Below, one piece after another: positions 1 to 64,000 of a DNA stretch of 64,000 bases. Position 1 is the stretch's first letter. Every line of letters starts with the position of its first letter. The stretch comes from Psychrobacter proteolyticus (GTDB lineage Bacteria > Pseudomonadota > Gammaproteobacteria > Pseudomonadales > Moraxellaceae), in NCBI RefSeq assembly GCF_003350005.1, contig NZ_QLKS01000001.1, positions 124,001 through 188,000 on the forward strand, in the 5' to 3' direction. The position numbers and the translations under genes are program-made. The notes under the pieces were generated by a model. The model was not told the DNA's origin. It searched no databases and saw only the letters and a list, made by a program, of their open reading frames with translations.

Positions 1-1062
1 TTTGTCATCTTCTAAAATATCAAAAAACCCTTCGGCATAGGTCAATGCATTATTGATCTGGTCGTAGATGCGGTGCAATTGACGGATAGGGGCGGCGACA
101 TTTTGAAATAGCATGACATGAAACAAAATCATACCAATGGTCATCTCACCTTGTAGCACAAAATAAGCGGTGAGAAGGATGATAACCACCACCCCAATCT
201 GCTCGATAAAGGTTTTGATGGCATCATAAATAAAGCCAATACTACGAATGCGCAGTTGATTGTCCGTCATTTCCTTTTGAATGGCTAAGTGCTTTTCAGC
301 CTCGATAGATTCACGGACAAAGGATTTCACCACGCTGATTGAATTAATCAAAGAGATCACCAAACCGCTTTTGGCTTCTCGAAACCCGCGCATCTGCCGA
401 CGAAAACCTTGCAGACGGCGTGCTTGCTTTTGACTGATAAAAAAGTAAATGGGTATGATAATAAGACCGACCATGCCAACCCAAAAATTGGTCGAAAACA
501 TGATAATAAGTGCCACAATTGCATTGGCAAATAGCGGTAGCATGTCGATAAAGAAGTTTTGCACGAGGCTGGTTAAGCTGCTGACACCGTAATCGATACG
601 GGTTTGCAGTTTGCCACTGTCATTCTCACTGCTGGTATAGAACGCCATCCGGTAAGTAAGGATGCGTTCAATGATTTTTTGAGACAGATCACGAGATAAG
701 TTGATACGAATCTTTTCACCAAAAAAACGCTGACCAAAAGAGATAAATATCGACAGGATCTCTTTGGTCAGGAGGACAGCGCTAATAATCCCTAGCATTC
801 GCAGACCTGCCTGCCATGGCTCGGTAAGCGTGGCAATTTCGGTCAACGTATCAACGGTATAACGCAGCACAAACGCATTAACCTGAGCGGTAAAGGAGCC
901 TAGGGCGGTCAGCACTAAGGTGGCAATGATAAGTACGCGGTAAGGTTTAGCAAATACCGCCAGTTTTTTTAGAATATCCCACAGCAGTGCCCGCCGTTCT
1001 TTTTTTTCGACGGGAGGCTTTTTGTCCAACTGTACGCGGCGGGGTTGGGGAGATGTCGGCAT
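1..1062 (-). CDS. ABC exporter, transmembrane domain (partial)
   Basis: This is the N-terminal 354 codons of an ABC-type exporter half-transporter; the reading frame stays open to the window edge, so the ATPase domain lies outside. After a basic N-terminus (MPTSPQPRRVQLDKK) come several hydrophobic helices (for example IIATLVLTALGSFTAQ, VALIIMFSTNFWVGMVG, VVVIILTAYFVLQ) with the coupling and helical segments typical of the type 1 exporter fold, such as FFGEKIRINLSRDLSQ. The family uses ATP to move lipids, peptides or drugs outwards across the inner membrane; the substrate cannot be told from this half. The ATG at 1062 is the only reasonable start but has no clear Shine-Dalgarno sequence. The HEPN-like gene ends only 32 bases upstream, so a promoter of its own would have to lie within or beyond that gene. 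Confidence 0.85.
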   Translation of the reverse strand, partial: MPTSPQPRRVQLDKKPPVEKKERRALLWDILKKLAVFAKPYRVLIIATLVLTALGSFTAQVNAFVLRYTVDTLTEIATLTEPWQAGLRMLGIISAVLLTKEILSIFISFGQRFFGEKIRINLSRDLSQKIIERILTYRMAFYTSSENDSGKLQTRIDYGVSSLTSLVQNFFIDMLPLFANAIVALIIMFSTNFWVGMVGLIIIPIYFFISQKQARRLQGFRRQMRGFREAKSGLVISLINSISVVKSFVRESIEAEKHLAIQKEMTDNQLRIRSIGFIYDAIKTFIEQIGVVVIILLTAYFVLQGEMTIGMILFHVMLFQNVAAPIRQLHRIYDQINNALTYAEGFFDILEDDK

Positions 1063-1094
1063 ATGTAATTTTTATAATTTTATTTCAAGTTTTT

Positions 1095-1859
1095 CTAAAT
1101 TTCAGGATAATCGTCTAAAGGACTTTGACAAAGGGTTATGGTATCGTCTTCGAAGTGTATTGCTATCTTTCTTGCTATTAGCCTCATGCGATGAAAACAA
1201 ATAATTGCTTCAATTAAAGTTACATCATCTGGATGAGCTTCATGAGTCAGTGTATTCCTTCTATTTGAAATATCCTCATATGCTTTTACCCATTCTTCGG
1301 GTATAGGTTCTACACCAAGTTTATTCCAATTATTAACTCTGTTTCTTACGCCCATTCTCTCATGCTTATTTTGCTCACGTTCAAGAATTCCCGCAAGTAG
1401 CTTGTCTGAACCCCTATTAAGAATGTCTTTTAAAGAAACTTTCTCATCTAGAAAATTTTCCTTATTTTTATCTAATAATTTTTTATACAAGTCGAATTCA
1501 TAAGCTTCAAGAAGGCAGAAGTTGTATAGAATTATTTGAGTACCTACTATATGTTCAATAGGTGTAAATTCTTTCTCATGACCAAATTTTACACCGCCAT
1601 GTTCTGAAATATCAGAGGGTTCAGGTTCTCTAAAGATCAAAGAAATAGTTACACTTAACTCATTTGATAAATCATGTACCAACGGTAATAGTTTTTCATC
1701 TAAGTCTGGTCTATTAGCTGCAGTAGACAAACAAGGAGAGGTAGACCATGCTTCTTTATCCCAATTCATCATTTTTTTTGCTGAAATTGCTAAATCCGAC
1801 GTTCTTACTGCTGAAAGTGTAAACAAATTCATTCGTTCAATGACTTCATTAAATACCAT
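1095..1859 (-). CDS. HEPN-like hypothetical protein
   Basis: A 254-residue protein that I do not recognise as a named family. It is soluble and helical-looking, with no signal peptide or membrane segment. Near the C-terminus it has an R-N-x3-H motif (RNTLTHEA, Arg201 to His206) followed by a long amphipathic helix. This matches the R(N/D/H)x4-6H signature of HEPN domains, many of which are RNases in toxin-antitoxin, abortive-infection or CRISPR ancillary systems. The coding sequence is visibly more AT-rich than prpF on one side and the ABC exporter on the other, which suggests recent acquisition. No partner nucleotidyltransferase or antitoxin gene is adjacent. The HEPN reading is inference from one motif; the function is unknown. 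Confidence 0.6.
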   Translation of the reverse strand: MVFNEVIERMNLFTLSAVRTSDLAISAKKMMNWDKEAWSTSPCLSTAANRPDLDEKLLPLVHDLSNELSVTISLIFREPEPSDISEHGGVKFGHEKEFTPIEHIVGTQIILYNFCLLEAYEFDLYKKLLDKNKENFLDEKVSLKDILNRGSDKLLAGILEREQNKHERMGVRNRVNNWNKLGVEPIPEEWVKAYEDISNRRNTLTHEAHPDDVTLIEAIICFHRMRLIARKIAIHFEDDTITLCQSPLDDYPEI

Positions 1860-1932
1860 ATAATTTTAGCCTTTATTTTATTAATCTAGCTATTGGAGGT
1901 TTAAAATATGTCAGAGAACAATATCATCAAAA

Positions 1933-3204
1933 TTAAAATGCATCCGCTGGCACAAAAACTTCACCAACCATGATACGCCTTGCTGAGCGGCTCATCGACA
2001 CTTTTTTGGCCTGCCAGCGGCCATCGACCAGTTCAGTCTTACCACCTACGAGTAATGTACCTGATGGATGGCCAAAACGTACCTCTGTCAGCTCGCCAGC
2101 GCCTGCTGCTTGATTGACGAGTGTGCCTTGTGTGGTTGCCGCAGCGGCGATAGCAACTGCTGCTGTACCCATCATGGCGTGATGCAATTGACCCATACTC
2201 ATGGCACGTACGACTAAGTCAATCTCTTCTGCATCGACCGACTTACCACTAGAGGCGGTATAGCTCTGTGCTGCACCTACCCAAGCGACCTTAGGAATAT
2301 GCTGGCTGGTCTGTGCCTCGCTCACGTCTTTGAATAATCCCATCGCAACGCCGCCTGTGGCACGGATTTTCTCAAGTTTGGCAAGTAGCTCACCATCGCT
2401 ATTGATGTCACCATCGCTATTGATGTCACCTTGTAATTCAGTACCCGTAAAGCCTAAATCTTCAGCTTTCATAAAGATGGTTGGGATACCTGCGCTGATA
2501 AAGGTGGCTTTGACGCTATCAGCATTTAGACCGCAGTCTGTCACATCGAAGTCATCGACTAAGTTACCAGTAGGGAACATATCGCTAGTGGCATCTACAG
2601 GATCGATAAACTCAATTTTGACTTCAGCTGCTGGGAAAGTCACTCCGTCTAATTCAAAATCGCCCGTCTCTTGAACCTGTACTTTGTTATTTGCGTCTTT
2701 ATAGACTGGCACATGGGCAATGATGGTTTTTCCGATATTTTCTTGCCAAATGCGTACTTCACAAATACCACTATCTACATCTTCATCGATGCTGTTATCA
2801 ATCTTGTCAGCATCAACTAGACCCATATTAATGGCACAGGCACCAACGGCCGCGGTTAAGTTGCCACAGTTACCCGCCCAGTCAATCATTGGCTTGGCAA
2901 TATTGACTTGTCCGAACAGGTAATTTACATCATGGTCTGGTCTGTCAGAGGCTGATAAAATAACCGTCTTTGAGGTACTAGAGCTGCCATTACCCAATCC
3001 ATCGATTTGCTTGCCGTAAGGATCTGGGCTGCCGATGACCCGTAATAGGAAGTTATCACGTGACTTGCCAGCGACTTGGCAACACTCAGGTAAATCAGAT
3101 AGTTTAAAGAACGTACCTTTTGAGGTACCACCGCGCATATAGGTAGCAGGAACGGATATTTGCGGGGCAAAAGAGGGTTTTGATTTAGAATTGGTTTGGG
3201 CCAC
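1933..3204 (-). CDS. prpF: 2-methylaconitate isomerase PrpF
   Basis: PrpF (423 residues, the usual length is about 390-400) acts with AcnD in the methylcitrate cycle, isomerising the trans-2-methylaconitate released by AcnD to the cis form so that propionate carbon can be used. The N-terminal VPATYMRGGTSKGTFF and the later CGNLTAAVGA and HPSGT segments are hallmarks of the PrpF/DUF453 family, a diaminopimelate-epimerase-like fold. The start is GTG at 3204, preceded by AAAAAGGA about ten bases upstream. A perfect 18-base tandem duplication adds a repeated GDINSD hexapeptide near residue 260. The gene is separated from acnD by a toxin-antitoxin pair, an unusual break in the prp order. Confidence 0.93.
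   Translation of the reverse strand: MAQTNSKSKPSFAPQISVPATYMRGGTSKGTFFKLSDLPECCQVAGKSRDNFLLRVIGSPDPYGKQIDGLGNGSSSTSKTVILSASDRPDHDVNYLFGQVNIAKPMIDWAGNCGNLTAAVGACAINMGLVDADKIDNSIDEDVDSGICEVRIWQENIGKTIIAHVPVYKDANNKVQVQETGDFELDGVTFPAAEVKIEFIDPVDATSDMFPTGNLVDDFDVTDCGLNADSVKATFISAGIPTIFMKAEDLGFTGTELQGDINSDGDINSDGELLAKLEKIRATGGVAMGLFKDVSEAQTSQHIPKVAWVGAAQSYTASSGKSVDAEEIDLVVRAMSMGQLHHAMMGTAAVAIAAAATTQGTLVNQAAGAGELTEVRFGHPSGTLLVGGKTELVDGRWQAKKVSMSRSARRIMVGEVFVPADAF
2391..2426. repeat. 18-bp tandem duplication inside prpF
   Basis: Two perfect copies of caccatcgctattgatgt lie head to tail, with four bases of a third. The repeat is in frame and duplicates the residues GDINSD in a predicted surface loop. 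It is compatible with replication slippage and leaves the frame intact. Confidence 0.95.
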
Positions 3205-3284
3205 TGTATTAAGTCCTTTTTATATTGTTATAAGATTAGGTATGGTGCCATCAGCAAGCAAACATGTACGATTAAAAACGCTCG

Positions 3285-3545
3285 TTAATAATGATAGCGA
3301 CAAGAAATAATCGTGAGGTAGTTATCATCGACGGCATATACCAACCGATTGGCGTCATCGATGCGTCTTGACCAAAATCCGGATAGGTTTTCTTTTAGGG
3401 GTTCAGGCTTGCCAATGCCTTCAAACGGATTACGCTTACATTCGGTGATGAGTTTGTTAATGCGTTTGAGTGTTTTTTTGTCTTGCGTTTGCCAGTATAG
3501 ATAGTCTTTCCACGCAGCATCTGTCCATGCTAGTTGTTCACTCAT
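3285..3545 (-). CDS. yoeB: YoeB-family mRNA interferase toxin
   Basis: An 86-residue toxin of the YoeB/RelE superfamily, which cleaves mRNA in the ribosomal A site. The family landmarks are present: an N-terminal W-x-A-W-x-D-Y-x-Y-W segment (AWTDAAWKDYLYWQ), the KPEPLK loop with Glu48, Arg61 after FWSRR, and the C-terminal SCRYHY ending in the catalytic His-Tyr pair. I chose the ATG at 3545, which has AAAGG eight bases upstream and gives the normal family length (about 84). A longer frame from a TTG at 3590 would overlap the antitoxin stop and lacks support. The toxin follows its antitoxin with a 41-base gap, in the standard antitoxin-first order. Confidence 0.93.
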   Translation of the reverse strand: MSEQLAWTDAAWKDYLYWQTQDKKTLKRINKLITECKRNPFEGIGKPEPLKENLSGFWSRRIDDANRLVYAVDDNYLTIISCRYHY

Positions 3546-3586
3546 TGTTAGAACCTTTGCCTTTGGATGGATTACAGTCTTTGAGT

Positions 3587-3913
3587 TCAAGCATTTTCAA
3601 TGTCGCTATCCATAAGCTCATTGTCATCGCTGCTACCATCACCTTTATCACTATCTTCTACCGTATCAATTAGCTCACGCGTAACAGTCTTGCCAGCTTT
3701 ATATTGGGCAATAGAGTCCGCTAAGTGCGCCGCATTAGCAGGAGATTTTAGTAGATAAACGGTTTCCATCAGGCTATTGTAATAATCAAGCGACATCACA
3801 ACGGCATCATCAGCATCACGGCGGGTCACGATAGTGGCGTTGGCATCATCGTTTACCGTATCTAGGACGGACTTTAGGTGCTTTCTGGCTTCTGAAAAAC
3901 TAACGACCCTCAT
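3587..3913 (-). CDS. yefM: YefM/Phd-family antitoxin
   Basis: A 108-residue antitoxin whose N-terminal part (MRVVSFSEARKHLKSVLD, then VTRRDADDAVVMSLDYYNSL) is the DNA-binding YefM/Phd fold. The family neutralises YoeB through its C-terminal region and represses its own operon. The protein is longer than the usual 80-90 residues: the last 30 or so are strongly acidic (EDSDKGDGSSDDNELMDSD), a tail not typical of YefM. The ATG at 3913 has a strong Shine-Dalgarno sequence (AAAGGAG, six bases away). A TGTACA-type inverted repeat lies 33 bases upstream and is the likely autoregulatory operator. Confidence 0.92.
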   Translation of the reverse strand: MRVVSFSEARKHLKSVLDTVNDDANATIVTRRDADDAVVMSLDYYNSLMETVYLLKSPANAAHLADSIAQYKAGKTVTRELIDTVEDSDKGDGSSDDNELMDSDIENA

Positions 3914-3945
3914 GGCTTACTCCTTTCATGATATTCTGCATAACT

Positions 3946-3963
3946 TGTACAATATATAGTACA
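3946..3963. promoter_or_regulatory. Probable YefM operator
   Basis: The inverted repeat TGTAC-N8-GTACA lies 33 bases upstream of the antitoxin start; its left half contains TGTACA. E. coli YefM is known to bind operators with a TGTACA core, so autorepression by the YefM-YoeB complex is a reasonable inference. Confidence 0.6.
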
Positions 3964-4141
3964 TATTACGCCATTAATTAAGTAAACTCAATATTTAGCT
4001 ACTATCCAATACTTAGGAGTAAGTAATAAAACTCAGTGTATAGAACGCAAAAGCAAATAAAAGCCGATGTCATATAAGGTTATACAACATCGGCGACTTC
4101 TATACTTTTCTATTTATCATGCTAAAACCTACAAGAGACTC

Positions 4142-6799
4142 TTAGACAATATCTAAAGTCCCTTCGATAAACTCTTTAGCAAAGCGTTGTAGCATACCAC
4201 CTGCGTTGTACATTTTCACTTCATCAGCCGTATCTAAGCGGCAGATAATCGGCGTCTCAGTGGTACTACCATCGGCACGATGGATTACTAGAGTCATCAA
4301 CCCGCCAGCAGAGACTTCACCTGTGATATCAAAGGTTTCCGTACCATCGATATTTAGCGTATGGCGAGTCGTACCTTCTTCGAACTGTAAAGGTAGCGCT
4401 CCCATGCCAACTAAGTTTTGACGATGAATACGCTCAAAGTCCTCAGCGACGACGGCTTCTACGCCAGCGAGACGCACGCCTTTGGCAGCCCAGTCACGGC
4501 TTGAGCCTTGACCATAGCCATCACCTGCGATGATGATAAGCGGCTGCTCACGGTTCATATAGGTCTCAATTGCCTCCCACATGCGCATGACTTGACCTTC
4601 TGGTTCGACGCGCGCCAGTGAGCCTTGGACAACTTCGCCATCTTCATCGCGTACCATTTCGTTCAATAGTTTAGGGTTGGCAAAAGTGGCACGTTGCGCG
4701 GTTAAATGGTCGCCGCGATGGGTCGCGTATGAGTTGTAGTCCTCAGCAGGCAAGCCCATAGTATCGAGGTACTCACCAGCTGCTGATGAGCCAAGAATAG
4801 CATTTGAGGGTGACATATGGTCGGTTGTGATGTTATCACCAAGAACTGCAAGCGGACGTAGGCCTGTCAGTTTATTTTTCTTGGCCATTTTGCCTTCCCA
4901 ATACGGCGGACGGCGAATATAGGTCGTCATTTCACGCCAGTCATACAATGGGCTTAGTGCCTTACCTGTGTCTTTTTTGGCTTCATCAAACATTGGGATA
5001 TATACGGCATTGAATTGCTCAGGCTTAACAGCCGCGGCAACAATAGCATCTACTTCTTCATCATCAAACCAGATGTCTTTTAGATACACGTCATTGCCGT
5101 CTTGGTCTTTGCCCAATGAGTCTTTTTCGATATCAAAACGGATGTTACCAGCGATGGCATAAGCAATAACCAGTGGCGGCGATGCCAAAAATGCTTGCTT
5201 GGCATACGGATGGATACGACCGTCGAAGTTACGGTTGCCAGAGAGTACTGCTGTGGTAAATAAATCATTGTCGATGATTTCTTTTTCGATATCAGGGTCT
5301 AGCGCACCGCTCATACCGTTACAGGTCGTACAAGCGAAACCGACTACATCAAAGCCAATTTCTTGCAATTCTGGCATTAGACCAGCTTCTTCTAAATACA
5401 TTTTGACGGTTTTTGAGCCGGGTGCGAGTGATGATTTAACCCAAGGCTTACGCAATAAACCTTTAGCATTCGCGTTACGAGCGACAAGGCCTGCGGCTAC
5501 CATGTTGCGTGGGTTTGAAGTATTGGTACAGCTGGTGATAGCAGCGATAATCACTGCGCCATCTGGCATGAGACCGTCTTTAGGTTCAGGCAGTTTTTCG
5601 TCAGCGCCATGAGCAATACCTTTGGCAACCAAGTCAGTAGTCGATACACGGGCATGTGGTCGCGATGGGCCTGCCATATTACGTACGACTGATGACAAAT
5701 CAAACTCAAGGACGCGTGCGTATTCGGCTTTTTCCATGCCGTCAGCCCATAAGCCCGTTTGCTTGGCATACTGCTCAACCAATTTAATCTGTTCCTCAGA
5801 GCGACCAGTCAAACGTAGATAATCAGTGGTTTGCTCATCGATATAGAACATCGCGGCAGTGGCACCATATTCAGGCGTCATATTGGAGATAGAAGCGCGG
5901 TCACCGACGCTTAGCTGGCGTGCACCGTCACCGAAGAATTCGATATAGGTAGAGACCACACCTGCGTCGCGTAAGAACTCAGTCATCGCCAGTACGAGAT
6001 CCGTACCGGTAATGCCTTTTTGCAATTTGCCTGTTAATTTAACACCCACATAATCAGGTAGGCGCATATATGATGGGTTACCTAGCATGACGCTTTCGGC
6101 TTCTAGACCGCCAACCCCGATTGAGATCACACCTAGTGCATCGACCATCGGCGTATGGCTATCAGTACCAACTAGCGTATCGGCAAACGCGACTTCTTCA
6201 CCGGATTTGTTGTGCACGACCTGTACGACAGGTGACATTTTCTCTAAGTTAATCTGATGCATAATGCCATTACCAGGCGGTACGACGTTTACATTGTCAA
6301 AGGCATACTGACACCAGTTGATGAAGTGAAAACGGTCATCGTTGCGGCGCTCTTCAATCGCGCGGTTTTTCTCAAACGCGTCATCTTCGAAGCCTGCGTG
6401 CTCAACGGCCAATGAATGGTCAACGATAAGCTGAGTTGGCACGATAGGGTTTACTTTAGACGGATCACCGCCTTGCTCAGCGATAGCATCACGCAAACCT
6501 GCCAAATCAACAAAGGCCGTCTGACCCAAGATATCATGACAGACCACGCGGGCAGGGTACCAAGGAAAGTCTAGATCTTGCTTGCCTTCGATATGCTGTT
6601 TTAGCGCATCGGTTAGCTCTTCTGGTGGGCAACGGCGTACTAGGTTTTCACACAATACTTTTGAGCAAAATGGTAGTTTGTCATAAGCGCCAGCTTCGAT
6701 ACTCTCGACGGCCTCGCGGGTGTCAAAGTAATAAAGGTCAGTACCGGGAAGTGGCTTTTTGAATTGTTCGTTCATTGGTTGTACTAGGGCGTTGTCCAT
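4142..6799 (-). CDS. acnD: Fe/S-dependent 2-methylcitrate dehydratase AcnD
   Basis: AcnD (885 residues) belongs to the aconitase A family but serves the methylcitrate cycle, dehydrating 2-methylcitrate to 2-methylaconitate; PrpF then isomerises the product. The aconitase cluster ligands are visible as SCTNTSNP and ACTTCNGMSG, and the C-terminal swivel domain has GDGYGQGSSRDWAAKGVRLAG, of which GSSRDWA is the substrate-binding signature. Length and linkage to prpC and prpF separate it from housekeeping AcnA. The start is ATG at 6799 with AAAGGTGA just upstream. It is followed by a gap of 228 bases and then the yefM-yoeB pair, so co-transcription with prpF would have to cross that module. Confidence 0.95.
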   Translation of the reverse strand: MDNALVQPMNEQFKKPLPGTDLYYFDTREAVESIEAGAYDKLPFCSKVLCENLVRRCPPEELTDALKQHIEGKQDLDFPWYPARVVCHDILGQTAFVDLAGLRDAIAEQGGDPSKVNPIVPTQLIVDHSLAVEHAGFEDDAFEKNRAIEERRNDDRFHFINWCQYAFDNVNVVPPGNGIMHQINLEKMSPVVQVVHNKSGEEVAFADTLVGTDSHTPMVDALGVISIGVGGLEAESVMLGNPSYMRLPDYVGVKLTGKLQKGITGTDLVLAMTEFLRDAGVVSTYIEFFGDGARQLSVGDRASISNMTPEYGATAAMFYIDEQTTDYLRLTGRSEEQIKLVEQYAKQTGLWADGMEKAEYARVLEFDLSSVVRNMAGPSRPHARVSTTDLVAKGIAHGADEKLPEPKDGLMPDGAVIIAAITSCTNTSNPRNMVAAGLVARNANAKGLLRKPWVKSSLAPGSKTVKMYLEEAGLMPELQEIGFDVVGFACTTCNGMSGALDPDIEKEIIDNDLFTTAVLSGNRNFDGRIHPYAKQAFLASPPLVIAYAIAGNIRFDIEKDSLGKDQDGNDVYLKDIWFDDEEVDAIVAAAVKPEQFNAVYIPMFDEAKKDTGKALSPLYDWREMTTYIRRPPYWEGKMAKKNKLTGLRPLAVLGDNITTDHMSPSNAILGSSAAGEYLDTMGLPAEDYNSYATHRGDHLTAQRATFANPKLLNEMVRDEDGEVVQGSLARVEPEGQVMRMWEAIETYMNREQPLIIIAGDGYGQGSSRDWAAKGVRLAGVEAVVAEDFERIHRQNLVGMGALPLQFEEGTTRHTLNIDGTETFDITGEVSAGGLMTLVIHRADGSTTETPIICRLDTADEVKMYNAGGMLQRFAKEFIEGTLDIV

Positions 6800-7007
6800 A
6801 AGTCACCTTTGGCTGTTGGCTAATTATAATAAGTAGTTAAGCGTTGATATCGGGTAAAAATTCATTCCTTTAGCAAAATCATCGTTTGCTTTTGTAGGCT
6901 TTGCTAAAGAAGCGATATTGAAAATTAAAAGGGCATAGTCTATAAAAAAGATAGTGTATGACGATTAAACCTGAAAAACTCATAGCAAGGCTCAATCATC
7001 ATACCTA

Positions 7008-7035
7008 TATCAGCTAGCACTGCCGCTAGCTGATA
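7008..7035. repeat. Perfect inverted repeat between prpC and acnD
   Basis: Two 11-base arms (TATCAGCTAGC and its complement) flank a six-base loop, 37 bases beyond the prpC stop. There is no T-tract on the minus strand, so it is a poor intrinsic terminator. In the transcript it would form a stable hairpin that could protect the prpC 3' end or set the prpC:acnD ratio; that role is inference. Confidence 0.75.
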
Positions 7036-7072
7036 GTAAGTACGTAACAATAACTATTTAAAAGGAATCAAC

Positions 7073-8200
7073 TTAACGCGCACTCATCTCTGGTACAGGA
7101 CGCAGCTCTTCACCGGTATATTCCGCACTTGGACGAATGATACGGTTATTGGCACGTTGCTCAAACACGTGTGCTGCCCAACCAGTCAATCGTGAGCAGA
7201 CAAAGATAGGGGTGAACAGTTTGGTTGGAATACCCATGAAGTGATAGGCAGAAGCATGGAAAAAGTCAGCATTACAGAACAGTTTTTTCTCACGCCACAT
7301 GACTTCTTCACAGCGTACTGATACTGGGTACAACACTTCGTCACCAACGTCCGCAGCTAGCTTCTCAGCCCAACCTTTAATCACCACGTTACGTGGATCT
7401 GACTCGCTATAGATCGCATGACCAAAGCCCATGATTTTGTCTTTACGAGCTAACATACCCATCATCTCTTCTTCAGCTTCATCAGGTGAGCTAAAGCCTT
7501 CAATCATATCCATCGCAGCTTCATTCGCTCCACCATGCAATGGTCCGCGTAGTGAACCGATTGCACCAGTAATACAAGAATGAATGTCAGATAAGGTAGA
7601 TGCACACACACGAGCGGTAAAGGTCGACGCGTTAAACTCATGCTCTGCATAAAGGATCAGCGAGACGTTCATCACTTTTTCGTGTAGCTCGTTTGGTTTT
7701 TCGCCTTTGAGCAAATGTAAGAAATGTCCGCCAATAGTGGCATCATCTGTATCGGTCTCGATACGTACATTATCGTGAGTAAAACGATACCAATAGTTGA
7801 TAATCGACGGAAAGGCCGCTAGCATACGGTCAGTTTGATCGTTTTGCTGAGCAAAATCAGTTTCGGTCTCAAGGTTGCCAAGCATGGAGCAGCCAGTACG
7901 TAGCACATCCATTGGATGCGCATCAGCTGGGATACGTTCAAGCACGTCTTTAAGTGCTTGTGGTAGGCCGCGTAAGCTTTTTAGTTTGGCTTGATAGGCA
8001 TCAAGCTCGCTTTGAGTAGGCAAGTTGCCATATAGCAGTAAATAAGCCACTTCTTCAAAAATACATTTATCTGCCAGCTCTGATACATCATAACCGCGAT
8101 AGGTCAGACCGGAGCCTGATTTGCCGACGGTAGATAGAGAGGTTTTACCAGCGACTTGTCCACGTAGACCTGCGCCTGAAAGTTCTTTCTGTGCTGCCAT
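7073..8200 (-). CDS. prpC: 2-methylcitrate synthase PrpC
   Basis: PrpC (375 residues) condenses propionyl-CoA with oxaloacetate to 2-methylcitrate, the first committed step of the cycle. It is a citrate-synthase-family enzyme of the short type. Catalytic regions are visible: the first His region in GPLHGGANEAAMDM, the second in MGFGHAIYSESDPR, and the catalytic Asp region in NADFFHASAYHFMGIP. The N-terminal GLRGQVAGKTSLSTVGKSG is characteristic of PrpC rather than GltA, as is placement between prpB and acnD. The ATG at 8200 has AAAGGAATG shortly upstream. Confidence 0.95.
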   Translation of the reverse strand: MAAQKELSGAGLRGQVAGKTSLSTVGKSGSGLTYRGYDVSELADKCIFEEVAYLLLYGNLPTQSELDAYQAKLKSLRGLPQALKDVLERIPADAHPMDVLRTGCSMLGNLETETDFAQQNDQTDRMLAAFPSIINYWYRFTHDNVRIETDTDDATIGGHFLHLLKGEKPNELHEKVMNVSLILYAEHEFNASTFTARVCASTLSDIHSCITGAIGSLRGPLHGGANEAAMDMIEGFSSPDEAEEEMMGMLARKDKIMGFGHAIYSESDPRNVVIKGWAEKLAADVGDEVLYPVSVRCEEVMWREKKLFCNADFFHASAYHFMGIPTKLFTPIFVCSRLTGWAAHVFEQRANNRIIRPSAEYTGEELRPVPEMSAR

Positions 8201-8296
8201 GTTTACATTCCTTTTGTTGGTAGCTTTTTTGAGTGAAAACAGTGTTTCTGATAATAAATTTATTGGTTAATGACTGACTATAGCGCCAGTTTAGCG

Positions 8297-8953
8297 TTAT
8301 GCAGGCTGTTCAGGCTGTGGACCGTCTAAATCGACGTTACAACGCTCAAATTCAGCTTCAATAGGGCCATTTAAGACTTCCATTGCGCTGCCTTCGCCTT
8401 CTGCATTGTTGATCTTCATATATTTGGCACCCAGTGGTGACTCCATAAATGTCTGAATCTCAGTCATTTCTTCTGGGGTAGGGTCAGCCATTGGCGTTGC
8501 TACTTCTTCGCCATTCATGACACGTAATTGCTCATTGCCAAAAGCAAGCAGTTTTTTCCCTACATCCGACGTATAAAAGTCATCTAACTCTTTTAACTCC
8601 GCATCGGTAAACTGACTCTTATAAAAGCGATCGACTTCGGTTTTACCCAAGTCTTTGTCTCGCGACTCAAGGCAACTAACTTGCTCTTCACTGAGCGCAC
8701 CGCTATTGATGATTGGTGCAAACAATAGGCTGTTGACGGTATCTAATGTAATCGTCGTCATGATCAAATCGTTTTGAGCATCAGTCTCTGATGTTGCAGC
8801 TTCGCTTTCGCTAACAACAGTCTCGCTCGTATCACTGGTAGTATCATCAACGGTTTCTGGTGTTTTATCACAGCCTGTCATGAATAACAGCGCCGCAAGC
8901 GTGCTACTAAGTAGTGAGGATTTGACAACCGTATGAGCAGTAAAAAATGGCAT
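8297..8953 (-). CDS. DUF2059-like lipoprotein
   Basis: A 218-residue exported protein of unknown function sitting between prpB and prpC. The N-terminus has a hydrophobic stretch ending in LLFMTGC, an acceptable lipobox with Cys28 as the acylated residue, followed by an acidic Thr/Ser-rich linker. The second half contains FTDAELKELDDFYTSDVGKK and a second ETFMESPLGAKY-like segment (actual residues IQTFMESPLGAKYMK), which match the repeated helical pattern of DUF2059 proteins. It runs in the same direction as the prp genes with gaps of about 100 bases on both sides, so it may be co-transcribed with them, but no link to propionate metabolism is evident. Confidence 0.75.
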   Translation of the reverse strand: MPFFTAHTVVKSSLLSSTLAALLFMTGCDKTPETVDDTTSDTSETVVSESEAATSETDAQNDLIMTTITLDTVNSLLFAPIINSGALSEEQVSCLESRDKDLGKTEVDRFYKSQFTDAELKELDDFYTSDVGKKLLAFGNEQLRVMNGEEVATPMADPTPEEMTEIQTFMESPLGAKYMKINNAEGEGSAMEVLNGPIEAEFERCNVDLDGPQPEQPA

Positions 8954-9053
8954 AAATAACCTAAAGGTGAATAAGGACTGGTTTTGAAACGATAGAGTCC
9001 ACAGGGATGGTTTATCGTTTCGGCGTTGCTAATTGGCAGTTATTAGTTGTTAA

Positions 9054-9947
9054 CTACTTATTATCAGCAAATAGCTTGTCTAGTGTCTGCTCAAACTCAT
9101 GATAGTTCAAGAAATCATAGAGCTCCATGCGAGTCTGCATAGTATCGACGACTTTGTCTTGCGTGCCATCATCTAATAAATGCTGATAAACATTCAATGC
9201 CGCTTTGTTCATAGCGCGGAAGGCAGATAGGGGGTATAGCACCATCTCCACACCCACACTATACAACTGATCAGTGGTATATAGATCTGTTTGACCAAAC
9301 TCTGTCATGTTTGCCAGTACTGGAATATCGAGTACATCAGTGAACTTACGATACATCTCGATATCGGTTAGCGCTTCTGCAAAAATCATATCTGCGCCCG
9401 CTTCTTGAAATGCGACGGCACGTTCAACAGCAGCGTCCAAACCTTCTACTGATAGGGCATCTGTACGAGCCATCACTACAAAGTCAGGGTCAGTTTTTGC
9501 GTCCAATGCCGCCTTCAGACGGTCGACCATCTCTGAGATACTAACGATTTCTTTGTTAGGGCGATGACCACAGCGCTTTTGTGCCACTTGATCTTCGATA
9601 TGTACTGCCGCGACGCCTGCTTTTTCCATCTTTCTGATGGTTTGAGCGATGTTAAATGCGCCACCAAAGCCAGTATCGATATCAACCAATAGCGGTGTGT
9701 CAACAGCGTCGGTAATACGGCGAGCATCTTCTAGTACGTTATCAAGGCTGGTCATACCGAGATCAGGTAAACCAAATGAGGCATTGGCCACGCCAGCACC
9801 AGAGAGGTACAACGCTTGATGACCAACTTGGGTCGCCATCATCGCTGTATAGGCATTGATGGCGCCTGCAATCTGTAATGGTTGGTTATTATCATTTTTT
9901 TGAGTGAGGGCACTGCGAAAGCGCGCGCCTGCTGAAGATGAAGTCAT
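9054..9947 (-). CDS. prpB: 2-methylisocitrate lyase PrpB
   Basis: PrpB (297 residues, normal length) cleaves 2-methylisocitrate to pyruvate and succinate, the last step of the cycle. It has the isocitrate-lyase/PEP-mutase barrel: the Mg-binding [11 protein letters not shown], the active-site loop KRCGHR with catalytic Cys, and VVMARTDAL. The N-terminal [10 protein letters not shown] and QIAGAINAY segments are also typical. It is the first gene of the prp cluster. No PrpR or GntR-type activator, often found divergent to prpB, is present within several kilobases, so the regulator is either the more distant LysR protein or encoded elsewhere. Confidence 0.95.
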
Positions 9948-10327
9948 ATGATTGTCCTTACATGGAGGGAAAATATTCTAATTGTTGTAGTTGATTATAC
10001 TCAATTATTCATGCCTGAAAAGTTTGGGTTATCAGCTAGTATTTAATTTAAATAATAATTAAATGTAGTATATTTAATAGTATTCATTATTCAAATAGCA
10101 TTATGCAGTTATTGGTAATTTCTTATGATAAGTATTCATATTGCTTAAAATCACAACTTTTAGAATCTTCTATTTTTTACATTTAGTTACAATTACTAAA
10201 AGTGTATTGTCTTATTAGTATAATTACACTCATTAAAAAGCCCCAACAGCTAGGCTATTAGGGCTTATGTTTCGCTTAAATAATTAAATAAGATTGTTAA
10301 GTGCTGAGTCTTATAGTAAGCAAAAGC
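9948..10327. other. AT-rich intergenic region upstream of prpB
   Basis: A 380-base stretch, very AT-rich, that should hold the prpB promoter at its left end and the terminator of the Nramp-like gene at its right end. I see no ORF and no clear operator in the centre. Confidence 0.7.
10235..10266 (-). terminator. Intrinsic terminator of the Nramp-like gene
   Basis: AAGCCC pairs with GGGCTT across a loop of about 17 bases that may fold further; on the minus strand the stem is followed by CTTTTTAA. It lies about 60 bases after the transporter stop. Confidence 0.65.
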
Positions 10328-11614
10328 TTAAGAAAATAGACCTGCCATATTGGCCAAGAACAATAACGCGAAGCCTGCTAAGAATATCAAGCCTGCGATA
10401 GACAGGGCGTTCATACCTGCTGACAGTTTCTTATGCTTTTTAACCAATGAGTAGTTTAACCAACCAAAAATAGGCGCAGAAACGAACGCCGATATCATGG
10501 CAAACTTAAGCATAGCGCCTAGTTGTCCTGTGAAGAAAGTGATAATCACTAGACCACCACCGATGGCATAGGTCGTCCAAAAAGCGATCTGCTTTTTATT
10601 GATTTCGCTTTCACCTTTTAGCAGGCGCCAGCATTCAGCATTAGCACGTCCATAGCCATCAGCACAGGTGATGGTCGTGCCAAACATACACATAAAGGCG
10701 ACGAAAGCGACCAGCAATCTCGACCATTCACCAATGGTTGCGGTATACATATTGATCAACTGGTTGATATAAGCACCGCCAACCAATTCAATCTCTTGTC
10801 CTGATCCGTACTGGACAAACACACCTAACGATAAGAAGAACAATGCTAATATCGCTGAAACTGCATAGCCAACATTAAAATCTAACAAGCCTTGACTATG
10901 CGTGGTGTGATCTGCTTTGACTTTGGCAGAGGTCCACATAGAGGTAATCGCTGCAAACTCTAGCGGTGCTGGCATCCAACCCATGAGTGCTACGATGAAG
11001 CCTAACGTGGCTAAATTCCAAGGAGAGGCCGCCACAAAATCTACTGCCATAACGGTTGGCTTGCCAGCAGCAATGATAACTGCAGCAACAGTAGCCGTGG
11101 TAAGCGCAATCATAATCCACTTAGTCACACCATCGAGCAACTTATAATGCCCTGCAATCAAAAAGAACCAAGAGACCGCGACGATAATGAGAGATAACGC
11201 CATTGTCGACAGACCAAGTGAGGCTGGCAACATAAAGCCCAAAATTACGGCCGCAATAAGTGAAACCGCACCCGTACTAATAACCGCTGACAAGATAGAA
11301 AGAATAAAATATACCCAAAGGTATACCTTTGAGCGTTTGGCATAGCCTGCAATCAAACTCTCGCCAGTATCGTAGACGTAGTCAGTTGCAAAGCGAAAAA
11401 ACGGATACTTAAACACGTTGGCCAATACAATCATAATGGCCAATTGCCAGCCATAGATAGCGCCGGCCTGTGTTGACGAAATCAAATGCGAACCACCAAT
11501 GGCAGCAGTCGCCATCAAAATGCCTGGGCCAAAGATGCGCCAGCTAAAGCCCTCTTGTTGCGAGGCAACGCTATCGTTAGGGGCACTTGGGTTGTTGAGT
11601 TGTTGTGTGGACAT
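10328..11614 (-). CDS. Nramp-related membrane transporter
   Basis: A 428-residue inner-membrane protein with about eleven hydrophobic segments. The opening FGPGILMATAAIGGSHL...TQAGAIYGW aligns with transmembrane helix 1 of Nramp (SLC11) transporters, which carry Mn or Fe with protons. The metal-binding DPGN of that helix is replaced here by GGSH, and the methionine motif MPH of helix 6 is also not visible (PAPLEF stands in its place). This places it in an Nramp-related clade whose cargo may not be Mn or Fe. The ATG at 11614 has CGAGGT six bases upstream, so the longer frame from 11650 is rejected. LysR lies upstream on the same strand. Confidence 0.8.
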   Translation of the reverse strand: MSTQQLNNPSAPNDSVASQQEGFSWRIFGPGILMATAAIGGSHLISSTQAGAIYGWQLAIMIVLANVFKYPFFRFATDYVYDTGESLIAGYAKRSKVYLWVYFILSILSAVISTGAVSLIAAVILGFMLPASLGLSTMALSLIIVAVSWFFLIAGHYKLLDGVTKWIMIALTTATVAAVIIAAGKPTVMAVDFVAASPWNLATLGFIVALMGWMPAPLEFAAITSMWTSAKVKADHTTHSQGLLDFNVGYAVSAILALFFLSLGVFVQYGSGQEIELVGGAYINQLINMYTATIGEWSRLLVAFVAFMCMFGTTITCADGYGRANAECWRLLKGESEINKKQIAFWTTYAIGGGLVIITFFTGQLGAMLKFAMISAFVSAPIFGWLNYSLVKKHKKLSAGMNALSIAGLIFLAGFALLFLANMAGLFS

Positions 11615-11898
11615 GAATACCTCGAAATGGTTAAAACAGCAAATTATCACTTACCTGTGTCAGCTTGCCAATGATCATGAAAGAACGTCCTATAAATCGT
11701 CTAAATATAAAACGATTTACATCGTATCGACTTTATCACACCAACACTGTCTAGGAGAATGATTATTCTAGTTATTATTACTATTTGTTTGCATTGCTAT
11801 TCTTGTTAGTTAGCATACTTATAAAATAATATCAATATTTAAAATGAATTATTTTTGGCGGTTCTTTATAACACAATATTCATCGGATATCTGCCCAT

Positions 11899-12924
11899 TT
11901 AGGCCTGTGACACAAAATTTTGCTGCCGATAAGTAATGCCGCGCTGTTCGTAGACGTGATAAATGGCTGTGAGCAAGTCAGGTATTTTTGGGTGTACGAA
12001 GTCTTTGAGGGTATGCAAATAAATAGGGGAGGTGACATTTTCATGAACCAAACGTTGGTAGCTGATCTGTTCCGTACGTACGGTTTGCAAGCTGGCAGGC
12101 ACCAATGTAATACCTTCGCCTGCCGCGACCAGTCCCAATGCTACCTGCAAATCGCTGACTGTCGTAGTCATAAAAGGTGAGATGCCATACTGCGCAAATA
12201 GATGTAGTAAAGGCTCAGTAATAGGCTCGCTAGGTGCTGCTTCATGAGTAGCAGCACGGTTGATTCTATTTGTAGATAGCTTGTCACTCACTTGGGTCAT
12301 TGCCTCTGTCGTCACCGTGGACGATACTGGCAAATGTGTTTGATGGTATAAAATTAAGCGATTGTTCGCTAGGTCTATCAAGCGCTGCTTACGTACATTG
12401 GCAAGCGGATGTGATTTTGGCAATGCCACCACGTAGCGCTCATGACGTAGCAGGATTTGCTGAATCCATGGGTCTTGATGGGAAAATCGGCCAAAGCCAA
12501 TATCAATCTCACCAGACTTGAGGGCATCCATTTGTTGGTATGAGCTAATGTCTTTTAAATTAACGTCGATATCAGGGCTAGACTGTTTAAGCGTGGCAAT
12601 AATTTCAGGCAGCAGGCCATATAGCACTGAGGGCACAAAACCTATATTTAAAACGCTGCTAGGTGCTGATAGACGCTGGGTCATACTGGTCACCGTATCA
12701 ATCTCGGTCAATATGGTGCTTATTTTATCGTAGAAAAAACTGCCCGCTTCAGTCAGATGTAGTGGTCTGTGGTAGCGATCAATAAGCACCACGCCCATGT
12801 CAGTCTCTAACTGTTTTAGCAAGCGACTCAGGCTCGGCTGTGACAGTCCTGTCTTAGTGGCGGCAGCGCTAAAGCTGCGCAAGTCTGCAATAGCAATGAA
12901 CGCGTTAAGCTGTCTTAAATCCAT
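11899..12924 (-). CDS. LysR-family transcriptional regulator
   Basis: A 341-residue LysR-type regulator: an N-terminal winged helix-turn-helix (MDLRQLNAFIAIADLRSF, then LSQPSLSRLLKQLE) followed by a periplasmic-binding-protein-like effector domain (VLNIGFVPSVLYGLLPEI, GFGRFSHQDPW). It is longer than the usual 300 residues because of an inserted segment around residues 210-235. The family binds a small-molecule effector and normally controls a divergent or neighbouring gene. The nearest same-strand target is the Nramp-like transporter 285 bases downstream; the divergent gene upstream is the membrane protein at 13151. Neither link is proven. Confidence 0.9.
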   Translation of the reverse strand: MDLRQLNAFIAIADLRSFSAAATKTGLSQPSLSRLLKQLETDMGVVLIDRYHRPLHLTEAGSFFYDKISTILTEIDTVTSMTQRLSAPSSVLNIGFVPSVLYGLLPEIIATLKQSSPDIDVNLKDISSYQQMDALKSGEIDIGFGRFSHQDPWIQQILLRHERYVVALPKSHPLANVRKQRLIDLANNRLILYHQTHLPVSSTVTTEAMTQVSDKLSTNRINRAATHEAAPSEPITEPLLHLFAQYGISPFMTTTVSDLQVALGLVAAGEGITLVPASLQTVRTEQISYQRLVHENVTSPIYLHTLKDFVHPKIPDLLTAIYHVYEQRGITYRQQNFVSQA

Positions 12925-13150
12925 ATGAATAAACCTGTTATGGCACGCAGAATATTTTTAATGTTGATTCATTTTATTATTCATACAATTTGCACAAATA
13001 TTAGCACTATCGAATAAATTACGCTTGAAGATAGGGATGTGAGCAACTATATTGGTGGCTAATAAAGTAGTTACACTCTAACGAAATAGTCATAACTGCG
13101 TTTTAGCAGTCATTTAATGCCGGTAGGATAGACCGGCTTGGTATCATTCT

Positions 13151-14086
13151 ATGAGCGACGATAAGAAAGACAGTGGCACTGATTTTGAAAAAGAGTTAGC
13201 CAAAATAGTGAATAAAAAGTCGCACAAACGTTCTAGCAATAATATCTATGAACGTTTTATCGATCGCGTGCACAGTTCTAAAGGTGCTAAGCAGAATAAC
13301 GCAGTAGCTGATCCAATGCTACTGGACAGTACAAATGAAAACGTAGCAGAGCGACTGCCATTTAAAGATGAAAGCAGCGCTCAAGAGCAAACGTTAGAGT
13401 TACTAGAGAACATAACGACAAATGCCACCTTTGATTTTTCAAACCAAAACCCCGCAACAAGAAATGATACATCCAATACAAAAGATGCTACTAGTAAAGA
13501 TGATATCGACAATGTTTTATTTGATAACTATCCAGATGACCAACACTTAGCGGATAGTGACGAAGAAAAATCGTTATCTGCTACTGACCAAGCGACTTAT
13601 ACGCCTAGCATACTTAGAGATAATGATTTTGATACTCAGATTGTATCAACAGAACCGAACGATGAAGAAGTAACAAAAACAAAGACTACGGTGAAAAGCA
13701 GTAAGCAGCCCATCATCCTTGGTATGGTTTTTGGATCATTATTGATCGCTGCGATTGTATTCATGCTTATTTTTACAGGGATTTTATCAACTTCTACGTC
13801 TGATGACGAGAGTAACAACCGCGGTTCAGAGACTAAAATTGCCACAGACAGCTTGCCAGTTGTTAGCGCTGAGCCAATCGCTACCAACGATGACAATCAG
13901 CTAGCTGCTGATACCAATGATAGTGACACACCATTAGAATCAGCAACACAGGATGCCCCAAACAACGGAAAAGGAACGCCAGCAGAAGAGCCTATAGAGC
14001 TTACTTCAGAGACTGAATCAGCCATTACCTATGAGGACTTTAGGCAAGAATCACAGACCACACTGTATCGAGAAGCAAGTGATTAG
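13151..14086 (+). CDS. Single-pass membrane protein with C-terminal DFxxE motif
   Basis: A 311-residue protein I cannot assign to a family. Residues 1-186 are hydrophilic, acidic and low in complexity, starting with a lysine-rich patch (KIVNKKSHKRSS). One strong transmembrane helix spans about residues 187-211 (ILGMVFGSLLIAAIVFML). The following Asp/Thr/Ser-rich stretch probably lies in the periplasm and ends in YEDFRQESQTTLYREAS. The same motif appears twice in the next protein (14248), which has the same topology, so the two look like a duplicated pair. The motif is also the last element of the protein, suggesting a docking peptide. ATG at 13151 has only a weak ribosome site. Confidence 0.75.
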   Translation: MSDDKKDSGTDFEKELAKIVNKKSHKRSSNNIYERFIDRVHSSKGAKQNNAVADPMLLDSTNENVAERLPFKDESSAQEQTLELLENITTNATFDFSNQNPATRNDTSNTKDATSKDDIDNVLFDNYPDDQHLADSDEEKSLSATDQATYTPSILRDNDFDTQIVSTEPNDEEVTKTKTTVKSSKQPIILGMVFGSLLIAAIVFMLIFTGILSTSTSDDESNNRGSETKIATDSLPVVSAEPIATNDDNQLAADTNDSDTPLESATQDAPNNGKGTPAEEPIELTSETESAITYEDFRQESQTTLYREASD

Positions 14087-14247
14087 AATGGTTAGGTTGA
14101 GACTTATTTTAGGCAGTTAGATAACCGTTATCAAACTATTCGAGACGCTCACACCATAATATGTTGCAATACAACAGATAATTCGTATCATTATGTAAAG
14201 TAGACGGTTATGTACCGTTGATGATATGAATTATATGGTACGTAACT

Positions 14248-14700
14248 ATGAATGAATCAGAAAATGTTAATAATAATATTGAGTCAAAAAGTATTAGACC
14301 ACGCAGTCTTATCTTCGCTATCATCAGTGTAATCTTTATTGTCCTAATAACTACTTTCTATATTTCTAACCGTATTTCTTCAACGCTATCTCAAGCGTCG
14401 CCTACTAATAATGGTTTAACAGTGAGCAATATTACTAAAGAGGCTAATGCTAATCAGACTGTACAGCAGCATTTGGATGGTCAAAATCAGCCTAGCAAAC
14501 CTATAGTTACTGATAATCATAAAAATGACACTGTCATTAGCTATCATGATTTTAAACAAGAGGCACAGAGTGTGCTATTCCATGAGGAAGAAAAGATTAT
14601 ACAAGCTAAGTACAGTGCACCTGGTATGACGTCTGCTGTCAGCGCTGAGGACTTTAGAATAGAAGCACATAAAACCTTATATCGTGCATCCAGATATTAG
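14248..14700 (+). CDS. Small membrane protein with two DFxxE motifs
   Basis: A 150-residue protein of unknown function. A short cytoplasmic head is followed by one transmembrane helix at about residues 21-40 (IFAIISVIFIVLITTFYI), then a disordered Asn/Thr-rich linker and two copies of a short motif: SYHDFKQEAQSVLF around Asp101 and SAEDFRIEAHKTLY around Asp135. The consensus (S/T)-x-x-D-F-(R/K)-x-E-(A/S)-(Q/H)-x-(T/V)-L-(Y/F) matches the end of the protein encoded just upstream. The gap of 161 bases and shared direction allow one transcript, which would end at the strong terminator at 14761. Function cannot be inferred beyond a paralogous pair of envelope proteins. Confidence 0.72.
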   Translation: MNESENVNNNIESKSIRPRSLIFAIISVIFIVLITTFYISNRISSTLSQASPTNNGLTVSNITKEANANQTVQQHLDGQNQPSKPIVTDNHKNDTVISYHDFKQEAQSVLFHEEEKIIQAKYSAPGMTSAVSAEDFRIEAHKTLYRASRY

Positions 14701-14760
14701 AACCGCTATTAGCACTATAAAATTATATTGATAGGTATACGTTAGTAATTAAATAACATC

Positions 14761-14798
14761 AAGCCCCATTTCTCTAAACATAAGAGAAATGGGGCTTT
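14761..14798. terminator. Bidirectional terminator
   Basis: Perfect 15-base arms (AAGCCCCATTTCTCT and its complement) around a seven-base loop, with CTTTT after the stem on the plus strand. It lies between convergent genes and can end transcripts from both. Confidence 0.9.
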
Positions 14799-14922
14799 TG
14801 CGTGAGGTCAGTGCTCCAGGCTTTGTTGTATGTCATCTGTTGCACTCAACACTACATCCATGAAAGCGACAACCGTTGCACTTTCTATTTTTATCACAGC
14901 ATCAGCTAGCTTGCGGATCATT

Positions 14923-16089
14923 TTAAGCCAGCTGCTTTTTGATGGTTCGTAAACGGCTTTTAAATTCTGAGCGGTCAACATAACAGCCTTTGAGACGACG
15001 CTCACCGATATTTTCATCAAATGCGTTACGCCCATGCAGGATTCGGCGGTTATCAAAAACCACCATTTGACCCGCTGCTAATTTTAATTCAATTTTATAG
15101 CGACTGTCTTTTAATTGAGCCATCAGCTCTCGATAAGCAAGGTAGTAGTCGTACATAACGTCACTTGGCAAATCAAAAACATCTGCAAGATGCGCGTTGT
15201 ATTTAATTTCGACAATATTGCCAAAGTTGTCTAGATTGATGACGGGGTGGTGCTCACGGATATCATGGGCAGTGTCATGAAAACGAAAGGGGATGGCATA
15301 TTCGGCAAGCAAGCGAAAATACTCAGGCTGCTCTTCTCTTAACCCTTCTAACACCCTTAGTCCATCTACGAAAGTAGATTCGCCGCCTATACTTTCATTA
15401 CTCAAAAAATGCAAGAATTGATAGCCTGGAGGTAACTCCTGATTTGGCAAGTCGGTATGCAAAGGTAATGAGAGAGAGGTATAAGCCAAATTGATCGGCG
15501 ACTTCTCTGATATGACATCAAAGGTCATGCCAAAATTAGTCTGCCGTAAATAATCAACTCGCATGGCGGTCTGTACACCAGCGTCAGAGTCATCTGGCAT
15601 ATTATTAATAATGGTAAGCCCATATTTATCCAGCGCACTCATCCACTCATATAAAGCGCTGTCACTGGTCATGATGCTCTGCTGGTCATACATCGGAATG
15701 TGGTCAATAAACGTGCCATCCCAACTTTCATAAGGACTGCTATGATCCTTGGCCAATGCACTAGAATACCCAAACTCACGTAACCAACTCTGATCAAAGT
15801 GGCTGATATGCGCTTGTTCTGACCATTCAATCGTTAGCGTTGTATCATCAAAAGAGACAGAGAGTGGATGGATATCTTTTGAGACACTCAGCAAATCAAA
15901 GCTACGCTCGCCAGTGTGCGGATGAAAAGCCGATGGGCAGTTATCACGCAGCCAGATATAGTGGTACGTACTGCCGACACCATCATTCCAGCGTATTTGA
16001 ATGGCGTGGTCAATGAGCGCAACGGATTCTATTTGGTAGTCATTTTTTACTAATACGTCTAGAAATGGTGTTGATTGAGGCGTTTCCAT
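14923..16089 (-). CDS. Gamma-butyrobetaine-hydroxylase-like dioxygenase
   Basis: A 388-residue Fe(II)/2-oxoglutarate oxygenase of the TauD/BBOX group. The N-terminal domain has the IRWNDG and YHYIWLRDNCPSA signatures of the gamma-butyrobetaine hydroxylase N-terminal fold. The catalytic barrel carries the HxD pair in LPLHTDLPNQ (His211, Asp213), the distal His352 in RRILHGRNAF, and the 2-oxoglutarate arginine in ENIGERRLKG. The family hydroxylates gamma-butyrobetaine to carnitine or acts on related betaines. No carnitine or betaine transport genes are adjacent, so the substrate is uncertain. It is transcribed alone, towards the strong terminator at 14761. Confidence 0.82.
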   Translation of the reverse strand: METPQSTPFLDVLVKNDYQIESVALIDHAIQIRWNDGVGSTYHYIWLRDNCPSAFHPHTGERSFDLLSVSKDIHPLSVSFDDTTLTIEWSEQAHISHFDQSWLREFGYSSALAKDHSSPYESWDGTFIDHIPMYDQQSIMTSDSALYEWMSALDKYGLTIINNMPDDSDAGVQTAMRVDYLRQTNFGMTFDVISEKSPINLAYTSLSLPLHTDLPNQELPPGYQFLHFLSNESIGGESTFVDGLRVLEGLREEQPEYFRLLAEYAIPFRFHDTAHDIREHHPVINLDNFGNIVEIKYNAHLADVFDLPSDVMYDYYLAYRELMAQLKDSRYKIELKLAAGQMVVFDNRRILHGRNAFDENIGERRLKGCYVDRSEFKSRLRTIKKQLA

Positions 16090-16251
16090 TGGAGCAGACC
16101 CTACATATAGATGAATTAAAAATATATTTTACGGTATCTTGTTCGGATCGGTTATTCAAACAATGAATTACGAATCACCTAATAGGTAATATCAATCAAT
16201 GCAGTACTAAATTGTGATTTGGATTTAGTGTGCTATTTTTTGAAGGGTTTT

Positions 16252-16284
16252 AAAAAATTTGAGGCTCCGTGAACGAAACCTCAA
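16252..16284 (-). terminator. Intrinsic terminator of ppc
   Basis: On the minus strand, TTGAGGTTTCG pairs with CGGAGCCTCAA (two G-U pairs) around a TTCA loop, followed by ATTTTTT. It lies 63 bases after the ppc stop. Confidence 0.8.
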
Positions 16285-16346
16285 TATTTAGCGACAATTA
16301 ATAGGAGCGTTCTGTTTATCTGAAGGCTAATTATCGAAAAGCTACC

Positions 16347-19127
16347 CTAACCAGTATTACGTAACCCTGCAGCCAGCGCATTGATACTACGGATCAATGG
16401 ATCTTCTACATTAAGGTCGCCATGTGCCAAATCGTTCGGGGTGTCCTGTTGTCTAGCACGCTTCAACAGCTCAATCTGGATATAGTTAATCGGGTCTAGA
16501 TAAGCGTCGCGCCATTGCAGAGATGAGGCAAGGTTTTGCTGATTGGATAATAAAGAGTCTTGCTCAAGCAGAGAGTTTAATCCTGAATTGGTCAGCGTAT
16601 ATTCATCGGTGACCGCTGTCATGATTTTTTCGCGTAACGGCTCATCATCACACAGTTGACTATAGGCCTCGGCAATATTCATATTGGCTTTGGTAAAAGC
16701 CATCTCGATATTACTGATAAACACGCTAAAGAAAGGCCAGTGTTTGTTCATCTCTTTCATCAATGCTTCGTCTTTTTTGACGCTATCTAGCGCACTACCA
16801 ACGCCATACCAAGCAGGTAGGGTAAAGCGTGCCAATGACCAGCCAAATACCCAAGGAATCGCTCGCAAGGTAGTCTTACTTGGTAGGCCTTTTTTACGAT
16901 GGGCAGGACGTGAGCCAATGTTTAATAAAGAGATTTCTTGTACTGGGGTGACCTCAGAGTAGAATTTATAAAACCCTTCGGTATGATCGGTTAGCTCGCG
17001 ATAGCGTTGTTCACCTGCATCCGCTAAGCGTGCAAACAGCGCTTCATACTCTGGCAACTCAGTCGGTTGTACAACAAACCTTGTCGAGCAGGCTTTTAGT
17101 GTACCCGTGATCGCCATGGTCAGCTCAAACACAGCGGTATCCGTATTGGCATACTTAGCATAAAGTACTTCGCCTTGTTCGGTCACTTTAATCTGACCAT
17201 GTAACGTACCAGCTGGCTGTGCCGCAATGGCTTTGTGCGTTGATCCGCCACCACGGCTCACAGATCCGCCACGACCATGGAATAATCGCGTTTTGATACC
17301 ATATTGCTCAGCAATGTTATTAATGGTTTGCTGTGCACTATAAAGCTGCCATGCAGAGGTGATAATGCCGCCGTCTTTTGATGAGTCTGAATAACCCAGC
17401 ATAATCTCTTGCGTGTTATCCGTGTTCCGTAGCAGTCCACGATACAGTGGATTATCTAATACGGCAGGCAAGATTTTATCGATATTTTTGAGATCTTCGA
17501 TGGTTTCAAACAATGGTGCAACTGGCAAATCAGCAGACAACTGACCTTCGTCATCAATTCTGCATAAGCCTGCAAACCGCATGAACAGCAATACTTCTAG
17601 TAGCTGGCTAGCATTATTGGTCATCGAGATCACATAGCTACCAAAAGTAGCCTGTCCCACCAGTTTGCGTAGAGTAGCGACCGAATTCATCAGTGACAAT
17701 TGTTCACGCGTTTTGTCTGTCAGGTTATCAGTATAGATAAGCGGCGTGCCTGGTTTTTCTAGCAAGCGCGTCAACCATTCTTGACGTTCGGTTTCGCTTA
17801 ACGTCTGATAATCAGGCAGGTTGGAGGCACTAGCAAAGATATCTGCAATCACTTCGCCATGGTATGACGACTCTTGACGGATATCGAGCGCCGCCAAATG
17901 AAAGCCGCAAGTTTTGACCAAACGAATGACATCTAGCAGTAATCCTTCTGCGTGTGCCGTATCGTGTGTATTGACACTTTGACGGATAATGCGCAGGTCT
18001 TCTAGTAATTCTTCTGGATTGGCATAGGCATCTTTTTCAGCTTCGACATCCGTGCCTTTGCTTTGAATGCGGCGATTGGTGGCTTTAACTTTAGTCAGAA
18101 TGATAGAGAGCAGGCGACGATAAGGCTCATTGCCATAGTCATCGAGGTTATAGTCAAACACACGCTGATCGAGCTCATCATAACTTTTGATTTTGGTATA
18201 GACGTCAGGTGAAACGGTGACAATGGTGTCACTATGAATCAGCTGTCGACGCAGTTTTTTGAGTAGTACTTGATAGTGACGCAGCACGGTATCCGCATGC
18301 ATCAATACGGCAAGTTCTGTGGTCTCAAAAGTCACAAAAGGATTGCCATCTCTATCGCCACCAATCCATGAACCAAAGCTCATAAAGGCAGGCAGTGGAT
18401 AGTCTGTAAGCTCCGGATAGATATCGACAATGGCTTTTTTGATATTACGATATACTTTAGGAATGGCATTGAATAAACTGGCGTTAAAATAATGCAGACC
18501 GTTATTAATCTCGTCATATACCAATGGCTTACGGGTGCGTACTTCATCAGAAGACCATAATAGATCAATCGTTTGCGCAGTTTGCTCTTTGGCTTGCTCG
18601 TAGGCAAAGCTGTTTTCAGAGACGTTATTTAAAGCATCACTATGTGTGAATAGACTTTGTAAAATATTCATCGTGGTACGGCGACGTGCTTCGGTAGGAT
18701 GCGCCGTAAATACAGGTGTAAACTTTAGCTGATCAATCAACTCTTGCATTTGAACAGGCTCGATATTGCGCTCACGACACTCAAGCAAGGTACGACGAAA
18801 TGACCCTTCCCAGCTTTGCTCAGACTGCATACGCTGCGCATGACGCTGCTCACGCAAATAATTCTCTTCGCTTAGATTGGCTAGGAAAAAATAGATAGAA
18901 AAGCCGCGTATGACGTTTTTTAAGGTTTGATTATCCAAAGAAGCAATAAAATCGATAAGCTGCTGTTTATGCGCCTCATTCGGCTCACGGCGCTGTTGAA
19001 TAAAGCCTTTGCGCAGCGTCTCAATCGTATCTAGCGTCTGCTCACCAGATTGGCGAGAAATAGCATCGCCTAATAATGAACCCAACAAGCTGGTGCGTTT
19101 ACGTAGTACGTTGTTATCTAGTGCCAT
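16347..19127 (-). CDS. ppc: Phosphoenolpyruvate carboxylase
   Basis: PEP carboxylase (926 residues from this start) adds bicarbonate to phosphoenolpyruvate to make oxaloacetate, refilling the TCA cycle. The two catalytic signatures are present: FTAHPTEARRRT with the active-site His near residue 143, and the glycine-rich HGRGGSVSRGGGSTHKAI loop. The C-terminus ends in RNTG, the conserved tail that closes the aspartate-inhibition site. I chose ATG at 19127 because AGGAAGG lies six bases upstream; the frame can be extended to 19145 without support. It is monocistronic. It would supply oxaloacetate for PrpC, but this is a general metabolic link. Confidence 0.96.
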   Translation of the reverse strand: MALDNNVLRKRTSLLGSLLGDAISRQSGEQTLDTIETLRKGFIQQRREPNEAHKQQLIDFIASLDNQTLKNVIRGFSIYFFLANLSEENYLREQRHAQRMQSEQSWEGSFRRTLLECRERNIEPVQMQELIDQLKFTPVFTAHPTEARRRTTMNILQSLFTHSDALNNVSENSFAYEQAKEQTAQTIDLLWSSDEVRTRKPLVYDEINNGLHYFNASLFNAIPKVYRNIKKAIVDIYPELTDYPLPAFMSFGSWIGGDRDGNPFVTFETTELAVLMHADTVLRHYQVLLKKLRRQLIHSDTIVTVSPDVYTKIKSYDELDQRVFDYNLDDYGNEPYRRLLSIILTKVKATNRRIQSKGTDVEAEKDAYANPEELLEDLRIIRQSVNTHDTAHAEGLLLDVIRLVKTCGFHLAALDIRQESSYHGEVIADIFASASNLPDYQTLSETERQEWLTRLLEKPGTPLIYTDNLTDKTREQLSLMNSVATLRKLVGQATFGSYVISMTNNASQLLEVLLFMRFAGLCRIDDEGQLSADLPVAPLFETIEDLKNIDKILPAVLDNPLYRGLLRNTDNTQEIMLGYSDSSKDGGIITSAWQLYSAQQTINNIAEQYGIKTRLFHGRGGSVSRGGGSTHKAIAAQPAGTLHGQIKVTEQGEVLYAKYANTDTAVFELTMAITGTLKACSTRFVVQPTELPEYEALFARLADAGEQRYRELTDHTEGFYKFYSEVTPVQEISLLNIGSRPAHRKKGLPSKTTLRAIPWVFGWSLARFTLPAWYGVGSALDSVKKDEALMKEMNKHWPFFSVFISNIEMAFTKANMNIAEAYSQLCDDEPLREKIMTAVTDEYTLTNSGLNSLLEQDSLLSNQQNLASSLQWRDAYLDPINYIQIELLKRARQQDTPNDLAHGDLNVEDPLIRSINALAAGLRNTG

Positions 19128-19339
19128 CTTCAACCTTCCTATCAAATGAGTGGATACAATACTATGGTTATCTTATACGTAATATCCTTATGGTTTTTTG
19201 CAATTTAACATAAATAGGTGAGGCCTGCTTGATGTTGATAGCAACTTTTTTGCTAATCAACCTTTATGACACTATTACTAATATATGGCTAAGTCTGTTT
19301 TTCGGCAGTCATCAGACAAAGCTTATTTAGGTTATTTCT

Positions 19340-20605
19340 CTAACGACTCCGAAGATTATCTATATAATCTGCCCAATCTTGCATCATCTGTACCCTAGTA
19401 TCGATTTCATCGAGTCTGTTGTAAGCCCCACCATGTGTGTCTTTGATTCGATGGCCTAGCTGTAATTCTGTGACGATATCTGAATAGCGTAGCTCAGGCT
19501 GTTCCATGAGCAAAGTTTTAGCGGATGCTCGAAATCCATGCGCACACTGCACATCTTTGTATCCAAGCCGATGGAATATCTGTACCAACGTCGCTTTACT
19601 GATATAGGCATTGCTTGAACCGCGCATCGAGGCAAATACATATTCCTTATGCCCAGTAATTGACTGAATGTTTCGTAATCGCGTAATCACTTGCGTGGCT
19701 AAGGGAACAACTAAGTGCGAGACCATATCGTCACGACCTTCGCCTTTGGTCGGGGAGAATGCCCATGTGTTATTGTCCCAATCGATGTCATCCCAACGCA
19801 TCGAGCGCAGATCGATACTACGTACAAACACATAAGGTAATAAATTCATAGCCTCTAGTGTGATCTTGCTTGCACCTCTAAAATCAGACATATCTTTTAG
19901 AAGCGTCGCAAATTGATCTGGTTTGGTGATGGCTGGCAAGTGATTGCCTGAATTGGCAGGTGCAAGCTCACCACGGGTATCAATTGCCACATTTCTATCG
20001 CACAACCCTCGAGCAACAGCAAATGAAAACACTTTTTCAGTATATAGACGAGTGCTTGCACCAACGAAAGTTGCTTGATTTTCATTGTTTTGAATCGACT
20101 CGCACACACTCAGTATCATCTCACTGGTGATATCGTCCATTCTTAAATCACCAATTTCTTGGCACATATATCCGAGACATAAATCCCAAAACTTGAGGGT
20201 GGAGTCACTGTATGACGGTTTTTTAGATTTACTTTGATTGCGACCTGCTGTTTTGTGTTCTCGCCATGCTTTTGCAATCTCAGAAAATGGTGCGTTTTTT
20301 AGGTGAGTATATTTATTGGTTTGCTCTTTTTGCTGGATAGCTTTTAGGTCAGAGCCTTTGGCGACCATATCAAGAATGGTGTCTGCTTTATACTTAACCT
20401 CATGGAGGCTGACATCCTCAGTCTTACCCAACATCATCCTAGGGCGTTTGCCCTCGATATGCGGATGGGAATAACGTAAGTAGTATTCCTTTTTGCCATT
20501 TGGATAAATACGAAGACTTAAGCCAGCCACACCCGAGACGCTGACAGAATAATCTTTGTCTCGGCATTCTAGCTTGTTGATATCGTTTGCAGTGTCGATA
20601 GCCAT
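19340..20605 (-). CDS. Tyrosine recombinase (phage/island integrase)
   Basis: A 421-residue integrase of the P4-like class with an N-terminal DUF4102 arm-binding domain (GVAGLSLRIYPNGKKEYYLRY), a core-binding domain, and a catalytic domain. Catalytic residues can be placed: Arg in SIDLRSMRWDDID, the HxxR box in CAHGFRASAKTLL, the second His in ELQLGHRIKD, and nucleophile Tyr in GGAYNRLD. It is full length and looks intact. Such integrases usually sit at one end of an island beside a tRNA gene; no tRNA is found here and no further mobility genes follow. The 1.3 kb upstream has no genes, so this may be the remnant of a decayed element. Confidence 0.93.
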   Translation of the reverse strand: MAIDTANDINKLECRDKDYSVSVSGVAGLSLRIYPNGKKEYYLRYSHPHIEGKRPRMMLGKTEDVSLHEVKYKADTILDMVAKGSDLKAIQQKEQTNKYTHLKNAPFSEIAKAWREHKTAGRNQSKSKKPSYSDSTLKFWDLCLGYMCQEIGDLRMDDITSEMILSVCESIQNNENQATFVGASTRLYTEKVFSFAVARGLCDRNVAIDTRGELAPANSGNHLPAITKPDQFATLLKDMSDFRGASKITLEAMNLLPYVFVRSIDLRSMRWDDIDWDNNTWAFSPTKGEGRDDMVSHLVVPLATQVITRLRNIQSITGHKEYVFASMRGSSNAYISKATLVQIFHRLGYKDVQCAHGFRASAKTLLMEQPELRYSDIVTELQLGHRIKDTHGGAYNRLDEIDTRVQMMQDWADYIDNLRSR

Positions 20606-21914
20606 AATGTATATCCGTAATATGATAATTAAGGTTCATGATAGGTTTATGATTGATGACTTATAAAAAGTCTATTCTATAGAAAAATACAGAAGTATTG
20701 GACACTGTCATGGACACTGGTGTTCGCTAATATTATTATTAAAGACTTATAGAATAATAGTTTTAATACTTAATTATTCCCAAGGTTCACTTGGGGATAA
20801 TTATAGCATAGTGACCAAATAGTGAGTAGGCCATGCGCTGAAAGGGTTACACGGCATTTCTACCAGTTATTTCGGTACATAGTTAAATGCGATTATGGTG
20901 TCCATGATTGATTCGGCAAGGGTTTGAGCATATTCTCTACAAAACACATGCTCCTGTACTCGCACAGAATATAAAAATCAGGGTCATAGTACTGTTATGT
21001 GCAAATTCAGAATGCACCAATTTTGAGGGGTTTATAGAAAATATATAACGAAAGGCTGAATATATTAAAAAATATCAATAGATAGCTCATTCATCTTAAA
21101 AATAGCTTGGCAATAATAAATAGAGAACTGCTGTTTGTGGGTAGATGAAATTTATCGCTACGCAAAAGAAAATAGCGTCAGTTCTAATGATTTAACAATC
21201 TGTCTATGATTTAAATTTAAAAGATTATATGTGATGACTTGGACATAGAGTTTGAAGGTTAGATAAGATTAGAAATATTCGAAGGAGTTATAACGTCTGG
21301 CTGAGTTTTTGCAATTAGATATAGGTTGGTAATCTTAGTAGATGTCTAGCCACACAAACGATGGTTATCAAAAATAGGCGATTAGCTTTTCTATATTAAG
21401 GATTTAACCCGCGGACATAGATAATAAATAAACTATCGCAGACGAATAGCCATGATCATATCGAATAAAAAGCTAATAACGCATTTGGACATAGCCATTA
21501 GTATTTTAGCGAAGTATAGAGTATTGATAACCAGTTATATATTGAGTCCAAGTTCTACCATTCAGCAAAAGTTAAAATTAACTGATGAAATAATGCACCC
21601 ATGAAAATTATGAAGAGTAAACCTCAACAGGTGTGAGCTATCATCCAAAAGATTCCGTTAAATTAGACAGGACAGAGTTAGTCGGCGAGAGCTAAACAGT
21701 TTAGTAGGATGTTTATACCTAGCAGTATCAGAAATGCATGATCGTCATGATTCTATAGTTAGTAAGACCTGAGCCTACGACTTAATAGACTTCATTTAAC
21801 ATAATATACATTATGCGAAAACAAACCAATGGTTTTAGCAGTTAAGCGCAAAACCATTTATACCATATCATTCTTATACCTTAGATTAGATTTATTATTA
21901 GTTATAGAATCTTA
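20606..21914. other. 1.3-kb gene-free region next to the integrase
   Basis: No ORF of useful length, no tRNA and no recognisable RNA is seen on either strand. It is AT-rich with scattered stops in all frames. It contains a 9-base direct repeat TGGACACTG (20699 and 20712), three copies of GGACATAG (21241, 21413 and 21487) and the hairpin at 20772. It may hold the att/arm sites of the recombinase, its promoter, decayed element DNA, or an unrecognised RNA. Confidence 0.6.
20772..20802. repeat. Inverted repeat upstream of the integrase
   Basis: AATTATTCCCAAG and CTTGGGGATAATT form 13-base arms with one mismatch (a G-U pair in one strand's RNA) around GTTCA. It sits about 165 bases upstream of the integrase start and could be a regulator site, part of the attachment site or a terminator. 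Confidence 0.65.
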
Positions 21915-22406
21915 CTAACGACAAGTTTCAAGCAAATGCTTACGCAACGTTTTGCCATCGTCATCTAAGATTACATCTGCGATTTGGCAATCTTTATCAT
22001 TGTCATCACATGATAACTCATAATAAATATCGCTACCTTGCGCCAAGCTGACCTGAACCAAACCTTGATCAGTGATTGAAAACTTCTTGTCTTGTGTATA
22101 GTCAGGATCTTGCGAGTTCCAAAGTACATCGTAATCTATATTGCAGGACGTCTGAGTTTTATCAAAATACGCTTGCTCAAGTTGCATGGCTTCTTGCAAG
22201 TCAGCATCAGCGTATTGCTGCAGCACTACAGGATGACTCATACCTTGGTCATCAATATCCTGTTGGTACATTTTTGTGATGGTCGCAATCTTGATATCAG
22301 ACATGGCATTTTTTTTCTGATCTACTTTTGATACATCCGCTATAGCGTGACCGACAGGCATCAGTCCTATGGTCAATAGTAATGTCAGCGATTTATATGT
22401 TGGCAT
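21915..22406 (-). CDS. Secreted hypothetical protein
   Basis: A 163-residue protein with a clear signal peptide (MPTYKSLTLLLTIGLMPVGHA, likely cut near residue 21-24). The mature part is acidic, with Asp-rich stretches (DDNDKDCQIADVILDDDGK) and three Cys residues after the signal (positions about 104, 148 and 162 by eye) that might form a disulfide in the periplasm. I do not recognise a family. The gene is divergent from the lipoprotein at 22609, with about 200 bases between the starts, so the two may share a control region. The ribosome site is weak (AGAGAA). Confidence 0.7.
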   Translation of the reverse strand: MPTYKSLTLLLTIGLMPVGHAIADVSKVDQKKNAMSDIKIATITKMYQQDIDDQGMSHPVVLQQYADADLQEAMQLEQAYFDKTQTSCNIDYDVLWNSQDPDYTQDKKFSITDQGLVQVSLAQGSDIYYELSCDDNDKDCQIADVILDDDGKTLRKHLLETCR

Positions 22407-22557
22407 TTTATTCTCTGCGAGCTTTTATCCTATAAGTGTTACCGACTATTACATCATACCTATATTCGGACTCTGCTGTATTATCGTATCATTCAGGTTT
22501 ACTTACCAAAATATCGATTACATATCGCTTTTATGGTATTTTTTACCGGTTCCCATG

Positions 22558-22593
22558 ACAGTTTATAGCGATATTTCTTTCGCTATAAACTGT
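22558..22593. promoter_or_regulatory. Perfect 14-bp inverted repeat before a lipoprotein gene
   Basis: ACAGTTTATAGCGA and its exact complement flank an eight-base spacer, ending 15 bases before the ATG at 22609. As DNA it could be a dimeric regulator's operator; as RNA it would be a hairpin beside the ribosome site. It has no T-tract and is not a typical terminator. Confidence 0.75.
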
Positions 22594-22608
22594 GCTAAGG
22601 ATGATTTT

Positions 22609-23277
22609 ATGATGACGTTACCTGCTTTTTTTAAGGAAAAATCTGCGACATTAGCCTCTAGCAGCCTTCTGTTATTCACGCTAGCTGCTACGGGTTGCCA
22701 GTCTGCTTCTGAGTCTAGTGAAGCCATTGTATCTCAACCAACCAGTATCTCGTCAACGCCTAGTAATGCTGATATCAGTCAGCAAACCCTTAGGCAGCAA
22801 GCGTTACGTATACAGCGCGCACTGGGAAATAAGGACTTTTCTAGAATCACTAATGACATCCATCCAATACGTGGCGTTCGTTTTTCGATGTACGCTTATG
22901 TACGGCCTGAGTCAGATAAAGTCTTTAGTCGTGGGCAATTTGCACAGTATTTACAGCAGTCTAACATCCAATTTACTTGGGGCGAAAAAGACGGTACTGG
23001 CGACCTATTGGTAACGCCGTTGCCTGCTTATCTGGATACTTGGGTGGATGGTAAAAAGTTCAATAGTGCCAGTATCAATGTCAATGAATTCAAAAATAAC
23101 GGTAATTCTATCAACAACTTGAAAGAAATATACCAAGCGTCAGACGTTGTAGAGTTTTATTATAAAGGCACGGATGAGTATGATGGTATGGACTGGCGGG
23201 TACTACGCTTGGTATTTGATGAGTATCAAGGCAAGCGTTATCTGGTGGCGATTATTAATGACCAATGGACGGTTTAG
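22609..23277 (+). CDS. Lipoprotein of unknown function
   Basis: A 222-residue protein from ATG 22609, preceded by AAGGATG; the frame is open further upstream to 22369 but lacks a ribosome site there. The N-terminus MMTLPAFFKEKSAT, a hydrophobic core and LAATGCQSAS form a lipoprotein signal with Cys near residue 29-30. The mature part begins with a Ser-rich linker, then a folded domain with HPIRGVRFSMYAYV, KVFSRGQFAQYLQ and a C-terminal MDWRVLRLVFDEY followed by YLVAIINDQWTV. This resembles small stress or SH3-like envelope domains, but I cannot name the family. A perfect inverted repeat lies immediately upstream. Confidence 0.75.
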   Translation: MMTLPAFFKEKSATLASSSLLLFTLAATGCQSASESSEAIVSQPTSISSTPSNADISQQTLRQQALRIQRALGNKDFSRITNDIHPIRGVRFSMYAYVRPESDKVFSRGQFAQYLQQSNIQFTWGEKDGTGDLLVTPLPAYLDTWVDGKKFNSASINVNEFKNNGNSINNLKEIYQASDVVEFYYKGTDEYDGMDWRVLRLVFDEYQGKRYLVAIINDQWTV

Positions 23278-23423
23278 AGTGTATAGAAACGATTGACTGA
23301 CTACTTTTATAAGGCTTGTTTAAATTGGCAGCCTACGCCATCTGATTATAAATACCATATATTCAAATATTAAGATATATTTTACAACTTATGTTGCTTG
23401 GTTTTTGATGACAAGCTTGTTTA

Positions 23424-24416
23424 TTAGCCTTCTAACGACAACATATTCATAATCAACTTGATCAAAGTTTCTTTTTGATTGGGGTCAGATTCAGCGACTA
23501 ATAAGGTTAATGCCGCAAGCCCGGTATTATTGATGACCATGTCGCCTTTATCATTCAGCAGTCGGTGATTACGGTGTAAAAAATCCACGAACAAAAAAGC
23601 GCCGCTGCGTTTATTACCATCAGTAAAAGGATGGTTTTTTACCATAAAGTACAGTAGATGTGCCGCTTTACTCTCGATAGTTGGGTACGCAGGCTCACCA
23701 AAGACCGTTTGTTGTAAATTACCCAATACACTATCCAAACCATCACCACGAGGTTTAGCAAATAATTCAGTCGCCTCACCCCTATCTATCAGCTGCGCTT
23801 TCAAATCAGTTAGCGCTGCCATCGCCTCAGTCGTACTGGGTAAGACACCACCATCTTGTCCTGCAGGACTATCCAGTAAACCTTCATCATAGCGCTGTAA
23901 CCATAAAAACGTCTGCGTATAGCGACTTATAATCTCAACCAGTCCGCGACCTTCGTCGGTTCTAAGCTCGGGACTTTGTGCCGTTTTTTTGATTAGTTTT
24001 AGCGCTTGTTGCAATTCAATAGAGTTTTTATCGAAGCGCTGTTGATTGAGCGTATAGCCTTGTACCAAGTATTCACGTAAGCGCTGCGTTGCTCAACGTC
24101 TAAATTGCACACCTTGAGGAAATTTGATGCGATAACCTACTGATATGACCACATCTAAGTCATAAAAAGTCACCGGACGGTCTGAATTTGCAATATGCAT
24201 TTTTTGCATATTGCTTTTTTCATCGATTTCTTCGTCTTTTATGGCATTGGCGATATGACGAGAAACCACTGATTGGTCACGACCAAATAACTCAGTCATT
24301 TGTGCTTGCGACAACCAGACGGTCTCTTGCTCAAAACGTACATCTACTTGCGCCTTTCCATCGGCACTTTCATAGATCTCTACTTTTGCCATATCATCAT
24401 TTATAGCGTTACTCAT
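23424..24416 (-). pseudogene. RhuM-Fic fusion split by an in-frame TGA
   Basis: Two reading frames in the same phase read as one RhuM-family protein with a C-terminal Fic/Doc domain. The first half has FEQETVWLSQAQMTELF and VISVGYRIKFPQGVQFRR, then TGA at 24093-24095, and the frame continues without shift into ATQRLREYLVQGYTL and the Fic motif HPFTDGNKRSGAF. Relatives have Trp where the stop lies (FRxWATQ), so one TGG-to-TGA change explains the break. Fic domains transfer AMP or other groups to target proteins. The start at 24416 has GGGGAGG five bases upstream; a longer frame to 24494 overlaps the mtfA stop. The Fic half alone might still be made from TTG at 24068, but no ribosome site supports this. 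Confidence 0.85.
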
Positions 24417-24490
24417 CTCAGCCTCCCCAACTCCAACATGCTTATGCTGTCTTGAATACAGTTTACTGTCACAATCTCTATAAATATCAC

Positions 24491-25234
24491 TCATAACGGG
24501 GTCTGACGAAAGAATTTCACCATAATCTCATAGATATCTGGATAAGCATCGATGAGCTTTTGCGGGGTTTCAAAAAACACTTCACTGAGTACCGCAAAAA
24601 ACTCCGCAGGATTGGTCGCACCATAACGATCAAGCCCTGATTTACGGTGTGTCTGAAAGTCCTCAAAATCTCGCGACATAATCTGCGTCCACCGAGCAGG
24701 ATCCATATCAGGTTGCATCGGCGGAAAGCCATTGGCACGCCCATTCATCATATCAAGCTTATGGACAAATTCATGAATGACAACGTTGTGTCCATCACGT
24801 TCGCCTGAGTGCTTGGCATCCTTCCATGAAAGAATGACAGGCCCTCGCAGCCATGCTTCCCCACTACGATGTTGACTGCCTTCATGGACGACACCAAGCT
24901 CATCTACCGTGGTGCTGTTGCTTTTGTACGAGCCAGGATAAATAATAATCGATGACCAGCCAGCATACCACTCAAGGCCTAAGTTTAAGATCGGCAAACA
25001 CGCTTGCAGTGCAATCGATTGTCTGACAGCATTGGTAATCTCAAAACCTTGTGCACCAGTGATAGATTTATCAGCCAAAAACAACGTCGCGAGCTCGAAT
25101 AAATGCGTCATCTCGTCAACACTTAATCTGTCGAGTATCACGATACGTTTAGCTGCCTCCATCCAATCGGAATGGGTAAATTCCCTATTATCTAGTATGC
25201 GCTGCTCACGCCAGTCTTTTATGATGCCAAACAT
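24491..25234 (-). CDS. mtfA: MtfA-family zinc peptidase
   Basis: A 247-residue cytosolic metallopeptidase of the MtfA (Mlc titration factor A) family. The zinc site is visible as VIHEFVHKLD with the HExxH pair, and a downstream Glu in ATNPAEFFAVLSEVFFE is the likely third ligand. Other family features are WYAGWSSIIIYPG and PVILSWKDAKHSG. In E. coli MtfA binds the glucose regulator Mlc and has aminopeptidase activity; Psychrobacter-like organisms often lack the PTS glucose system, so the partner may differ. The length is normal (about 265 in E. coli). The ATG at 25234 is supported by family length. Confidence 0.9.
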   Translation of the reverse strand: MFGIIKDWREQRILDNREFTHSDWMEAAKRIVILDRLSVDEMTHLFELATLFLADKSITGAQGFEITNAVRQSIALQACLPILNLGLEWYAGWSSIIIYPGSYKSNSTTVDELGVVHEGSQHRSGEAWLRGPVILSWKDAKHSGERDGHNVVIHEFVHKLDMMNGRANGFPPMQPDMDPARWTQIMSRDFEDFQTHRKSGLDRYGATNPAEFFAVLSEVFFETPQKLIDAYPDIYEIMVKFFRQTPL

Positions 25235-25317
25235 AATTTTCTATCCTTAAACCTTAAGATATTGAAATAACTCAGCCTAGCATGCACTCACTTGCCACAA
25301 ATATACCAATATCGTTA

Positions 25318-25890
25318 TTAAGAAGACTTTATGGCATCCAACTGTACTTCAACCACACGAAGTGCCATCGTCTTCCAGTCTAGCTCCAGTCCATCGGCGA
25401 ACACTACATGGTGACTAATACTGACGTACCCATGTACGATGGCCCAGATATCTAACGCTATTTGCCGACGTTGCGTCACGCTAGCCTCTTCTGATAAATA
25501 AGAGCCTGCCACCCGAACCAACTTTGAAAATGCGCTATCTCTTGCTGCAATGGCTTCGATTGAGGGCTGATATCCTGCATCAGACTCCCCAAAAATCAGC
25601 CGATAATGCGCTTCATATTTCTCGCCTACATTGAGATACCCTAGGCACGCCTCTAGCACTTGTTCTTTGCTTGCCCTGCCTTCTGGAATGACATCCATGG
25701 CTTCACGAACGAGATTAAACCCTTCTATGTACAGCGCATCTAGTATGCCTTGCTTACCTTGGAAATGACTGTATATACCGATGGTGGACAATCCTGCACG
25801 TTTAGAGATAGCTCGCACGCTTAGGGCATCCCCGCCCCCCTCTAAGAAAAGCTCAGATGCGGCGTTTAGTATTTTGGTTCTGGCATCCAT
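25318..25890 (-). CDS. TetR/AcrR-family repressor
   Basis: A 190-residue TetR-type regulator. The N-terminal helix-turn-helix is clear (TKILNAASELFLEGGGDALS, then AGLSTIGIYSHFQGKQGIL), followed by a helical ligand domain. I use ATG at 25890; the longer frame begins with TTG at 25914, three bases from the operator. The gene is divergent from the flavoprotein/DUF2855 operon, and two adjacent 13-base palindromes lie between them, so repression of that operon and of itself is a strong inference. The inducer is unknown. Confidence 0.92.
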   Translation of the reverse strand: MDARTKILNAASELFLEGGGDALSVRAISKRAGLSTIGIYSHFQGKQGILDALYIEGFNLVREAMDVIPEGRASKEQVLEACLGYLNVGEKYEAHYRLIFGESDAGYQPSIEAIAARDSAFSKLVRVAGSYLSEEASVTQRRQIALDIWAIVHGYVSISHHVVFADGLELDWKTMALRVVEVQLDAIKSS

Positions 25891-25916
25891 TAGATTCTCA
25901 CTATGTCTTGACAATT

Positions 25917-25950
25917 ATAACAGTGTTATTCTAGTATATAACACTGTTAT
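25917..25950. promoter_or_regulatory. Double palindromic TetR operator
   Basis: Two 13-base palindromes, ATAACAGTGTTAT (25917-25929) and ATAACACTGTTAT (25938-25950), are exact complements of each other and each is itself the palindrome ATAACA-N-TGTTAT. Their centres are 21 bp apart, two DNA turns, so two dimers could bind on one face. The site lies between the TetR gene and its divergent operon. Confidence 0.85.
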
Positions 25951-26008
25951 GCACAAACGATTATGAATTGATTGTATTGATAAAAATTCAACTTAGAGTA
26001 AGGACGCT

Positions 26009-27448
26009 ATGAGTATTCAACAGCTAGAAACGGATTATCTAATCATTGGTAGTGGCGCGGTGGGTATGGCTTTTGCCGATGTGCTGCTCACAGAAACAGA
26101 TGCTAATATTATTATCGTCGATAAACATCATAAACCAGGTGGTCATTGGAACGATGCCTATTCGTTTGTCACCTTACATCAGCCGTCATCTTTTTATGGC
26201 GTGAGCTCACGTGAGCTTTGTGGCGGTATGATTGATAAGATTGGTTTAAATAAAGGCTTGTCTGAGCTGGCGTCAGGGGCAGAAGTCATGGCGTACTTTG
26301 ATAAAGTCATGAAGCACACGTTTTTACCAAGTGGCCGCGTGAAGTACTTCCCGATGTGTGAGTACAAAGGCGACGGCAAGTTTTCATCGTTGCTGTCTGA
26401 TACCAGCTATGAAGTTAAGGTCAATAAGAAAATCATTGATGGCACTTATTTTAAAACCTCAGTACCAGCAACCCATACCCCAAACTTTGAGATTGCTGAT
26501 GGTGTTAAGTTTGGCCCGTTAAATTATTTGCCGAGTCTAACCAAACCCCGTGATGGTTACGTCATCATTGGCGGCGGAAAAACAGGTATTGATGCGGTTT
26601 TATGGCTATTTGAGAACCAAATTGACCCAGACCATATCACGTGGATTATGCCAAGAGATGCTTGGCTGATCGATCGTAAAAACACCCAACCCTCTCGTGA
26701 TTTTTTCACCCATACTATAGGGGCGCAGGCTACTCAAGCAGAAGCGATTGCTGAGGCAGAAAACATCGAAGACCTGTTTAATCGATTAGAAAAAGGCGGC
26801 GTATTAATGCGGATTGATCCAAACGTACGCCCGCAAATGTTCCATGGCGCTACCATTAGCAGTGAAGAGCTTAAGCAGTTACGTAGGGTTAAAAACATTG
26901 TGCGTAAAGGTCGCGTGACTCGCTTAGATACTGACAAGATTTATTTTGGTGATGACAGCATTGCCACCACCCCCAACACCATGCATATCGACTGCTCTGC
27001 ACGGGCAGTACCAGTGACAGAGACATACGATGTATTCAAAGGTGATACCGTGGTGGTGCAAACCGTACGTACCTATCAGCCTGTATTTAGTGCCGCGTTC
27101 ATCGCCCACATCGAGGCCAATTACGATGACGAAACTGTCAAAAATGAGTTGTGCCAAGTGGTGCCAATCCCGAATCATGATACGGACTTTTTGGTTGGCC
27201 TTGTTAAACAAATGCAGAATCAGATGCGTTGGTCAAAAGAGCCTGCGCTACGTGAATGGATGATTAACAATCGATTAGATGGCTTCACCAAATTGGTACG
27301 AGCCAGCGAAGACACCCCGCCTGAAGAGCTTGCCATCCTTAAGCGTCTAAAAGAAGCAGGACCAAAAGCTGCTGCAAACATGCCTAAGCTCATGAGTGAA
27401 ATCATGCAAATTACGGCAGCGCGTCAAGCCAAAACTGCTAATGCTTAA
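26009..27448 (+). CDS. FAD/NAD(P)-binding oxidoreductase
   Basis: A 479-residue flavoprotein resembling monooxygenase-type enzymes. The N-terminal dinucleotide fold has DYLIIGSGAVGMAFAD followed by an acidic strand end (IIIVDKHHKPGGHW), the FAD-binding signature. A second nucleotide fold, YVIIGGGKTGIDAVLWL near residue 190, probably binds NAD(P)H. The natural substrate is unknown. It is the first gene of a two-gene operon with the DUF2855 gene 30 bases downstream, both presumably repressed by the divergent TetR protein. The start has TAAGGA upstream. The pair may detoxify or modify an organic compound sensed by the repressor; this is inference. Confidence 0.82.
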   Translation: MSIQQLETDYLIIGSGAVGMAFADVLLTETDANIIIVDKHHKPGGHWNDAYSFVTLHQPSSFYGVSSRELCGGMIDKIGLNKGLSELASGAEVMAYFDKVMKHTFLPSGRVKYFPMCEYKGDGKFSSLLSDTSYEVKVNKKIIDGTYFKTSVPATHTPNFEIADGVKFGPLNYLPSLTKPRDGYVIIGGGKTGIDAVLWLFENQIDPDHITWIMPRDAWLIDRKNTQPSRDFFTHTIGAQATQAEAIAEAENIEDLFNRLEKGGVLMRIDPNVRPQMFHGATISSEELKQLRRVKNIVRKGRVTRLDTDKIYFGDDSIATTPNTMHIDCSARAVPVTETYDVFKGDTVVVQTVRTYQPVFSAAFIAHIEANYDDETVKNELCQVVPIPNHDTDFLVGLVKQMQNQMRWSKEPALREWMINNRLDGFTKLVRASEDTPPEELAILKRLKEAGPKAAANMPKLMSEIMQITAARQAKTANA

Positions 27449-27481
27449 TCTGATAACTATAAAATAAAAGAGGAAATGTCC

Positions 27482-28582
27482 ATGCAAGAATTTCAGACCA
27501 ATAAAGCAAACTTAACCCAAGCTCGCCTGCAAGAGACGCCTGTACATACCCTAGGTGATGGCGAAGTACGTGTCAAAGTTGACCGCTTTGCTTTTACTGC
27601 GAATAATATTACTTATGCAGTCATGGGTGACCAATTACGCTATTGGCAGTTTTTTCCGCCAAATGGTGACGAGCCTGAGAAATGGGGTATTATTCCAGTA
27701 TGGGGATTTGGTGATGTGATCGAATCAAATAGCGATGCACTACCTGTCGGTGAGCGCTTATTCGGTTACTTTCCGCCTGCCAGCGAATTGGTGATTACCC
27801 CCAAGCGAGTCACGCAAACCAGCCTGCTCGATGGTAGTGCCCATCGTGCCGAGCTGCCACCTGGCTACAATATGTATCAGCGCGTCAATCATGAACCTGG
27901 TTATGACCGTGCCAATGACAATCAGCGCATGCTACTGTTCGTATTGCACTTAACCTCATTCTGCTTACATGACCTATTGAAGAGTAATGACTGGTTTGGT
28001 GCAGAGCAAGTGGTGATTATCAGTGCATCGAGTAAGACCAGTACTGGCTTAGCATACGGCTTGGTTGATGATAAAGATGCACCGTATGTTATCGGTCTCA
28101 CATCAAACCGTAATATAGATTTTGTTAAGTCAATTGACGCTTATAACAGTGTGCTTAGCTATGACACGCTTGAGCAGATTGACGCTAGTAAACCAACGGT
28201 CATTGTCGATATGTCGGCCAATACTGACGTGCTCAGCCGTCTACATAGACACTTAGGCGACAACATGCGTTATACCAGCAATGTCGGTCTTACGCACTGG
28301 GACGAGCCACGTCATACCGAAGGTATCATTCAAGCGCGTAGCCAGCAGTTTTTTGCGCCCAGTCATGTACAGCAACGTATGAAAGAATGGGGCCCTGAAG
28401 AGTTCAATAAACGCTCTATGCGCTACATCATGAATAGCACTGCAAAAACTAGTGTGTGGTTAAAGATTCAGGAGCTTGATGGAGTCAGTGGCTTACTAGA
28501 GGTTTATAAAGATATCTGCGAAGGTAAGATAGCCGCTGATGAAGGTTTGGTAGTCGTCATGGGTGACAATGAAAAAGACTAG
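27482..28582 (+). CDS. DUF2855-family protein
   Basis: A 366-residue protein that fits the DUF2855 family, distant relatives of zinc-free medium-chain dehydrogenases/quinone oxidoreductases. The N-terminal GEVRVKVDRFAFTANNITYA resembles the start of the MDR fold, and QVVIISASSKTSTGLAYGL looks like the nucleotide-binding turn. YWQFFPP and GVWGFG-like segments (VWGFGDVI) are typical of the family. I use the second ATG (27482), eight bases after GAGG; the first at 27476 would be too close. The gene follows the flavoprotein closely and ends at the terminator at 28627. Its reaction is unknown. Confidence 0.75.
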   Translation: MQEFQTNKANLTQARLQETPVHTLGDGEVRVKVDRFAFTANNITYAVMGDQLRYWQFFPPNGDEPEKWGIIPVWGFGDVIESNSDALPVGERLFGYFPPASELVITPKRVTQTSLLDGSAHRAELPPGYNMYQRVNHEPGYDRANDNQRMLLFVLHLTSFCLHDLLKSNDWFGAEQVVIISASSKTSTGLAYGLVDDKDAPYVIGLTSNRNIDFVKSIDAYNSVLSYDTLEQIDASKPTVIVDMSANTDVLSRLHRHLGDNMRYTSNVGLTHWDEPRHTEGIIQARSQQFFAPSHVQQRMKEWGPEEFNKRSMRYIMNSTAKTSVWLKIQELDGVSGLLEVYKDICEGKIAADEGLVVVMGDNEKD

Positions 28583-28626
28583 GCTATTAAATTTATCGAC
28601 TATTTGTCATTAGCAAAATACAAATA

Positions 28627-28665
28627 AAAAAGCAGAGAGTCTTGCCAATAAACTCTCTGCTTTTT
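28627..28665. terminator. Bidirectional terminator
   Basis: AAAAAGCAGAGAGT and ACTCTCTGCTTTTT form perfect 14-base arms around an 11-base loop, after the DUF2855 gene and before the convergent SGNH pseudogene. Confidence 0.92.
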
Positions 28666-28743
28666 GTGTGCGTTATATACTAACTACAGACATACACCCT
28701 ACTCATAATCTTTAAGCTTAAAAACTGTGGTTTAAATTTTGGT

Positions 28744-29374
28744 TTAGCGCACCCACCCTTCGTCTTTTAGATAATCATGCAACCCTTCAGCGAACTGTCT
28801 GCAGCATTGGCATGAATTTTATCAGACTTTAGAGCCTCATCTGACAGTACAGTGGACCAGCCATCAGAATATAGAGGTAGGCCTTCAGCTTCCGCAATAT
28901 CTTCATACAGTGGATTATCACTTGCCTTACCAAACAAAGCACTAGTACTGAAATACGGCTCAGCGATTAGAACAACATCAATGTTTTTAGATTGTAAGGT
29001 GTCTATAGTCGCAATGATATTAGCACGAGTGGTATCAGGTGCAATGCGCTGCAATACGTCATTACCACCCACACCCAGTAAGACTAAATCTGGGTTTTGC
29101 TCAGTGATCTCATTCACTCGATTAAGCACATCTGCAGAAGTGTCACCATTGACACCCGCATTGATAACCCTCCATTTGCTTAGCTCTGCTAGCACCCTAG
29201 GATACACAGTTTCAGGATTTGCGTCGTTGCCATAGGTTAAGGAGTCACCAAGTGCGACCACGTACTACCAGCGGGCAAGATATCTTGTTGTGGTTTGCTA
29301 CCACAGCCTGCCATACCAATAGTAGCGGCAAGTCCTATGCTTGCCAGCGATAAAAACCTACCGCCTAAACTCAT
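28744..29374 (-). pseudogene. SGNH-hydrolase lipoprotein with two frameshifts
   Basis: Three frame segments together form a TesA-like arylesterase/SGNH lipoprotein. Segment one, from ATG 29374, encodes a lipoprotein signal (GLAATIGMAGCGSKP) up to ILPAGST. A one-base loss near 29262 shifts the frame; the catalytic block then reads VVALGDSLTYGND (nucleophile Ser), AGVNGDTSADVL and LLGVGGNDVL. After SDKIHANAA, near 28800, a second shift moves the reading to QFAEGLHDYLKDEGWVR and the natural stop at 28744. The middle frame alone (28767-29261) keeps the Ser-Gly-Asn and His blocks but lacks the export signal. Both lesions are outside homopolymers, so decay is more likely than a simple sequencing slip, but the latter is possible. 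Confidence 0.85.
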
Positions 29375-29604
29375 ATCTGTTCCACTCCTATATCCCTATT
29401 AATTGAGCTAAATTTATTTGCGTTAATAAGTTGAGATTGCTCAAAACTCATTATCTAACTTTTGTTGTATATTGCTCAGTAACCATTGTATAGTGAATAC
29501 AGGGGATAGATTACCTGTTGGGCGCAATACCATTGCTACGCGGCTTAGCATAGACAGTGTATTCATCATAAAGTATAACTTTACCAAGGATACGTGAGGT
29601 ATTT

Positions 29605-31986
29605 ATGAATAAAATAGCATCTCAAAGTCAGTCTAGCGATAACATTCAAAACAAAGAAAACGTTGACCATCTAACCCAAAATCAGAGTCAATCCATCAAA
29701 GCGCCCAATGACAATACTAAAAGTCCTGTTTCAACAACGGTCAAAGATACCTTAAGAAAAAAAGATGCTTTAGAAGAGCCTAAGAAAAAATCACAAAGTT
29801 TTGATGAGCTACAGATCAGTAAGGGTAAGTATCGCCCAGTGGCACAAACCGTTGGCAACTGGCTTGATAATATCAACATGGATGCCCTCAACTATCTTAA
29901 CGAACAAGCCGAAAACATTTTTTATCGCAAAGGCGTCACCTTTACCGTCTATAGCGATGCTAAAAACATCGAGCGAATGATACCGTTTGATATTATCCCC
30001 CGCATTATCGCTGCCAGTGAGTGGCGACAGATAGAAGCTGGCTGTAAGCAGCGCATCACCGCCCTCAATGCATTCTTGCACGATATCTATCATGACCAAG
30101 CGATTATGAAGGCCGACATCGTGCCTGCCAGCTATGTCTATGCCAGCGGCTGCTATGAGCCTTGGATGATGGGTATTGAACTGGACAAACCAATCTACTC
30201 ACACATCAGTGGTATTGATTTGATTCGTGATGAGTCTGGCAAGTTCTGTGTGTTAGAGGATAATCTACGTACCCCGTCAGGTGTCTCATACATGCTTGAG
30301 AGCCGTAAAATATCCGAGACACTATTGTCTGATATGTTTTCTGATACCGATATTATGGGCATCAGCGATTACCCCAACCGTCTCAAAGCCTGTCTTGCTA
30401 GCTCGACCTCCAAATATGATCCACAAATCGTCATCTTGACGCCTGGTCGCTTCAATAGCGCCTACTATGAACATGCATTTTTAGCACACGAGATGAACGT
30501 ACCCCTAGTACATGGTTATGATTTGGTGGTTGAGGACAGTAAAGTCTACATGCAGGGTATTCGTGGCAAGGTGCAAGTCGATGTTATTTACCGACGCATT
30601 GACGACCCCTATATCGACCCGCTCGCCTTTCAATCTGACTCGATACTGGGCGTATCAGGGCTGATGAGTGCTTACCGAGCTGGTAATGTTGTTATCGTGA
30701 ATGCGCCCGGTACAGGTGTGGCTGATGATAAGAGTTTATATCCTTTTGTACCAGATATGATTAAATTCTATTTGAATGAAGAGCCTATTCTACCCAATAT
30801 AGAGACCTATCAATGCCGTAAGCCTGATGAGCTCAAATACGTGCTTGATAACTTAGATAAGCTGGTCGTAAAAGAAACCCAAGGCTCAGGTGGCTATGGC
30901 ATGCTCATTGGTCCAACCTCTACCAAAAAGGAGATTGAAGAGTATCGCCTGCGCCTACTTGAAAACCCAGCCGGTTTCATTGCCCAGCCGACTATTTCAC
31001 TATCTACCAATCCTACCGCTGTCATCGATGGCATCGCACCGCGCCACATTGATTTGCGTCCCTTTATCCTAAGTCACGGCGATGGCTCAGTAGATATTGT
31101 GCCAGGTGGTTTGACTCGTGTGGCCATGGTTGAAGGCTCATTAGTCGTCAACTCATCACAAGGTGGCGGTATCAAGGACACGTGGGTCGTCGATGACAGT
31201 CACCTACAATCTGAAACCAAGAAACCAAACGGTAATGGTCAAGCTGGCAAATACACGTCTGTGCCTTTAGATGCCAACAACTCAGATCACGCCAATTACT
31301 ATGATCGTGTACAGCCTCTAGAAGCGGGCTATGAGATGCTAGATGACGCACCCATGATCCTGCTACTCTCCACTGCCAGTTATCTAATATGGCTAGGCCG
31401 ATACAGCGAGCGCCTGTATTACTATGATGATGTCATGAAAAAATTGGTCAAAGACGATCTCAAAAAATCACAGCTGAAGCACTTAATCAGCCATTTAGGT
31501 TTTGACGCGGATGGGGATGAATCGTTTAAGACCATGAAAGCGCAGATGCTGTCTGATTTGGAACGAAATATCATACCGAACATCGTTCAATCGATAGATG
31601 ACAATGTGCAGGAGGCCAAAGGCGTCATTGGCAAAGACACCGCTGAGTTATATAACTTGATTAAGCGGCTTTCAAGCGCTGGCACCTATCGGGCAGCGAC
31701 CTTACAGCTACACGCGTGTAATGCCGCTATGAAACAAGAGCATCCAACAGTGACCTGCTTTTGGCAATTGGGACGTCATTTTGAGCAGCTTGAGCGGGCT
31801 GTGCTACTAGAAGAGGATTCAATAGAAGTCAGTCTTGAATTTAAATACTGGATTAATGAGTTGCCGGAGAATACGCGCTGGCGTGAGCTGACACGTCTGG
31901 CCAATCAGATGATTAGGTCGAAGAAATTTAGTGATTTTGAGCTGATTAGTAAAGAGTTTAATATAATTTTGCGTCAGGGTGTCTAA
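29605..31986 (+). CDS. Circularly permuted ATP-grasp / alpha-E fusion protein
   Basis: A 793-residue protein joining two domains found with Anbu proteases. Residues 1-75 are a hydrophilic extension. From about 90 to 540 is a circularly permuted ATP-grasp domain (YRPVAQTVGNWLDNIN; YVYASGCYEPWMMG; VLEDNLRTPSGVSYMLE; VVKETQGSGGYGMLIGP; PRHIDLRPFIL), a family expected to ligate amino or carboxyl groups using ATP. From about residue 584 starts an alpha-E (DUF403) helical domain (LLSTASYLIWLGRYSERLY). These are often two genes; here they are one chain. The gene opens the Anbu operon, with the transglutaminase gene 168 bases downstream. The product may be a peptide-like tag or metabolite; this is inference. 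Confidence 0.88.
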   Translation: MNKIASQSQSSDNIQNKENVDHLTQNQSQSIKAPNDNTKSPVSTTVKDTLRKKDALEEPKKKSQSFDELQISKGKYRPVAQTVGNWLDNINMDALNYLNEQAENIFYRKGVTFTVYSDAKNIERMIPFDIIPRIIAASEWRQIEAGCKQRITALNAFLHDIYHDQAIMKADIVPASYVYASGCYEPWMMGIELDKPIYSHISGIDLIRDESGKFCVLEDNLRTPSGVSYMLESRKISETLLSDMFSDTDIMGISDYPNRLKACLASSTSKYDPQIVILTPGRFNSAYYEHAFLAHEMNVPLVHGYDLVVEDSKVYMQGIRGKVQVDVIYRRIDDPYIDPLAFQSDSILGVSGLMSAYRAGNVVIVNAPGTGVADDKSLYPFVPDMIKFYLNEEPILPNIETYQCRKPDELKYVLDNLDKLVVKETQGSGGYGMLIGPTSTKKEIEEYRLRLLENPAGFIAQPTISLSTNPTAVIDGIAPRHIDLRPFILSHGDGSVDIVPGGLTRVAMVEGSLVVNSSQGGGIKDTWVVDDSHLQSETKKPNGNGQAGKYTSVPLDANNSDHANYYDRVQPLEAGYEMLDDAPMILLLSTASYLIWLGRYSERLYYYDDVMKKLVKDDLKKSQLKHLISHLGFDADGDESFKTMKAQMLSDLERNIIPNIVQSIDDNVQEAKGVIGKDTAELYNLIKRLSSAGTYRAATLQLHACNAAMKQEHPTVTCFWQLGRHFEQLERAVLLEEDSIEVSLEFKYWINELPENTRWRELTRLANQMIRSKKFSDFELISKEFNIILRQGV

Positions 31987-32154
31987 TCGCAAGGTGATTA
32001 CAGGTACTAATGATACAGTCGATTCAAGATAATCTGGATGCTAGGAAGGCGAGTAACAGTACTACCAGTAGTAGAGTAAGCAAGCCTGACGCTATATCCA
32101 ATTTATGTAGGGTTGACTATACATATGAAATAAACAGAACAATAGGAAGCCATC

Positions 32155-32940
32155 ATGAAACTTCGAATCAGCCATCAAACCAACTATTATTACGGCGAGC
32201 TTGCACAGCGCAGTGTCCAATATATACGTATGACTCCCATGCAGATGCCGCATCAAATTATTCATGAATGGGAGGTTATGCTCCCTAAAGTGGCGACTAA
32301 TCAAAAGGATGGCTTTGGTAATGACTGGCTCACGCTAAGCCGTAATGAGGCGCATAATAATTTACAAATGCAAGCGTCAGGTATCGTGGAGATTGATACA
32401 GAGACCCAACGTTTAGAAGATATGGATCATGTCCCCTATCTGCTGTTTACTGTACAAACGCCATTGACCAAATGTTCACAAGAGATGCGTGAATTTGCAG
32501 CGCCCTATTTAAAAACCCCCACCCATGACAGCTTAAAAGCAATGGCTAATGCACTCATCATGAAAATGCCTTTTGTGAAAGATGTGACTCATGTAGGTAC
32601 AACTGCTGCTGAGTCTTTTGCAACGAGCGCTGGCGTGTGCCAAGATCACACTCATGTATTTTTAGGCTGTTTACGTGATCAGCATATCCCAGCACGCTAT
32701 GTGTCAGGCTATCTTTATGACGATACCGAGAACCACATGGCCAGTCATGCGTGGGCAGAAGTATGGTTAGATGGTTACTGGTATACCTTTGATATATCAA
32801 ATCAGTTGTTTCAACCAAGCTCTCACGTCTACGTCGCCATTGGTCGAGACTATTTAGATACTGCACCTGTGCGCGGTGTACGTATGGGCGGCGGTTACGA
32901 AAATCTTTACAGTCAAGTGTTGGTCTCAAGACTATCATAA
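32155..32940 (+). CDS. Transglutaminase-like cysteine protease
   Basis: A 261-residue cytosolic protein with the bacterial transglutaminase N-terminal region (MKLRISHQTNYYYGE) and a transglutaminase core. The catalytic triad is visible: Cys162 in SAGVCQDHTHVFL, His198 in ASHAWAEVW, and Asp213 in YTFDISN. In bacteria such proteins usually act as proteases or amidases rather than cross-linkers. It lies between the ATP-grasp/alpha-E gene and Anbu, only 35 bases before the latter, which is the conserved setting of this family. It may remove or process what the ATP-grasp enzyme builds. Confidence 0.9.
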   Translation: MKLRISHQTNYYYGELAQRSVQYIRMTPMQMPHQIIHEWEVMLPKVATNQKDGFGNDWLTLSRNEAHNNLQMQASGIVEIDTETQRLEDMDHVPYLLFTVQTPLTKCSQEMREFAAPYLKTPTHDSLKAMANALIMKMPFVKDVTHVGTTAAESFATSAGVCQDHTHVFLGCLRDQHIPARYVSGYLYDDTENHMASHAWAEVWLDGYWYTFDISNQLFQPSSHVYVAIGRDYLDTAPVRGVRMGGGYENLYSQVLVSRLS

Positions 32941-32975
32941 GCTATTTTTATGCTTGTCTTCAACAAGGATCTGTT

Positions 32976-33716
32976 ATGACTTATTGTGCCGCTATTCGTC
33001 TTAAAGAAGGAATGGTTTTCGCTAGTGACACTCGCACCAATGCTGGCGTTGACCATATTTCGACCTTTAGAAAGCTCTATCAATATGGCGTCGAGGGTGA
33101 ACGCTTTATGATATTGCAGACAGCTGGTAGTCTGGCCACATCGCAGGCGGTATTTAACAAACTGCAAAACGATATTGACCAGCGTCTTGAGAGTAACCTT
33201 AATACGGTAGCGACTTTATTTGATGCCGCCCAAATGGTTGGTGAATGTATGCGTAATATTATGAATCATGCAAAAGCAGTCGCTAATGCTGATGTCGACG
33301 GCGCATTTACTAGCTCTTTTATGCTGGGTGGTCAAATTAAAGGACAGCCACCTGAGTTATACCTGATTTATCCTGAAGGGAATTGTATCAAAGCCACTGA
33401 AGATACCCCGTTTTTTCAATTGGGTGAAAGCAAGTATGGCAAACCTATTCTAGATCGTTCTGTCAGCTACAATACGGATGTGAGGCACGCAGCACGTGCG
33501 TTGATGCTGTCATTTGATTCAACCATTCAATCCAACTTATCAGTAGGCATGCCAATAGATTTTGTACTTTATAACAATGACAGCCTAATCCTGCCTAATG
33601 GCCGACGTATTGATGAAAGTGATGAATATTTCAATAGCATTCGTCGTCAATGGTCAGAAGAGCTACGTCGTATTTTGGTTGAATTGCCTAAATGTCCTAA
33701 TGGTTATTGGGGATAG
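32976..33716 (+). CDS. Anbu proteasome-like subunit
   Basis: A 246-residue member of the Anbu family (ancestral beta subunit), relatives of HslV and proteasome beta subunits that form ring assemblies. Removing Met1 exposes Thr2 (MTYCAAIRLKEGMVFASDTR), the expected catalytic N-terminal nucleophile; Asp18 and Lys33 correspond to the Asp17/Lys33 pair of HslV. The AGSLATSQAVFN segment is also typical of the fold. No HslU-like unfoldase is nearby, in keeping with the family. The neighbours (ATP-grasp/alpha-E and transglutaminase) form the conserved Anbu operon. Substrates and physiological role are unknown. Confidence 0.92.
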   Translation: MTYCAAIRLKEGMVFASDTRTNAGVDHISTFRKLYQYGVEGERFMILQTAGSLATSQAVFNKLQNDIDQRLESNLNTVATLFDAAQMVGECMRNIMNHAKAVANADVDGAFTSSFMLGGQIKGQPPELYLIYPEGNCIKATEDTPFFQLGESKYGKPILDRSVSYNTDVRHAARALMLSFDSTIQSNLSVGMPIDFVLYNNDSLILPNGRRIDESDEYFNSIRRQWSEELRRILVELPKCPNGYWG

Positions 33717-33753
33717 TCTTTTTTCACTATCAAATAAACCTGAAGTATTATTG

Positions 33754-36321
33754 TTACACTAGCAAAAATGGTGCTGTACGGCTGTCTTTTGATTGGGCAA
33801 CGTCATGTGGTGTACCTTGAGCGACGACTACACCGCCCTCATCCCCTGCCTCTGGTCCGATATCGATAATCCAATCGCTATTGCTAGCCACTTGCATATC
33901 ATGTTCAACCATGATGACGGTATTGCCTGCATCGACAAGACCATTTAACTGCATCATGAGCATAGACACGTCAGCAGGATGTAGACCTGTGGTTGGCTCA
34001 TCCAATATGTATAGCGTGTCGCCTCGTTGCACACGCTGCAACTCAGTGGCAAGCTTAATACGCTGTGCTTCACCGCCTGATAATTCGGTGGCAGGCTGAC
34101 CCAGACGTAAGTAGCCAAGTCCAACTTGTAGCAACGCCTCTAATGCACGCAAAATAGGTACCTCATCAACAAAAAAATCATGAGCTGCTTCAACGGTTAA
34201 GTTTAATACTTCAGCGATGTTTTTATCTCGATAAGTGATTGCCAGCGTATCCTCGTCATAGCGTTGACCATGACAAACCTGACAAGGTGCATAAACGCTT
34301 GGTAGGAATAATAATTCAACACTGACAAACCCTAAACCTTCGCAATTTGGGCAGCGACCTTTGGTCGTGTTAAATGAGAACCTGCCAGCATCATAACCAT
34401 GAGATTTTGCTTGCTTAGTCGCCGCAAAAATCTTCCGCACATCGTCAAACAAACCCGTATAGGTTGCCAAGTTAGAGCGCGGTGTACGACCAATTGCTTT
34501 TTGATTGATATTAATAAGACGACGGATATGCTCCATGCCATCGACAATTTCACCGCCAGTTACTGACTCAAGCTCTTGCTCAAGTAAATCTGCTTCACCA
34601 ACAGGCGCTTCTGTAACTGTCTTCTGCCCCAACGCTTCACTGATAAGCTCTACCAATGCTTGACTGACGAGGCTTGATTTGCCTGAGCCTGAGACCCCTG
34701 TGACGCTGGTCATCACCCCAAGCGGGAACTCAACATCTAATCCTGTTATGTTATTTCGCTCAATGTTAGCAAGCTTGAGCCAGGCTGCTGGCTGCCTTGT
34801 ATTAGATTTTGACTGTGCGTTAGACGTAGCATTGGCAAAGAGATATTGACCAGTATACGACTGTGTAACCTTATGAAGGCCTTCTATAGGTCCACTATAG
34901 ACAATCTCGCCGCCATGTGTGCCTGCCTTTGGTCCGACATCGACTATCCAATCGGCATGTCTGATGACACTAACGTCATGCTCAACGACAAACACTGAAT
35001 TACCAGCCGCGATTAGCTCATCTAATGCACCTAACAATGCTTGAGTATCAGCAGGATGCAAACCTGCCGATGGCTCATCAAGGACATAGACTACGCCAAA
35101 GAGCTGCGAGCGAATTTGAGTGGCTAAGCGCAACCGCTGTAGCTCACCGGGAGAGAGAGTCGGTGTGGTACGTTCAAGCGAGAGGTAGCCTAACCCTAAC
35201 CTTGTCAGCGCTTCAACACGTGAGAGAATATCACTGGCAATACGTTGGGCAACGATGGCTTTTTCGCGGTTTGGTGTCTCGTCGGCTACTTTGGTACGTG
35301 CAGTTATTTCTAATTTTTGTGCCATTTCCGTCAGTGTTAGCTGTGATAGCTCACCAATATCCAATCCTGCAAACTTAACCGATAGCGATTCTTTCTTTAA
35401 TTTTTTGCCATGACATTCTGGGCACTCAGATATTTGCATAAACTGCGAGACGCGCTTTTTAGTACGTGGGCTTTGGGTAGTGGCAAAAGAGTGCAAAATG
35501 AAGTTTTTGGCACTGGTGAACGTGCCCATGTAGTTTGGCTTTTCGTCTTTCTTAATCGCATCGCGCGTTTGTTCGATGTTGTATTCAGGATAGACAGGCA
35601 CCGTCGGTGTATCATCCGTAAACAAGATCCAGTCACGCGTCTTTTTCGGCAGTGTATGCCATGGTTTATCAATATCGTAACCTAATGTGGTCAATATACG
35701 GCTAAGGTTTTGACCTTGCCACGCTGGTGGCCATGCTGCAATCGCACGCTCACGGATGGTCTTGGTATTGTCTGGCACCAGCAGCTCTTCAGTGACCTCA
35801 AATACGCGGCCAATACCTGAACAAGTCGGGCAAGCACCATCTGGGGTATTGGGAGAGAACGCATCGGCGTAGAGTATCCCTTGATCTGCGGGATACTCTC
35901 CTGCTCGTGAGTACAGCATACGCAGACCATTGGATATCGTCGTTACGCTACCCACGGACGAGCGCACTGAAGGCGTACCTCGCTTTTGCTGCAAGGCGAC
36001 TGCTGGTGGCAACCCTTCTATGGTATCAACATCCGGCTCATCGACCTGATCAATGAGTCGTCTTGCATAAGGGGATACCGAATCAAGATAGCGGCGTTGT
36101 GACTCAGCAAACAACGTACCAAATGCCAATGACGATTTCCCTGAGCCGGATATACCGGTGAAGACTACTAATGCATTGCGAGGCAAATCAACATCGACGT
36201 TCTTCAAGTTGTGTACGCGTGCGCCTCTGACCTGAATATTTTCTTGGTCAGGGTTATAGAGAGCGTTCTTTACTACGGTTTTTTTATTTGTCTTTTCTTC
36301 TAATTTTTTTGGGTTAGCCAT
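33754..36321 (-). CDS. UvrA-like ABC ATPase (UvrA2 class)
   Basis: An 855-residue relative of the excision-repair damage sensor UvrA, about 90 residues shorter. Two ABC modules are complete: Walker A GISGSGKSSLAFG and GVSGSGKSSLVSQ, signatures LSPGELQRLRLA and LSGGEAQRIKLA, Walker B YVLDEPSAGLHP and YILDEPTTGLHP. Zinc modules CPTCSGIGRV and CPNCEGLGFV / CQVCHG are present. The region that binds UvrB in true UvrA appears reduced or missing, which fits the UvrA2 class linked to DNA-damage or drug tolerance. It is convergent with Anbu, only 37 bases away. A role in antibiotic resistance or repair cannot be decided here. Confidence 0.88.
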   Translation of the reverse strand: MANPKKLEEKTNKKTVVKNALYNPDQENIQVRGARVHNLKNVDVDLPRNALVVFTGISGSGKSSLAFGTLFAESQRRYLDSVSPYARRLIDQVDEPDVDTIEGLPPAVALQQKRGTPSVRSSVGSVTTISNGLRMLYSRAGEYPADQGILYADAFSPNTPDGACPTCSGIGRVFEVTEELLVPDNTKTIRERAIAAWPPAWQGQNLSRILTTLGYDIDKPWHTLPKKTRDWILFTDDTPTVPVYPEYNIEQTRDAIKKDEKPNYMGTFTSAKNFILHSFATTQSPRTKKRVSQFMQISECPECHGKKLKKESLSVKFAGLDIGELSQLTLTEMAQKLEITARTKVADETPNREKAIVAQRIASDILSRVEALTRLGLGYLSLERTTPTLSPGELQRLRLATQIRSQLFGVVYVLDEPSAGLHPADTQALLGALDELIAAGNSVFVVEHDVSVIRHADWIVDVGPKAGTHGGEIVYSGPIEGLHKVTQSYTGQYLFANATSNAQSKSNTRQPAAWLKLANIERNNITGLDVEFPLGVMTSVTGVSGSGKSSLVSQALVELISEALGQKTVTEAPVGEADLLEQELESVTGGEIVDGMEHIRRLININQKAIGRTPRSNLATYTGLFDDVRKIFAATKQAKSHGYDAGRFSFNTTKGRCPNCEGLGFVSVELLFLPSVYAPCQVCHGQRYDEDTLAITYRDKNIAEVLNLTVEAAHDFFVDEVPILRALEALLQVGLGYLRLGQPATELSGGEAQRIKLATELQRVQRGDTLYILDEPTTGLHPADVSMLMMQLNGLVDAGNTVIMVEHDMQVASNSDWIIDIGPEAGDEGGVVVAQGTPHDVAQSKDSRTAPFLLV

Positions 36322-36505
36322 AACGTTATTGTTCCTATCGAATCGTTGTTTATTCTTAACGTGCTTAGTTTTATTTATTTAATTAGTTGTCTTCATTCAA
36401 TTAGCAGAAAGGTTAACACGTACTCATGGAAGGTCATGGCGAGGTTTACGTATCAATAGCATAGATAGACAAAACGATAACTCAAGTCACCCAATCATTA
36501 ATAAT

Positions 36506-36530
36506 AAAAAACCCGCATCAACGCGGGTTT
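36506..36530 (-). terminator. Intrinsic terminator of the DUF819 gene
   Basis: On the minus strand AACCCGC pairs with GCGGGTT around a short loop, followed by TTTTTTATT. It lies 42 bases after the DUF819 stop and separates it from the UvrA2 gene. Confidence 0.9.
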
Positions 36531-36571
36531 TGTTTAGCAAAAATGCTATTAAGATACAGACAACTTAGACA

Positions 36572-37819
36572 TTAAGACACCACCAAGCGCATCAATTGGG
36601 TGCTGATATAACCGCCAAATGTCCCTACTGCGTAACCTAAAATACCTAAGAATACGCCAACAGGCGCCAGTGATGGATGAAAGGCTGTGGCGACAATTGG
36701 CGCTGACGACGCACCGCCTGTATTAGCATTAGAGCCAACCGCCAAAAAGAAAAATGGTGCACGAATGATTCTAGCGACAGCAAAAATGATAACAACATGG
36801 ATGCTCATCCATAGTAAGCCAATTAGCAGTAAACGCCACTGTGAGACAATACCAGCCAGATTGATTTGCATACCGATTGCGGCGATTAATACAAAAATAA
36901 ATACCGTGCCGATTTTTGACGCGCCAACATGATCTAACCTACGTATTTTAGTAAACGAAAATATAACGCCTATTACCGTAATAATTACCACCATCCAAAA
37001 GAACGAGCTGGCAAAGCTATACTGAACGGCCCAACTATAAGGCGCAAAGAAATCTGCAATCTGGCCACCGACAAAGTGCGCTACTCCGACCATTGCAAAG
37101 CATAAGCCAAACATCACCATCAAGTCATTGATGGTTGCTGGGCGGGCATGATCACGCTCATAGCTTTCGACCGCTTTGACCACTTTATCAATACTACTGG
37201 TATCAGCACGCAAAAAGCGGTCTATCTTGTCGCTATGTTTTGCCATCACTAAGATAGCTAGCAGCCACAGTGAGGCATTGGTGGTATCGACCAAAATCAT
37301 CATACCAAACAAATCATCACTGACCCCAAACAGCTCCTTCATCGCTGCTTGGTTGGCTGCGCCGCCAATCCAACTGCCTGCTACAGCAGAAAACCCACGC
37401 CATAGTGTGTCATCGGTAAACATCGCAGGCGATATCCACTTAGCGACTCCCAAACTGATCGGACCACTGATGACGATAGCGATACTCGCAGCAAAAAACA
37501 TAGCAATCGCTTTCCAGCCTAAGCCCAGTATTTTAGGCACATCCATGGATAAGGTCATCAATAGCAAACTTGCTGGCAGTAAGTAAGTGGCAGTAAAGCC
37601 ATAAATTTGCGAACCAATACCATCGGCAAACACGCCTAAGCTATTTAGAGTGGCTGGTATAAAGCAGCAAAGTACAATACCAGGCAGTACTGCATAAAAT
37701 CGACGCCAAAACTTACCCGGTAAGCCTTGGGTATAAAAAACCAGACCAATAATGGCCATGATGATGCCAAAGGCTAATGGCAAATTATCAATTGCTAAAT
37801 TTGAGGTGGCAGGCATCAA
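36572..37819 (-). CDS. DUF819-family membrane protein
   Basis: A 415-residue inner-membrane protein with about eleven hydrophobic helices and family marks such as VAGSWIGGAANQAAMKE and NANTGGASSAPIVA. The family (DUF819, sometimes annotated YjcL) is related to sodium-coupled transporters such as the bile-acid/arsenite group and is probably a transporter of unknown cargo. The gene is flanked by intrinsic terminators on both sides and is therefore probably monocistronic. The ATG at 37819 is followed directly by the first helix (LAFGIIMAIIGLVFYTQG). Function is not known. Confidence 0.85.
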   Translation of the reverse strand: MMPATSNLAIDNLPLAFGIIMAIIGLVFYTQGLPGKFWRRFYAVLPGIVLCCFIPATLNSLGVFADGIGSQIYGFTATYLLPASLLLMTLSMDVPKILGLGWKAIAMFFAASIAIVISGPISLGVAKWISPAMFTDDTLWRGFSAVAGSWIGGAANQAAMKELFGVSDDLFGMMILVDTTNASLWLLAILVMAKHSDKIDRFLRADTSSIDKVVKAVESYERDHARPATINDLMVMFGLCFAMVGVAHFVGGQIADFFAPYSWAVQYSFASSFFWMVVIITVIGVIFSFTKIRRLDHVGASKIGTVFIFVLIAAIGMQINLAGIVSQWRLLLIGLLWMSIHVVIIFAVARIIRAPFFFLAVGSNANTGGASSAPIVATAFHPSLAPVGVFLGILGYAVGTFGGYISTQLMRLVVS

Positions 37820-37908
37820 GGCGCTCCAAGAGTTACAACGGGCAAAAATAAATCAGTATAGGCAAGGCAAAAAACTCATACAAGGACAAATACAGAATTA
37901 TCAAACGC

Positions 37909-37941
37909 AAAAAAGCCAGATAACAAGTATCTGGCTTTTTT
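37909..37941. terminator. Terminator of the DEAD-box helicase gene
   Basis: AAAAGCCAGATA and TATCTGGCTTTT form 12-base arms around five bases, with A and T tracts on both sides, so it can act in either direction. It is 57 bases after the helicase stop. Confidence 0.9.
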
Positions 37942-37998
37942 AGTGCTATCTTTAGACGATTAATGAATCAATGATTTTAATCGTTAAATATAGCTGTA

Positions 37999-39669
37999 TT
38001 ACGAGTTGTTACCACGGTTGCCGCCGTTTGGACGGCCTTGGCCACGGCTGTCAGAACGACCAGCTGGACGACCTTGGCTGCCGCTTGGACGACCGCGACC
38101 AGTTGCAGCACGCTCACCACGTGGAACGCCATTGCTATCACCGCGGCTTGGGCCACCAGTGCGCTTGCCTTGATAAGGCTTGCCACCTGAACGCTCATTT
38201 GGTTTGCCAGATGAATCACGTGGCTTACCTTGATAACCGCTGTCGTTGCTAGCGCGTTGACCAGTTGGAGCGCTGTCGCTTGAACGACCACGACCTTGAC
38301 CACCACCGCTAGATTTACCAGCATAGCCACCGCTAGAACGACCACGGCCTTGACCGCCACCGCCGTTAGAACGACCACGACCACGGCCACGACCATTACC
38401 TTTGTTTTCGCTAGGTACGTAAGTTTTCTTAGGCTCCATACCTTCGATAACACATACTTCCATTTTGCGATCTAGATAACGGTTGATAGCGTTAAGCTGT
38501 GGACGATCATCCATGCTACATAGGCTGATAGCAACACCAGTACGACCAGCACGACCACAACGACCGATACGATGGACGTAATCTTCAGTCTGACGCGGCA
38601 AGTCATAGTTGATAACGTGCGAGATAGCTGGAATATCTAGACCACGTGCAGCAACGTCAGTCGCTACTAGAATTTTTACTTTACCATTACGCAAGTCTTG
38701 AACGATACGGTTACGCTTGCTCTGTGGCAAATCACCATGTAGGAAGCTTGCTTTATGACCCGCTTCTTGTAGCTGCTTAGCCAATTTCTCAGTGCTACGT
38801 TTGGTAGCAGCAAAGATAATGATTTGTTCCATATCTTGCTGGCAAACGATTTTGTCAAGTAAACGGTTTTTGTGATCAAAATCATCACAGTAGTACACTT
38901 TTTCTTCGATGTGTGCAGATTCTACTTTGATTGATACGCGCTCAGGATTCTTAGTGAAGCTGGCAGCGATTTTACCTACTGGGCCATCCCAAGTTGCTGA
39001 ACACATGATCGTTTGACGATCGATTGGCGCTGCACGAAGGATATCACTAATATCATCCGCAAAACCCATGTCTAGCATACGGTCAGCTTCATCAAGTACC
39101 AATACTTCTAGGTTTGACAAGTCAACGCGACCTGCATTGATATGGTCAAGTAGACGACCAGGAGTTGCAACGATTACTTGAACGCCTTTTTTCAAAGCAG
39201 TGATCTGACCGTTGTATGGTGCGCCGCCAACTAGTGGCACACAAAATAGACCGCGCATATCTTTAGAATAAGTGCGAACGCTATCATGTACTTGCTGAGC
39301 AAGTTCACGCGTTGGCGTTAGGATAAGTGCTTTGGTTAGTTTGTCAAAGCTAGTGGCACGGCTCAAACGGTCAAGTACAGGGATAACGAAAGCCGCTGTT
39401 TTACCACTACCAGTTTGCGCTGACAATAAAAGGTCACGACCTGCTAGAGCAAAAGGAATGGCTTGTTCTTGAATAGGGGTTGGATTGGTATAGCCACTGC
39501 GATCAAGCGCAGTAAGAATTGGCTTAGCAATGCCAAGATCAGTAAAGGTAATTTTGTTTTCTTCAGTGGCGTCAGTAGCAGCCGCTTGAGTATTATTATC
39601 AGTATTTGGAGTGTCAGTGCTTTCGATGATGCCGTTTTCAGCGGCGATTGCAGATAAGATGTCAGTCAT
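37999..39669 (-). CDS. DEAD-box RNA helicase (RhlE-like)
   Basis: A 556-residue ATP-dependent RNA helicase. All core motifs are present: Q motif (GYTNPTPIQEQAIP), motif I AQTGSGKT, Ia PTRELAQQ, motif II LDEADRMLDMGF, motif III SATW (usually SAT), and the C-terminal ARGLDIPAI and HRIGRCGRAGRTG. After the core (about residue 410) comes a basic Gly/Arg/Ser-rich tail with repeated GGGQGRGRSS units, an RNA-binding feature. Such helicases remodel structured RNA, rRNA or mRNA, often in cold growth. The gene is preceded by 584 bases without an ORF, so a long 5' leader, known for cold-shock helicases, is possible. It is monocistronic. Confidence 0.93.
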   Translation of the reverse strand: MTDILSAIAAENGIIESTDTPNTDNNTQAAATDATEENKITFTDLGIAKPILTALDRSGYTNPTPIQEQAIPFALAGRDLLLSAQTGSGKTAAFVIPVLDRLSRATSFDKLTKALILTPTRELAQQVHDSVRTYSKDMRGLFCVPLVGGAPYNGQITALKKGVQVIVATPGRLLDHINAGRVDLSNLEVLVLDEADRMLDMGFADDISDILRAAPIDRQTIMCSATWDGPVGKIAASFTKNPERVSIKVESAHIEEKVYYCDDFDHKNRLLDKIVCQQDMEQIIIFAATKRSTEKLAKQLQEAGHKASFLHGDLPQSKRNRIVQDLRNGKVKILVATDVAARGLDIPAISHVINYDLPRQTEDYVHRIGRCGRAGRTGVAISLCSMDDRPQLNAINRYLDRKMEVCVIEGMEPKKTYVPSENKGNGRGRGRGRSNGGGGQGRGRSSGGYAGKSSGGGQGRGRSSDSAPTGQRASNDSGYQGKPRDSSGKPNERSGGKPYQGKRTGGPSRGDSNGVPRGERAATGRGRPSGSQGRPAGRSDSRGQGRPNGGNRGNNS

Positions 39670-40253
39670 AAGAATCCTTGGTAAGTATAAGTTGCTGTAA
39701 ATTCAGCAAACTTGATGCATACCACTGATAACCGTTCACCACGCTGCTCTTATTAGCATTACCGAGCAATATAAAATTGTCGATAATTAGAAACCAAGCC
39801 AATAGAGCTTAGCGTCTTTATAATAAATGCGTTCGTGCTGTCTGACGTATTTTGGTGGTAGTGCCGAGTGTCTTATCCTTGCTTGATATACGCTCATTAT
39901 CAATGCTTTGTCCAAAGCAGATAAAGGCAAACAGCAACCAATCTAGACCCTAGTTATAGGCCAGTAGATAAGATATGAGTCAAAAATAACGGATATTTTT
40001 AAAGGTTATTTAAGTACACAAAATCATCGGCAACAATTACTTATGGTCATCCTAGACCCAAAATCGCAGGCGATGTTATCAATCTCATAATTCACGAAAG
40101 CCTAAGCTAACGTGGCGACGCAGTATAGCACAATAAAAAAATATATGTACCTATTTCTTCAATTACTGAGTAAATAAGCACTAATATTGTTGATAACAAA
40201 CGCATTTAGTTGATTATTTAATAACTAAAGCAAATGAACTACTCGCTATTTAT
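39670..40253. other. 584-bp region upstream of the helicase gene
   Basis: No ORF of useful length. It must hold the helicase promoter and leader. A small inverted repeat TTGCTG-N6-CAGCAA (39692-39709) overlaps the region just before the ribosome site. Beyond this I see no tRNA, riboswitch or operator. The far end is the 3' side of the DUF1176 gene, with no obvious terminator. Confidence 0.6.
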
Positions 40254-41549
40254 CTATCGTACTACTTTGACTTCTGTTACATAAGTAGGTAGCTGCCATG
40301 CCCCGCCCGCCTCAATTAAGCGGCAAAGTCCTGTGGTGCTTTCATGACTTTTTTCAAATGCACGGCCCGTCCATAGCCAGTCGGTTTTGCTCATGCAATC
40401 CCCGATGCCGCGTCCTTTCTGTACAGACGTAAGCTTGCCTTTATCGTAGCCAGTAGCATTGGTCGTTATCAACGTTGGCTTATAAGGCTTACTGTCGTTA
40501 AGTACCCAGATGCCCGCACCTGCATTATACGCTCCTTTCCAGCAATCATGCTGTGCTAGCAGTTGCTTACTATTTAGACGGCTAACACGCCACGGTGACT
40601 TATCTGAAAGATTGGGACAAACGCTGTCTGCATCTTTCATTGTGCTTTTCATCAACGAAGCAAGTTGAGAAGACTTCATCACGAACTTTCTATCGTCGTT
40701 ACTGCTATTCGATTTAGCACTGGGCAGGATAAAGCGTAGTACTGGTGCAGTTTTAGGAGATAAAACGCTATTATCAGACTTGGTAACGTCATTATTTTTG
40801 ATAAAAGCACTAGATGTACCAACGCGACCTTGGAACTCATCGGCTTTTAGCATGGCAGCACTGGCACCTTTGTCAGAGAGCTGCCAACGTGAATTGCGCA
40901 AGGCCAACGTAATCTTACTAGATTTAGTCAACGCCTCTAACAATGCAGTTACCTGCGCTTGAGTAAGCTCAGCGTTACCTGCAGCGGCTGAATATGGCTT
41001 CGTCTCACCATAGTCTTTATCATTAATAAACAACGAGATGCGATGACGGTTGCCGAGCTGCATTAGGGCTTTAGACGAGCTGTCCTTTGCCCCGCCAAGC
41101 TTTACTTTACCATCCACGCCAGCATTCGCACCTGCGCGGCGTACGAGCAATATAGAAACCGGAAACTCACTGTTATTCTCTGCTTGATACCCTGCCAGCC
41201 GGCACGTACGCGTATTATCACAGGCGACTTGCCAGTCTTGACTAGTAAACTCAGTCGATGTACTGGCCATACTGGTGGTACTAAATAAAGCTGTGCTAAG
41301 CGCTGCAAATACAGGCAGTAATATTTTATTTTTTATCATATAGGTGGGTTGTTCTTTTATTTTTTTAGGTATGTTTTCTGAATAATGCTTTACAGTGATG
41401 TTTTTGAGATTTTTATTAGACTGGGCACTATCTTTATAGCTATTGTCATCATACTTATTATCGTCATAGGTAATAACTGACCTACTAACACCAGTTAAAT
41501 CAGCGCCTCTTGATAGCGACATATCGTTTATATAATTATTGTTTTTCAT
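40254..41549 (-). CDS. DUF1176-domain protein with unusual N-terminal extension
   Basis: A 431-residue protein. From about residue 71 there is a typical signal peptide (MIKNKILLPVFAALSTALFS, cut near SMASTS) and a DUF1176 domain with W-x-V-A-C-D and paired Cys residues (WQVACDNTRTCRLAGYQ) that ends near residue 430. DUF1176 proteins are periplasmic and of unknown function. The 70 residues before the signal peptide are polar and Asn/Asp-rich. ATG 41549 has AAAGGTG about six bases upstream, whereas the internal ATG at 41339, which would give a normal secreted protein, has no ribosome site. The true start therefore remains open; the shorter form is biologically more natural. Confidence 0.75.
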   Translation of the reverse strand: MKNNNYINDMSLSRGADLTGVSRSVITYDDNKYDDNSYKDSAQSNKNLKNITVKHYSENIPKKIKEQPTYMIKNKILLPVFAALSTALFSTTSMASTSTEFTSQDWQVACDNTRTCRLAGYQAENNSEFPVSILLVRRAGANAGVDGKVKLGGAKDSSSKALMQLGNRHRISLFINDKDYGETKPYSAAAGNAELTQAQVTALLEALTKSSKITLALRNSRWQLSDKGASAAMLKADEFQGRVGTSSAFIKNNDVTKSDNSVLSPKTAPVLRFILPSAKSNSSNDDRKFVMKSSQLASLMKSTMKDADSVCPNLSDKSPWRVSRLNSKQLLAQHDCWKGAYNAGAGIWVLNDSKPYKPTLITTNATGYDKGKLTSVQKGRGIGDCMSKTDWLWTGRAFEKSHESTTGLCRLIEAGGAWQLPTYVTEVKVVR

Positions 41550-41706
41550 AATCATCACCTTTCAGTAGAAGAAGTATAAACACCTGTCTATTGTAATGGT
41601 GCTCGGCTATCTTAACGCACTAGTGTTTCTATCTGTTGTACTAATGTATCATTGTGTAAAGACAAAAGAAAGACCTAGCATCCGATATATCCATTTTTAT
41701 GAATAA

Positions 41707-41744
41707 AAACAAAAAGGCTGATAAACTATTTGCTTATCAGCCTT
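41707..41744 (-). terminator. Intrinsic terminator of yghU
   Basis: AAGGCTGATAA and TTATCAGCCTT form perfect 11-base arms around a nine-base loop; on the minus strand TTTTTG and TTTTTATT follow. It lies 70 bases beyond the yghU stop. Confidence 0.85.
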
Positions 41745-41813
41745 GCTACTGTATCTAAGATTTACTTATGTTTAAACTCTACTGCTAGATCTAAACTGTA
41801 TTGAGTACTTGGT

Positions 41814-42635
41814 TTAGTTGATTGGTTTTAGTTCTAGTGCTACTGCACGTTTAACTGCAGGACGTTCAGCGATTTTCTTAGCCCAACGCTGCAAGTGTTT
41901 GTAGTCCTCTACTTGTAAAAACTCTGCTGCGTCATAGAGCTTACCTAGTGCCAACTGGCCATACCAAGACCAGACAATCATATCCGCAATGTTGTAATCA
42001 GATTCATCATTGCCGCACAGGTACTCATGGTCTTTTAGATGCGTATCTAATACATCAAGCTGACGCTTGGTTTCCATCGTATAGCGGTTGATTGGATACT
42101 CTAGAGGTTCAGGCGCATATGCATAAAAGTGCCCAAAGCCGCCGCCTAAGAAAGGCGCACTACCCATTTGCCACATAATCCAAGACAAACAATCTGCTCG
42201 CGCTTTGCCAGTAGCCAGTGGCAGAAATCTATCAAATTTTTCTGCTAAATACATTAAGATTGCGCCCGACTCAAACAGTGCTATCGGCTCCCCCGCTGTA
42301 TCAGTAGAATGATCGACTAAAGCTGGAATCTTTGAATTAGGGTTTATCTCTACAAACCCTGAGCCAAACTGCTCACCTTTAGAGATGTCGATTTTGTAGG
42401 CATCATATGCTGCTGCGTCAATACCAAGCTCTGCCAGCTCTTCTAGTAGTATGTTTACCTTGACACCATTTGGCGTATTTAACGAGTACAGCTGTAACGG
42501 GGCATCACCAACGGGCAGCTCTTTATCATAGCGAGCTCCAGACGTTGGACTATTAATACTAGCAAACTTGCCGCCATTATCTTTATCTTGTGTCCAAACT
42601 TTGGGTGGTACGTATTTATTATTATCTTGACTCAT
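41814..42635 (-). CDS. yghU: YghU-like glutathione S-transferase / disulfide reductase
   Basis: A 273-residue cytosolic enzyme of the Nu-class GST group, which reduces organic hydroperoxides and disulfides using two glutathione molecules. The long N-terminal lead (YVPPKVWTQDKDNGGKFASIN) and the SLNTPNGVKVNILLEEL segment, with the Thr/Asn pair that contacts glutathione, identify YghU rather than other GSTs. FVEINPNSKIPALVD is the conserved loop before the glutathione-binding ES pair (ALFESGAILMYLAEK). The length matches the family. It is transcribed alone, divergent from the MFS gene, and ends at its own terminator. Confidence 0.93.
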   Translation of the reverse strand: MSQDNNKYVPPKVWTQDKDNGGKFASINSPTSGARYDKELPVGDAPLQLYSLNTPNGVKVNILLEELAELGIDAAAYDAYKIDISKGEQFGSGFVEINPNSKIPALVDHSTDTAGEPIALFESGAILMYLAEKFDRFLPLATGKARADCLSWIMWQMGSAPFLGGGFGHFYAYAPEPLEYPINRYTMETKRQLDVLDTHLKDHEYLCGNDESDYNIADMIVWSWYGQLALGKLYDAAEFLQVEDYKHLQRWAKKIAERPAVKRAVALELKPIN

Positions 42636-42977
42636 AATTTATCCTCGGTTTGTATTTATGACTGCCGCGAAGGTTTACTATAACGAGAACTCGTAACGTT
42701 ATTAAAGTCCTCTCTTGTAATCAATGTTGTGTTTCTACTGCTAAAGTAAAAGAAGATAAGCTATTAGCACGCATCGAATTTTTTGTCTTATTTCACCTCT
42801 TTGCCTTTTTATTAGCTACCCTTCGCATCGTTGCTCTTATATAAGTTATCTTATATCAGTTACTTTGAGTCACTTTTATTATGAGCCAGGCTTTCTTATA
42901 CTACTCAGCTTGCATAGTGATCTGCTCGCAAATACGCTATTTTCTTACTTTATAACGAGACGTTCAATGGGACTTAC
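42636..42977. other. Divergent promoter region yghU / MFS
   Basis: 342 bases between two divergent genes. It should contain both promoters. I see no convincing operator, RNA or small gene. Confidence 0.6.
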
Positions 42978-44354
42978 ATGGTAACGCTCACCCAGACTCA
43001 AGATAAATACCTGCCTTATGTACTAGCGGTAGCGCTATTTATGCAAATTTTAGACGCCACTATCTTGAACACCTCATTGCCACAAATGGCGCAAGCACTG
43101 GGTGAGTCACCACTAAAGATGCAGTGGGCAGTCATTAGCTATGCATTGACCCTCGCGATTTTTATCCCTATCAGTGGTTTTTTAGCGGATAAATATGGCA
43201 CACGCCGCGTTTTTTTATCCGCGGTCATTATTTTTTGTGTTGGCTCATTACTGTGCGCGGCTTCGCAAACATTAGATTTTTTGGTTGCCTCACGTGTGGT
43301 ACAGGGTATCGGCGGTGCCATGATGACGCCTGTCGCTCGTTTAATATTGGTCAAGTCTTATCCGCGCAATAAGCTACTCACTGTGATGAATTTTGCTGTG
43401 ATACCTGCGTTGGTTGCACCACTAGTCGGTCCAGTATTAGGTGGCTATATCGTGCAATATGCCAGCTGGCACTGGATATTTTTGATCAATATACCGATGG
43501 GTGTGGCAGGTTTTATCATGGGCAAAAAACTGGTTCCAGCGCTATATGAAGATACTAAGCGCCTTGATTGGACAGGGTTTGTATTGTTTGCCGCCGCTGC
43601 TTGTGGATTCACACTGGCTGTCGAGTTTGGTTCACAGACAGGTCGCGGAGTTTATGGGTTGTTGCTTGGGTTAGGCGCAAGTCTATTGATCGGCGCGTAT
43701 ATCTGGCATGCTAAACGGCGAGCAGCTCCCCTGTTTCCACTGAGCCTGTTTGATATTCGCACCTTTCGAATTGGTATTACAGGTAATTTGTTTACGCGGC
43801 TTGGCATCAGTGCCGTGCCCTTTTTGCTGCCCTTATTACTTCAGGTGGTGTTTGAGTACTCACCTTCGCAGGCAGGTTGGTTGCTTGCCCCGATTGCGGT
43901 TGGTGCTATAGGTATCAAACCTTGGGTTAGCAAGATTATTCAACGGTTTAGCTACCGTAAAGTGCTGGTCTACAATACCTTGTTTATGGGTTCGCTTATC
44001 ATTGTACTAGCGCAGTTTAACGATGCGTCGCAGTGGCTATGGTTTATACCGATCTTGACCGTCATGGGCGCCTGCAACTCTATGCAGTTTAGCGCGATGA
44101 ATACGATTACGATTGGCGATTTACAGGGAACACAGACTAGTAGCGGTAACAGCTTAATGGCAGTCAATCAGCAGTTAGCGATTAGCTTTGGTATTGCCTT
44201 CGGTGCTGCTGTATTGAATTTATTACGTGAGCGTCTGCAAATGGATACACTAGTGGCGTTCCAAACCACTTATTGGATATTGGGTATTTTGACCATTCTC
44301 TCGGGGCTGTATTTTTTACGTCTGAAACCTGAAGATGGACGCGGTTTATACTAG
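42978..44354 (+). CDS. MFS multidrug exporter (DHA2, MdtD-like)
   Basis: A 458-residue inner-membrane protein with about 14 transmembrane helices, a proton-driven exporter of the DHA2/EmrB-QacA group. Signatures: FMQILDATILNTSLPQMA in helix 1, GFLADKYGTRRVF (motif A) between helices 2 and 3, RVVQGIGGAMMTPVAR (motif B) and APLVGPVLGGYIVQYASWHW (motif C), all typical of MdtD relatives. ATG 42978 lacks a strong ribosome site, but the family start fits. No EmrA-like adaptor or dedicated regulator is adjacent, so it probably works alone. Its cargo is unknown. Confidence 0.92.
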   Translation: MVTLTQTQDKYLPYVLAVALFMQILDATILNTSLPQMAQALGESPLKMQWAVISYALTLAIFIPISGFLADKYGTRRVFLSAVIIFCVGSLLCAASQTLDFLVASRVVQGIGGAMMTPVARLILVKSYPRNKLLTVMNFAVIPALVAPLVGPVLGGYIVQYASWHWIFLINIPMGVAGFIMGKKLVPALYEDTKRLDWTGFVLFAAAACGFTLAVEFGSQTGRGVYGLLLGLGASLLIGAYIWHAKRRAAPLFPLSLFDIRTFRIGITGNLFTRLGISAVPFLLPLLLQVVFEYSPSQAGWLLAPIAVGAIGIKPWVSKIIQRFSYRKVLVYNTLFMGSLIIVLAQFNDASQWLWFIPILTVMGACNSMQFSAMNTITIGDLQGTQTSSGNSLMAVNQQLAISFGIAFGAAVLNLLRERLQMDTLVAFQTTYWILGILTILSGLYFLRLKPEDGRGLY

Positions 44355-44460
44355 GGCGTTTCTTCAATCGAGACAAGCTTTCTATTGAGTGAGACTTTAC
44401 GTACGGCACGTCTCTATTCTGTATATCCGAAACGTTAAAAATAGCTTATCTATAGACAGA

Positions 44461-44506
44461 AAAAAGCCAGTATGCGATTGTGTTATCAATCTCATACTGG
44501 CTTTTT
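44461..44506. terminator. Bidirectional terminator MFS / bfr
   Basis: AAAAAGCCAGTATG and CATACTGGCTTTTT form perfect 14-base arms around an 18-base loop, between convergent genes. Confidence 0.92.
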
Positions 44507-44535
44507 ATTACGACTTACATTAATAATAAGTACTA

Positions 44536-45015
44536 TTATGCGTCATCATCACTCATTTGCGATTGGATGTAGCGCTCTACACCAATACTCTCGATTAAGT
44601 CCTGCTGCGTCTCTAACCAATCTTCATAATCTTCATTGCCATCTTTTAGCGTGACTAATAGCTGGCGAGAAACATAGTCCGACTTTGTCTCACATAAGGT
44701 GACGGCATCAGTAATAATATCGAACTTTTGTCTCTCAAGGCGTAGGTTGCACTCAATGATTTCTGGTACATCTTCACCGACCAATACCTTGCCCAGTTCC
44801 TGCAAGTTTGGCAAACCGCCTAACAGCAAAATACGAGCGATTAGGTCGTCTGACCATTTCATCTCAGCAATAGATTGCTTATACAATGAGTCATTAAGTG
44901 CTTCTAGCCCCCAATGACGTGCAATACGTGCATGCAAAAAATACTGGTTGATGGCAATCAATGACTGCCCAAGTACTTTATTTAACGCGCGAATAACTTC
45001 TTTATCCCCTGTCAT
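44536..45015 (-). CDS. bfr: Bacterioferritin subunit, haem-type
   Basis: A 159-residue bacterioferritin subunit. It keeps Met52 (AEMKWSDD), the axial haem ligand shared across a dimer, but the ferroxidase site is gone: Glu18 is Ser, His54 is Trp, Glu127 is Asn and His130 is Tyr, although Glu51 and Glu94 remain. It probably binds haem and passes electrons for iron release, while the companion subunit (45084) oxidises iron. The two are tandem genes, 68 bases apart on one strand, and likely assemble into mixed 24-mers as in Neisseria-type BfrA/BfrB. ATG 45015 has AAAGGG upstream. Confidence 0.93.
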   Translation of the reverse strand: MTGDKEVIRALNKVLGQSLIAINQYFLHARIARHWGLEALNDSLYKQSIAEMKWSDDLIARILLLGGLPNLQELGKVLVGEDVPEIIECNLRLERQKFDIITDAVTLCETKSDYVSRQLLVTLKDGNEDYEDWLETQQDLIESIGVERYIQSQMSDDDA

Positions 45016-45083
45016 TACCTTTCTCCCTTTATCTCTATTATTTATGCTAAATACTGTGAATGCTATTCATACGTAGGATGATA

Positions 45084-45572
45084 TCAGGCAATATTAGGAG
45101 TGACTTCAGCCATTTGGCTTTGTAGATAATTCGGTAGACCAATCATGTCGATGAGACGGAGCTGCTGCTCAAGCCAATGCGCATGGTCTTCTTCGGTGTC
45201 TTTCAATTGCTCAACCAGCATCTCACGCGTGACATAGTCATGCTCTGCTTCGCAAAGTGCGATGCCCTCTTTTAGATGCTTCTGTACTTGGTACTCTAAA
45301 TCTAGGTCAAACTGCAACATCTCAGGGACAGTCGCACCGATATGGATGGCATCGACCGACATCTTTGGCGTGCCACTCAACATCAAGATACGGCGAATGA
45401 TATTCTGTGCGTGTAGCGTTTCGTCTTCCATTTCATGATGGATACGGTCGTATAACTTGCCATAGTGCCACTCAGCGTACATCTCTGAATGGATAAAATA
45501 TTGGTCACGAGCGGCAAGCTCACCACCTAGTAAGAAATTCAAATAATCAATGACTTTCTGGCTACCTATCAT
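45084..45572 (-). CDS. bfr: Bacterioferritin subunit, ferroxidase-type
   Basis: A 162-residue bacterioferritin subunit with an intact di-iron ferroxidase site: Glu18 ([11 protein letters not shown]), Tyr25, Glu51 and His54 (EDETLHAQ), a Glu in DLDLE, and an ExxH pair in EEDHAHW. The haem ligand Met52 is replaced by Thr, so it should oxidise Fe(II) but not bind haem in the usual way. It is the first gene of the pair and complements the haem-type subunit at 44536. A -35/-10-like pair (TTGCCA, TATAAT, spacing only 15) lies about 50-75 bases upstream. Iron storage and protection from oxidative stress are the known family roles. Confidence 0.94.
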
Positions 45573-45934
45573 AACGCGTACTCCCCTATTTATTTTTACC
45601 GATCACCATACATCCACAATTTATTATATAAGGATAGCATAATTGGCAAACTGATCAGTAAAAATCAAAATCAATAAAATGGCTTATAATCTCAGGTAAA
45701 TATAGTAGCATACAGGCGCAGTATAGGGTGTAACGTTATGAACTAAGAATAAGATGCTAATTGAGAATCATAATTAGCTACAACTGGCATGAGACTATTT
45801 AATATAGTTCGTGCTGGCGTTTGAGTGAGATTATATGGACGCTTGCACCCAACCCTTTATGTATAATAAATTTAGATGCAGAATATTGAATATATTTTAT
45901 CGTATTATATTACAAGGTATATGATTGATAATAT
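45573..45934. other. Intergenic region bfd - bfr
   Basis: 362 AT-rich bases without an ORF. It should hold the bfr promoter near 45620-45650 and the 3' end of bfd. I see no clear Fur box and no hairpin terminator after bfd. Confidence 0.55.
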
Positions 45935-46126
45935 TTAAACGGCGTATGCTAGATTATCGAGTTTTGCATGGTGTTCGTCTAGGTAGTCATTGACCATCGG
46001 CTCACAACAGCCACAGCACGTTGCTACATCGAGCGTATCTTTTAGACCATCGAGCGTATCAACACCTGCAGCAATAGCTGCTTTGATTTGCTTTTCTTTT
46101 ACGTTGTTGCAGATACATACGTACAT
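45935..46126 (-). CDS. bfd: Bacterioferritin-associated ferredoxin Bfd
   Basis: A 63-residue [2Fe-2S] protein that docks on bacterioferritin and reduces its iron core for release when iron is scarce. The four cluster cysteines appear as CIC near the N-terminus (Cys4, Cys6) and in the CCGCC block, with CEPMVNDYL following, all standard for Bfd. The frame can be extended to 46168, but ATG 46126 has GAGGAG eight bases upstream and gives the normal family length. It is close to the two bfr genes on the same strand, and a Fur-like box lies upstream at 46287, consistent with iron-starvation induction. Confidence 0.93.
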   Translation of the reverse strand: MYVCICNNVKEKQIKAAIAAGVDTLDGLKDTLDVATCCGCCEPMVNDYLDEHHAKLDNLAYAV

Positions 46127-46515
46127 GGATTGGCTCCTCGGAATACCACTATTCGATAATGACAGCATACGACACTTGTATAAAAAACTTTTGTGATAAG
46201 TGTCATTGATAAACGGATAATTTACTGTTTTCTAGCAATTAAAAATTAGTTGTTGAAATCACGTTTATCGCTTGCAGTATAATAACGATAATTATTATCA
46301 TTTTCAATCACATTCGATATATTTATTCGTTGAGACAGTATCCTTGTATTACAGGCATTTCATTTATGTAAGCGGATATAAGTGTGCGTGTAACCGAATA
46401 TTGTCAAAGGTAGTGAATTGACGATGAACTGTAAATTTGCTTATTTTTTAATCGATTTTGTAGATAACTGCTGTTATATTGAACCCCTATTAACGAAGCC
46501 CATTGGAATTCTCCT
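46127..46515. other. Divergent control region bfd / arsR
   Basis: 389 bases between divergent genes, holding the Fur-like site at 46287. I see no ORF or RNA gene. Confidence 0.6.
46287..46305. promoter_or_regulatory. Fur-box-like site
   Basis: GATAATTATTATCATTTTC agrees with the 19-base Fur consensus GATAATGATAATCATTATC at 16 positions. It lies about 160 bases upstream of bfd and 210 upstream of the ArsR gene, so it could control either. Confidence 0.7.
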
Positions 46516-46845
46516 ATGTCTGATAATAATTTTACGATACGACCTATTGATTTATTCAAAGTCCTATCTGATCCGACACGTCTAAAAATATTTCAAATTC
46601 TTTTTAAAAAAGAAGCACGTTGCGTGGGTGATTTGGTAGATATGCTTGACCAGCCACAACCGACGATATCACGTCACCTAAACCATTTGAAAAAACTGGG
46701 TATTTTAAGCTGTGTACGTGACGGTACTTGGATGTGGTATGAGGTCGCTGATGATTTACCAGATTGGTGTCAAGATATCTTAGACATCACCTACGAGCAA
46801 ATCTCTCCTAGAGGGACCGGTATAGATGTATCGGATCTTGCTTAG
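46516..46845 (+). CDS. ArsR/SmtB-family regulator
   Basis: A 109-residue winged-helix regulator. The recognition region QPTISRHLNHLKKLGIL and the N-terminal LFKVLSDPTRLKIFQILF are typical of ArsR proteins, which release DNA when metal or thiol-reactive ligands bind. Only one Cys (EARCVGDLV) lies at the usual alpha-3 sensing position, followed by others near WCQDIL and LSCVRD, so the classic CxC As(III) site is absent. No arsenic or metal-efflux gene is adjacent. The Fur-like box upstream links it to iron. Target and signal are unknown. Confidence 0.88.
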   Translation: MSDNNFTIRPIDLFKVLSDPTRLKIFQILFKKEARCVGDLVDMLDQPQPTISRHLNHLKKLGILSCVRDGTWMWYEVADDLPDWCQDILDITYEQISPRGTGIDVSDLA

Positions 46846-46933
46846 ATACTATTGTCCGCTTAGACTTTTAGCTCTTTGACTGCGCTTTATAAAAAGCGCT
46901 TGAGACAATAGATCTGCGCCCATGCGCCAAACC

Positions 46934-46965
46934 AAAAAAGACCTACTCTCGTAGGTCTTTTTTTT
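46934..46965. terminator. Bidirectional terminator arsR / cysA
   Basis: AAAAAAGACCTAC and GTAGGTCTTTTTT form a short stable stem with a TCTC loop and T-tracts both ways, between convergent genes. Confidence 0.93.
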
Positions 46966-47010
46966 GTTCAACTATTGATTATTCAACCTAAATTGCGCTA
47001 GGTCAAATAA

Positions 47011-47733
47011 TTATACAATATCTAAGAAATCGCTGATAAAGGCGTTGGCTGGCTGGTGTATCAGCTCCTCTGACGTGCCCACCTGCTCTACTCGGCCCTG
47101 ATTCATCACGACGATCTCATCTGATACCGCACGTGCTTCTTCTTGATCGTGCGTCACCATGATGCTAGTGATACCAAGCTCATGGTGGATGTTTTTTAGC
47201 CATGTGCGCAGCTCTTTACGTACTTTGGCATCTAGTGCACCAAACGGCTCATCTAGCAGCAGCAGCTTTGGTTTAACAGCAAGTGCACGTGCTAATGCAA
47301 TGCGCTGACGCTGGCCACCTGATAGCTGATGCGGATAAGCATTGGCAACCTGGGGTAGCTGTACGAGGTCTAAGAGCTCTGCTACGCGCTTATTGATATC
47401 AGCTTTACTCGGACGCTCGTTTTTTGGCAACAAGGTCAATCCAAAGGCCACATTATCCGCGATGTTCTTATGGCGAAACAAGGCATAATGCTGAAACATA
47501 AAGCCAATATGGCGCTTTTGGACTGGGGTATTGGTCACATCCAGCTCATCGAACAATACCTGCCCAGAGTCAGCATACTCTAGACCCGCGATAATACGTA
47601 GCAAAGTGGTCTTACCGCAGCCTGATGGACCTAGTAACGTCGTCAGCTTGCCAGTCGGCACAGTGATATTTATATTGTCTAAAGCGGTAAAATTGCCGAA
47701 TTTTTTATTAACGTTGCGAATCTCAATGCTCAT
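47011..47733 (-). CDS. cysA: Sulfate/thiosulfate importer ATPase CysA, short form
   Basis: The ATPase of the sulfate ABC importer (240 residues). It has Walker [11 protein letters not shown]-loop FMFQHYALF, signature [15 protein letters not shown], Walker [13 protein letters not shown] and the H-loop VTHDQEEA. The protein stops at ISDFLDIV, right after the ATPase core; most CysA proteins have 340-365 residues with a C-terminal TOBE-type regulatory domain. The stop is followed by a natural terminator, and no remnant of the missing domain is seen, so this is a stable short form. The operon order here is cysT, cysW, cysA. Confidence 0.92.
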
Positions 47734-47829
47734 AATCGTATCTCTTATTATATCTTTTGTCGTATCGTGGCAAGTAGCTGAGTAGCGACTGCATCCGTAG
47801 TATTAACATCATTTATCAGATAATGGCAG

Positions 47830-48780
47830 TTATACCTTGCCAGTACTGTCCGCACTCGTCGATTCAGTAGCGGCAGTGGCGTTAGCACTCACTGGCAGCT
47901 CAGGTGCAGCCGCCAGCCGCTCAGACTTGGCAAATTTACGCTCTTGTATCTTGGTCATGACTTGCTGAATCAGTAGCGTCACCAAGGCCAATGCAGCCAA
48001 TATGCTCGATAAGGCAAACGCAGCGGTAAAGTTATAATCGTTATAGGCAATCTCAACCAATAGCGGCATGGTGTTGGTCTCGCCGCGAATGTGACCAGAT
48101 ACCACACTGACGGCACCAAACTCACCCATCGCGCGGGCATTGGTCAGAATCAAACCATATAGCAGCGCCCATTTGATATTAGGCAGTGTCACATGCCAAA
48201 ACGTCTGCCAACCAGTCGCGCCTAATGTTAGCGCTGCTTGCTCCTCAGAGTCGCCTTGAGTCTGCATCAATGGAATCAGCTCACGTGCAACAAAAGGAAA
48301 GGTCACAAACAACGTCGCCAAAATGATACCAGGCACCGCATAGATCACTTGAAAACCCATACTCTCAAGCCAACCGCCGATAGTAGAGTTCAGTCCAAAC
48401 AGCAGCACAAACATCAAACCTGCAACTACTGGTGATACCGAAAATGGCAAATCTAGCAAAGTGGTGACCAGCTGCTTACCTTTAAACTGATAGCGCGTGA
48501 CCAACCATGCAATCGCAATGCCCATTACCATATTAATTGGTAAGACAATTCCTGCCGTTATAAGGGTTAGCTTGATGGCTTGTAAGGCTTCAGGATCGAC
48601 CAGCGAGGCGATATATAACTGCCAACCATTTTTAAAGGCTTCGTAAAACACAGCCAGTAATGGAATGACCAACATGACAATCATGAATAGCACAGCAATG
48701 GCAATAAAGGTGCGACGTATCCATGGGGTATCTTTGGTCGCAGCGTTGCTTTGGTAGTCGTAGCTATTAGATATTTGCAT
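47830..48780 (-). CDS. cysW: Sulfate importer permease CysW
   Basis: A 316-residue membrane subunit of the sulfate/thiosulfate ABC importer. It has six or so helices and the family stretches GIAIAWLVTRYQFKGKQ, LPFSVSPVVAGLMFVLLFG and the cytoplasmic coupling loop EEQAALTLGATGWQTFWHV that contacts CysA. Region GEFGAVSVVSGHI near residue 220 is diagnostic. A Ser/Ala-rich tail of about 25 residues at the C-terminus is longer than usual. The start is one base after the cysT stop, so translation is likely coupled. Confidence 0.94.
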   Translation of the reverse strand: MQISNSYDYQSNAATKDTPWIRRTFIAIAVLFMIVMLVIPLLAVFYEAFKNGWQLYIASLVDPEALQAIKLTLITAGIVLPINMVMGIAIAWLVTRYQFKGKQLVTTLLDLPFSVSPVVAGLMFVLLFGLNSTIGGWLESMGFQVIYAVPGIILATLFVTFPFVARELIPLMQTQGDSEEQAALTLGATGWQTFWHVTLPNIKWALLYGLILTNARAMGEFGAVSVVSGHIRGETNTMPLLVEIAYNDYNFTAAFALSSILAALALVTLLIQQVMTKIQERKFAKSERLAAAPELPVSANATAATESTSADSTGKV

Positions 48781-48781
48781 A

Positions 48782-49666
48782 TTAGCGAGCTCCTACACGG
48801 CGCGACAGTTTCCACTGCATGATATTGATGGTCAGCAAGATAACAAATGATATGAGTAGCATAAATAATGCAACCGCAGAAGCACCTTGAATATCAAACT
48901 GCTCAAGTTTACTGATAATGATAAGCGGCAAAATCTCAGACTGCATCGGAATATTACCTGCGATAAAGATAACTGAGCCATACTCACCAGTGGCACGGGC
49001 AAACATCATACCTGCGCCCATCAGCAAGGCTGGCAATAGCTCTGGTAAAATTACTTTACGAAAAGTCGTCAGACGATTAGCGCCCAATACCGCAGCCGCT
49101 TCTTCAAACTCAACGGACAGCTCAGCGAGTACGGGCTGCACTGCACGGACGATAAAGGGAAAGCTGACCACAACCAGTGCTAGCCAAATACCTATTGGCG
49201 TAAAGGCAACCTGAATATCGAACTTGGCAAACCATTGACCAATCAAGCCATTAGGCGCATATAAAGTGGCAAGCGAGATACCTGTAACGGCCGTTGGTAG
49301 TGCAAATGGCAAATCGACTAAAGCATTAATCAGTGACTTACCCCAAAACTCGTAGCGGACAAGTACCCATGCGACTAATGTGCCAAATACCATATTGGTC
49401 AGCATCGCCAAAAACGACATCCATAAGCTTAGCTTGATAGCGGCAGTGACTTGTGGCTGGGTAATGGTTTCCCAAAAGCCTGCCCAACCCATCTGCGTCG
49501 TGGTATAGGCCATCATGGCAAACGGTAGTACCACCAATAACGACAAACTAAAGACAGTAATACCCATGCTCAGACCGAACCCGGGTAGCACATTGCGCTG
49601 ACGCAAGCGGGTCAGCCAACCTTTTTTATTGCCGGGCTTACTGGCAGAAGAAGATGTTGCACTCAT
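48782..49666 (-). CDS. cysT: Sulfate importer permease CysT (CysU)
   Basis: A 294-residue membrane subunit of the sulfate importer, partner of CysW. Family regions: VFGTLVAWVLVRYEFWGKS, PFALPTAVTGISLATLYAPN and the coupling loop EFEEAAAVLGANRLTTFRKV, followed by ATGEYGSVIFIAGN. The first 30 residues are polar and basic. It is the first permease gene of the operon; the sulfate-binding lipoprotein gene ends 223 bases away in its own unit. The start ATG 49666 follows AGGACATCACT. Confidence 0.94.
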   Translation of the reverse strand: MSATSSSASKPGNKKGWLTRLRQRNVLPGFGLSMGITVFSLSLLVVLPFAMMAYTTTQMGWAGFWETITQPQVTAAIKLSLWMSFLAMLTNMVFGTLVAWVLVRYEFWGKSLINALVDLPFALPTAVTGISLATLYAPNGLIGQWFAKFDIQVAFTPIGIWLALVVVSFPFIVRAVQPVLAELSVEFEEAAAVLGANRLTTFRKVILPELLPALLMGAGMMFARATGEYGSVIFIAGNIPMQSEILPLIIISKLEQFDIQGASAVALFMLLISFVILLTINIMQWKLSRRVGAR

Positions 49667-49889
49667 AGTGATGTCCTATTGCCTAACTGATGGTACTTAG
49701 CGAGGGTGCTCACTGTAAGACCATTATTACCATTGTTATCAAAATTATTATTGGTCGGCTTATGATATAAAGGACATAGTGCGTACGACCATGTCCTTTA
49801 TGGGGTGTTTCATGACTGACTGTACGAATAATTGAGTTAATCCGTTTCAGTGATTAGCGCAGTAGCTGCTCTAACTACTCAGCAGGTGA

Positions 49890-50981
49890 TTACTGAGGTG
49901 CGTTAATTGCCAATTGGTCAAATACACCGCCATCGCTGAAGTAAGTGCTCATGATCTCATCCCATGTGCCAAAGGCATCGTTCGGGCGGAAAGTCTCAAC
50001 TGGCGGTAATTTGTCACCGTTTTTGTCAAGCACGCTCTTAACGCTAGGACGTAGATATAGATTGGCCGCTAGCTGCTGAGCAGGCTCACTCCATAAGTAA
50101 TCAAGATACGCTTTGGCAGCGTCTGTAGTGCCTTTTTTATCTGTTACCGTCTTCACAACTGCCACAGGGCTTTCTGACTTGATCGAGTATTTTGGATAAA
50201 CGATGTCTACTTGACCTGCACCAAAATCAGTCGCTGCAAGGTTGGCTTCGTTTTCAAACGTGACCAATACATCACCAATACCGCGCTGTACGAACGTCGT
50301 TGTCGCGGCACGTCCGCCGTTTTCATAGACTTTGACATTTTTTAGCATGTCTTTTACGTAGCCTTTAGCTTTTGTTTCATCTTTATTAAAAGCATGTAGA
50401 CCATAACCGTATGCACCCAAGAATGCATAACGACCGTTACCCGTCACCTTTGGATTGGCCATGACAATCTCAACACCGTCTTTGGTCAAGTCTTCCCAGT
50501 CTTTGATGTTTTTTGGATTGTCTTTACGTACCAAAAATACGATCGTACTGGTAAACGGAACCGCGTTGTCTGGGAATTTGCTTTCCCAATCTGACTCAAC
50601 CAAGCCTTTTTTCTCAAGCAGCTCAATATCAGAGCCTTGGTTCATGGTGGCAACATCTGCTTGTAGACCGTTGGCAACAGACAGTGCCTGCTTACTTGAG
50701 CCGCCATGTGACTGTTTGATTAGGATATTGCTGTCTGGGTTTTCAGCTTTATAGTGCTCAACAAACAATGGGTTGTAGTCTTTATAGAAGTCACGTGCCA
50801 CATCGTATGAGACATTAAGTAGCTCGATATTTTGCCCTTCTGTCGTCGCTGAACCATCAGCTGCGGCCTCAGTAGTCTCACTGTTGCTACAGCCAGCTAG
50901 ACCAAGGGTCAAAGCAACGCCAGCAATACTCAAGGCACTAAGAGTTTTACTTTTCTGTTGATAACGAGCTACGTCTGTCAT
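49890..50981 (-). CDS. Sulfate-binding lipoprotein 1
   Basis: A 363-residue periplasmic sulfate-binding protein of the Sbp/CysP family that delivers sulfate to CysTWA. The fold marks are LLNVSYDVARDFYKDYNPLF, IKQSHGGSSKQALSVANG (anion-binding loop) and GGRAATTTFVQRGIGDVL. The N-terminus carries a lipoprotein signal with lipobox GLAGC, so it is anchored rather than free, unlike the soluble Sbp of E. coli. ATG 50981 has GAGGT nine bases upstream; the longer frame from 51032 is rejected. It is a close paralogue of the next gene. Sbp versus CysP cannot be decided by eye. Confidence 0.92.
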   Translation of the reverse strand: MTDVARYQQKSKTLSALSIAGVALTLGLAGCSNSETTEAAADGSATTEGQNIELLNVSYDVARDFYKDYNPLFVEHYKAENPDSNILIKQSHGGSSKQALSVANGLQADVATMNQGSDIELLEKKGLVESDWESKFPDNAVPFTSTIVFLVRKDNPKNIKDWEDLTKDGVEIVMANPKVTGNGRYAFLGAYGYGLHAFNKDETKAKGYVKDMLKNVKVYENGGRAATTTFVQRGIGDVLVTFENEANLAATDFGAGQVDIVYPKYSIKSESPVAVVKTVTDKKGTTDAAKAYLDYLWSEPAQQLAANLYLRPSVKSVLDKNGDKLPPVETFRPNDAFGTWDEIMSTYFSDGGVFDQLAINAPQ

Positions 50982-51249
50982 AAATACCTCAAAGATGTCT
51001 GTTGTGTAATGCAAGTATGCTAACAGCGCCATCTTATTATGTTTAATGATGAATATGCGTATGTTATTGCCAAAAGGGAATAACCAGTAAACAAAGCCAG
51101 ATATATCAATAAGTTGTTAAAAGAATCTATATGTATAACTGACTGTTTGTTTATTGATGGTTTTAATACTGGCATGTCCCCTATCTATCTTGTCCGTGTT
51201 TTACCAAAAGCAGCTAAGATAGATAGTTCTATAAACTAAAAATTAACGA

Positions 51250-52377
51250 CTAATTCGTGCTTGCCAGCTGATCAAAACGGCCACCATCTACAAAGAAAGC
51301 ATCCATAATCTCTGCCCATGAGCCAAACACAGCCACAGGTTCAAACGTTTCAATATCAGGCAAAGTATCTTTGTGAGCAGCTAGAATCTGCTCATCACTT
51401 GGACGCATATACATTTTTGCCATGAGCTCTTGGGCAGGTTTATCCCATAAACCTTTCAGATAAGCACTTGCCGCTTCTGTCTTACCAGATTTTTCAGTCA
51501 CTGCCGTTACGACCGCTACTGGGTTGGCAATCGTAATCGAATAGCTCGGATATACGATATCAACGTTACCCTTTGCAAATTGCTGTGCAGTCAAATGTGC
51601 TTCGTTTTCGGTCGTGATCAGCACATCACCTAGACCACGCTGGGTAAAGCTAGTCGTCGCAGCGCGTGCGCCATTGTCATAAGTGACCACGTTTGCCAGC
51701 AACTTCTTGATAAAGTCATTGGTTTTTACAGGGTTTTCATTACTACTTTCTTTAAATTGGTGCAAGCCATAGCCATAAGCACCTAAGAAGGCATAACGCG
51801 CTGTACCACTGGTTTTCGGGTTCGGGATGACCACATCGATATCATTACGGGCCAAATCCGACCAGTCTTTGATATTTTTTGGATTACCAGCACGGACCAG
51901 TAGCACCATGGTGCTGGTGTACGGCACGGCATTATTTGGGAGTGCTTGTTGCCAGTCAGCAGCGACCAAACCTTTCTCCACCAATAGATTCATATCGCTC
52001 TCTTGGTTAAACGTCACTACATCCGCTTGCAGACCATTAGCGACAGAAAGCGCTTGCTTACTAGAGCCGCCATGCGACTGATTGATATTTACTTTGCTAT
52101 TTGGGTGAGTCCTCTGATAGTCGGTACTGAATAAGGTGTTGTAGTCTTTATAAAAGTCGCGAGACACATCATAGGAAACGTTGAGTAGATTGACATCTTG
52201 CGTCTCGCCACTGGCATTATTTGCCGCGTCATCTTGCGTCGCTTCGGTTGGACTGCAGCCTGTCATTATCATCGCTGCTGCAAGCATGCCGCTGGTGGCA
52301 AGTACACGTGCTTTTACAGGCTTATTATTAGTTGATTGAATGCTAGCAATGCTGATTTGTTGAAATTTTTTTTGCAT
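51250..52377 (-). CDS. Sulfate-binding lipoprotein 2
   Basis: A 375-residue paralogue of the protein at 49890, sharing LLNVSYDVSRDFYKDYN, NQSHGGSSKQALSVANG and ARAATTSFTQRGLGDVL. It has an N-terminal signal with MIMTGCSP as a likely lipobox. The two are tandem on the same strand, 268 bases apart, with divergence spread over their whole length, so the duplication is old. One may prefer thiosulfate or be induced at different sulfur levels; this is inference. ATG 52377 has GAGAG seven bases upstream. Confidence 0.92.
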   Translation of the reverse strand: MQKKFQQISIASIQSTNNKPVKARVLATSGMLAAAMIMTGCSPTEATQDDAANNASGETQDVNLLNVSYDVSRDFYKDYNTLFSTDYQRTHPNSKVNINQSHGGSSKQALSVANGLQADVVTFNQESDMNLLVEKGLVAADWQQALPNNAVPYTSTMVLLVRAGNPKNIKDWSDLARNDIDVVIPNPKTSGTARYAFLGAYGYGLHQFKESSNENPVKTNDFIKKLLANVVTYDNGARAATTSFTQRGLGDVLITTENEAHLTAQQFAKGNVDIVYPSYSITIANPVAVVTAVTEKSGKTEAASAYLKGLWDKPAQELMAKMYMRPSDEQILAAHKDTLPDIETFEPVAVFGSWAEIMDAFFVDGGRFDQLASTN

Positions 52378-52747
52378 GATGCTCTCGATAAAAGTAGTAG
52401 AAGCGTTTTGTCAAAATCTTGACCATCATCACAGGGCCTACAATCTTTTGAGTTCAGTTGTCGGGATGATGCAAGCTATGCTAGCAGCATAAATAGCAAA
52501 CGCTTAGTGACGAATTAGCTTATCGACTAGTGAAGTTGGCATAAGTGATACTAGCAATCGTTTTGCATCATTTTGCATCGTTAAGAATAAAATGGGTTGA
52601 GTAATTGCTGACAGGTTTATTAAGTAGACTATGATTTGGGTAGGCTGTACCATTGTTTGTACGTTATAAAGTTTGCTGTATCAATGATACTTTCATCATC
52701 TCGCTACTATTCAAATCTTACCCTCCTACTTGACCAAAGGCCCTTAT
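52378..52747. other. Divergent region upstream of sulfate-binding gene 2
   Basis: 370 bases between divergent genes. It should contain the promoters of both. I see no tRNA, hairpin or recognisable CysB site. Confidence 0.55.
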
Positions 52748-53290
52748 ATGAATACTTCATACAATCAATTTCATTCTATTGTAGGGCTATTAATGATGAC
52801 CTCTACCCTAGCTGCTTTAACAGGCTGTAATAGTATGTCGCCTACGGTGAATAGTGATAGCCACAGCGCTGTTAAAATAGTCACTAGTGAAACACTAGCC
52901 ATGCCAATGAGTAACAACAATATTCTTGGAGACAAGGTTTCAGCGGATTACGCTACTGCTGACTACGACAAACGAGCGCAAGGCTATGATTGGGTTGGCG
53001 TGATAGTACGAGCAGATGGTGATCAACAGATTGATATTAAAGTTCGTTCACGCAGCGATATTAAAAAACCTACTTGTCATTTCGATGTTAAGGCAACACT
53101 CATGGGGCAAGATACTGCTCACGGTACGATTTTTCAGGCAAAAGTAAATGACAGTACGGCTTTTTTTCAATTTAAGGATGACAAGCTCATCATCGACAGC
53201 CCAGATAAATATGCACTGAACTATTTTTGCTCAGGTGGTGGCTCACTTGCTGGAGAATATAAAAAGCTGGCAGTAGGTTTGGAGATTTAA
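52748..53290 (+). CDS. Small lipoprotein of unknown function
   Basis: A 180-residue lipoprotein. From ATG 52748 (AAAGG eight bases upstream) the N-terminus has a hydrophobic stretch ending in AALTGCNS, a good lipobox. The mature domain has YDWVGVIVRADGDQQIDI, KVRSRSDIKKPTCHFD and a later DSPDKYALNYFCSGGGS with two Cys that may pair in the periplasm. I do not recognise a family. It lies within the sulfur region but is separately transcribed and closes with a strong terminator. Confidence 0.75.
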   Translation: MNTSYNQFHSIVGLLMMTSTLAALTGCNSMSPTVNSDSHSAVKIVTSETLAMPMSNNNILGDKVSADYATADYDKRAQGYDWVGVIVRADGDQQIDIKVRSRSDIKKPTCHFDVKATLMGQDTAHGTIFQAKVNDSTAFFQFKDDKLIIDSPDKYALNYFCSGGGSLAGEYKKLAVGLEI

Positions 53291-53347
53291 TAGACAGCGC
53301 TAACATGTGTTAGGACGTGCTTTTCATTTTAAAATAATGCTAAAAAC

Positions 53348-53383
53348 AAAAAGGTGTCAGACTATAAGTCTGACACCTTTTTT
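53348..53383. terminator. Strong bidirectional terminator
   Basis: GGTGTCAGACT-ATA-AGTCTGACACC flanked by A and T tracts lies between the convergent lipoprotein and sat genes. Confidence 0.95.
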
Positions 53384-53425
53384 ATGACTGGCTTAGTACA
53401 AGTTATTTATACTGATGATCTGCCC

Positions 53426-54676
53426 TTATACAGCAGATGCACCCGTTAATTTAACTTCAGCACGCTCTTCTTTTGCGATGCCGGCATAGTAGTCACGCAA
53501 AATCTGTAAGACTTCTGGACGGCTAAAGTTTTCTGGTACATCTTCGTCTTCTGATAGTGCTTTACGCAGCTTGGTACCTGACACTTTAACGTGCTCAGAG
53601 GCGTCATGCGGGCAAGTCTTGTCAGAGGCCATCGCATTACAAGCATTACACCAGAACGTCCAGCCAATTTTGAGCGGCTGAGTGATAAGGTCATCTTTAC
53701 CAACGTGCTCAAAAATCGTTTGCGCATCAAACGCACCATAGTAATCGCCGACACCCGCATGGTCACGACCAACAATCAGATGGCTACAGCCATAGTTTTG
53801 ACGGAATAGCGCATGCAATAATGCCTCACGTGGGCCAGCATAGCGCATATCTAACGGATAACCTGCTTGGATAACAGTATCTTGTCTAAAGTAGTTATCA
53901 ATTAGCGTTTTGATGGCTTCTTGACGAACTTCTGCTGGGATGTCGCCAGGTTTCAATGCCCCTAATAGTGAATGAATCAACACACCATCACAGATCTCAA
54001 TCGCAATCTTGGCCAGATACTCATGTGAGCGGTGCATCGGGTTACGCGTTTGGAATGCCGCCACTGTTTTCCAGCCTTTAGCATCCAAAATTGCGCGCGT
54101 TTCTGCTGGCGTTTTGTAGATTTCTGGATATAACGTTGGGAACTCACCTTCGCTAAGTACTTCAACACTACCGGCAATATTGACGGCTTCTTGGTTCAAT
54201 ACTTGTTGTACGCCTGGATGCTCTGAATCCGTGGTCGTAAATACTTGCTGACACTCATGCTCTTTATCGATGGTATAGGTTTCTTCTACTGTTAAGATAC
54301 CCATGACTTCGCCATCTTGAGCGACCAAGGCTACTTTGTCACCTTGACTCAAATTATCCGCAGTCTCTTTTGGCGCAGACAAAGTGATAGGGATTGGCCA
54401 AAACAAACCTGCGTTTTCACCGCTTTGAAGACGCATGTTGTCTACCACGCCCTGCCAGTCCGCTTGATTCATAAAGCCATTTAACGGAGTAAAACCGCCG
54501 ATACCGAACATGATTAAATCACCGCGCTCACGTGAGCTTAAAGTGATGGTTGGTAATGTGCTGGCAAGCTCTAATGCTTGATCGCGTGCTGCACCGTTTA
54601 ATAATAGTGGCTTAAGCTCTGCACTACCGTGTGGAGGAACAAGTTTTGATTGGGTTGGGCTTTGAGTTTGAGACAT
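53426..54676 (-). CDS. sat: Sulfate adenylyltransferase (ATP sulfurylase)
   Basis: A 416-residue single-chain ATP sulfurylase that activates sulfate with ATP to APS. It has the QxRNPxHxxH motif ([16 protein letters not shown]) and [15 protein letters not shown], and ends without an APS-kinase domain. This Sat type stands in for the CysDN enzyme of enteric bacteria. ATG 54676 fits the family start (MSQTQS); upstream codons to 54733 are rejected. The nearest SD-like AAGAGG is 13 bases away, rather far. It is divergent from cysI. Confidence 0.94.
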
Positions 54677-55019
54677 ATAGTTATTAAAACCTCTTATAAA
54701 AAGAATGGTTGGAAGAAATGAGCAAAAATGCAACAGCGATTAAATGTACAAAACTGAGAAGAAAGCCGTCGATAGATAATAAATAGCGTGCTAACGATTG
54801 GGCATTAAATTTGATACGCATAGGCTACCTAACTTTCGTTATGAAAATTTATGCTGTGTTTGGATATGGATATGTCTGAAAGGAATTTATGTTTCTGGGT
54901 ACAAGCTTATATGATGTATAGCTGAATTATTTACATTGCGAACGGCAATAAAACCTATTACACACGCAAATCATTTTCGTCGCTGATTTTAAGATTAAAA
55001 ACAAAACTGAGATTACGTC
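54677..55019. other. Divergent promoter region sat / cysI
   Basis: 343 bases between two sulfur-assimilation genes transcribed apart. It should hold both promoters and is the natural place for a CysB-type site, but I cannot identify one with confidence. Confidence 0.55.
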
Positions 55020-56711
55020 ATGTATCAATATAATTACGCTGACCAGACTTTGGTAGAGGAACGAGTTGCCCAATTTCGCGACCAAACCGAGCGGTTTTTG
55101 GCAGGTGAGCTGCCAGAAGAGCAGTTTTTGCCACTGCGGTTGCAAAACGGCCTATACATCCAGCGTTATGCGCCGATGTTGCGTATTGCCATTCCTTACG
55201 GTTTGCTTGCCAGCTACCAGTTGCGCAAATTGGCCGAAATTACTCGCAAGTATGATAAAGGCTATGGCCACTTTACCACTCGTACCAATATCCAGCTGAA
55301 CTGGCCAAAGCTAGAAGATGTGCCAGATATTTTGGCTGAATTAGCCTCAGTACAGATGCATGCCATCCAAACCTCAGGCAACTGTATCCGTAATACCACC
55401 ACCGATCCATATGCTGGTATTCATAAAGAAGAAATCGCTGACCCACGTCCTTATTGTGAAATTATTCGTCAGTGGTCAACCTTCCACCCTGAGTTTGCTT
55501 TTTTGCCGCGTAAATTTAAAATTGCTGTGATCGGCACCAATGATGACCGTGCGGCAACCCAAGTACATGACGTCGGTCTACATGTAAAAACCAATGACGA
55601 AGGCGAGATTGGTTTTGAAGTATTGGTTGGTGGCGGTCTTGGACGTATCCCTGTCCTTGGTAAAGTTATCAATAAATTCTTGCCACGTCAGCATTTGCTT
55701 AGTTATTTAGACGCCATCTTGCGTGTCTATAACTTGCACGGTCGCCGTGACAAAGGCAGCAAATACAGATCACGTATCAAAATTTTGGTCGAAAGCATGG
55801 GCGGTCCAGCCTTTGCCAAATTGGTCAATGCCGAGTGGGAAGCCCACACCAAAGATGGTCCGCTTACTTTGACTGATGAGAATTTTGCAACGGCAACTGG
55901 CTTCTTTAGTGAGCCTGACTATGCATCGTTCGACGCACTACAAGTACAGTCTGAGCTACAACAGCAACTAAACGCTGATAAAGACTTTGCCAACTGGTAC
56001 AACCAAAACACCGTAGCGCACAAAATAGCTGGCTATCGTGCCGTGGTTATTTCTCTTAAGGCAGGCTTGGTCGATGGCAAATATGTACCATCCGGTGATG
56101 TCAGTGAATCACAAATGGATGCTCTGGCTGACCTGTCTGACAAATACAGCTTTGGTGAGCTACGTGGTACTTATCAGCAGAATCTAGTATTCGCTGATGT
56201 GGAGACCAACAAGCTTTATGAGTTATGGCAGCAGCTATCAGAATTGCATTTAGCGCGCGCAAACATCAATACCCTAACGGATATGATTGTCTGCCCAGGT
56301 TGGGATTACTGCTCGCTTGCCAATGCAACGACGCACAACATCGCTGAACAAATCGAAAAGCAGTTTGATGACCTAGACTATCTATATGACTTGGGTGAGA
56401 TTCGCCTGAACATGTCTGGCTGTATCAATGCTTGTGCACACCACCATACAGGCGATATTGGTATCTTGGGCGTCGATAAAAAAGGCGAACATTGGTATCA
56501 GATTAGCCTTGGCGGCAACTCTAGCGACGATGCCAAACTTGGCAAAATCTTAGGCAAATCTGTGCCTGCTCTTGAGGTTGCTAACACCATACAGCAGATC
56601 GTTGATGTCTATGTAGACTTACGTGCCAGTACTGACAATGATGTAGAAAGCTTTGGGCAATTGGTTGAGCGCGTTGGTATTGATCCATTTAAGGAGAAGG
56701 TCTATGGCTAA
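55020..56711 (+). CDS. cysI: Siroheme sulfite (nitrite/sulfite) reductase
   Basis: A 563-residue hemoprotein that reduces sulfite to sulfide with six electrons. It has duplicated ferredoxin-like halves and the cluster/siroheme ligands as Cx5C (CPGWDYC) and Cx3C (CINAC), with TSGNCIRNTTTDPYAG in the first half. This is the single-subunit ferredoxin- or NADPH-linked type seen with DUF934 and CysH in Pseudomonas-like bacteria rather than the CysJI pair; no CysJ flavoprotein is present, so the electron donor lies elsewhere. It overlaps the next gene by eight bases. Confidence 0.92.
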   Translation: MYQYNYADQTLVEERVAQFRDQTERFLAGELPEEQFLPLRLQNGLYIQRYAPMLRIAIPYGLLASYQLRKLAEITRKYDKGYGHFTTRTNIQLNWPKLEDVPDILAELASVQMHAIQTSGNCIRNTTTDPYAGIHKEEIADPRPYCEIIRQWSTFHPEFAFLPRKFKIAVIGTNDDRAATQVHDVGLHVKTNDEGEIGFEVLVGGGLGRIPVLGKVINKFLPRQHLLSYLDAILRVYNLHGRRDKGSKYRSRIKILVESMGGPAFAKLVNAEWEAHTKDGPLTLTDENFATATGFFSEPDYASFDALQVQSELQQQLNADKDFANWYNQNTVAHKIAGYRAVVISLKAGLVDGKYVPSGDVSESQMDALADLSDKYSFGELRGTYQQNLVFADVETNKLYELWQQLSELHLARANINTLTDMIVCPGWDYCSLANATTHNIAEQIEKQFDDLDYLYDLGEIRLNMSGCINACAHHHTGDIGILGVDKKGEHWYQISLGGNSSDDAKLGKILGKSVPALEVANTIQQIVDVYVDLRASTDNDVESFGQLVERVGIDPFKEKVYG

Positions 56712-57324
56712 TCACCATATTTTGGACAGTCATGGCGTCGATATTGGCAGTCAAGATACGTGGCATGTACTTACTACTGATGCACTGCCAGAAAGCATTG
56801 TATCGACTAACATTACGTTGCTTGAGCTACTACAAAAACAAGAGAAGCCGGACGTCATCGTGCCACTCGTTGATCTGTTAGATACGACAGGCGCACAAGC
56901 TGGTGGTCTGATCAAAGAAGTCTATGAGTTGATCGTACAGCACAGTAGCCGACTTGGATTGTGGGTTACTGCCGATACTGACGCTGATGCACTAGAAGGA
57001 CTTAGTGAGTTCTTATCAACGCACGCACTTATCGTGATTGATGTGCCGAAATTCGCTGATGGCCGTCACTTTAGCTTTGCACGTACGCTGCGCCAAATCG
57101 GTTACACAGGCGAGATTCGAGTGGCTGGCGCGTTTGGCCGCGATCAAATTGCTTATATGCTACGCACGGGCGTTGATAGCTTTGTCTTGAGCGAGCATGA
57201 CCTAGAAGCCGATTCTAAATTTGGTATTGAGCAAGCCTTTACTGCCCTTGCCAGTAGCTATGATGGCCGAAGTGCTTCAGATTTACCGATGTTTGCACAA
57301 TCGTCGGAGCCTTCAGTCGCATAG
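56704..57324 (+). CDS. DUF934-family protein
   Basis: A 206-residue protein of the DUF934 family, whose members almost always sit next to this type of sulfite reductase and are thought to assist it, possibly in maturation or electron supply. ATG 56704 has AGGAG seven bases upstream and overlaps the end of cysI by eight bases, which implies coupled translation. The C-terminal half has FADGRHFSFARTLRQIGYTG and GAFGRDQIAYMLRTGVDSF, typical of the family. The upstream frame to 56653 is rejected. Confidence 0.88.
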   Translation: MANHHILDSHGVDIGSQDTWHVLTTDALPESIVSTNITLLELLQKQEKPDVIVPLVDLLDTTGAQAGGLIKEVYELIVQHSSRLGLWVTADTDADALEGLSEFLSTHALIVIDVPKFADGRHFSFARTLRQIGYTGEIRVAGAFGRDQIAYMLRTGVDSFVLSEHDLEADSKFGIEQAFTALASSYDGRSASDLPMFAQSSEPSVA

Positions 57325-57408
57325 TTTTAGCATTGACCACAATCTTTATAGTAATGCCCAATATTTTTAATAAACACTTTTATATTAACAACCATTAAGG
57401 AACGTATT

Positions 57409-58047
57409 ATGAGCCAATTACACCCAAATCTAGATCTTGACCAAGCCAACCAAGACCTGCAAGGTAAATCACCTGAGCAAATCGTTGAGTGGGCACTGAC
57501 TCAAGCAAAAAACCCAATCATCACGACAAACTTCCGTCCATATGAGTCGGCTATTTTGCACTTGGTTGCCAAACAGCGTCCTGATATCACAGTATTGTGG
57601 GTAGACTCAGGCTACAACACTGATGCTACTTATCAGTTTGCCAACAAGCTTATCCATGACTTGAACCTAAATGTCGTTACCTACATTCCTAAGCAAACGG
57701 CTGCACACCGTGACGCGACGATGAATGGTATCCCAGGTATCGATAACCCACAGCATGACGAGTTCACTGAGCAAGTTAAACTTGAGCCGTTCCGCCGTGC
57801 ATTAGATGAGCTAAAGCCAGATGTGTGGTTCAATGCTATTCGTAAAGACCAAACTGAGTTCCGCCAAGGTCTTGATGTACTTAGCTTATCAAAAGACGGC
57901 GTGCTAAAAGTAGCGCCATTGTTTGAAAAAACAGATGCTGATTTAGACGTATATCTAGAAGAGCATAACTTACCAAATGAGCATGACTACTTTGATCCAA
58001 CGAAAGTAGAAGAAAGCCGTGAGTGTGGCTTGCATACTCAGCTATAG
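57409..58047 (+). CDS. cysH: Phosphoadenylyl-sulfate reductase-like CysH
   Basis: A 212-residue enzyme that reduces activated sulfate to sulfite with thioredoxin. The N-terminal PITTNFRPYESAILHLV and the C-terminal ECGLH with its single catalytic Cys are the family marks. APS reductases carry a CC...CxxC set for a 4Fe-4S cluster; here the ECGLH cysteine is the only Cys in the protein, so it should be of the PAPS-using type. That requires an APS kinase, which is not in this window. The start has AAGGA upstream; a hairpin terminator follows. Confidence 0.9.
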   Translation: MSQLHPNLDLDQANQDLQGKSPEQIVEWALTQAKNPIITTNFRPYESAILHLVAKQRPDITVLWVDSGYNTDATYQFANKLIHDLNLNVVTYIPKQTAAHRDATMNGIPGIDNPQHDEFTEQVKLEPFRRALDELKPDVWFNAIRKDQTEFRQGLDVLSLSKDGVLKVAPLFEKTDADLDVYLEEHNLPNEHDYFDPTKVEESRECGLHTQL

Positions 58048-58098
58048 TAAGGCACTGACTGTAGCTACTACTTTCTGAGCACTAGCTATATAAATAAA

Positions 58099-58141
58099 AA
58101 ATCCCGCTTGGCTCTTAATAGAGTCGTTAAGCGGGATTTTT
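58099..58141. terminator. Terminator of the cysI operon
   Basis: ATCCCGCTT pairs with AAGCGGGAT around a long loop, with A-tract before and seven T after. It follows cysH by about 50 bases. Confidence 0.9.
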
Positions 58142-58335
58142 TTGTACCCTTTTTTACTATATTGGAAATTTACCGCTATTCCTATTATTAGCTAAAATAT
58201 GAATTAATATCTCAAAAACGAATATACTAATGCCAATTCACTAGATGAGAGTGTGCCTGTGATACCTCATAATGGCGGCATTCCTTATATCTTTTCTACC
58301 TTTTTATAATAAACAATTAAATATATGGTGACATT

Positions 58336-59976
58336 ATGAACACCTTCCCGCTATTTTTTAAATTAGAAGACCGTAAAGTGCTCATCGTGGGCGGCGGCGA
58401 AGTGGCACTGCGTAAAGCTGATTTGCTCAGCCGTGCAGGTGCCTGTATCACTATACTTGCACCTGATATCAGCCACGAGCTACAAGCTTTGCTAACGGAC
58501 GATAAGCACCAGTTTATCTATGAGAATTATAATAAAGCTTATATGTCAGGCGCACGGGTAATCATTGCCGCGACTGACGATGAGACGCTGAACCACCAAA
58601 TTCATGCAGATGCGACTGAGCTAAACATTCCAGTCAATGTGGTCGATACCCCGCATTTATGTGACTTTATCTTTCCAGCGATTATCGATCGCAATCCTAT
58701 TGTGATTGGTATCTCATCAAATGGTAAAGCGCCTGTGCTAGCACGCTTATTACGGGCACGCCTTGAGACGTTAATCCCGCAAGGCTACGGAAAATTAGCA
58801 AAGTTGGCAGGTGAATTCCGCAGTGAGGTAAAAGCCAAAATACCCACGCTTACTGGACGTCGTCAGTTTTGGGAGCGCGCATTTGAAGGCCAAGTCAGTC
58901 AGCTGATGTTTGCTGGTAATGAAACTGAAGCCACTGCACAACTGCAAGCTGATTTAGATAGTACTGCGGCTGCTATCAGTAAGAAAAGCGACGATACAAA
59001 TTCGGTTAGAGAGTCAGATGCCATCAAGAACGTCGCATCGGATGAGTCAGAAAAAAACTTACCAGCCATTGGTGAAGTCTATATTGTGGGCGCAGGCCCT
59101 GGTGATCCAGAGCTGTTGACCTTTAAAGCTTTGCGGTTAATGCAGCAAGCGGATGTGGTGTTTTATGATGCGTTAGTCTCACCGCAGGTCTTAGACTTAT
59201 GTCGCCGTGATGCTGATAAGGTATTTGTTGGTAAAAAACGCAGCAACCATACAGTTGCGCAATTAGGCATCAATGAGCTACTTGTCAACCATGCCAAACA
59301 AGGTCGCCGTGTCGTGCGTTTAAAAGGTGGTGATCCGTTTATCTTTGGACGTGGCGGAGAAGAGATCGAAAGCCTACGAGCGCATAATGTGCCATATCAA
59401 GTCGTACCAGGTATCACTGCTGCCAACGCCGCTGCTAGCTATGCAGGCATTCCTTTAACTCACCGTGACCATTCACAGTCAGTGCGTTTTGTGACGGGGT
59501 TTTTGAAGGCTGGTGCACCCAACAGTAATTTTGAGAACTTTTTAAATACTGATGAGACAGTCGTATTTTACATGGGTCTGCACTCGCTGGCACGTTTGAC
59601 TGAAGGCTTGGTTGACGCTGGACGCAGTAGCGAGACACCGATTGCTATCGTCTCTAATGCGAGTATGCCCAATCAGCAGGTATTGACAGGTACGCTTGCA
59701 ACGATTGTTGCCAAACAAGAACAAGCACAATTGCCAACGCCTGCCCTCCTAATTATGGGCGACGTAGTCAGCTTGCATCATGATTTGGCTTGGTATAATT
59801 TGCAAAATCAGCAGCACAGTCAAAACAGCGATGATATAGCTAAAAATTGGTTGCGTGAAGGGTCGAGAGGTAAAGCAGTAAAACAACCAATAGACCAACA
59901 AGCGCACGCCCTATCGATGGTCGCAAATCTTGCAACGCAGCAAGGAGATGGTCTGGAGCAACTGATTATTGACTAA
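58336..59976 (+). CDS. cysG: Siroheme synthase CysG
   Basis: A 546-residue multifunctional enzyme making siroheme, the cofactor of CysI. The N-terminal domain (LIVGGGEVALRKADLLSRAG) is the NAD-dependent precorrin-2 dehydrogenase/ferrochelatase; the C-terminal half (YIVGAGPGDPELLTFKAL, LKGGDPFIFGRGGEE) is uroporphyrinogen-III methyltransferase. A linker of about 40 residues rich in Ser/Asp (KKSDDTNSVRESDAIKN) joins them; most CysG proteins are about 460 residues, so this and a C-terminal tail of about 60 residues explain the extra length. ATG 58336 fits the family; the ribosome site is weak. Confidence 0.94.
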   Translation: MNTFPLFFKLEDRKVLIVGGGEVALRKADLLSRAGACITILAPDISHELQALLTDDKHQFIYENYNKAYMSGARVIIAATDDETLNHQIHADATELNIPVNVVDTPHLCDFIFPAIIDRNPIVIGISSNGKAPVLARLLRARLETLIPQGYGKLAKLAGEFRSEVKAKIPTLTGRRQFWERAFEGQVSQLMFAGNETEATAQLQADLDSTAAAISKKSDDTNSVRESDAIKNVASDESEKNLPAIGEVYIVGAGPGDPELLTFKALRLMQQADVVFYDALVSPQVLDLCRRDADKVFVGKKRSNHTVAQLGINELLVNHAKQGRRVVRLKGGDPFIFGRGGEEIESLRAHNVPYQVVPGITAANAAASYAGIPLTHRDHSQSVRFVTGFLKAGAPNSNFENFLNTDETVVFYMGLHSLARLTEGLVDAGRSSETPIAIVSNASMPNQQVLTGTLATIVAKQEQAQLPTPALLIMGDVVSLHHDLAWYNLQNQQHSQNSDDIAKNWLREGSRGKAVKQPIDQQAHALSMVANLATQQGDGLEQLIID

Positions 59977-60016
59977 CGCTTACCTTTAATCTGCAAAACG
60001 CTTAGTCTTGAATAAA

Positions 60017-60056
60017 AAGAAAACCCTACCAGTATATTATTGGTAGGGTTTTCTTT
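60017..60056. terminator. Terminator after cysG
   Basis: AGAAAACCCTACCA and TGGTAGGGTTTTCT form perfect 14-base arms around an eight-base loop, with TTTT following on the plus strand. Confidence 0.93.
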
Positions 60057-60128
60057 TGGCAACAGCGCAAATCTCAACGATTCTTGCTAGAATGAATACT
60101 TTCTACTGCTCACACTTATAGTCTACTT

Positions 60129-61751
60129 ATGCCCATACCCGATGCTAGCTTGCCTTCTTCTTTAACCACGCAAATGAAACCTTTGACCATACTCCATACT
60201 TCAGACTGGCATTTGGGGCGACGTCTATATGGACGCCTTCGTTATGAAGAGTTTGAGTCGTTTTTGCAGTGGTTACAAGACACTATTAGCGCACAGAAGG
60301 TAGATATATTAATCGTCGCTGGTGATATTTTCGATACCATGACACCAAGTAATAAAGCCCAAGCGCTGTATTATGAATTTTTGGGTAAGGTCTCACGCTC
60401 ATGCTGTCAGCATGTGGTTATTGTCGCAGGTAATCATGACTCACCGACATTTTTAGACGCGCCAAGCAATGTGCTTAAATTTTTGAATGTGCATGTGATT
60501 GGCACGGCTTGTGATGATTTGAATGATGAAGTATTGGTCTTGGGTGATGACGACAACAACCCTCATTGTATTATCGCCGCTGTGCCCTATTTGCGCGATC
60601 GGGATGTGCGTAGCAGTAGCGCTGGCGAGTCCGCAGATAGCAAAGACGCCAATGTTATCGCTGGTATTTGCGCGCATTATGACAATGTTGCAGACATTGC
60701 GAAGTCTAAGCAAGCCGACTTAATCAAAATGCATCAGCGATATATTCCTATCATCGCGACAGGACATCTATTCGCGTCTGGTGGCAGAACAACCGAGGAT
60801 GATGGTGTACGCGAGCTATATGTCGGATCACTAGGTAAAATCTCCGCCGATATGTTCAATGATGGCTTCGATTACGTGGCACTTGGGCATTTGCACGTGC
60901 CGCAGCGCGTTGGCGGTCGTGAGAGTATTCGCTATTCAGGCTCACCTATCGCTATGGGCTTTGGAGAGGCTAAACAGCAAAAGCAAGTGTTGCTGGTACA
61001 GTTTGGTGCCGCAGAACATTTTAATAATGACATCTCAGAGCTAAACGTCGCACCTAATAGTATTACTCCTCATGCTATCAATACAGCTGCTGACATTGGA
61101 GTCGTCAAAGCTCAAAAAACAGTAGATAAATTAGCAGAAAAAACCGCTAAAAAAGTGGCGAGTCAGGCACTGCCTTTTATGGATGATTTGTTTGGCTTTG
61201 ATGAGCCATTAGAAGATGAGGAAGTTAAAAAATCTACTGTCGTAGAAAATACTCCTATTCAGCCTGAGCAATATAAAAGCATTCGAGAAACTTCTACTGA
61301 CGCCGTGACTAGCAATAAAATACTGCATCGCGATGACGCTAATCAAATGCAAGTAGTGTCCCTGCCCATCCCAAAATTCCAACAGCTGGCGCAAATATCT
61401 GGTGACCTAACCACGATTGATCAAACCATTAGAGCGCTTACGCAATCGGACTCTATTTGGCTAGAGGTTGTCTATACAGGCGATGAGATTGTCAGTGGGC
61501 TAAAAGATCAAGTTAATGAGATGGTAGAAGGTACAGTGTTTGAAGTGCTAATAACTAAAGACTCCAATTCCTATAATAAAGTGCTCAATCAGCAGCAGAC
61601 TTCCGAGAACTTGCAGGACTTAAATGAGATGGAGGTTTTTGAGCGCTGCTTAACGATAAATGACATACCTGACTCACAAAAAGACTCATTGCGCGATGCC
61701 TATGGTCAGATACTTTATAACTTACGTCATGAAGACAAACAGGCGGAATGA
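60129..61751 (+). CDS. sbcD: Exonuclease subunit SbcD with inserted segment
   Basis: The nuclease subunit of the SbcCD (Mre11-Rad50-like) complex, which opens DNA hairpins and trims blocked ends. The metallophosphoesterase motifs are intact: HTSDWHLG, GDIFDT, GNHDSP and ATGHLFASG. At 540 residues it is over 100 longer than E. coli SbcD. The excess is one block at about residues 290-405, between the nuclease and capping domains, rich in Lys, Asp and Glu, with a hydrophobic patch LPFMDDLFGF. The start is either ATG 60129 or ATG 60174 (MKPLTILHTSDW), the latter matching the family. It is followed by sbcC. Confidence 0.92.
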   Translation: MPIPDASLPSSLTTQMKPLTILHTSDWHLGRRLYGRLRYEEFESFLQWLQDTISAQKVDILIVAGDIFDTMTPSNKAQALYYEFLGKVSRSCCQHVVIVAGNHDSPTFLDAPSNVLKFLNVHVIGTACDDLNDEVLVLGDDDNNPHCIIAAVPYLRDRDVRSSSAGESADSKDANVIAGICAHYDNVADIAKSKQADLIKMHQRYIPIIATGHLFASGGRTTEDDGVRELYVGSLGKISADMFNDGFDYVALGHLHVPQRVGGRESIRYSGSPIAMGFGEAKQQKQVLLVQFGAAEHFNNDISELNVAPNSITPHAINTAADIGVVKAQKTVDKLAEKTAKKVASQALPFMDDLFGFDEPLEDEEVKKSTVVENTPIQPEQYKSIRETSTDAVTSNKILHRDDANQMQVVSLPIPKFQQLAQISGDLTTIDQTIRALTQSDSIWLEVVYTGDEIVSGLKDQVNEMVEGTVFEVLITKDSNSYNKVLNQQQTSENLQDLNEMEVFERCLTINDIPDSQKDSLRDAYGQILYNLRHEDKQAE

Positions 61752-61834
61752 TATAAGTGACATATTATGACCATACTTCCTTATCTCTCTCAATTTTTCG
61801 CAGTTGCGGCTATTACTAATACTAAGACTTATCC

Positions 61835-64000
61835 ATGCGCCTAATCGAACTCAGACTAAAAAACCTCAACTCCCTCAAAGGTGAATGGCATATTGATTTT
61901 GCTGATACTGCCTTTACCAATGAAGGCATCTTTGCTATCACTGGGCAAACAGGTGCTGGCAAGACCACCATCTTGGATGCTATTTGCTTAGCGCTATATG
62001 GTGAGACGCCAAGGATTAATAGCATCAGTAAGAGCAGTAATGAGGTGATGACGAGGCAGACGGCAGAGTGTTTCGCTGAAGTAGTGATTGACTTAAATGG
62101 CGAGCAGTATCGTTGCCGCTGGGGACAGCGCCGTGCTTACAATAAAGCAGATGGCAATCTGCAAGATGCGACTCATGAAATCGCTAAGATAAACGTTGAT
62201 GACTCGTCAAAAGAGGATGAGCTGTTAGAGAGCACCTTAAAGCATACCAAAAACAAGATCATTGAACTGACTCGGATGGATTTTCAGCAGTTCACTCGCT
62301 CTATATTGCTGGCTCAGGGCAGTTTTTCAGCATTTCTAAAGGCAAAGGCTGATGAACGCGCTGATATATTAGAGAAAATTACGGGCACTGATATTTACGC
62401 GACTATTTCAACACAGGTTCATGATAAGAAACGTACCGAAGAAGAAATTCTCAGCAAACTGCAATACGGTTTAGATGGCTTGATGCTCTTAAATACCGAT
62501 GAAGAAAATCAGCTAAAATCCGATTTAAAATCATATCAAAGTGCCCAAAGTGAGCAGCAGCAGACCATTCAAGATTTAGCCGAAAAGATAAAGTGGCTAG
62601 ATAGCGTGACAGAGTCAAAAGAAAAACTGAATACTTATAAAAATGACTTGGTGCAGGCTCAGGAGGCTCAGCAAGACTTTATCCCTAATGCCAAACGCTT
62701 AACCGCTGCTAATAAGGCGTTGGAGATTGATAGTCAGTTTGGTGAGTTATCATCTACCCGCAAGCATGTTAGCGAATTAAATCGAGAAAAAGCGCAGCTT
62801 GAGTATGACTTACCTAAGCAGCAAGCACTTACACAAAGCGCTCGCACACAGCTAGAGAAGCAACTAACACAGCGCCAAGATGCAGAAAACACAATGCAAA
62901 TCGCACGGCCGAAAATTCAGAAAGCACGTGACCTCGACAATGAGATTGACCAGCAACGTCGCGCTTTAAACGATACACGTGTCAGACATGACACACTTCA
63001 GGCAGACGCTGAGCAACTGCTTGAAAATATTGCCGCGCAAAAAAGCATTGCCATAGATAAAGAAAACCAAAGCGCGCAATTGACCGAAAAACTTACCGGT
63101 ACGGATAATTTAAGCTATTTAGACGGCGATATTGCCATTTTTGATGAAAAGTGCAGTCGCCTAAAAGCGGTAATACATCAAAATTCAGTGCTTTCGCAAG
63201 ACAAGATACGCCAAACACGTGAATTAGAAGAATACAAAACCGCATTGGTAGTACAACAGCAACGCCAACAAGCACAAAGTGATAAAAATGAAGCCACCCA
63301 AAAGCAATTAATCGCACTAAAAAAAGCACAAAGCGAGCTGATTCAAGCGCAATCGGTCACACAGATGCGTGAGACACAAGAGCAAATAGACATCACTAGC
63401 CAGCAGCTCGATCAGCTGCGCTTTCATAACCAGCAGCGCCGTGACCTTAACGCACAAGTGATACAAATCATGAGTCACATCGAGCAGCTAGAGAGTGAAA
63501 TCAATGGCTATGAAAAGTTGATTACAACGAAAAAAGCAAGCCTCAAAAATACGCAAGAAAAGCGCCAAGACAAATTGAATCAGCTACAACTACAACAAAA
63601 GGTCACGGCGCTAGAGAACTATATTGCCGATTTACAAGACGGTACACCTTGTCCTCTATGCGGCGCGCTTGAGCACCCTTACGCTCAAAATCACCCGCAC
63701 CTTTTACCCGATGACGAAAACTCCCAATTAGCTCAGTATGTTAGTGTTTTAGATGAACAAATTACCGAGCTGAATCAAAGTATCACTGCCCAGCAGATTG
63801 AGCAGGCAAGTAAACAAAGCACGCTTGCGAGTAAAAAAAATCAGCAAGCCGAACTCACTGCGCAAATACAGCTGCATGATACCGCCATAACAGAACTGCT
63901 GTATGTCATCAGCCAACAGATGAATGATGAAAACTTAGCTGACAGTACTATTGCCAACTTGATACAACCGTTACTGGCGTTGGGTAGTGATAACGATATC
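61835..64000 (+). CDS. sbcC: Exonuclease subunit SbcC (partial)
   Basis: The first 722 codons of the Rad50-like ATPase that works with SbcD; the frame runs to the window edge. The start reads MRLIELRLKNLNSLKGEWH, with Walker A GQTGAGKTT near residue 39-47. A long coiled coil rich in Gln and Ala follows, and the zinc hook TPCPLCGALEHP (Cys606 and Cys609) sits at its apex, which joins two SbcC molecules. The second coil half starts after this; the signature and Walker B lie beyond the window. It begins 83 bases after sbcD and is probably in one operon. Confidence 0.95.
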   Translation, partial: MRLIELRLKNLNSLKGEWHIDFADTAFTNEGIFAITGQTGAGKTTILDAICLALYGETPRINSISKSSNEVMTRQTAECFAEVVIDLNGEQYRCRWGQRRAYNKADGNLQDATHEIAKINVDDSSKEDELLESTLKHTKNKIIELTRMDFQQFTRSILLAQGSFSAFLKAKADERADILEKITGTDIYATISTQVHDKKRTEEEILSKLQYGLDGLMLLNTDEENQLKSDLKSYQSAQSEQQQTIQDLAEKIKWLDSVTESKEKLNTYKNDLVQAQEAQQDFIPNAKRLTAANKALEIDSQFGELSSTRKHVSELNREKAQLEYDLPKQQALTQSARTQLEKQLTQRQDAENTMQIARPKIQKARDLDNEIDQQRRALNDTRVRHDTLQADAEQLLENIAAQKSIAIDKENQSAQLTEKLTGTDNLSYLDGDIAIFDEKCSRLKAVIHQNSVLSQDKIRQTRELEEYKTALVVQQQRQQAQSDKNEATQKQLIALKKAQSELIQAQSVTQMRETQEQIDITSQQLDQLRFHNQQRRDLNAQVIQIMSHIEQLESEINGYEKLITTKKASLKNTQEKRQDKLNQLQLQQKVTALENYIADLQDGTPCPLCGALEHPYAQNHPHLLPDDENSQLAQYVSVLDEQITELNQSITAQQIEQASKQSTLASKKNQQAELTAQIQLHDTAITELLYVISQQMNDENLADSTIANLIQPLLALGSDNDI

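Follow-up and report, generated by a model that had tools for sequence, protein, structure and literature searches.

The motif locus

The window, by which we mean the whole 64,000-nucleotide stretch of Psychrobacter proteolyticus DNA that was analysed (contig NZ_QLKS01000001.1, positions 124,001 to 188,000), holds two tandem genes on the + strand, gene 1 and gene 2, whose products share a short peptide with the consensus I(S/T)YxDFRxE(A/S)QxTLYRE (Table 1). Both reading frames were recovered at the positions and on the strand reported by the first-pass annotation of this DNA, and the peptide likewise sits where it had been placed: gene 1 has it at Asp296, gene 2 at Asp101 and again at Asp135. 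The gene 1 copy lies five residues ahead of the C-terminus.

Table 1. Features of the motif locus, with positions counted along the window.
Feature	Position	Strand	Evidence
LysR-type regulator, with an orthologue adjacent to and divergent from the motif gene in 19 of 21 neighbourhoods	11899..12924	-	comparison
Small inverted repeat directly upstream of gene 1, with TTGGTAT following	13119..13137	+	weak covariation
Gene 1: 311 aa, single-pass membrane protein, one C-terminal motif copy	13151..14086	+	open reading frame
Conserved N-terminal helix of gene 1 (residues 31-42, IYERFIxRV block)	13241..13276	+	majority-residue fraction 0.81; predicted helix 32-41
Gene 1 transmembrane helix, residues 187-209	13709..13777	+	predicted structure, hydropathy
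Gene 1 motif copy AITYEDFRQESQTTLYREASD	14021..14083	+	profile; predicted helix 294-304; conservation 0.91
Small inverted repeat upstream of gene 2, with GGTAC between repeat and ATG	14204..14218	+	some covariation
Gene 2: 150 aa, single-pass membrane protein with a short N-terminus and two motif copies	14248..14700	+	open reading frame
Membrane-spanning segment of gene 2 (residues about 21-39, limits by eye)	14308..14364	+	hydropathy, sequence
Gene 2 motif copy 1	14533..14595	+	profile
Gene 2 motif copy 2	14635..14697	+	profile
Inverted repeat of 15 pairs, terminator-like, after gene 2	14761..14797		scan (gave - strand)

Both motif genes have a small inverted repeat upstream, and GGTAY lies between this repeat and the ATG. 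For the gene 2 repeat, 92% of cells pair across 13 upstream stretches chosen from 21, with changes on both sides in three of the five pairs, and one of 500 shuffles was as good. For the gene 1 repeat, pairing reached 89% across 15 stretches chosen from 32, and 88 of 500 shuffles were as good. These repeats could be an operator, an RNA hairpin or a translation signal. On reading the spacing, we set aside the idea of a leaderless start behind TGGTAT. An Rfam search returned two matches, both far under the gathering score, and a sigma-70 scan gave nine promoter-like sites as compared to 6.6 expected.

The shared peptide and its conservation

To separate the peptide from chance resemblance, we relied on a leave-out profile made from the C-terminal ends of gene 1 in 25 other genomes, excluding the window row, and searched it against the 997 window open reading frames of at least 30 amino acids. 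Both gene 2 copies ranked directly after gene 1 (iE 1.4e-6 and 6.1e-5), whereas the best match beyond the two genes reached an iE of 1. The resemblance noticed by the first-pass annotation is thus not due to chance, as the profile sets the gene 2 copies apart from the other reading frames of the window. Pairwise Smith-Waterman comparison gave less strong support than the profile: the score of 70 for gene 1 against gene 2 was equalled by one of 1000 shuffles, and the score of 33 for the two copy regions of gene 2 by five of 1000. In the window's own genome, motif profile A2 (22 rows, window copies included) matched just the three known places at E<=10.

Conservation was mapped over 28 gene 1 rows, namely that of the window itself and those of 27 loci out of the 50 from the species-genome scan described below. 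The motif had the highest mean majority-residue fraction of all segments (0.91), followed by the IYERFI block (0.81), the membrane helix (0.75) and residues 1-30 (0.66); the inner and outer linkers reached 0.37 and 0.38. Four polar residues, Asp296, Glu300, Gln302 and Arg307, are invariant across 26 gene 1 rows. In most rows a motif copy is found 4-8 residues from the end of the protein. A YEPLSxEEL-like block occurs in 23 of 26 gene 1 rows and is missing from the window gene 1.

Predicted structure and membrane orientation

The AlphaFold model of gene 1 contains four helices (residues 8-22, 32-41, 187-209 and 294-304) and little else, with a mean pLDDT of 46.6 and 213 of 311 residues below 50. 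The helix covering the motif is modelled with modest confidence (block means of 74 and 64). As judged from this model, gene 1 outside the motif is predicted to be disordered, the exceptions being the two N-terminal helices and the membrane helix. Each of 26 gene 1 rows had a single predicted membrane segment, and 12 of 13 gene 2 rows had one or more; the thirteenth, which showed no segment and whose start is perhaps placed too late, was dropped from the charge count. In every row counted (26 of 26 for gene 1, 12 of 12 for gene 2), the 15 residues before the segment hold more Lys and Arg than the 15 residues after it. Because of this bias, we infer that both proteins adopt an N-in/C-out arrangement presenting the motif on the outer side, in agreement with the external C-terminus proposed in the first-pass annotation; the outer side would be the periplasmic one. 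The suggestion that the peptide terminates membrane proteins held as well in the rows examined (26 of 26 for gene 1 and 12 of 13 for gene 2).

Relation of gene 2 to gene 1

Gene 2 probably arose from gene 1 by copying in tandem. We base this paralogy on a loosely conserved N-terminal block, on similarity ahead of the motif and on the tandem order of the two genes. In other species gene 2 can be longer, and 8 of 15 rows carry an N-terminal YE.[FY][ILMV] block resembling that of gene 1; 2000 shuffles gave a mean of 0.02 and a maximum of 1, for a pattern picked after viewing the rows. With a strict profile of the gene 1 N-terminal block, no gene 2 row among the 15 outscored every one of its 200 shuffles, and four of them gave no report at all. 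When the gene 1 profile was used without the motif, 3 of 15 gene 2 rows, the window gene 2 not among them, beat all 3000 shuffles, in a test that is generous because shuffling disrupts the membrane helix. After copying, the motif of gene 2 likely doubled and the inner arm likely shrank in the window's clade. The two copies lie 34-35 residues apart in most two-copy rows (33 in L027 and 41 in L047), and at L044 and L052 gene 2 has a single copy.

These comparisons modify the first-pass reading. The dissimilarity of the remaining protein parts stands, by eye, for the window pair, but elsewhere genes 1 and 2 have an N-terminal block in common. The proposal that a motif kept amid diverging surroundings serves as a docking site is not refuted, the motif being retained in most of the genus, but the sharing itself partly reflects plain common descent, which had been missed, since the two proteins are probably tandem copies. 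The weaker form on DUF805 proteins of relatives, described below, had also escaped the first-pass annotation.

Distribution of the peptide

The first-pass annotation had considered that the motif might be lacking in related species. Instead, A2 at E<=0.01 found it in 90 of 105 Psychrobacter genomes, with one match in 42, two in 11, three in 36 and four in a single genome. These counts may miss weak copies, as G015 has gene 2 yet gives a single match, and the carrier protein was read in part of the 90 genomes; in one of them, G323, the match sits on a DUF805 protein. Within the family, gene 1 profile A3 matched 97 of 348 genomes, 90 inside the genus and seven outside, the latter weakly (E 3e-4 to 7e-3). 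When the motif profile was applied to these seven, six genomes of genus g15 gave only partial matches (best E 0.076) and were set aside as presumed chance matches. The remaining one, from genus g7, gave none and proved to carry the DUF805-tail form described below. An A3 pattern scan of 84,980 species genomes, which may omit records of the window's own genome, yielded 129 stretches, of which 53 were confirmed, representing 50 distinct loci; all 50 named loci are titled Psychrobacter. The same kind of scan on viral contigs returned five pattern stretches and no relative, and a viral origin was dropped.

As scored by A2, 15 of the 105 genus genomes lack the motif. In ten of them (G156, G034, G336, G005, G037, G023, G329, G029, G033 and G059) nothing recognisable adjoins the LysR gene, which argues that the motif is dispensable in part of the genus; the G336 contig stops shortly past LysR, and G059 carries SpoIIM on a separate contig.

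Several loci deserve separate mention. Profile matches in two assemblies (G058:C1:2511909-2512853 and G055:C132:386-631) are interrupted by stops. G055 also has an empty LysR locus, and because the LysR protein there is nearly identical to that of G005, the assembly may be mixed or a transfer may have taken place. Three genomes, G081, G176 and G011 (L108, L109 and L107), each carry two different motif genes with differing linkers. Among 11 loci devoid of a motif protein (L195-L203, L205 and L206), seven hold a tandem pair of Nramp-like genes, and eight have an extra gene before LysR that is related to L111:9016-9762.

Neighbourhood and history of the locus

We compared the neighbourhood of the window with those of 20 chosen genomes. 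The exceptions to the divergent pairing of motif gene and LysR-type gene (Table 1) were G011 and G323. Past LysR follow an Nramp-like transporter and then methylcitrate-cycle genes, among them prpB, named by NCBIfam above its cut-off, and genes that we take to be prpC and acnD; the Nramp and LysR types were assigned from below-cut-off matches. In G035 the motif gene opens a same-strand run continuing with DUF805, RDD, SpoIIM, an unnamed gene, a presumably DUF4129-like gene that had no above-cut-off Pfam match, a DUF4350-like gene (below cut-off), a MoxR AAA gene and DUF58. These labels were given by similarity to the genes of G011, on which Pfam was run. In G011, motif genes flank such a run at both ends, and the run holds two DUF805 genes. 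The window neighbourhood has no MoxR, DUF58 or other run genes adjoining the motif genes, and its genome gave no SpoIIM match at 1e-20. At this threshold, SpoIIM was detected in 5 of 60 genomes (G011, G014, G021, G035 and G059), with no match in the other 55. The motif is present in 51 of the 60, including 49 that are devoid of SpoIIM. The simplest reading is that the run was lost in most lineages and the motif kept.

At the same locus, early-branching Psychrobacter genomes and a second genus have DUF805 membrane proteins that terminate in a weaker form of the peptide. These proteins adjoin the same LysR or Nramp-like gene as the motif genes do, and in Psychrobacter their genes come first in a run that includes RDD and SpoIIM, as well as MoxR where the stretch extends that far. 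In G323 the first gene encodes a DUF805 protein ending in ISFEEFKQEAQTTIYRED and adjoins the Nramp-like gene, the stretch stopping before any MoxR. Five of the 15 motif-less genus genomes (G178, G337, G338, G014 and G021) have DUF805 with the weaker tail, RDD and SpoIIM at this locus; MoxR was seen in G178 and G014, and the stretches of G337, G338 and G021 end sooner. The tail of G021, SDDAFIEASEKPILIDRG, is the least similar. In genus g7 (G091, G065 and G100, the last on a short contig that lacks LysR), a DUF805 protein ending in VSYEDFVKASEQQIFIDR lies beside LysR, here 52% identical to its best match, and the run is absent.

We connect the motif with the DUF805 tails through a tail profile, through G323 as a bridge and through shared position. 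The tail profile, made from eight hand-trimmed rows with the closest one (G323) omitted, ranked gene 2 first (E 0.0013) and gene 1 second (E 0.0031) among the 997 window reading frames, the next match lying at 5.1. In the reverse direction, the gene 1 profile found the G323 tail at an iE of 4e-8 and those of G337, G338 and g7 weakly, at 0.06 to 0.4; the tails of G178 and G035 came at 4 or worse, and those of G011, G014 and G021 were unlisted. The full A3 profile reached the G338 DUF805 protein at E 4.6e-4. By eye, two DUF805 N-termini, HKKFMQRV of L204:4590-5648 and HQRFLNKF of L111:6093-7169, are slightly like the YERFIxRV of gene 1.

All seven DUF805 relatives examined have four hydrophobic segments, and by simple count their tail should therefore lie inside, opposite to that of gene 1. 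The two orientations would agree if the third segment were re-entrant, an arrangement that is only hinted at by the loop charges: loop 2 holds 3-4 Lys/Arg, loop 3 holds 1-4, and the first 25 tail residues hold none in six of the seven proteins. Membrane sidedness is accordingly the weakest point of the docking proposal.

In a tree of 39 LysR proteins, the single-pass motif gene is confined to one 22-row clade with support of 94/96, slightly below the tool's mark. Two sister genomes within this clade, G029 and G033, have no motif gene; outside it lie the rows with a DUF805 tail and the remaining empty ones. The locus labels, hand-assigned and for this locus only, require six changes (minimum four), a number that none of 200 shuffles matched. 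The tree omits G011 and includes G055 through its empty locus, although the motif is present elsewhere in that genome. Its root is unsure because the outgroup branch measures 2.76 and L153 joins by long branches. We envisage that the peptide probably arose on a DUF805 protein at this locus, heading the run of RDD, SpoIIM, MoxR and DUF58, and would then have moved, in what looks like one event within one clade, to a single-pass protein.

Proposed role of the peptide

The feature is real, kept across most of one genus and has a traceable history. It looks like a docking peptide that switched protein scaffold while holding its position in the genome. In our best explanation, which we consider to have an even chance of being correct as a whole, genes 1 and 2 encode inner-membrane tethers. 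Each would be anchored by one membrane helix, with its N-terminus in the cytoplasm, and would carry on the outer side a floppy linker ending in a short amphipathic helix that docks one envelope partner. Gene 1 would present the peptide once and could bridge both sides of the membrane, as it has the conserved cytoplasmic helix IYERFIxRV besides the motif. Gene 2 would present it twice, about 34 residues apart, and in its window form has only a short cytoplasmic arm. Docking is suggested because a conserved helix ends a disordered tether, is doubled in one protein and occurs on two scaffolds; we put docking at about evens. Since most of the clade lacks the run yet keeps the peptide, the partner is likely encoded elsewhere. 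If the run was lost together with SpoIIM, a partner encoded only within the run is excluded by the 49 genomes that keep the motif.

The same terminal helix might instead bind its own copies, such that gene 1, gene 2 and, where present, DUF805 co-assemble through a homotypic clasp. The carriers examined all occupy one locus and are often arranged in tandem, gene 2 holds the peptide twice, and self-association needs no operon product, consistent with SpoIIM missing from most genomes. However, 42 of the 90 motif genomes gave a single match (weak copies may be missed), which leaves only self-pairing of one protein, and the four invariant polar residues exceed the needs of a simple clasp. We regard self-association as unlikely.

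Rather less probable still is that an envelope protease reads the C-terminal peptide and that the cut frees a signalling cytoplasmic piece, by analogy with anti-sigma-type regulated proteolysis. Although the single-pass N-in/C-out layout, the placement, in most rows, of a motif copy 4-8 residues before the end and the conserved cytoplasmic helix would all suit such a tag, gene 2 has an extra internal copy about 34 residues upstream, the window gene 2 has almost no cytoplasmic arm, and no sigma or anti-sigma family is among the Pfam and NCBIfam matches. That the motif genes are functionless relics of the lost MoxR/DUF58 run, as their persistence in 49 of the 55 SpoIIM-less genomes and the stops inside the matches of G058 and G055 might suggest, is very improbable given that the motif is the most conserved segment, far above the linkers, and that gene 2 arose as an additional copy.

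Returning to the membrane-tethered docking helix, a more far-reaching version is conceivable, and we offer it tentatively, leaning somewhat against it: the roughly 20-residue peptide would be a new envelope recruitment code, borne by two unrelated carriers, that outlived its run, was multiplied in tandem and marks a conserved Psychrobacter machine, with gene 1 linking a cytoplasmic partner via its second helix. To our knowledge, the role of MoxR/DUF58/SpoIIM/RDD clusters is mostly unknown. The conserved peptide should be a simple bait for the candidate envelope partner, and thereby a handle on the role of the MoxR/DUF58 cluster.

Comparison with known systems

The view that the two proteins belong to no described family was upheld within the libraries searched, with nothing above cut-off in Pfam or NCBIfam and nothing below E 0.13 among PDB sequences. 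For gene 1, the best scores were 8.5 bits in Pfam and 17.4 in NCBIfam, each against a cut-off of 40; for gene 2, Pfam gave at best 13.8 against a cut-off of 25.3, and NCBIfam gave no match. Searching PDB sequences with A3 returned five weak matches (E 0.13 to 0.71).

The closest likeness is to DUF805 (PF05656) proteins, whose relatives at this locus have a tail with a related, weaker motif and occupy the same position. They differ in having four membrane segments as compared to one in genes 1 and 2, and neither window protein gave a DUF805 row at E<=10, although the relatives at the locus do match the family. In the portion of the literature that our search reached, we found no publication joining DUF805 with Psychrobacter. 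With the MoxR-DUF58-SpoIIM-RDD-DUF4350 clusters, the connection is one of position, as a motif gene heads the run in G035 and motif genes flank that of G011, whereas the window motif genes adjoin none of these components. Membrane-tethered short linear docking motifs are a general kind rather than a family. The window peptides differ from them in matching no library profile and in that binding of a partner is putative; what they have in common, according to prediction and conservation, is the overall build of an anchor, a disordered tether and a short conserved helix.
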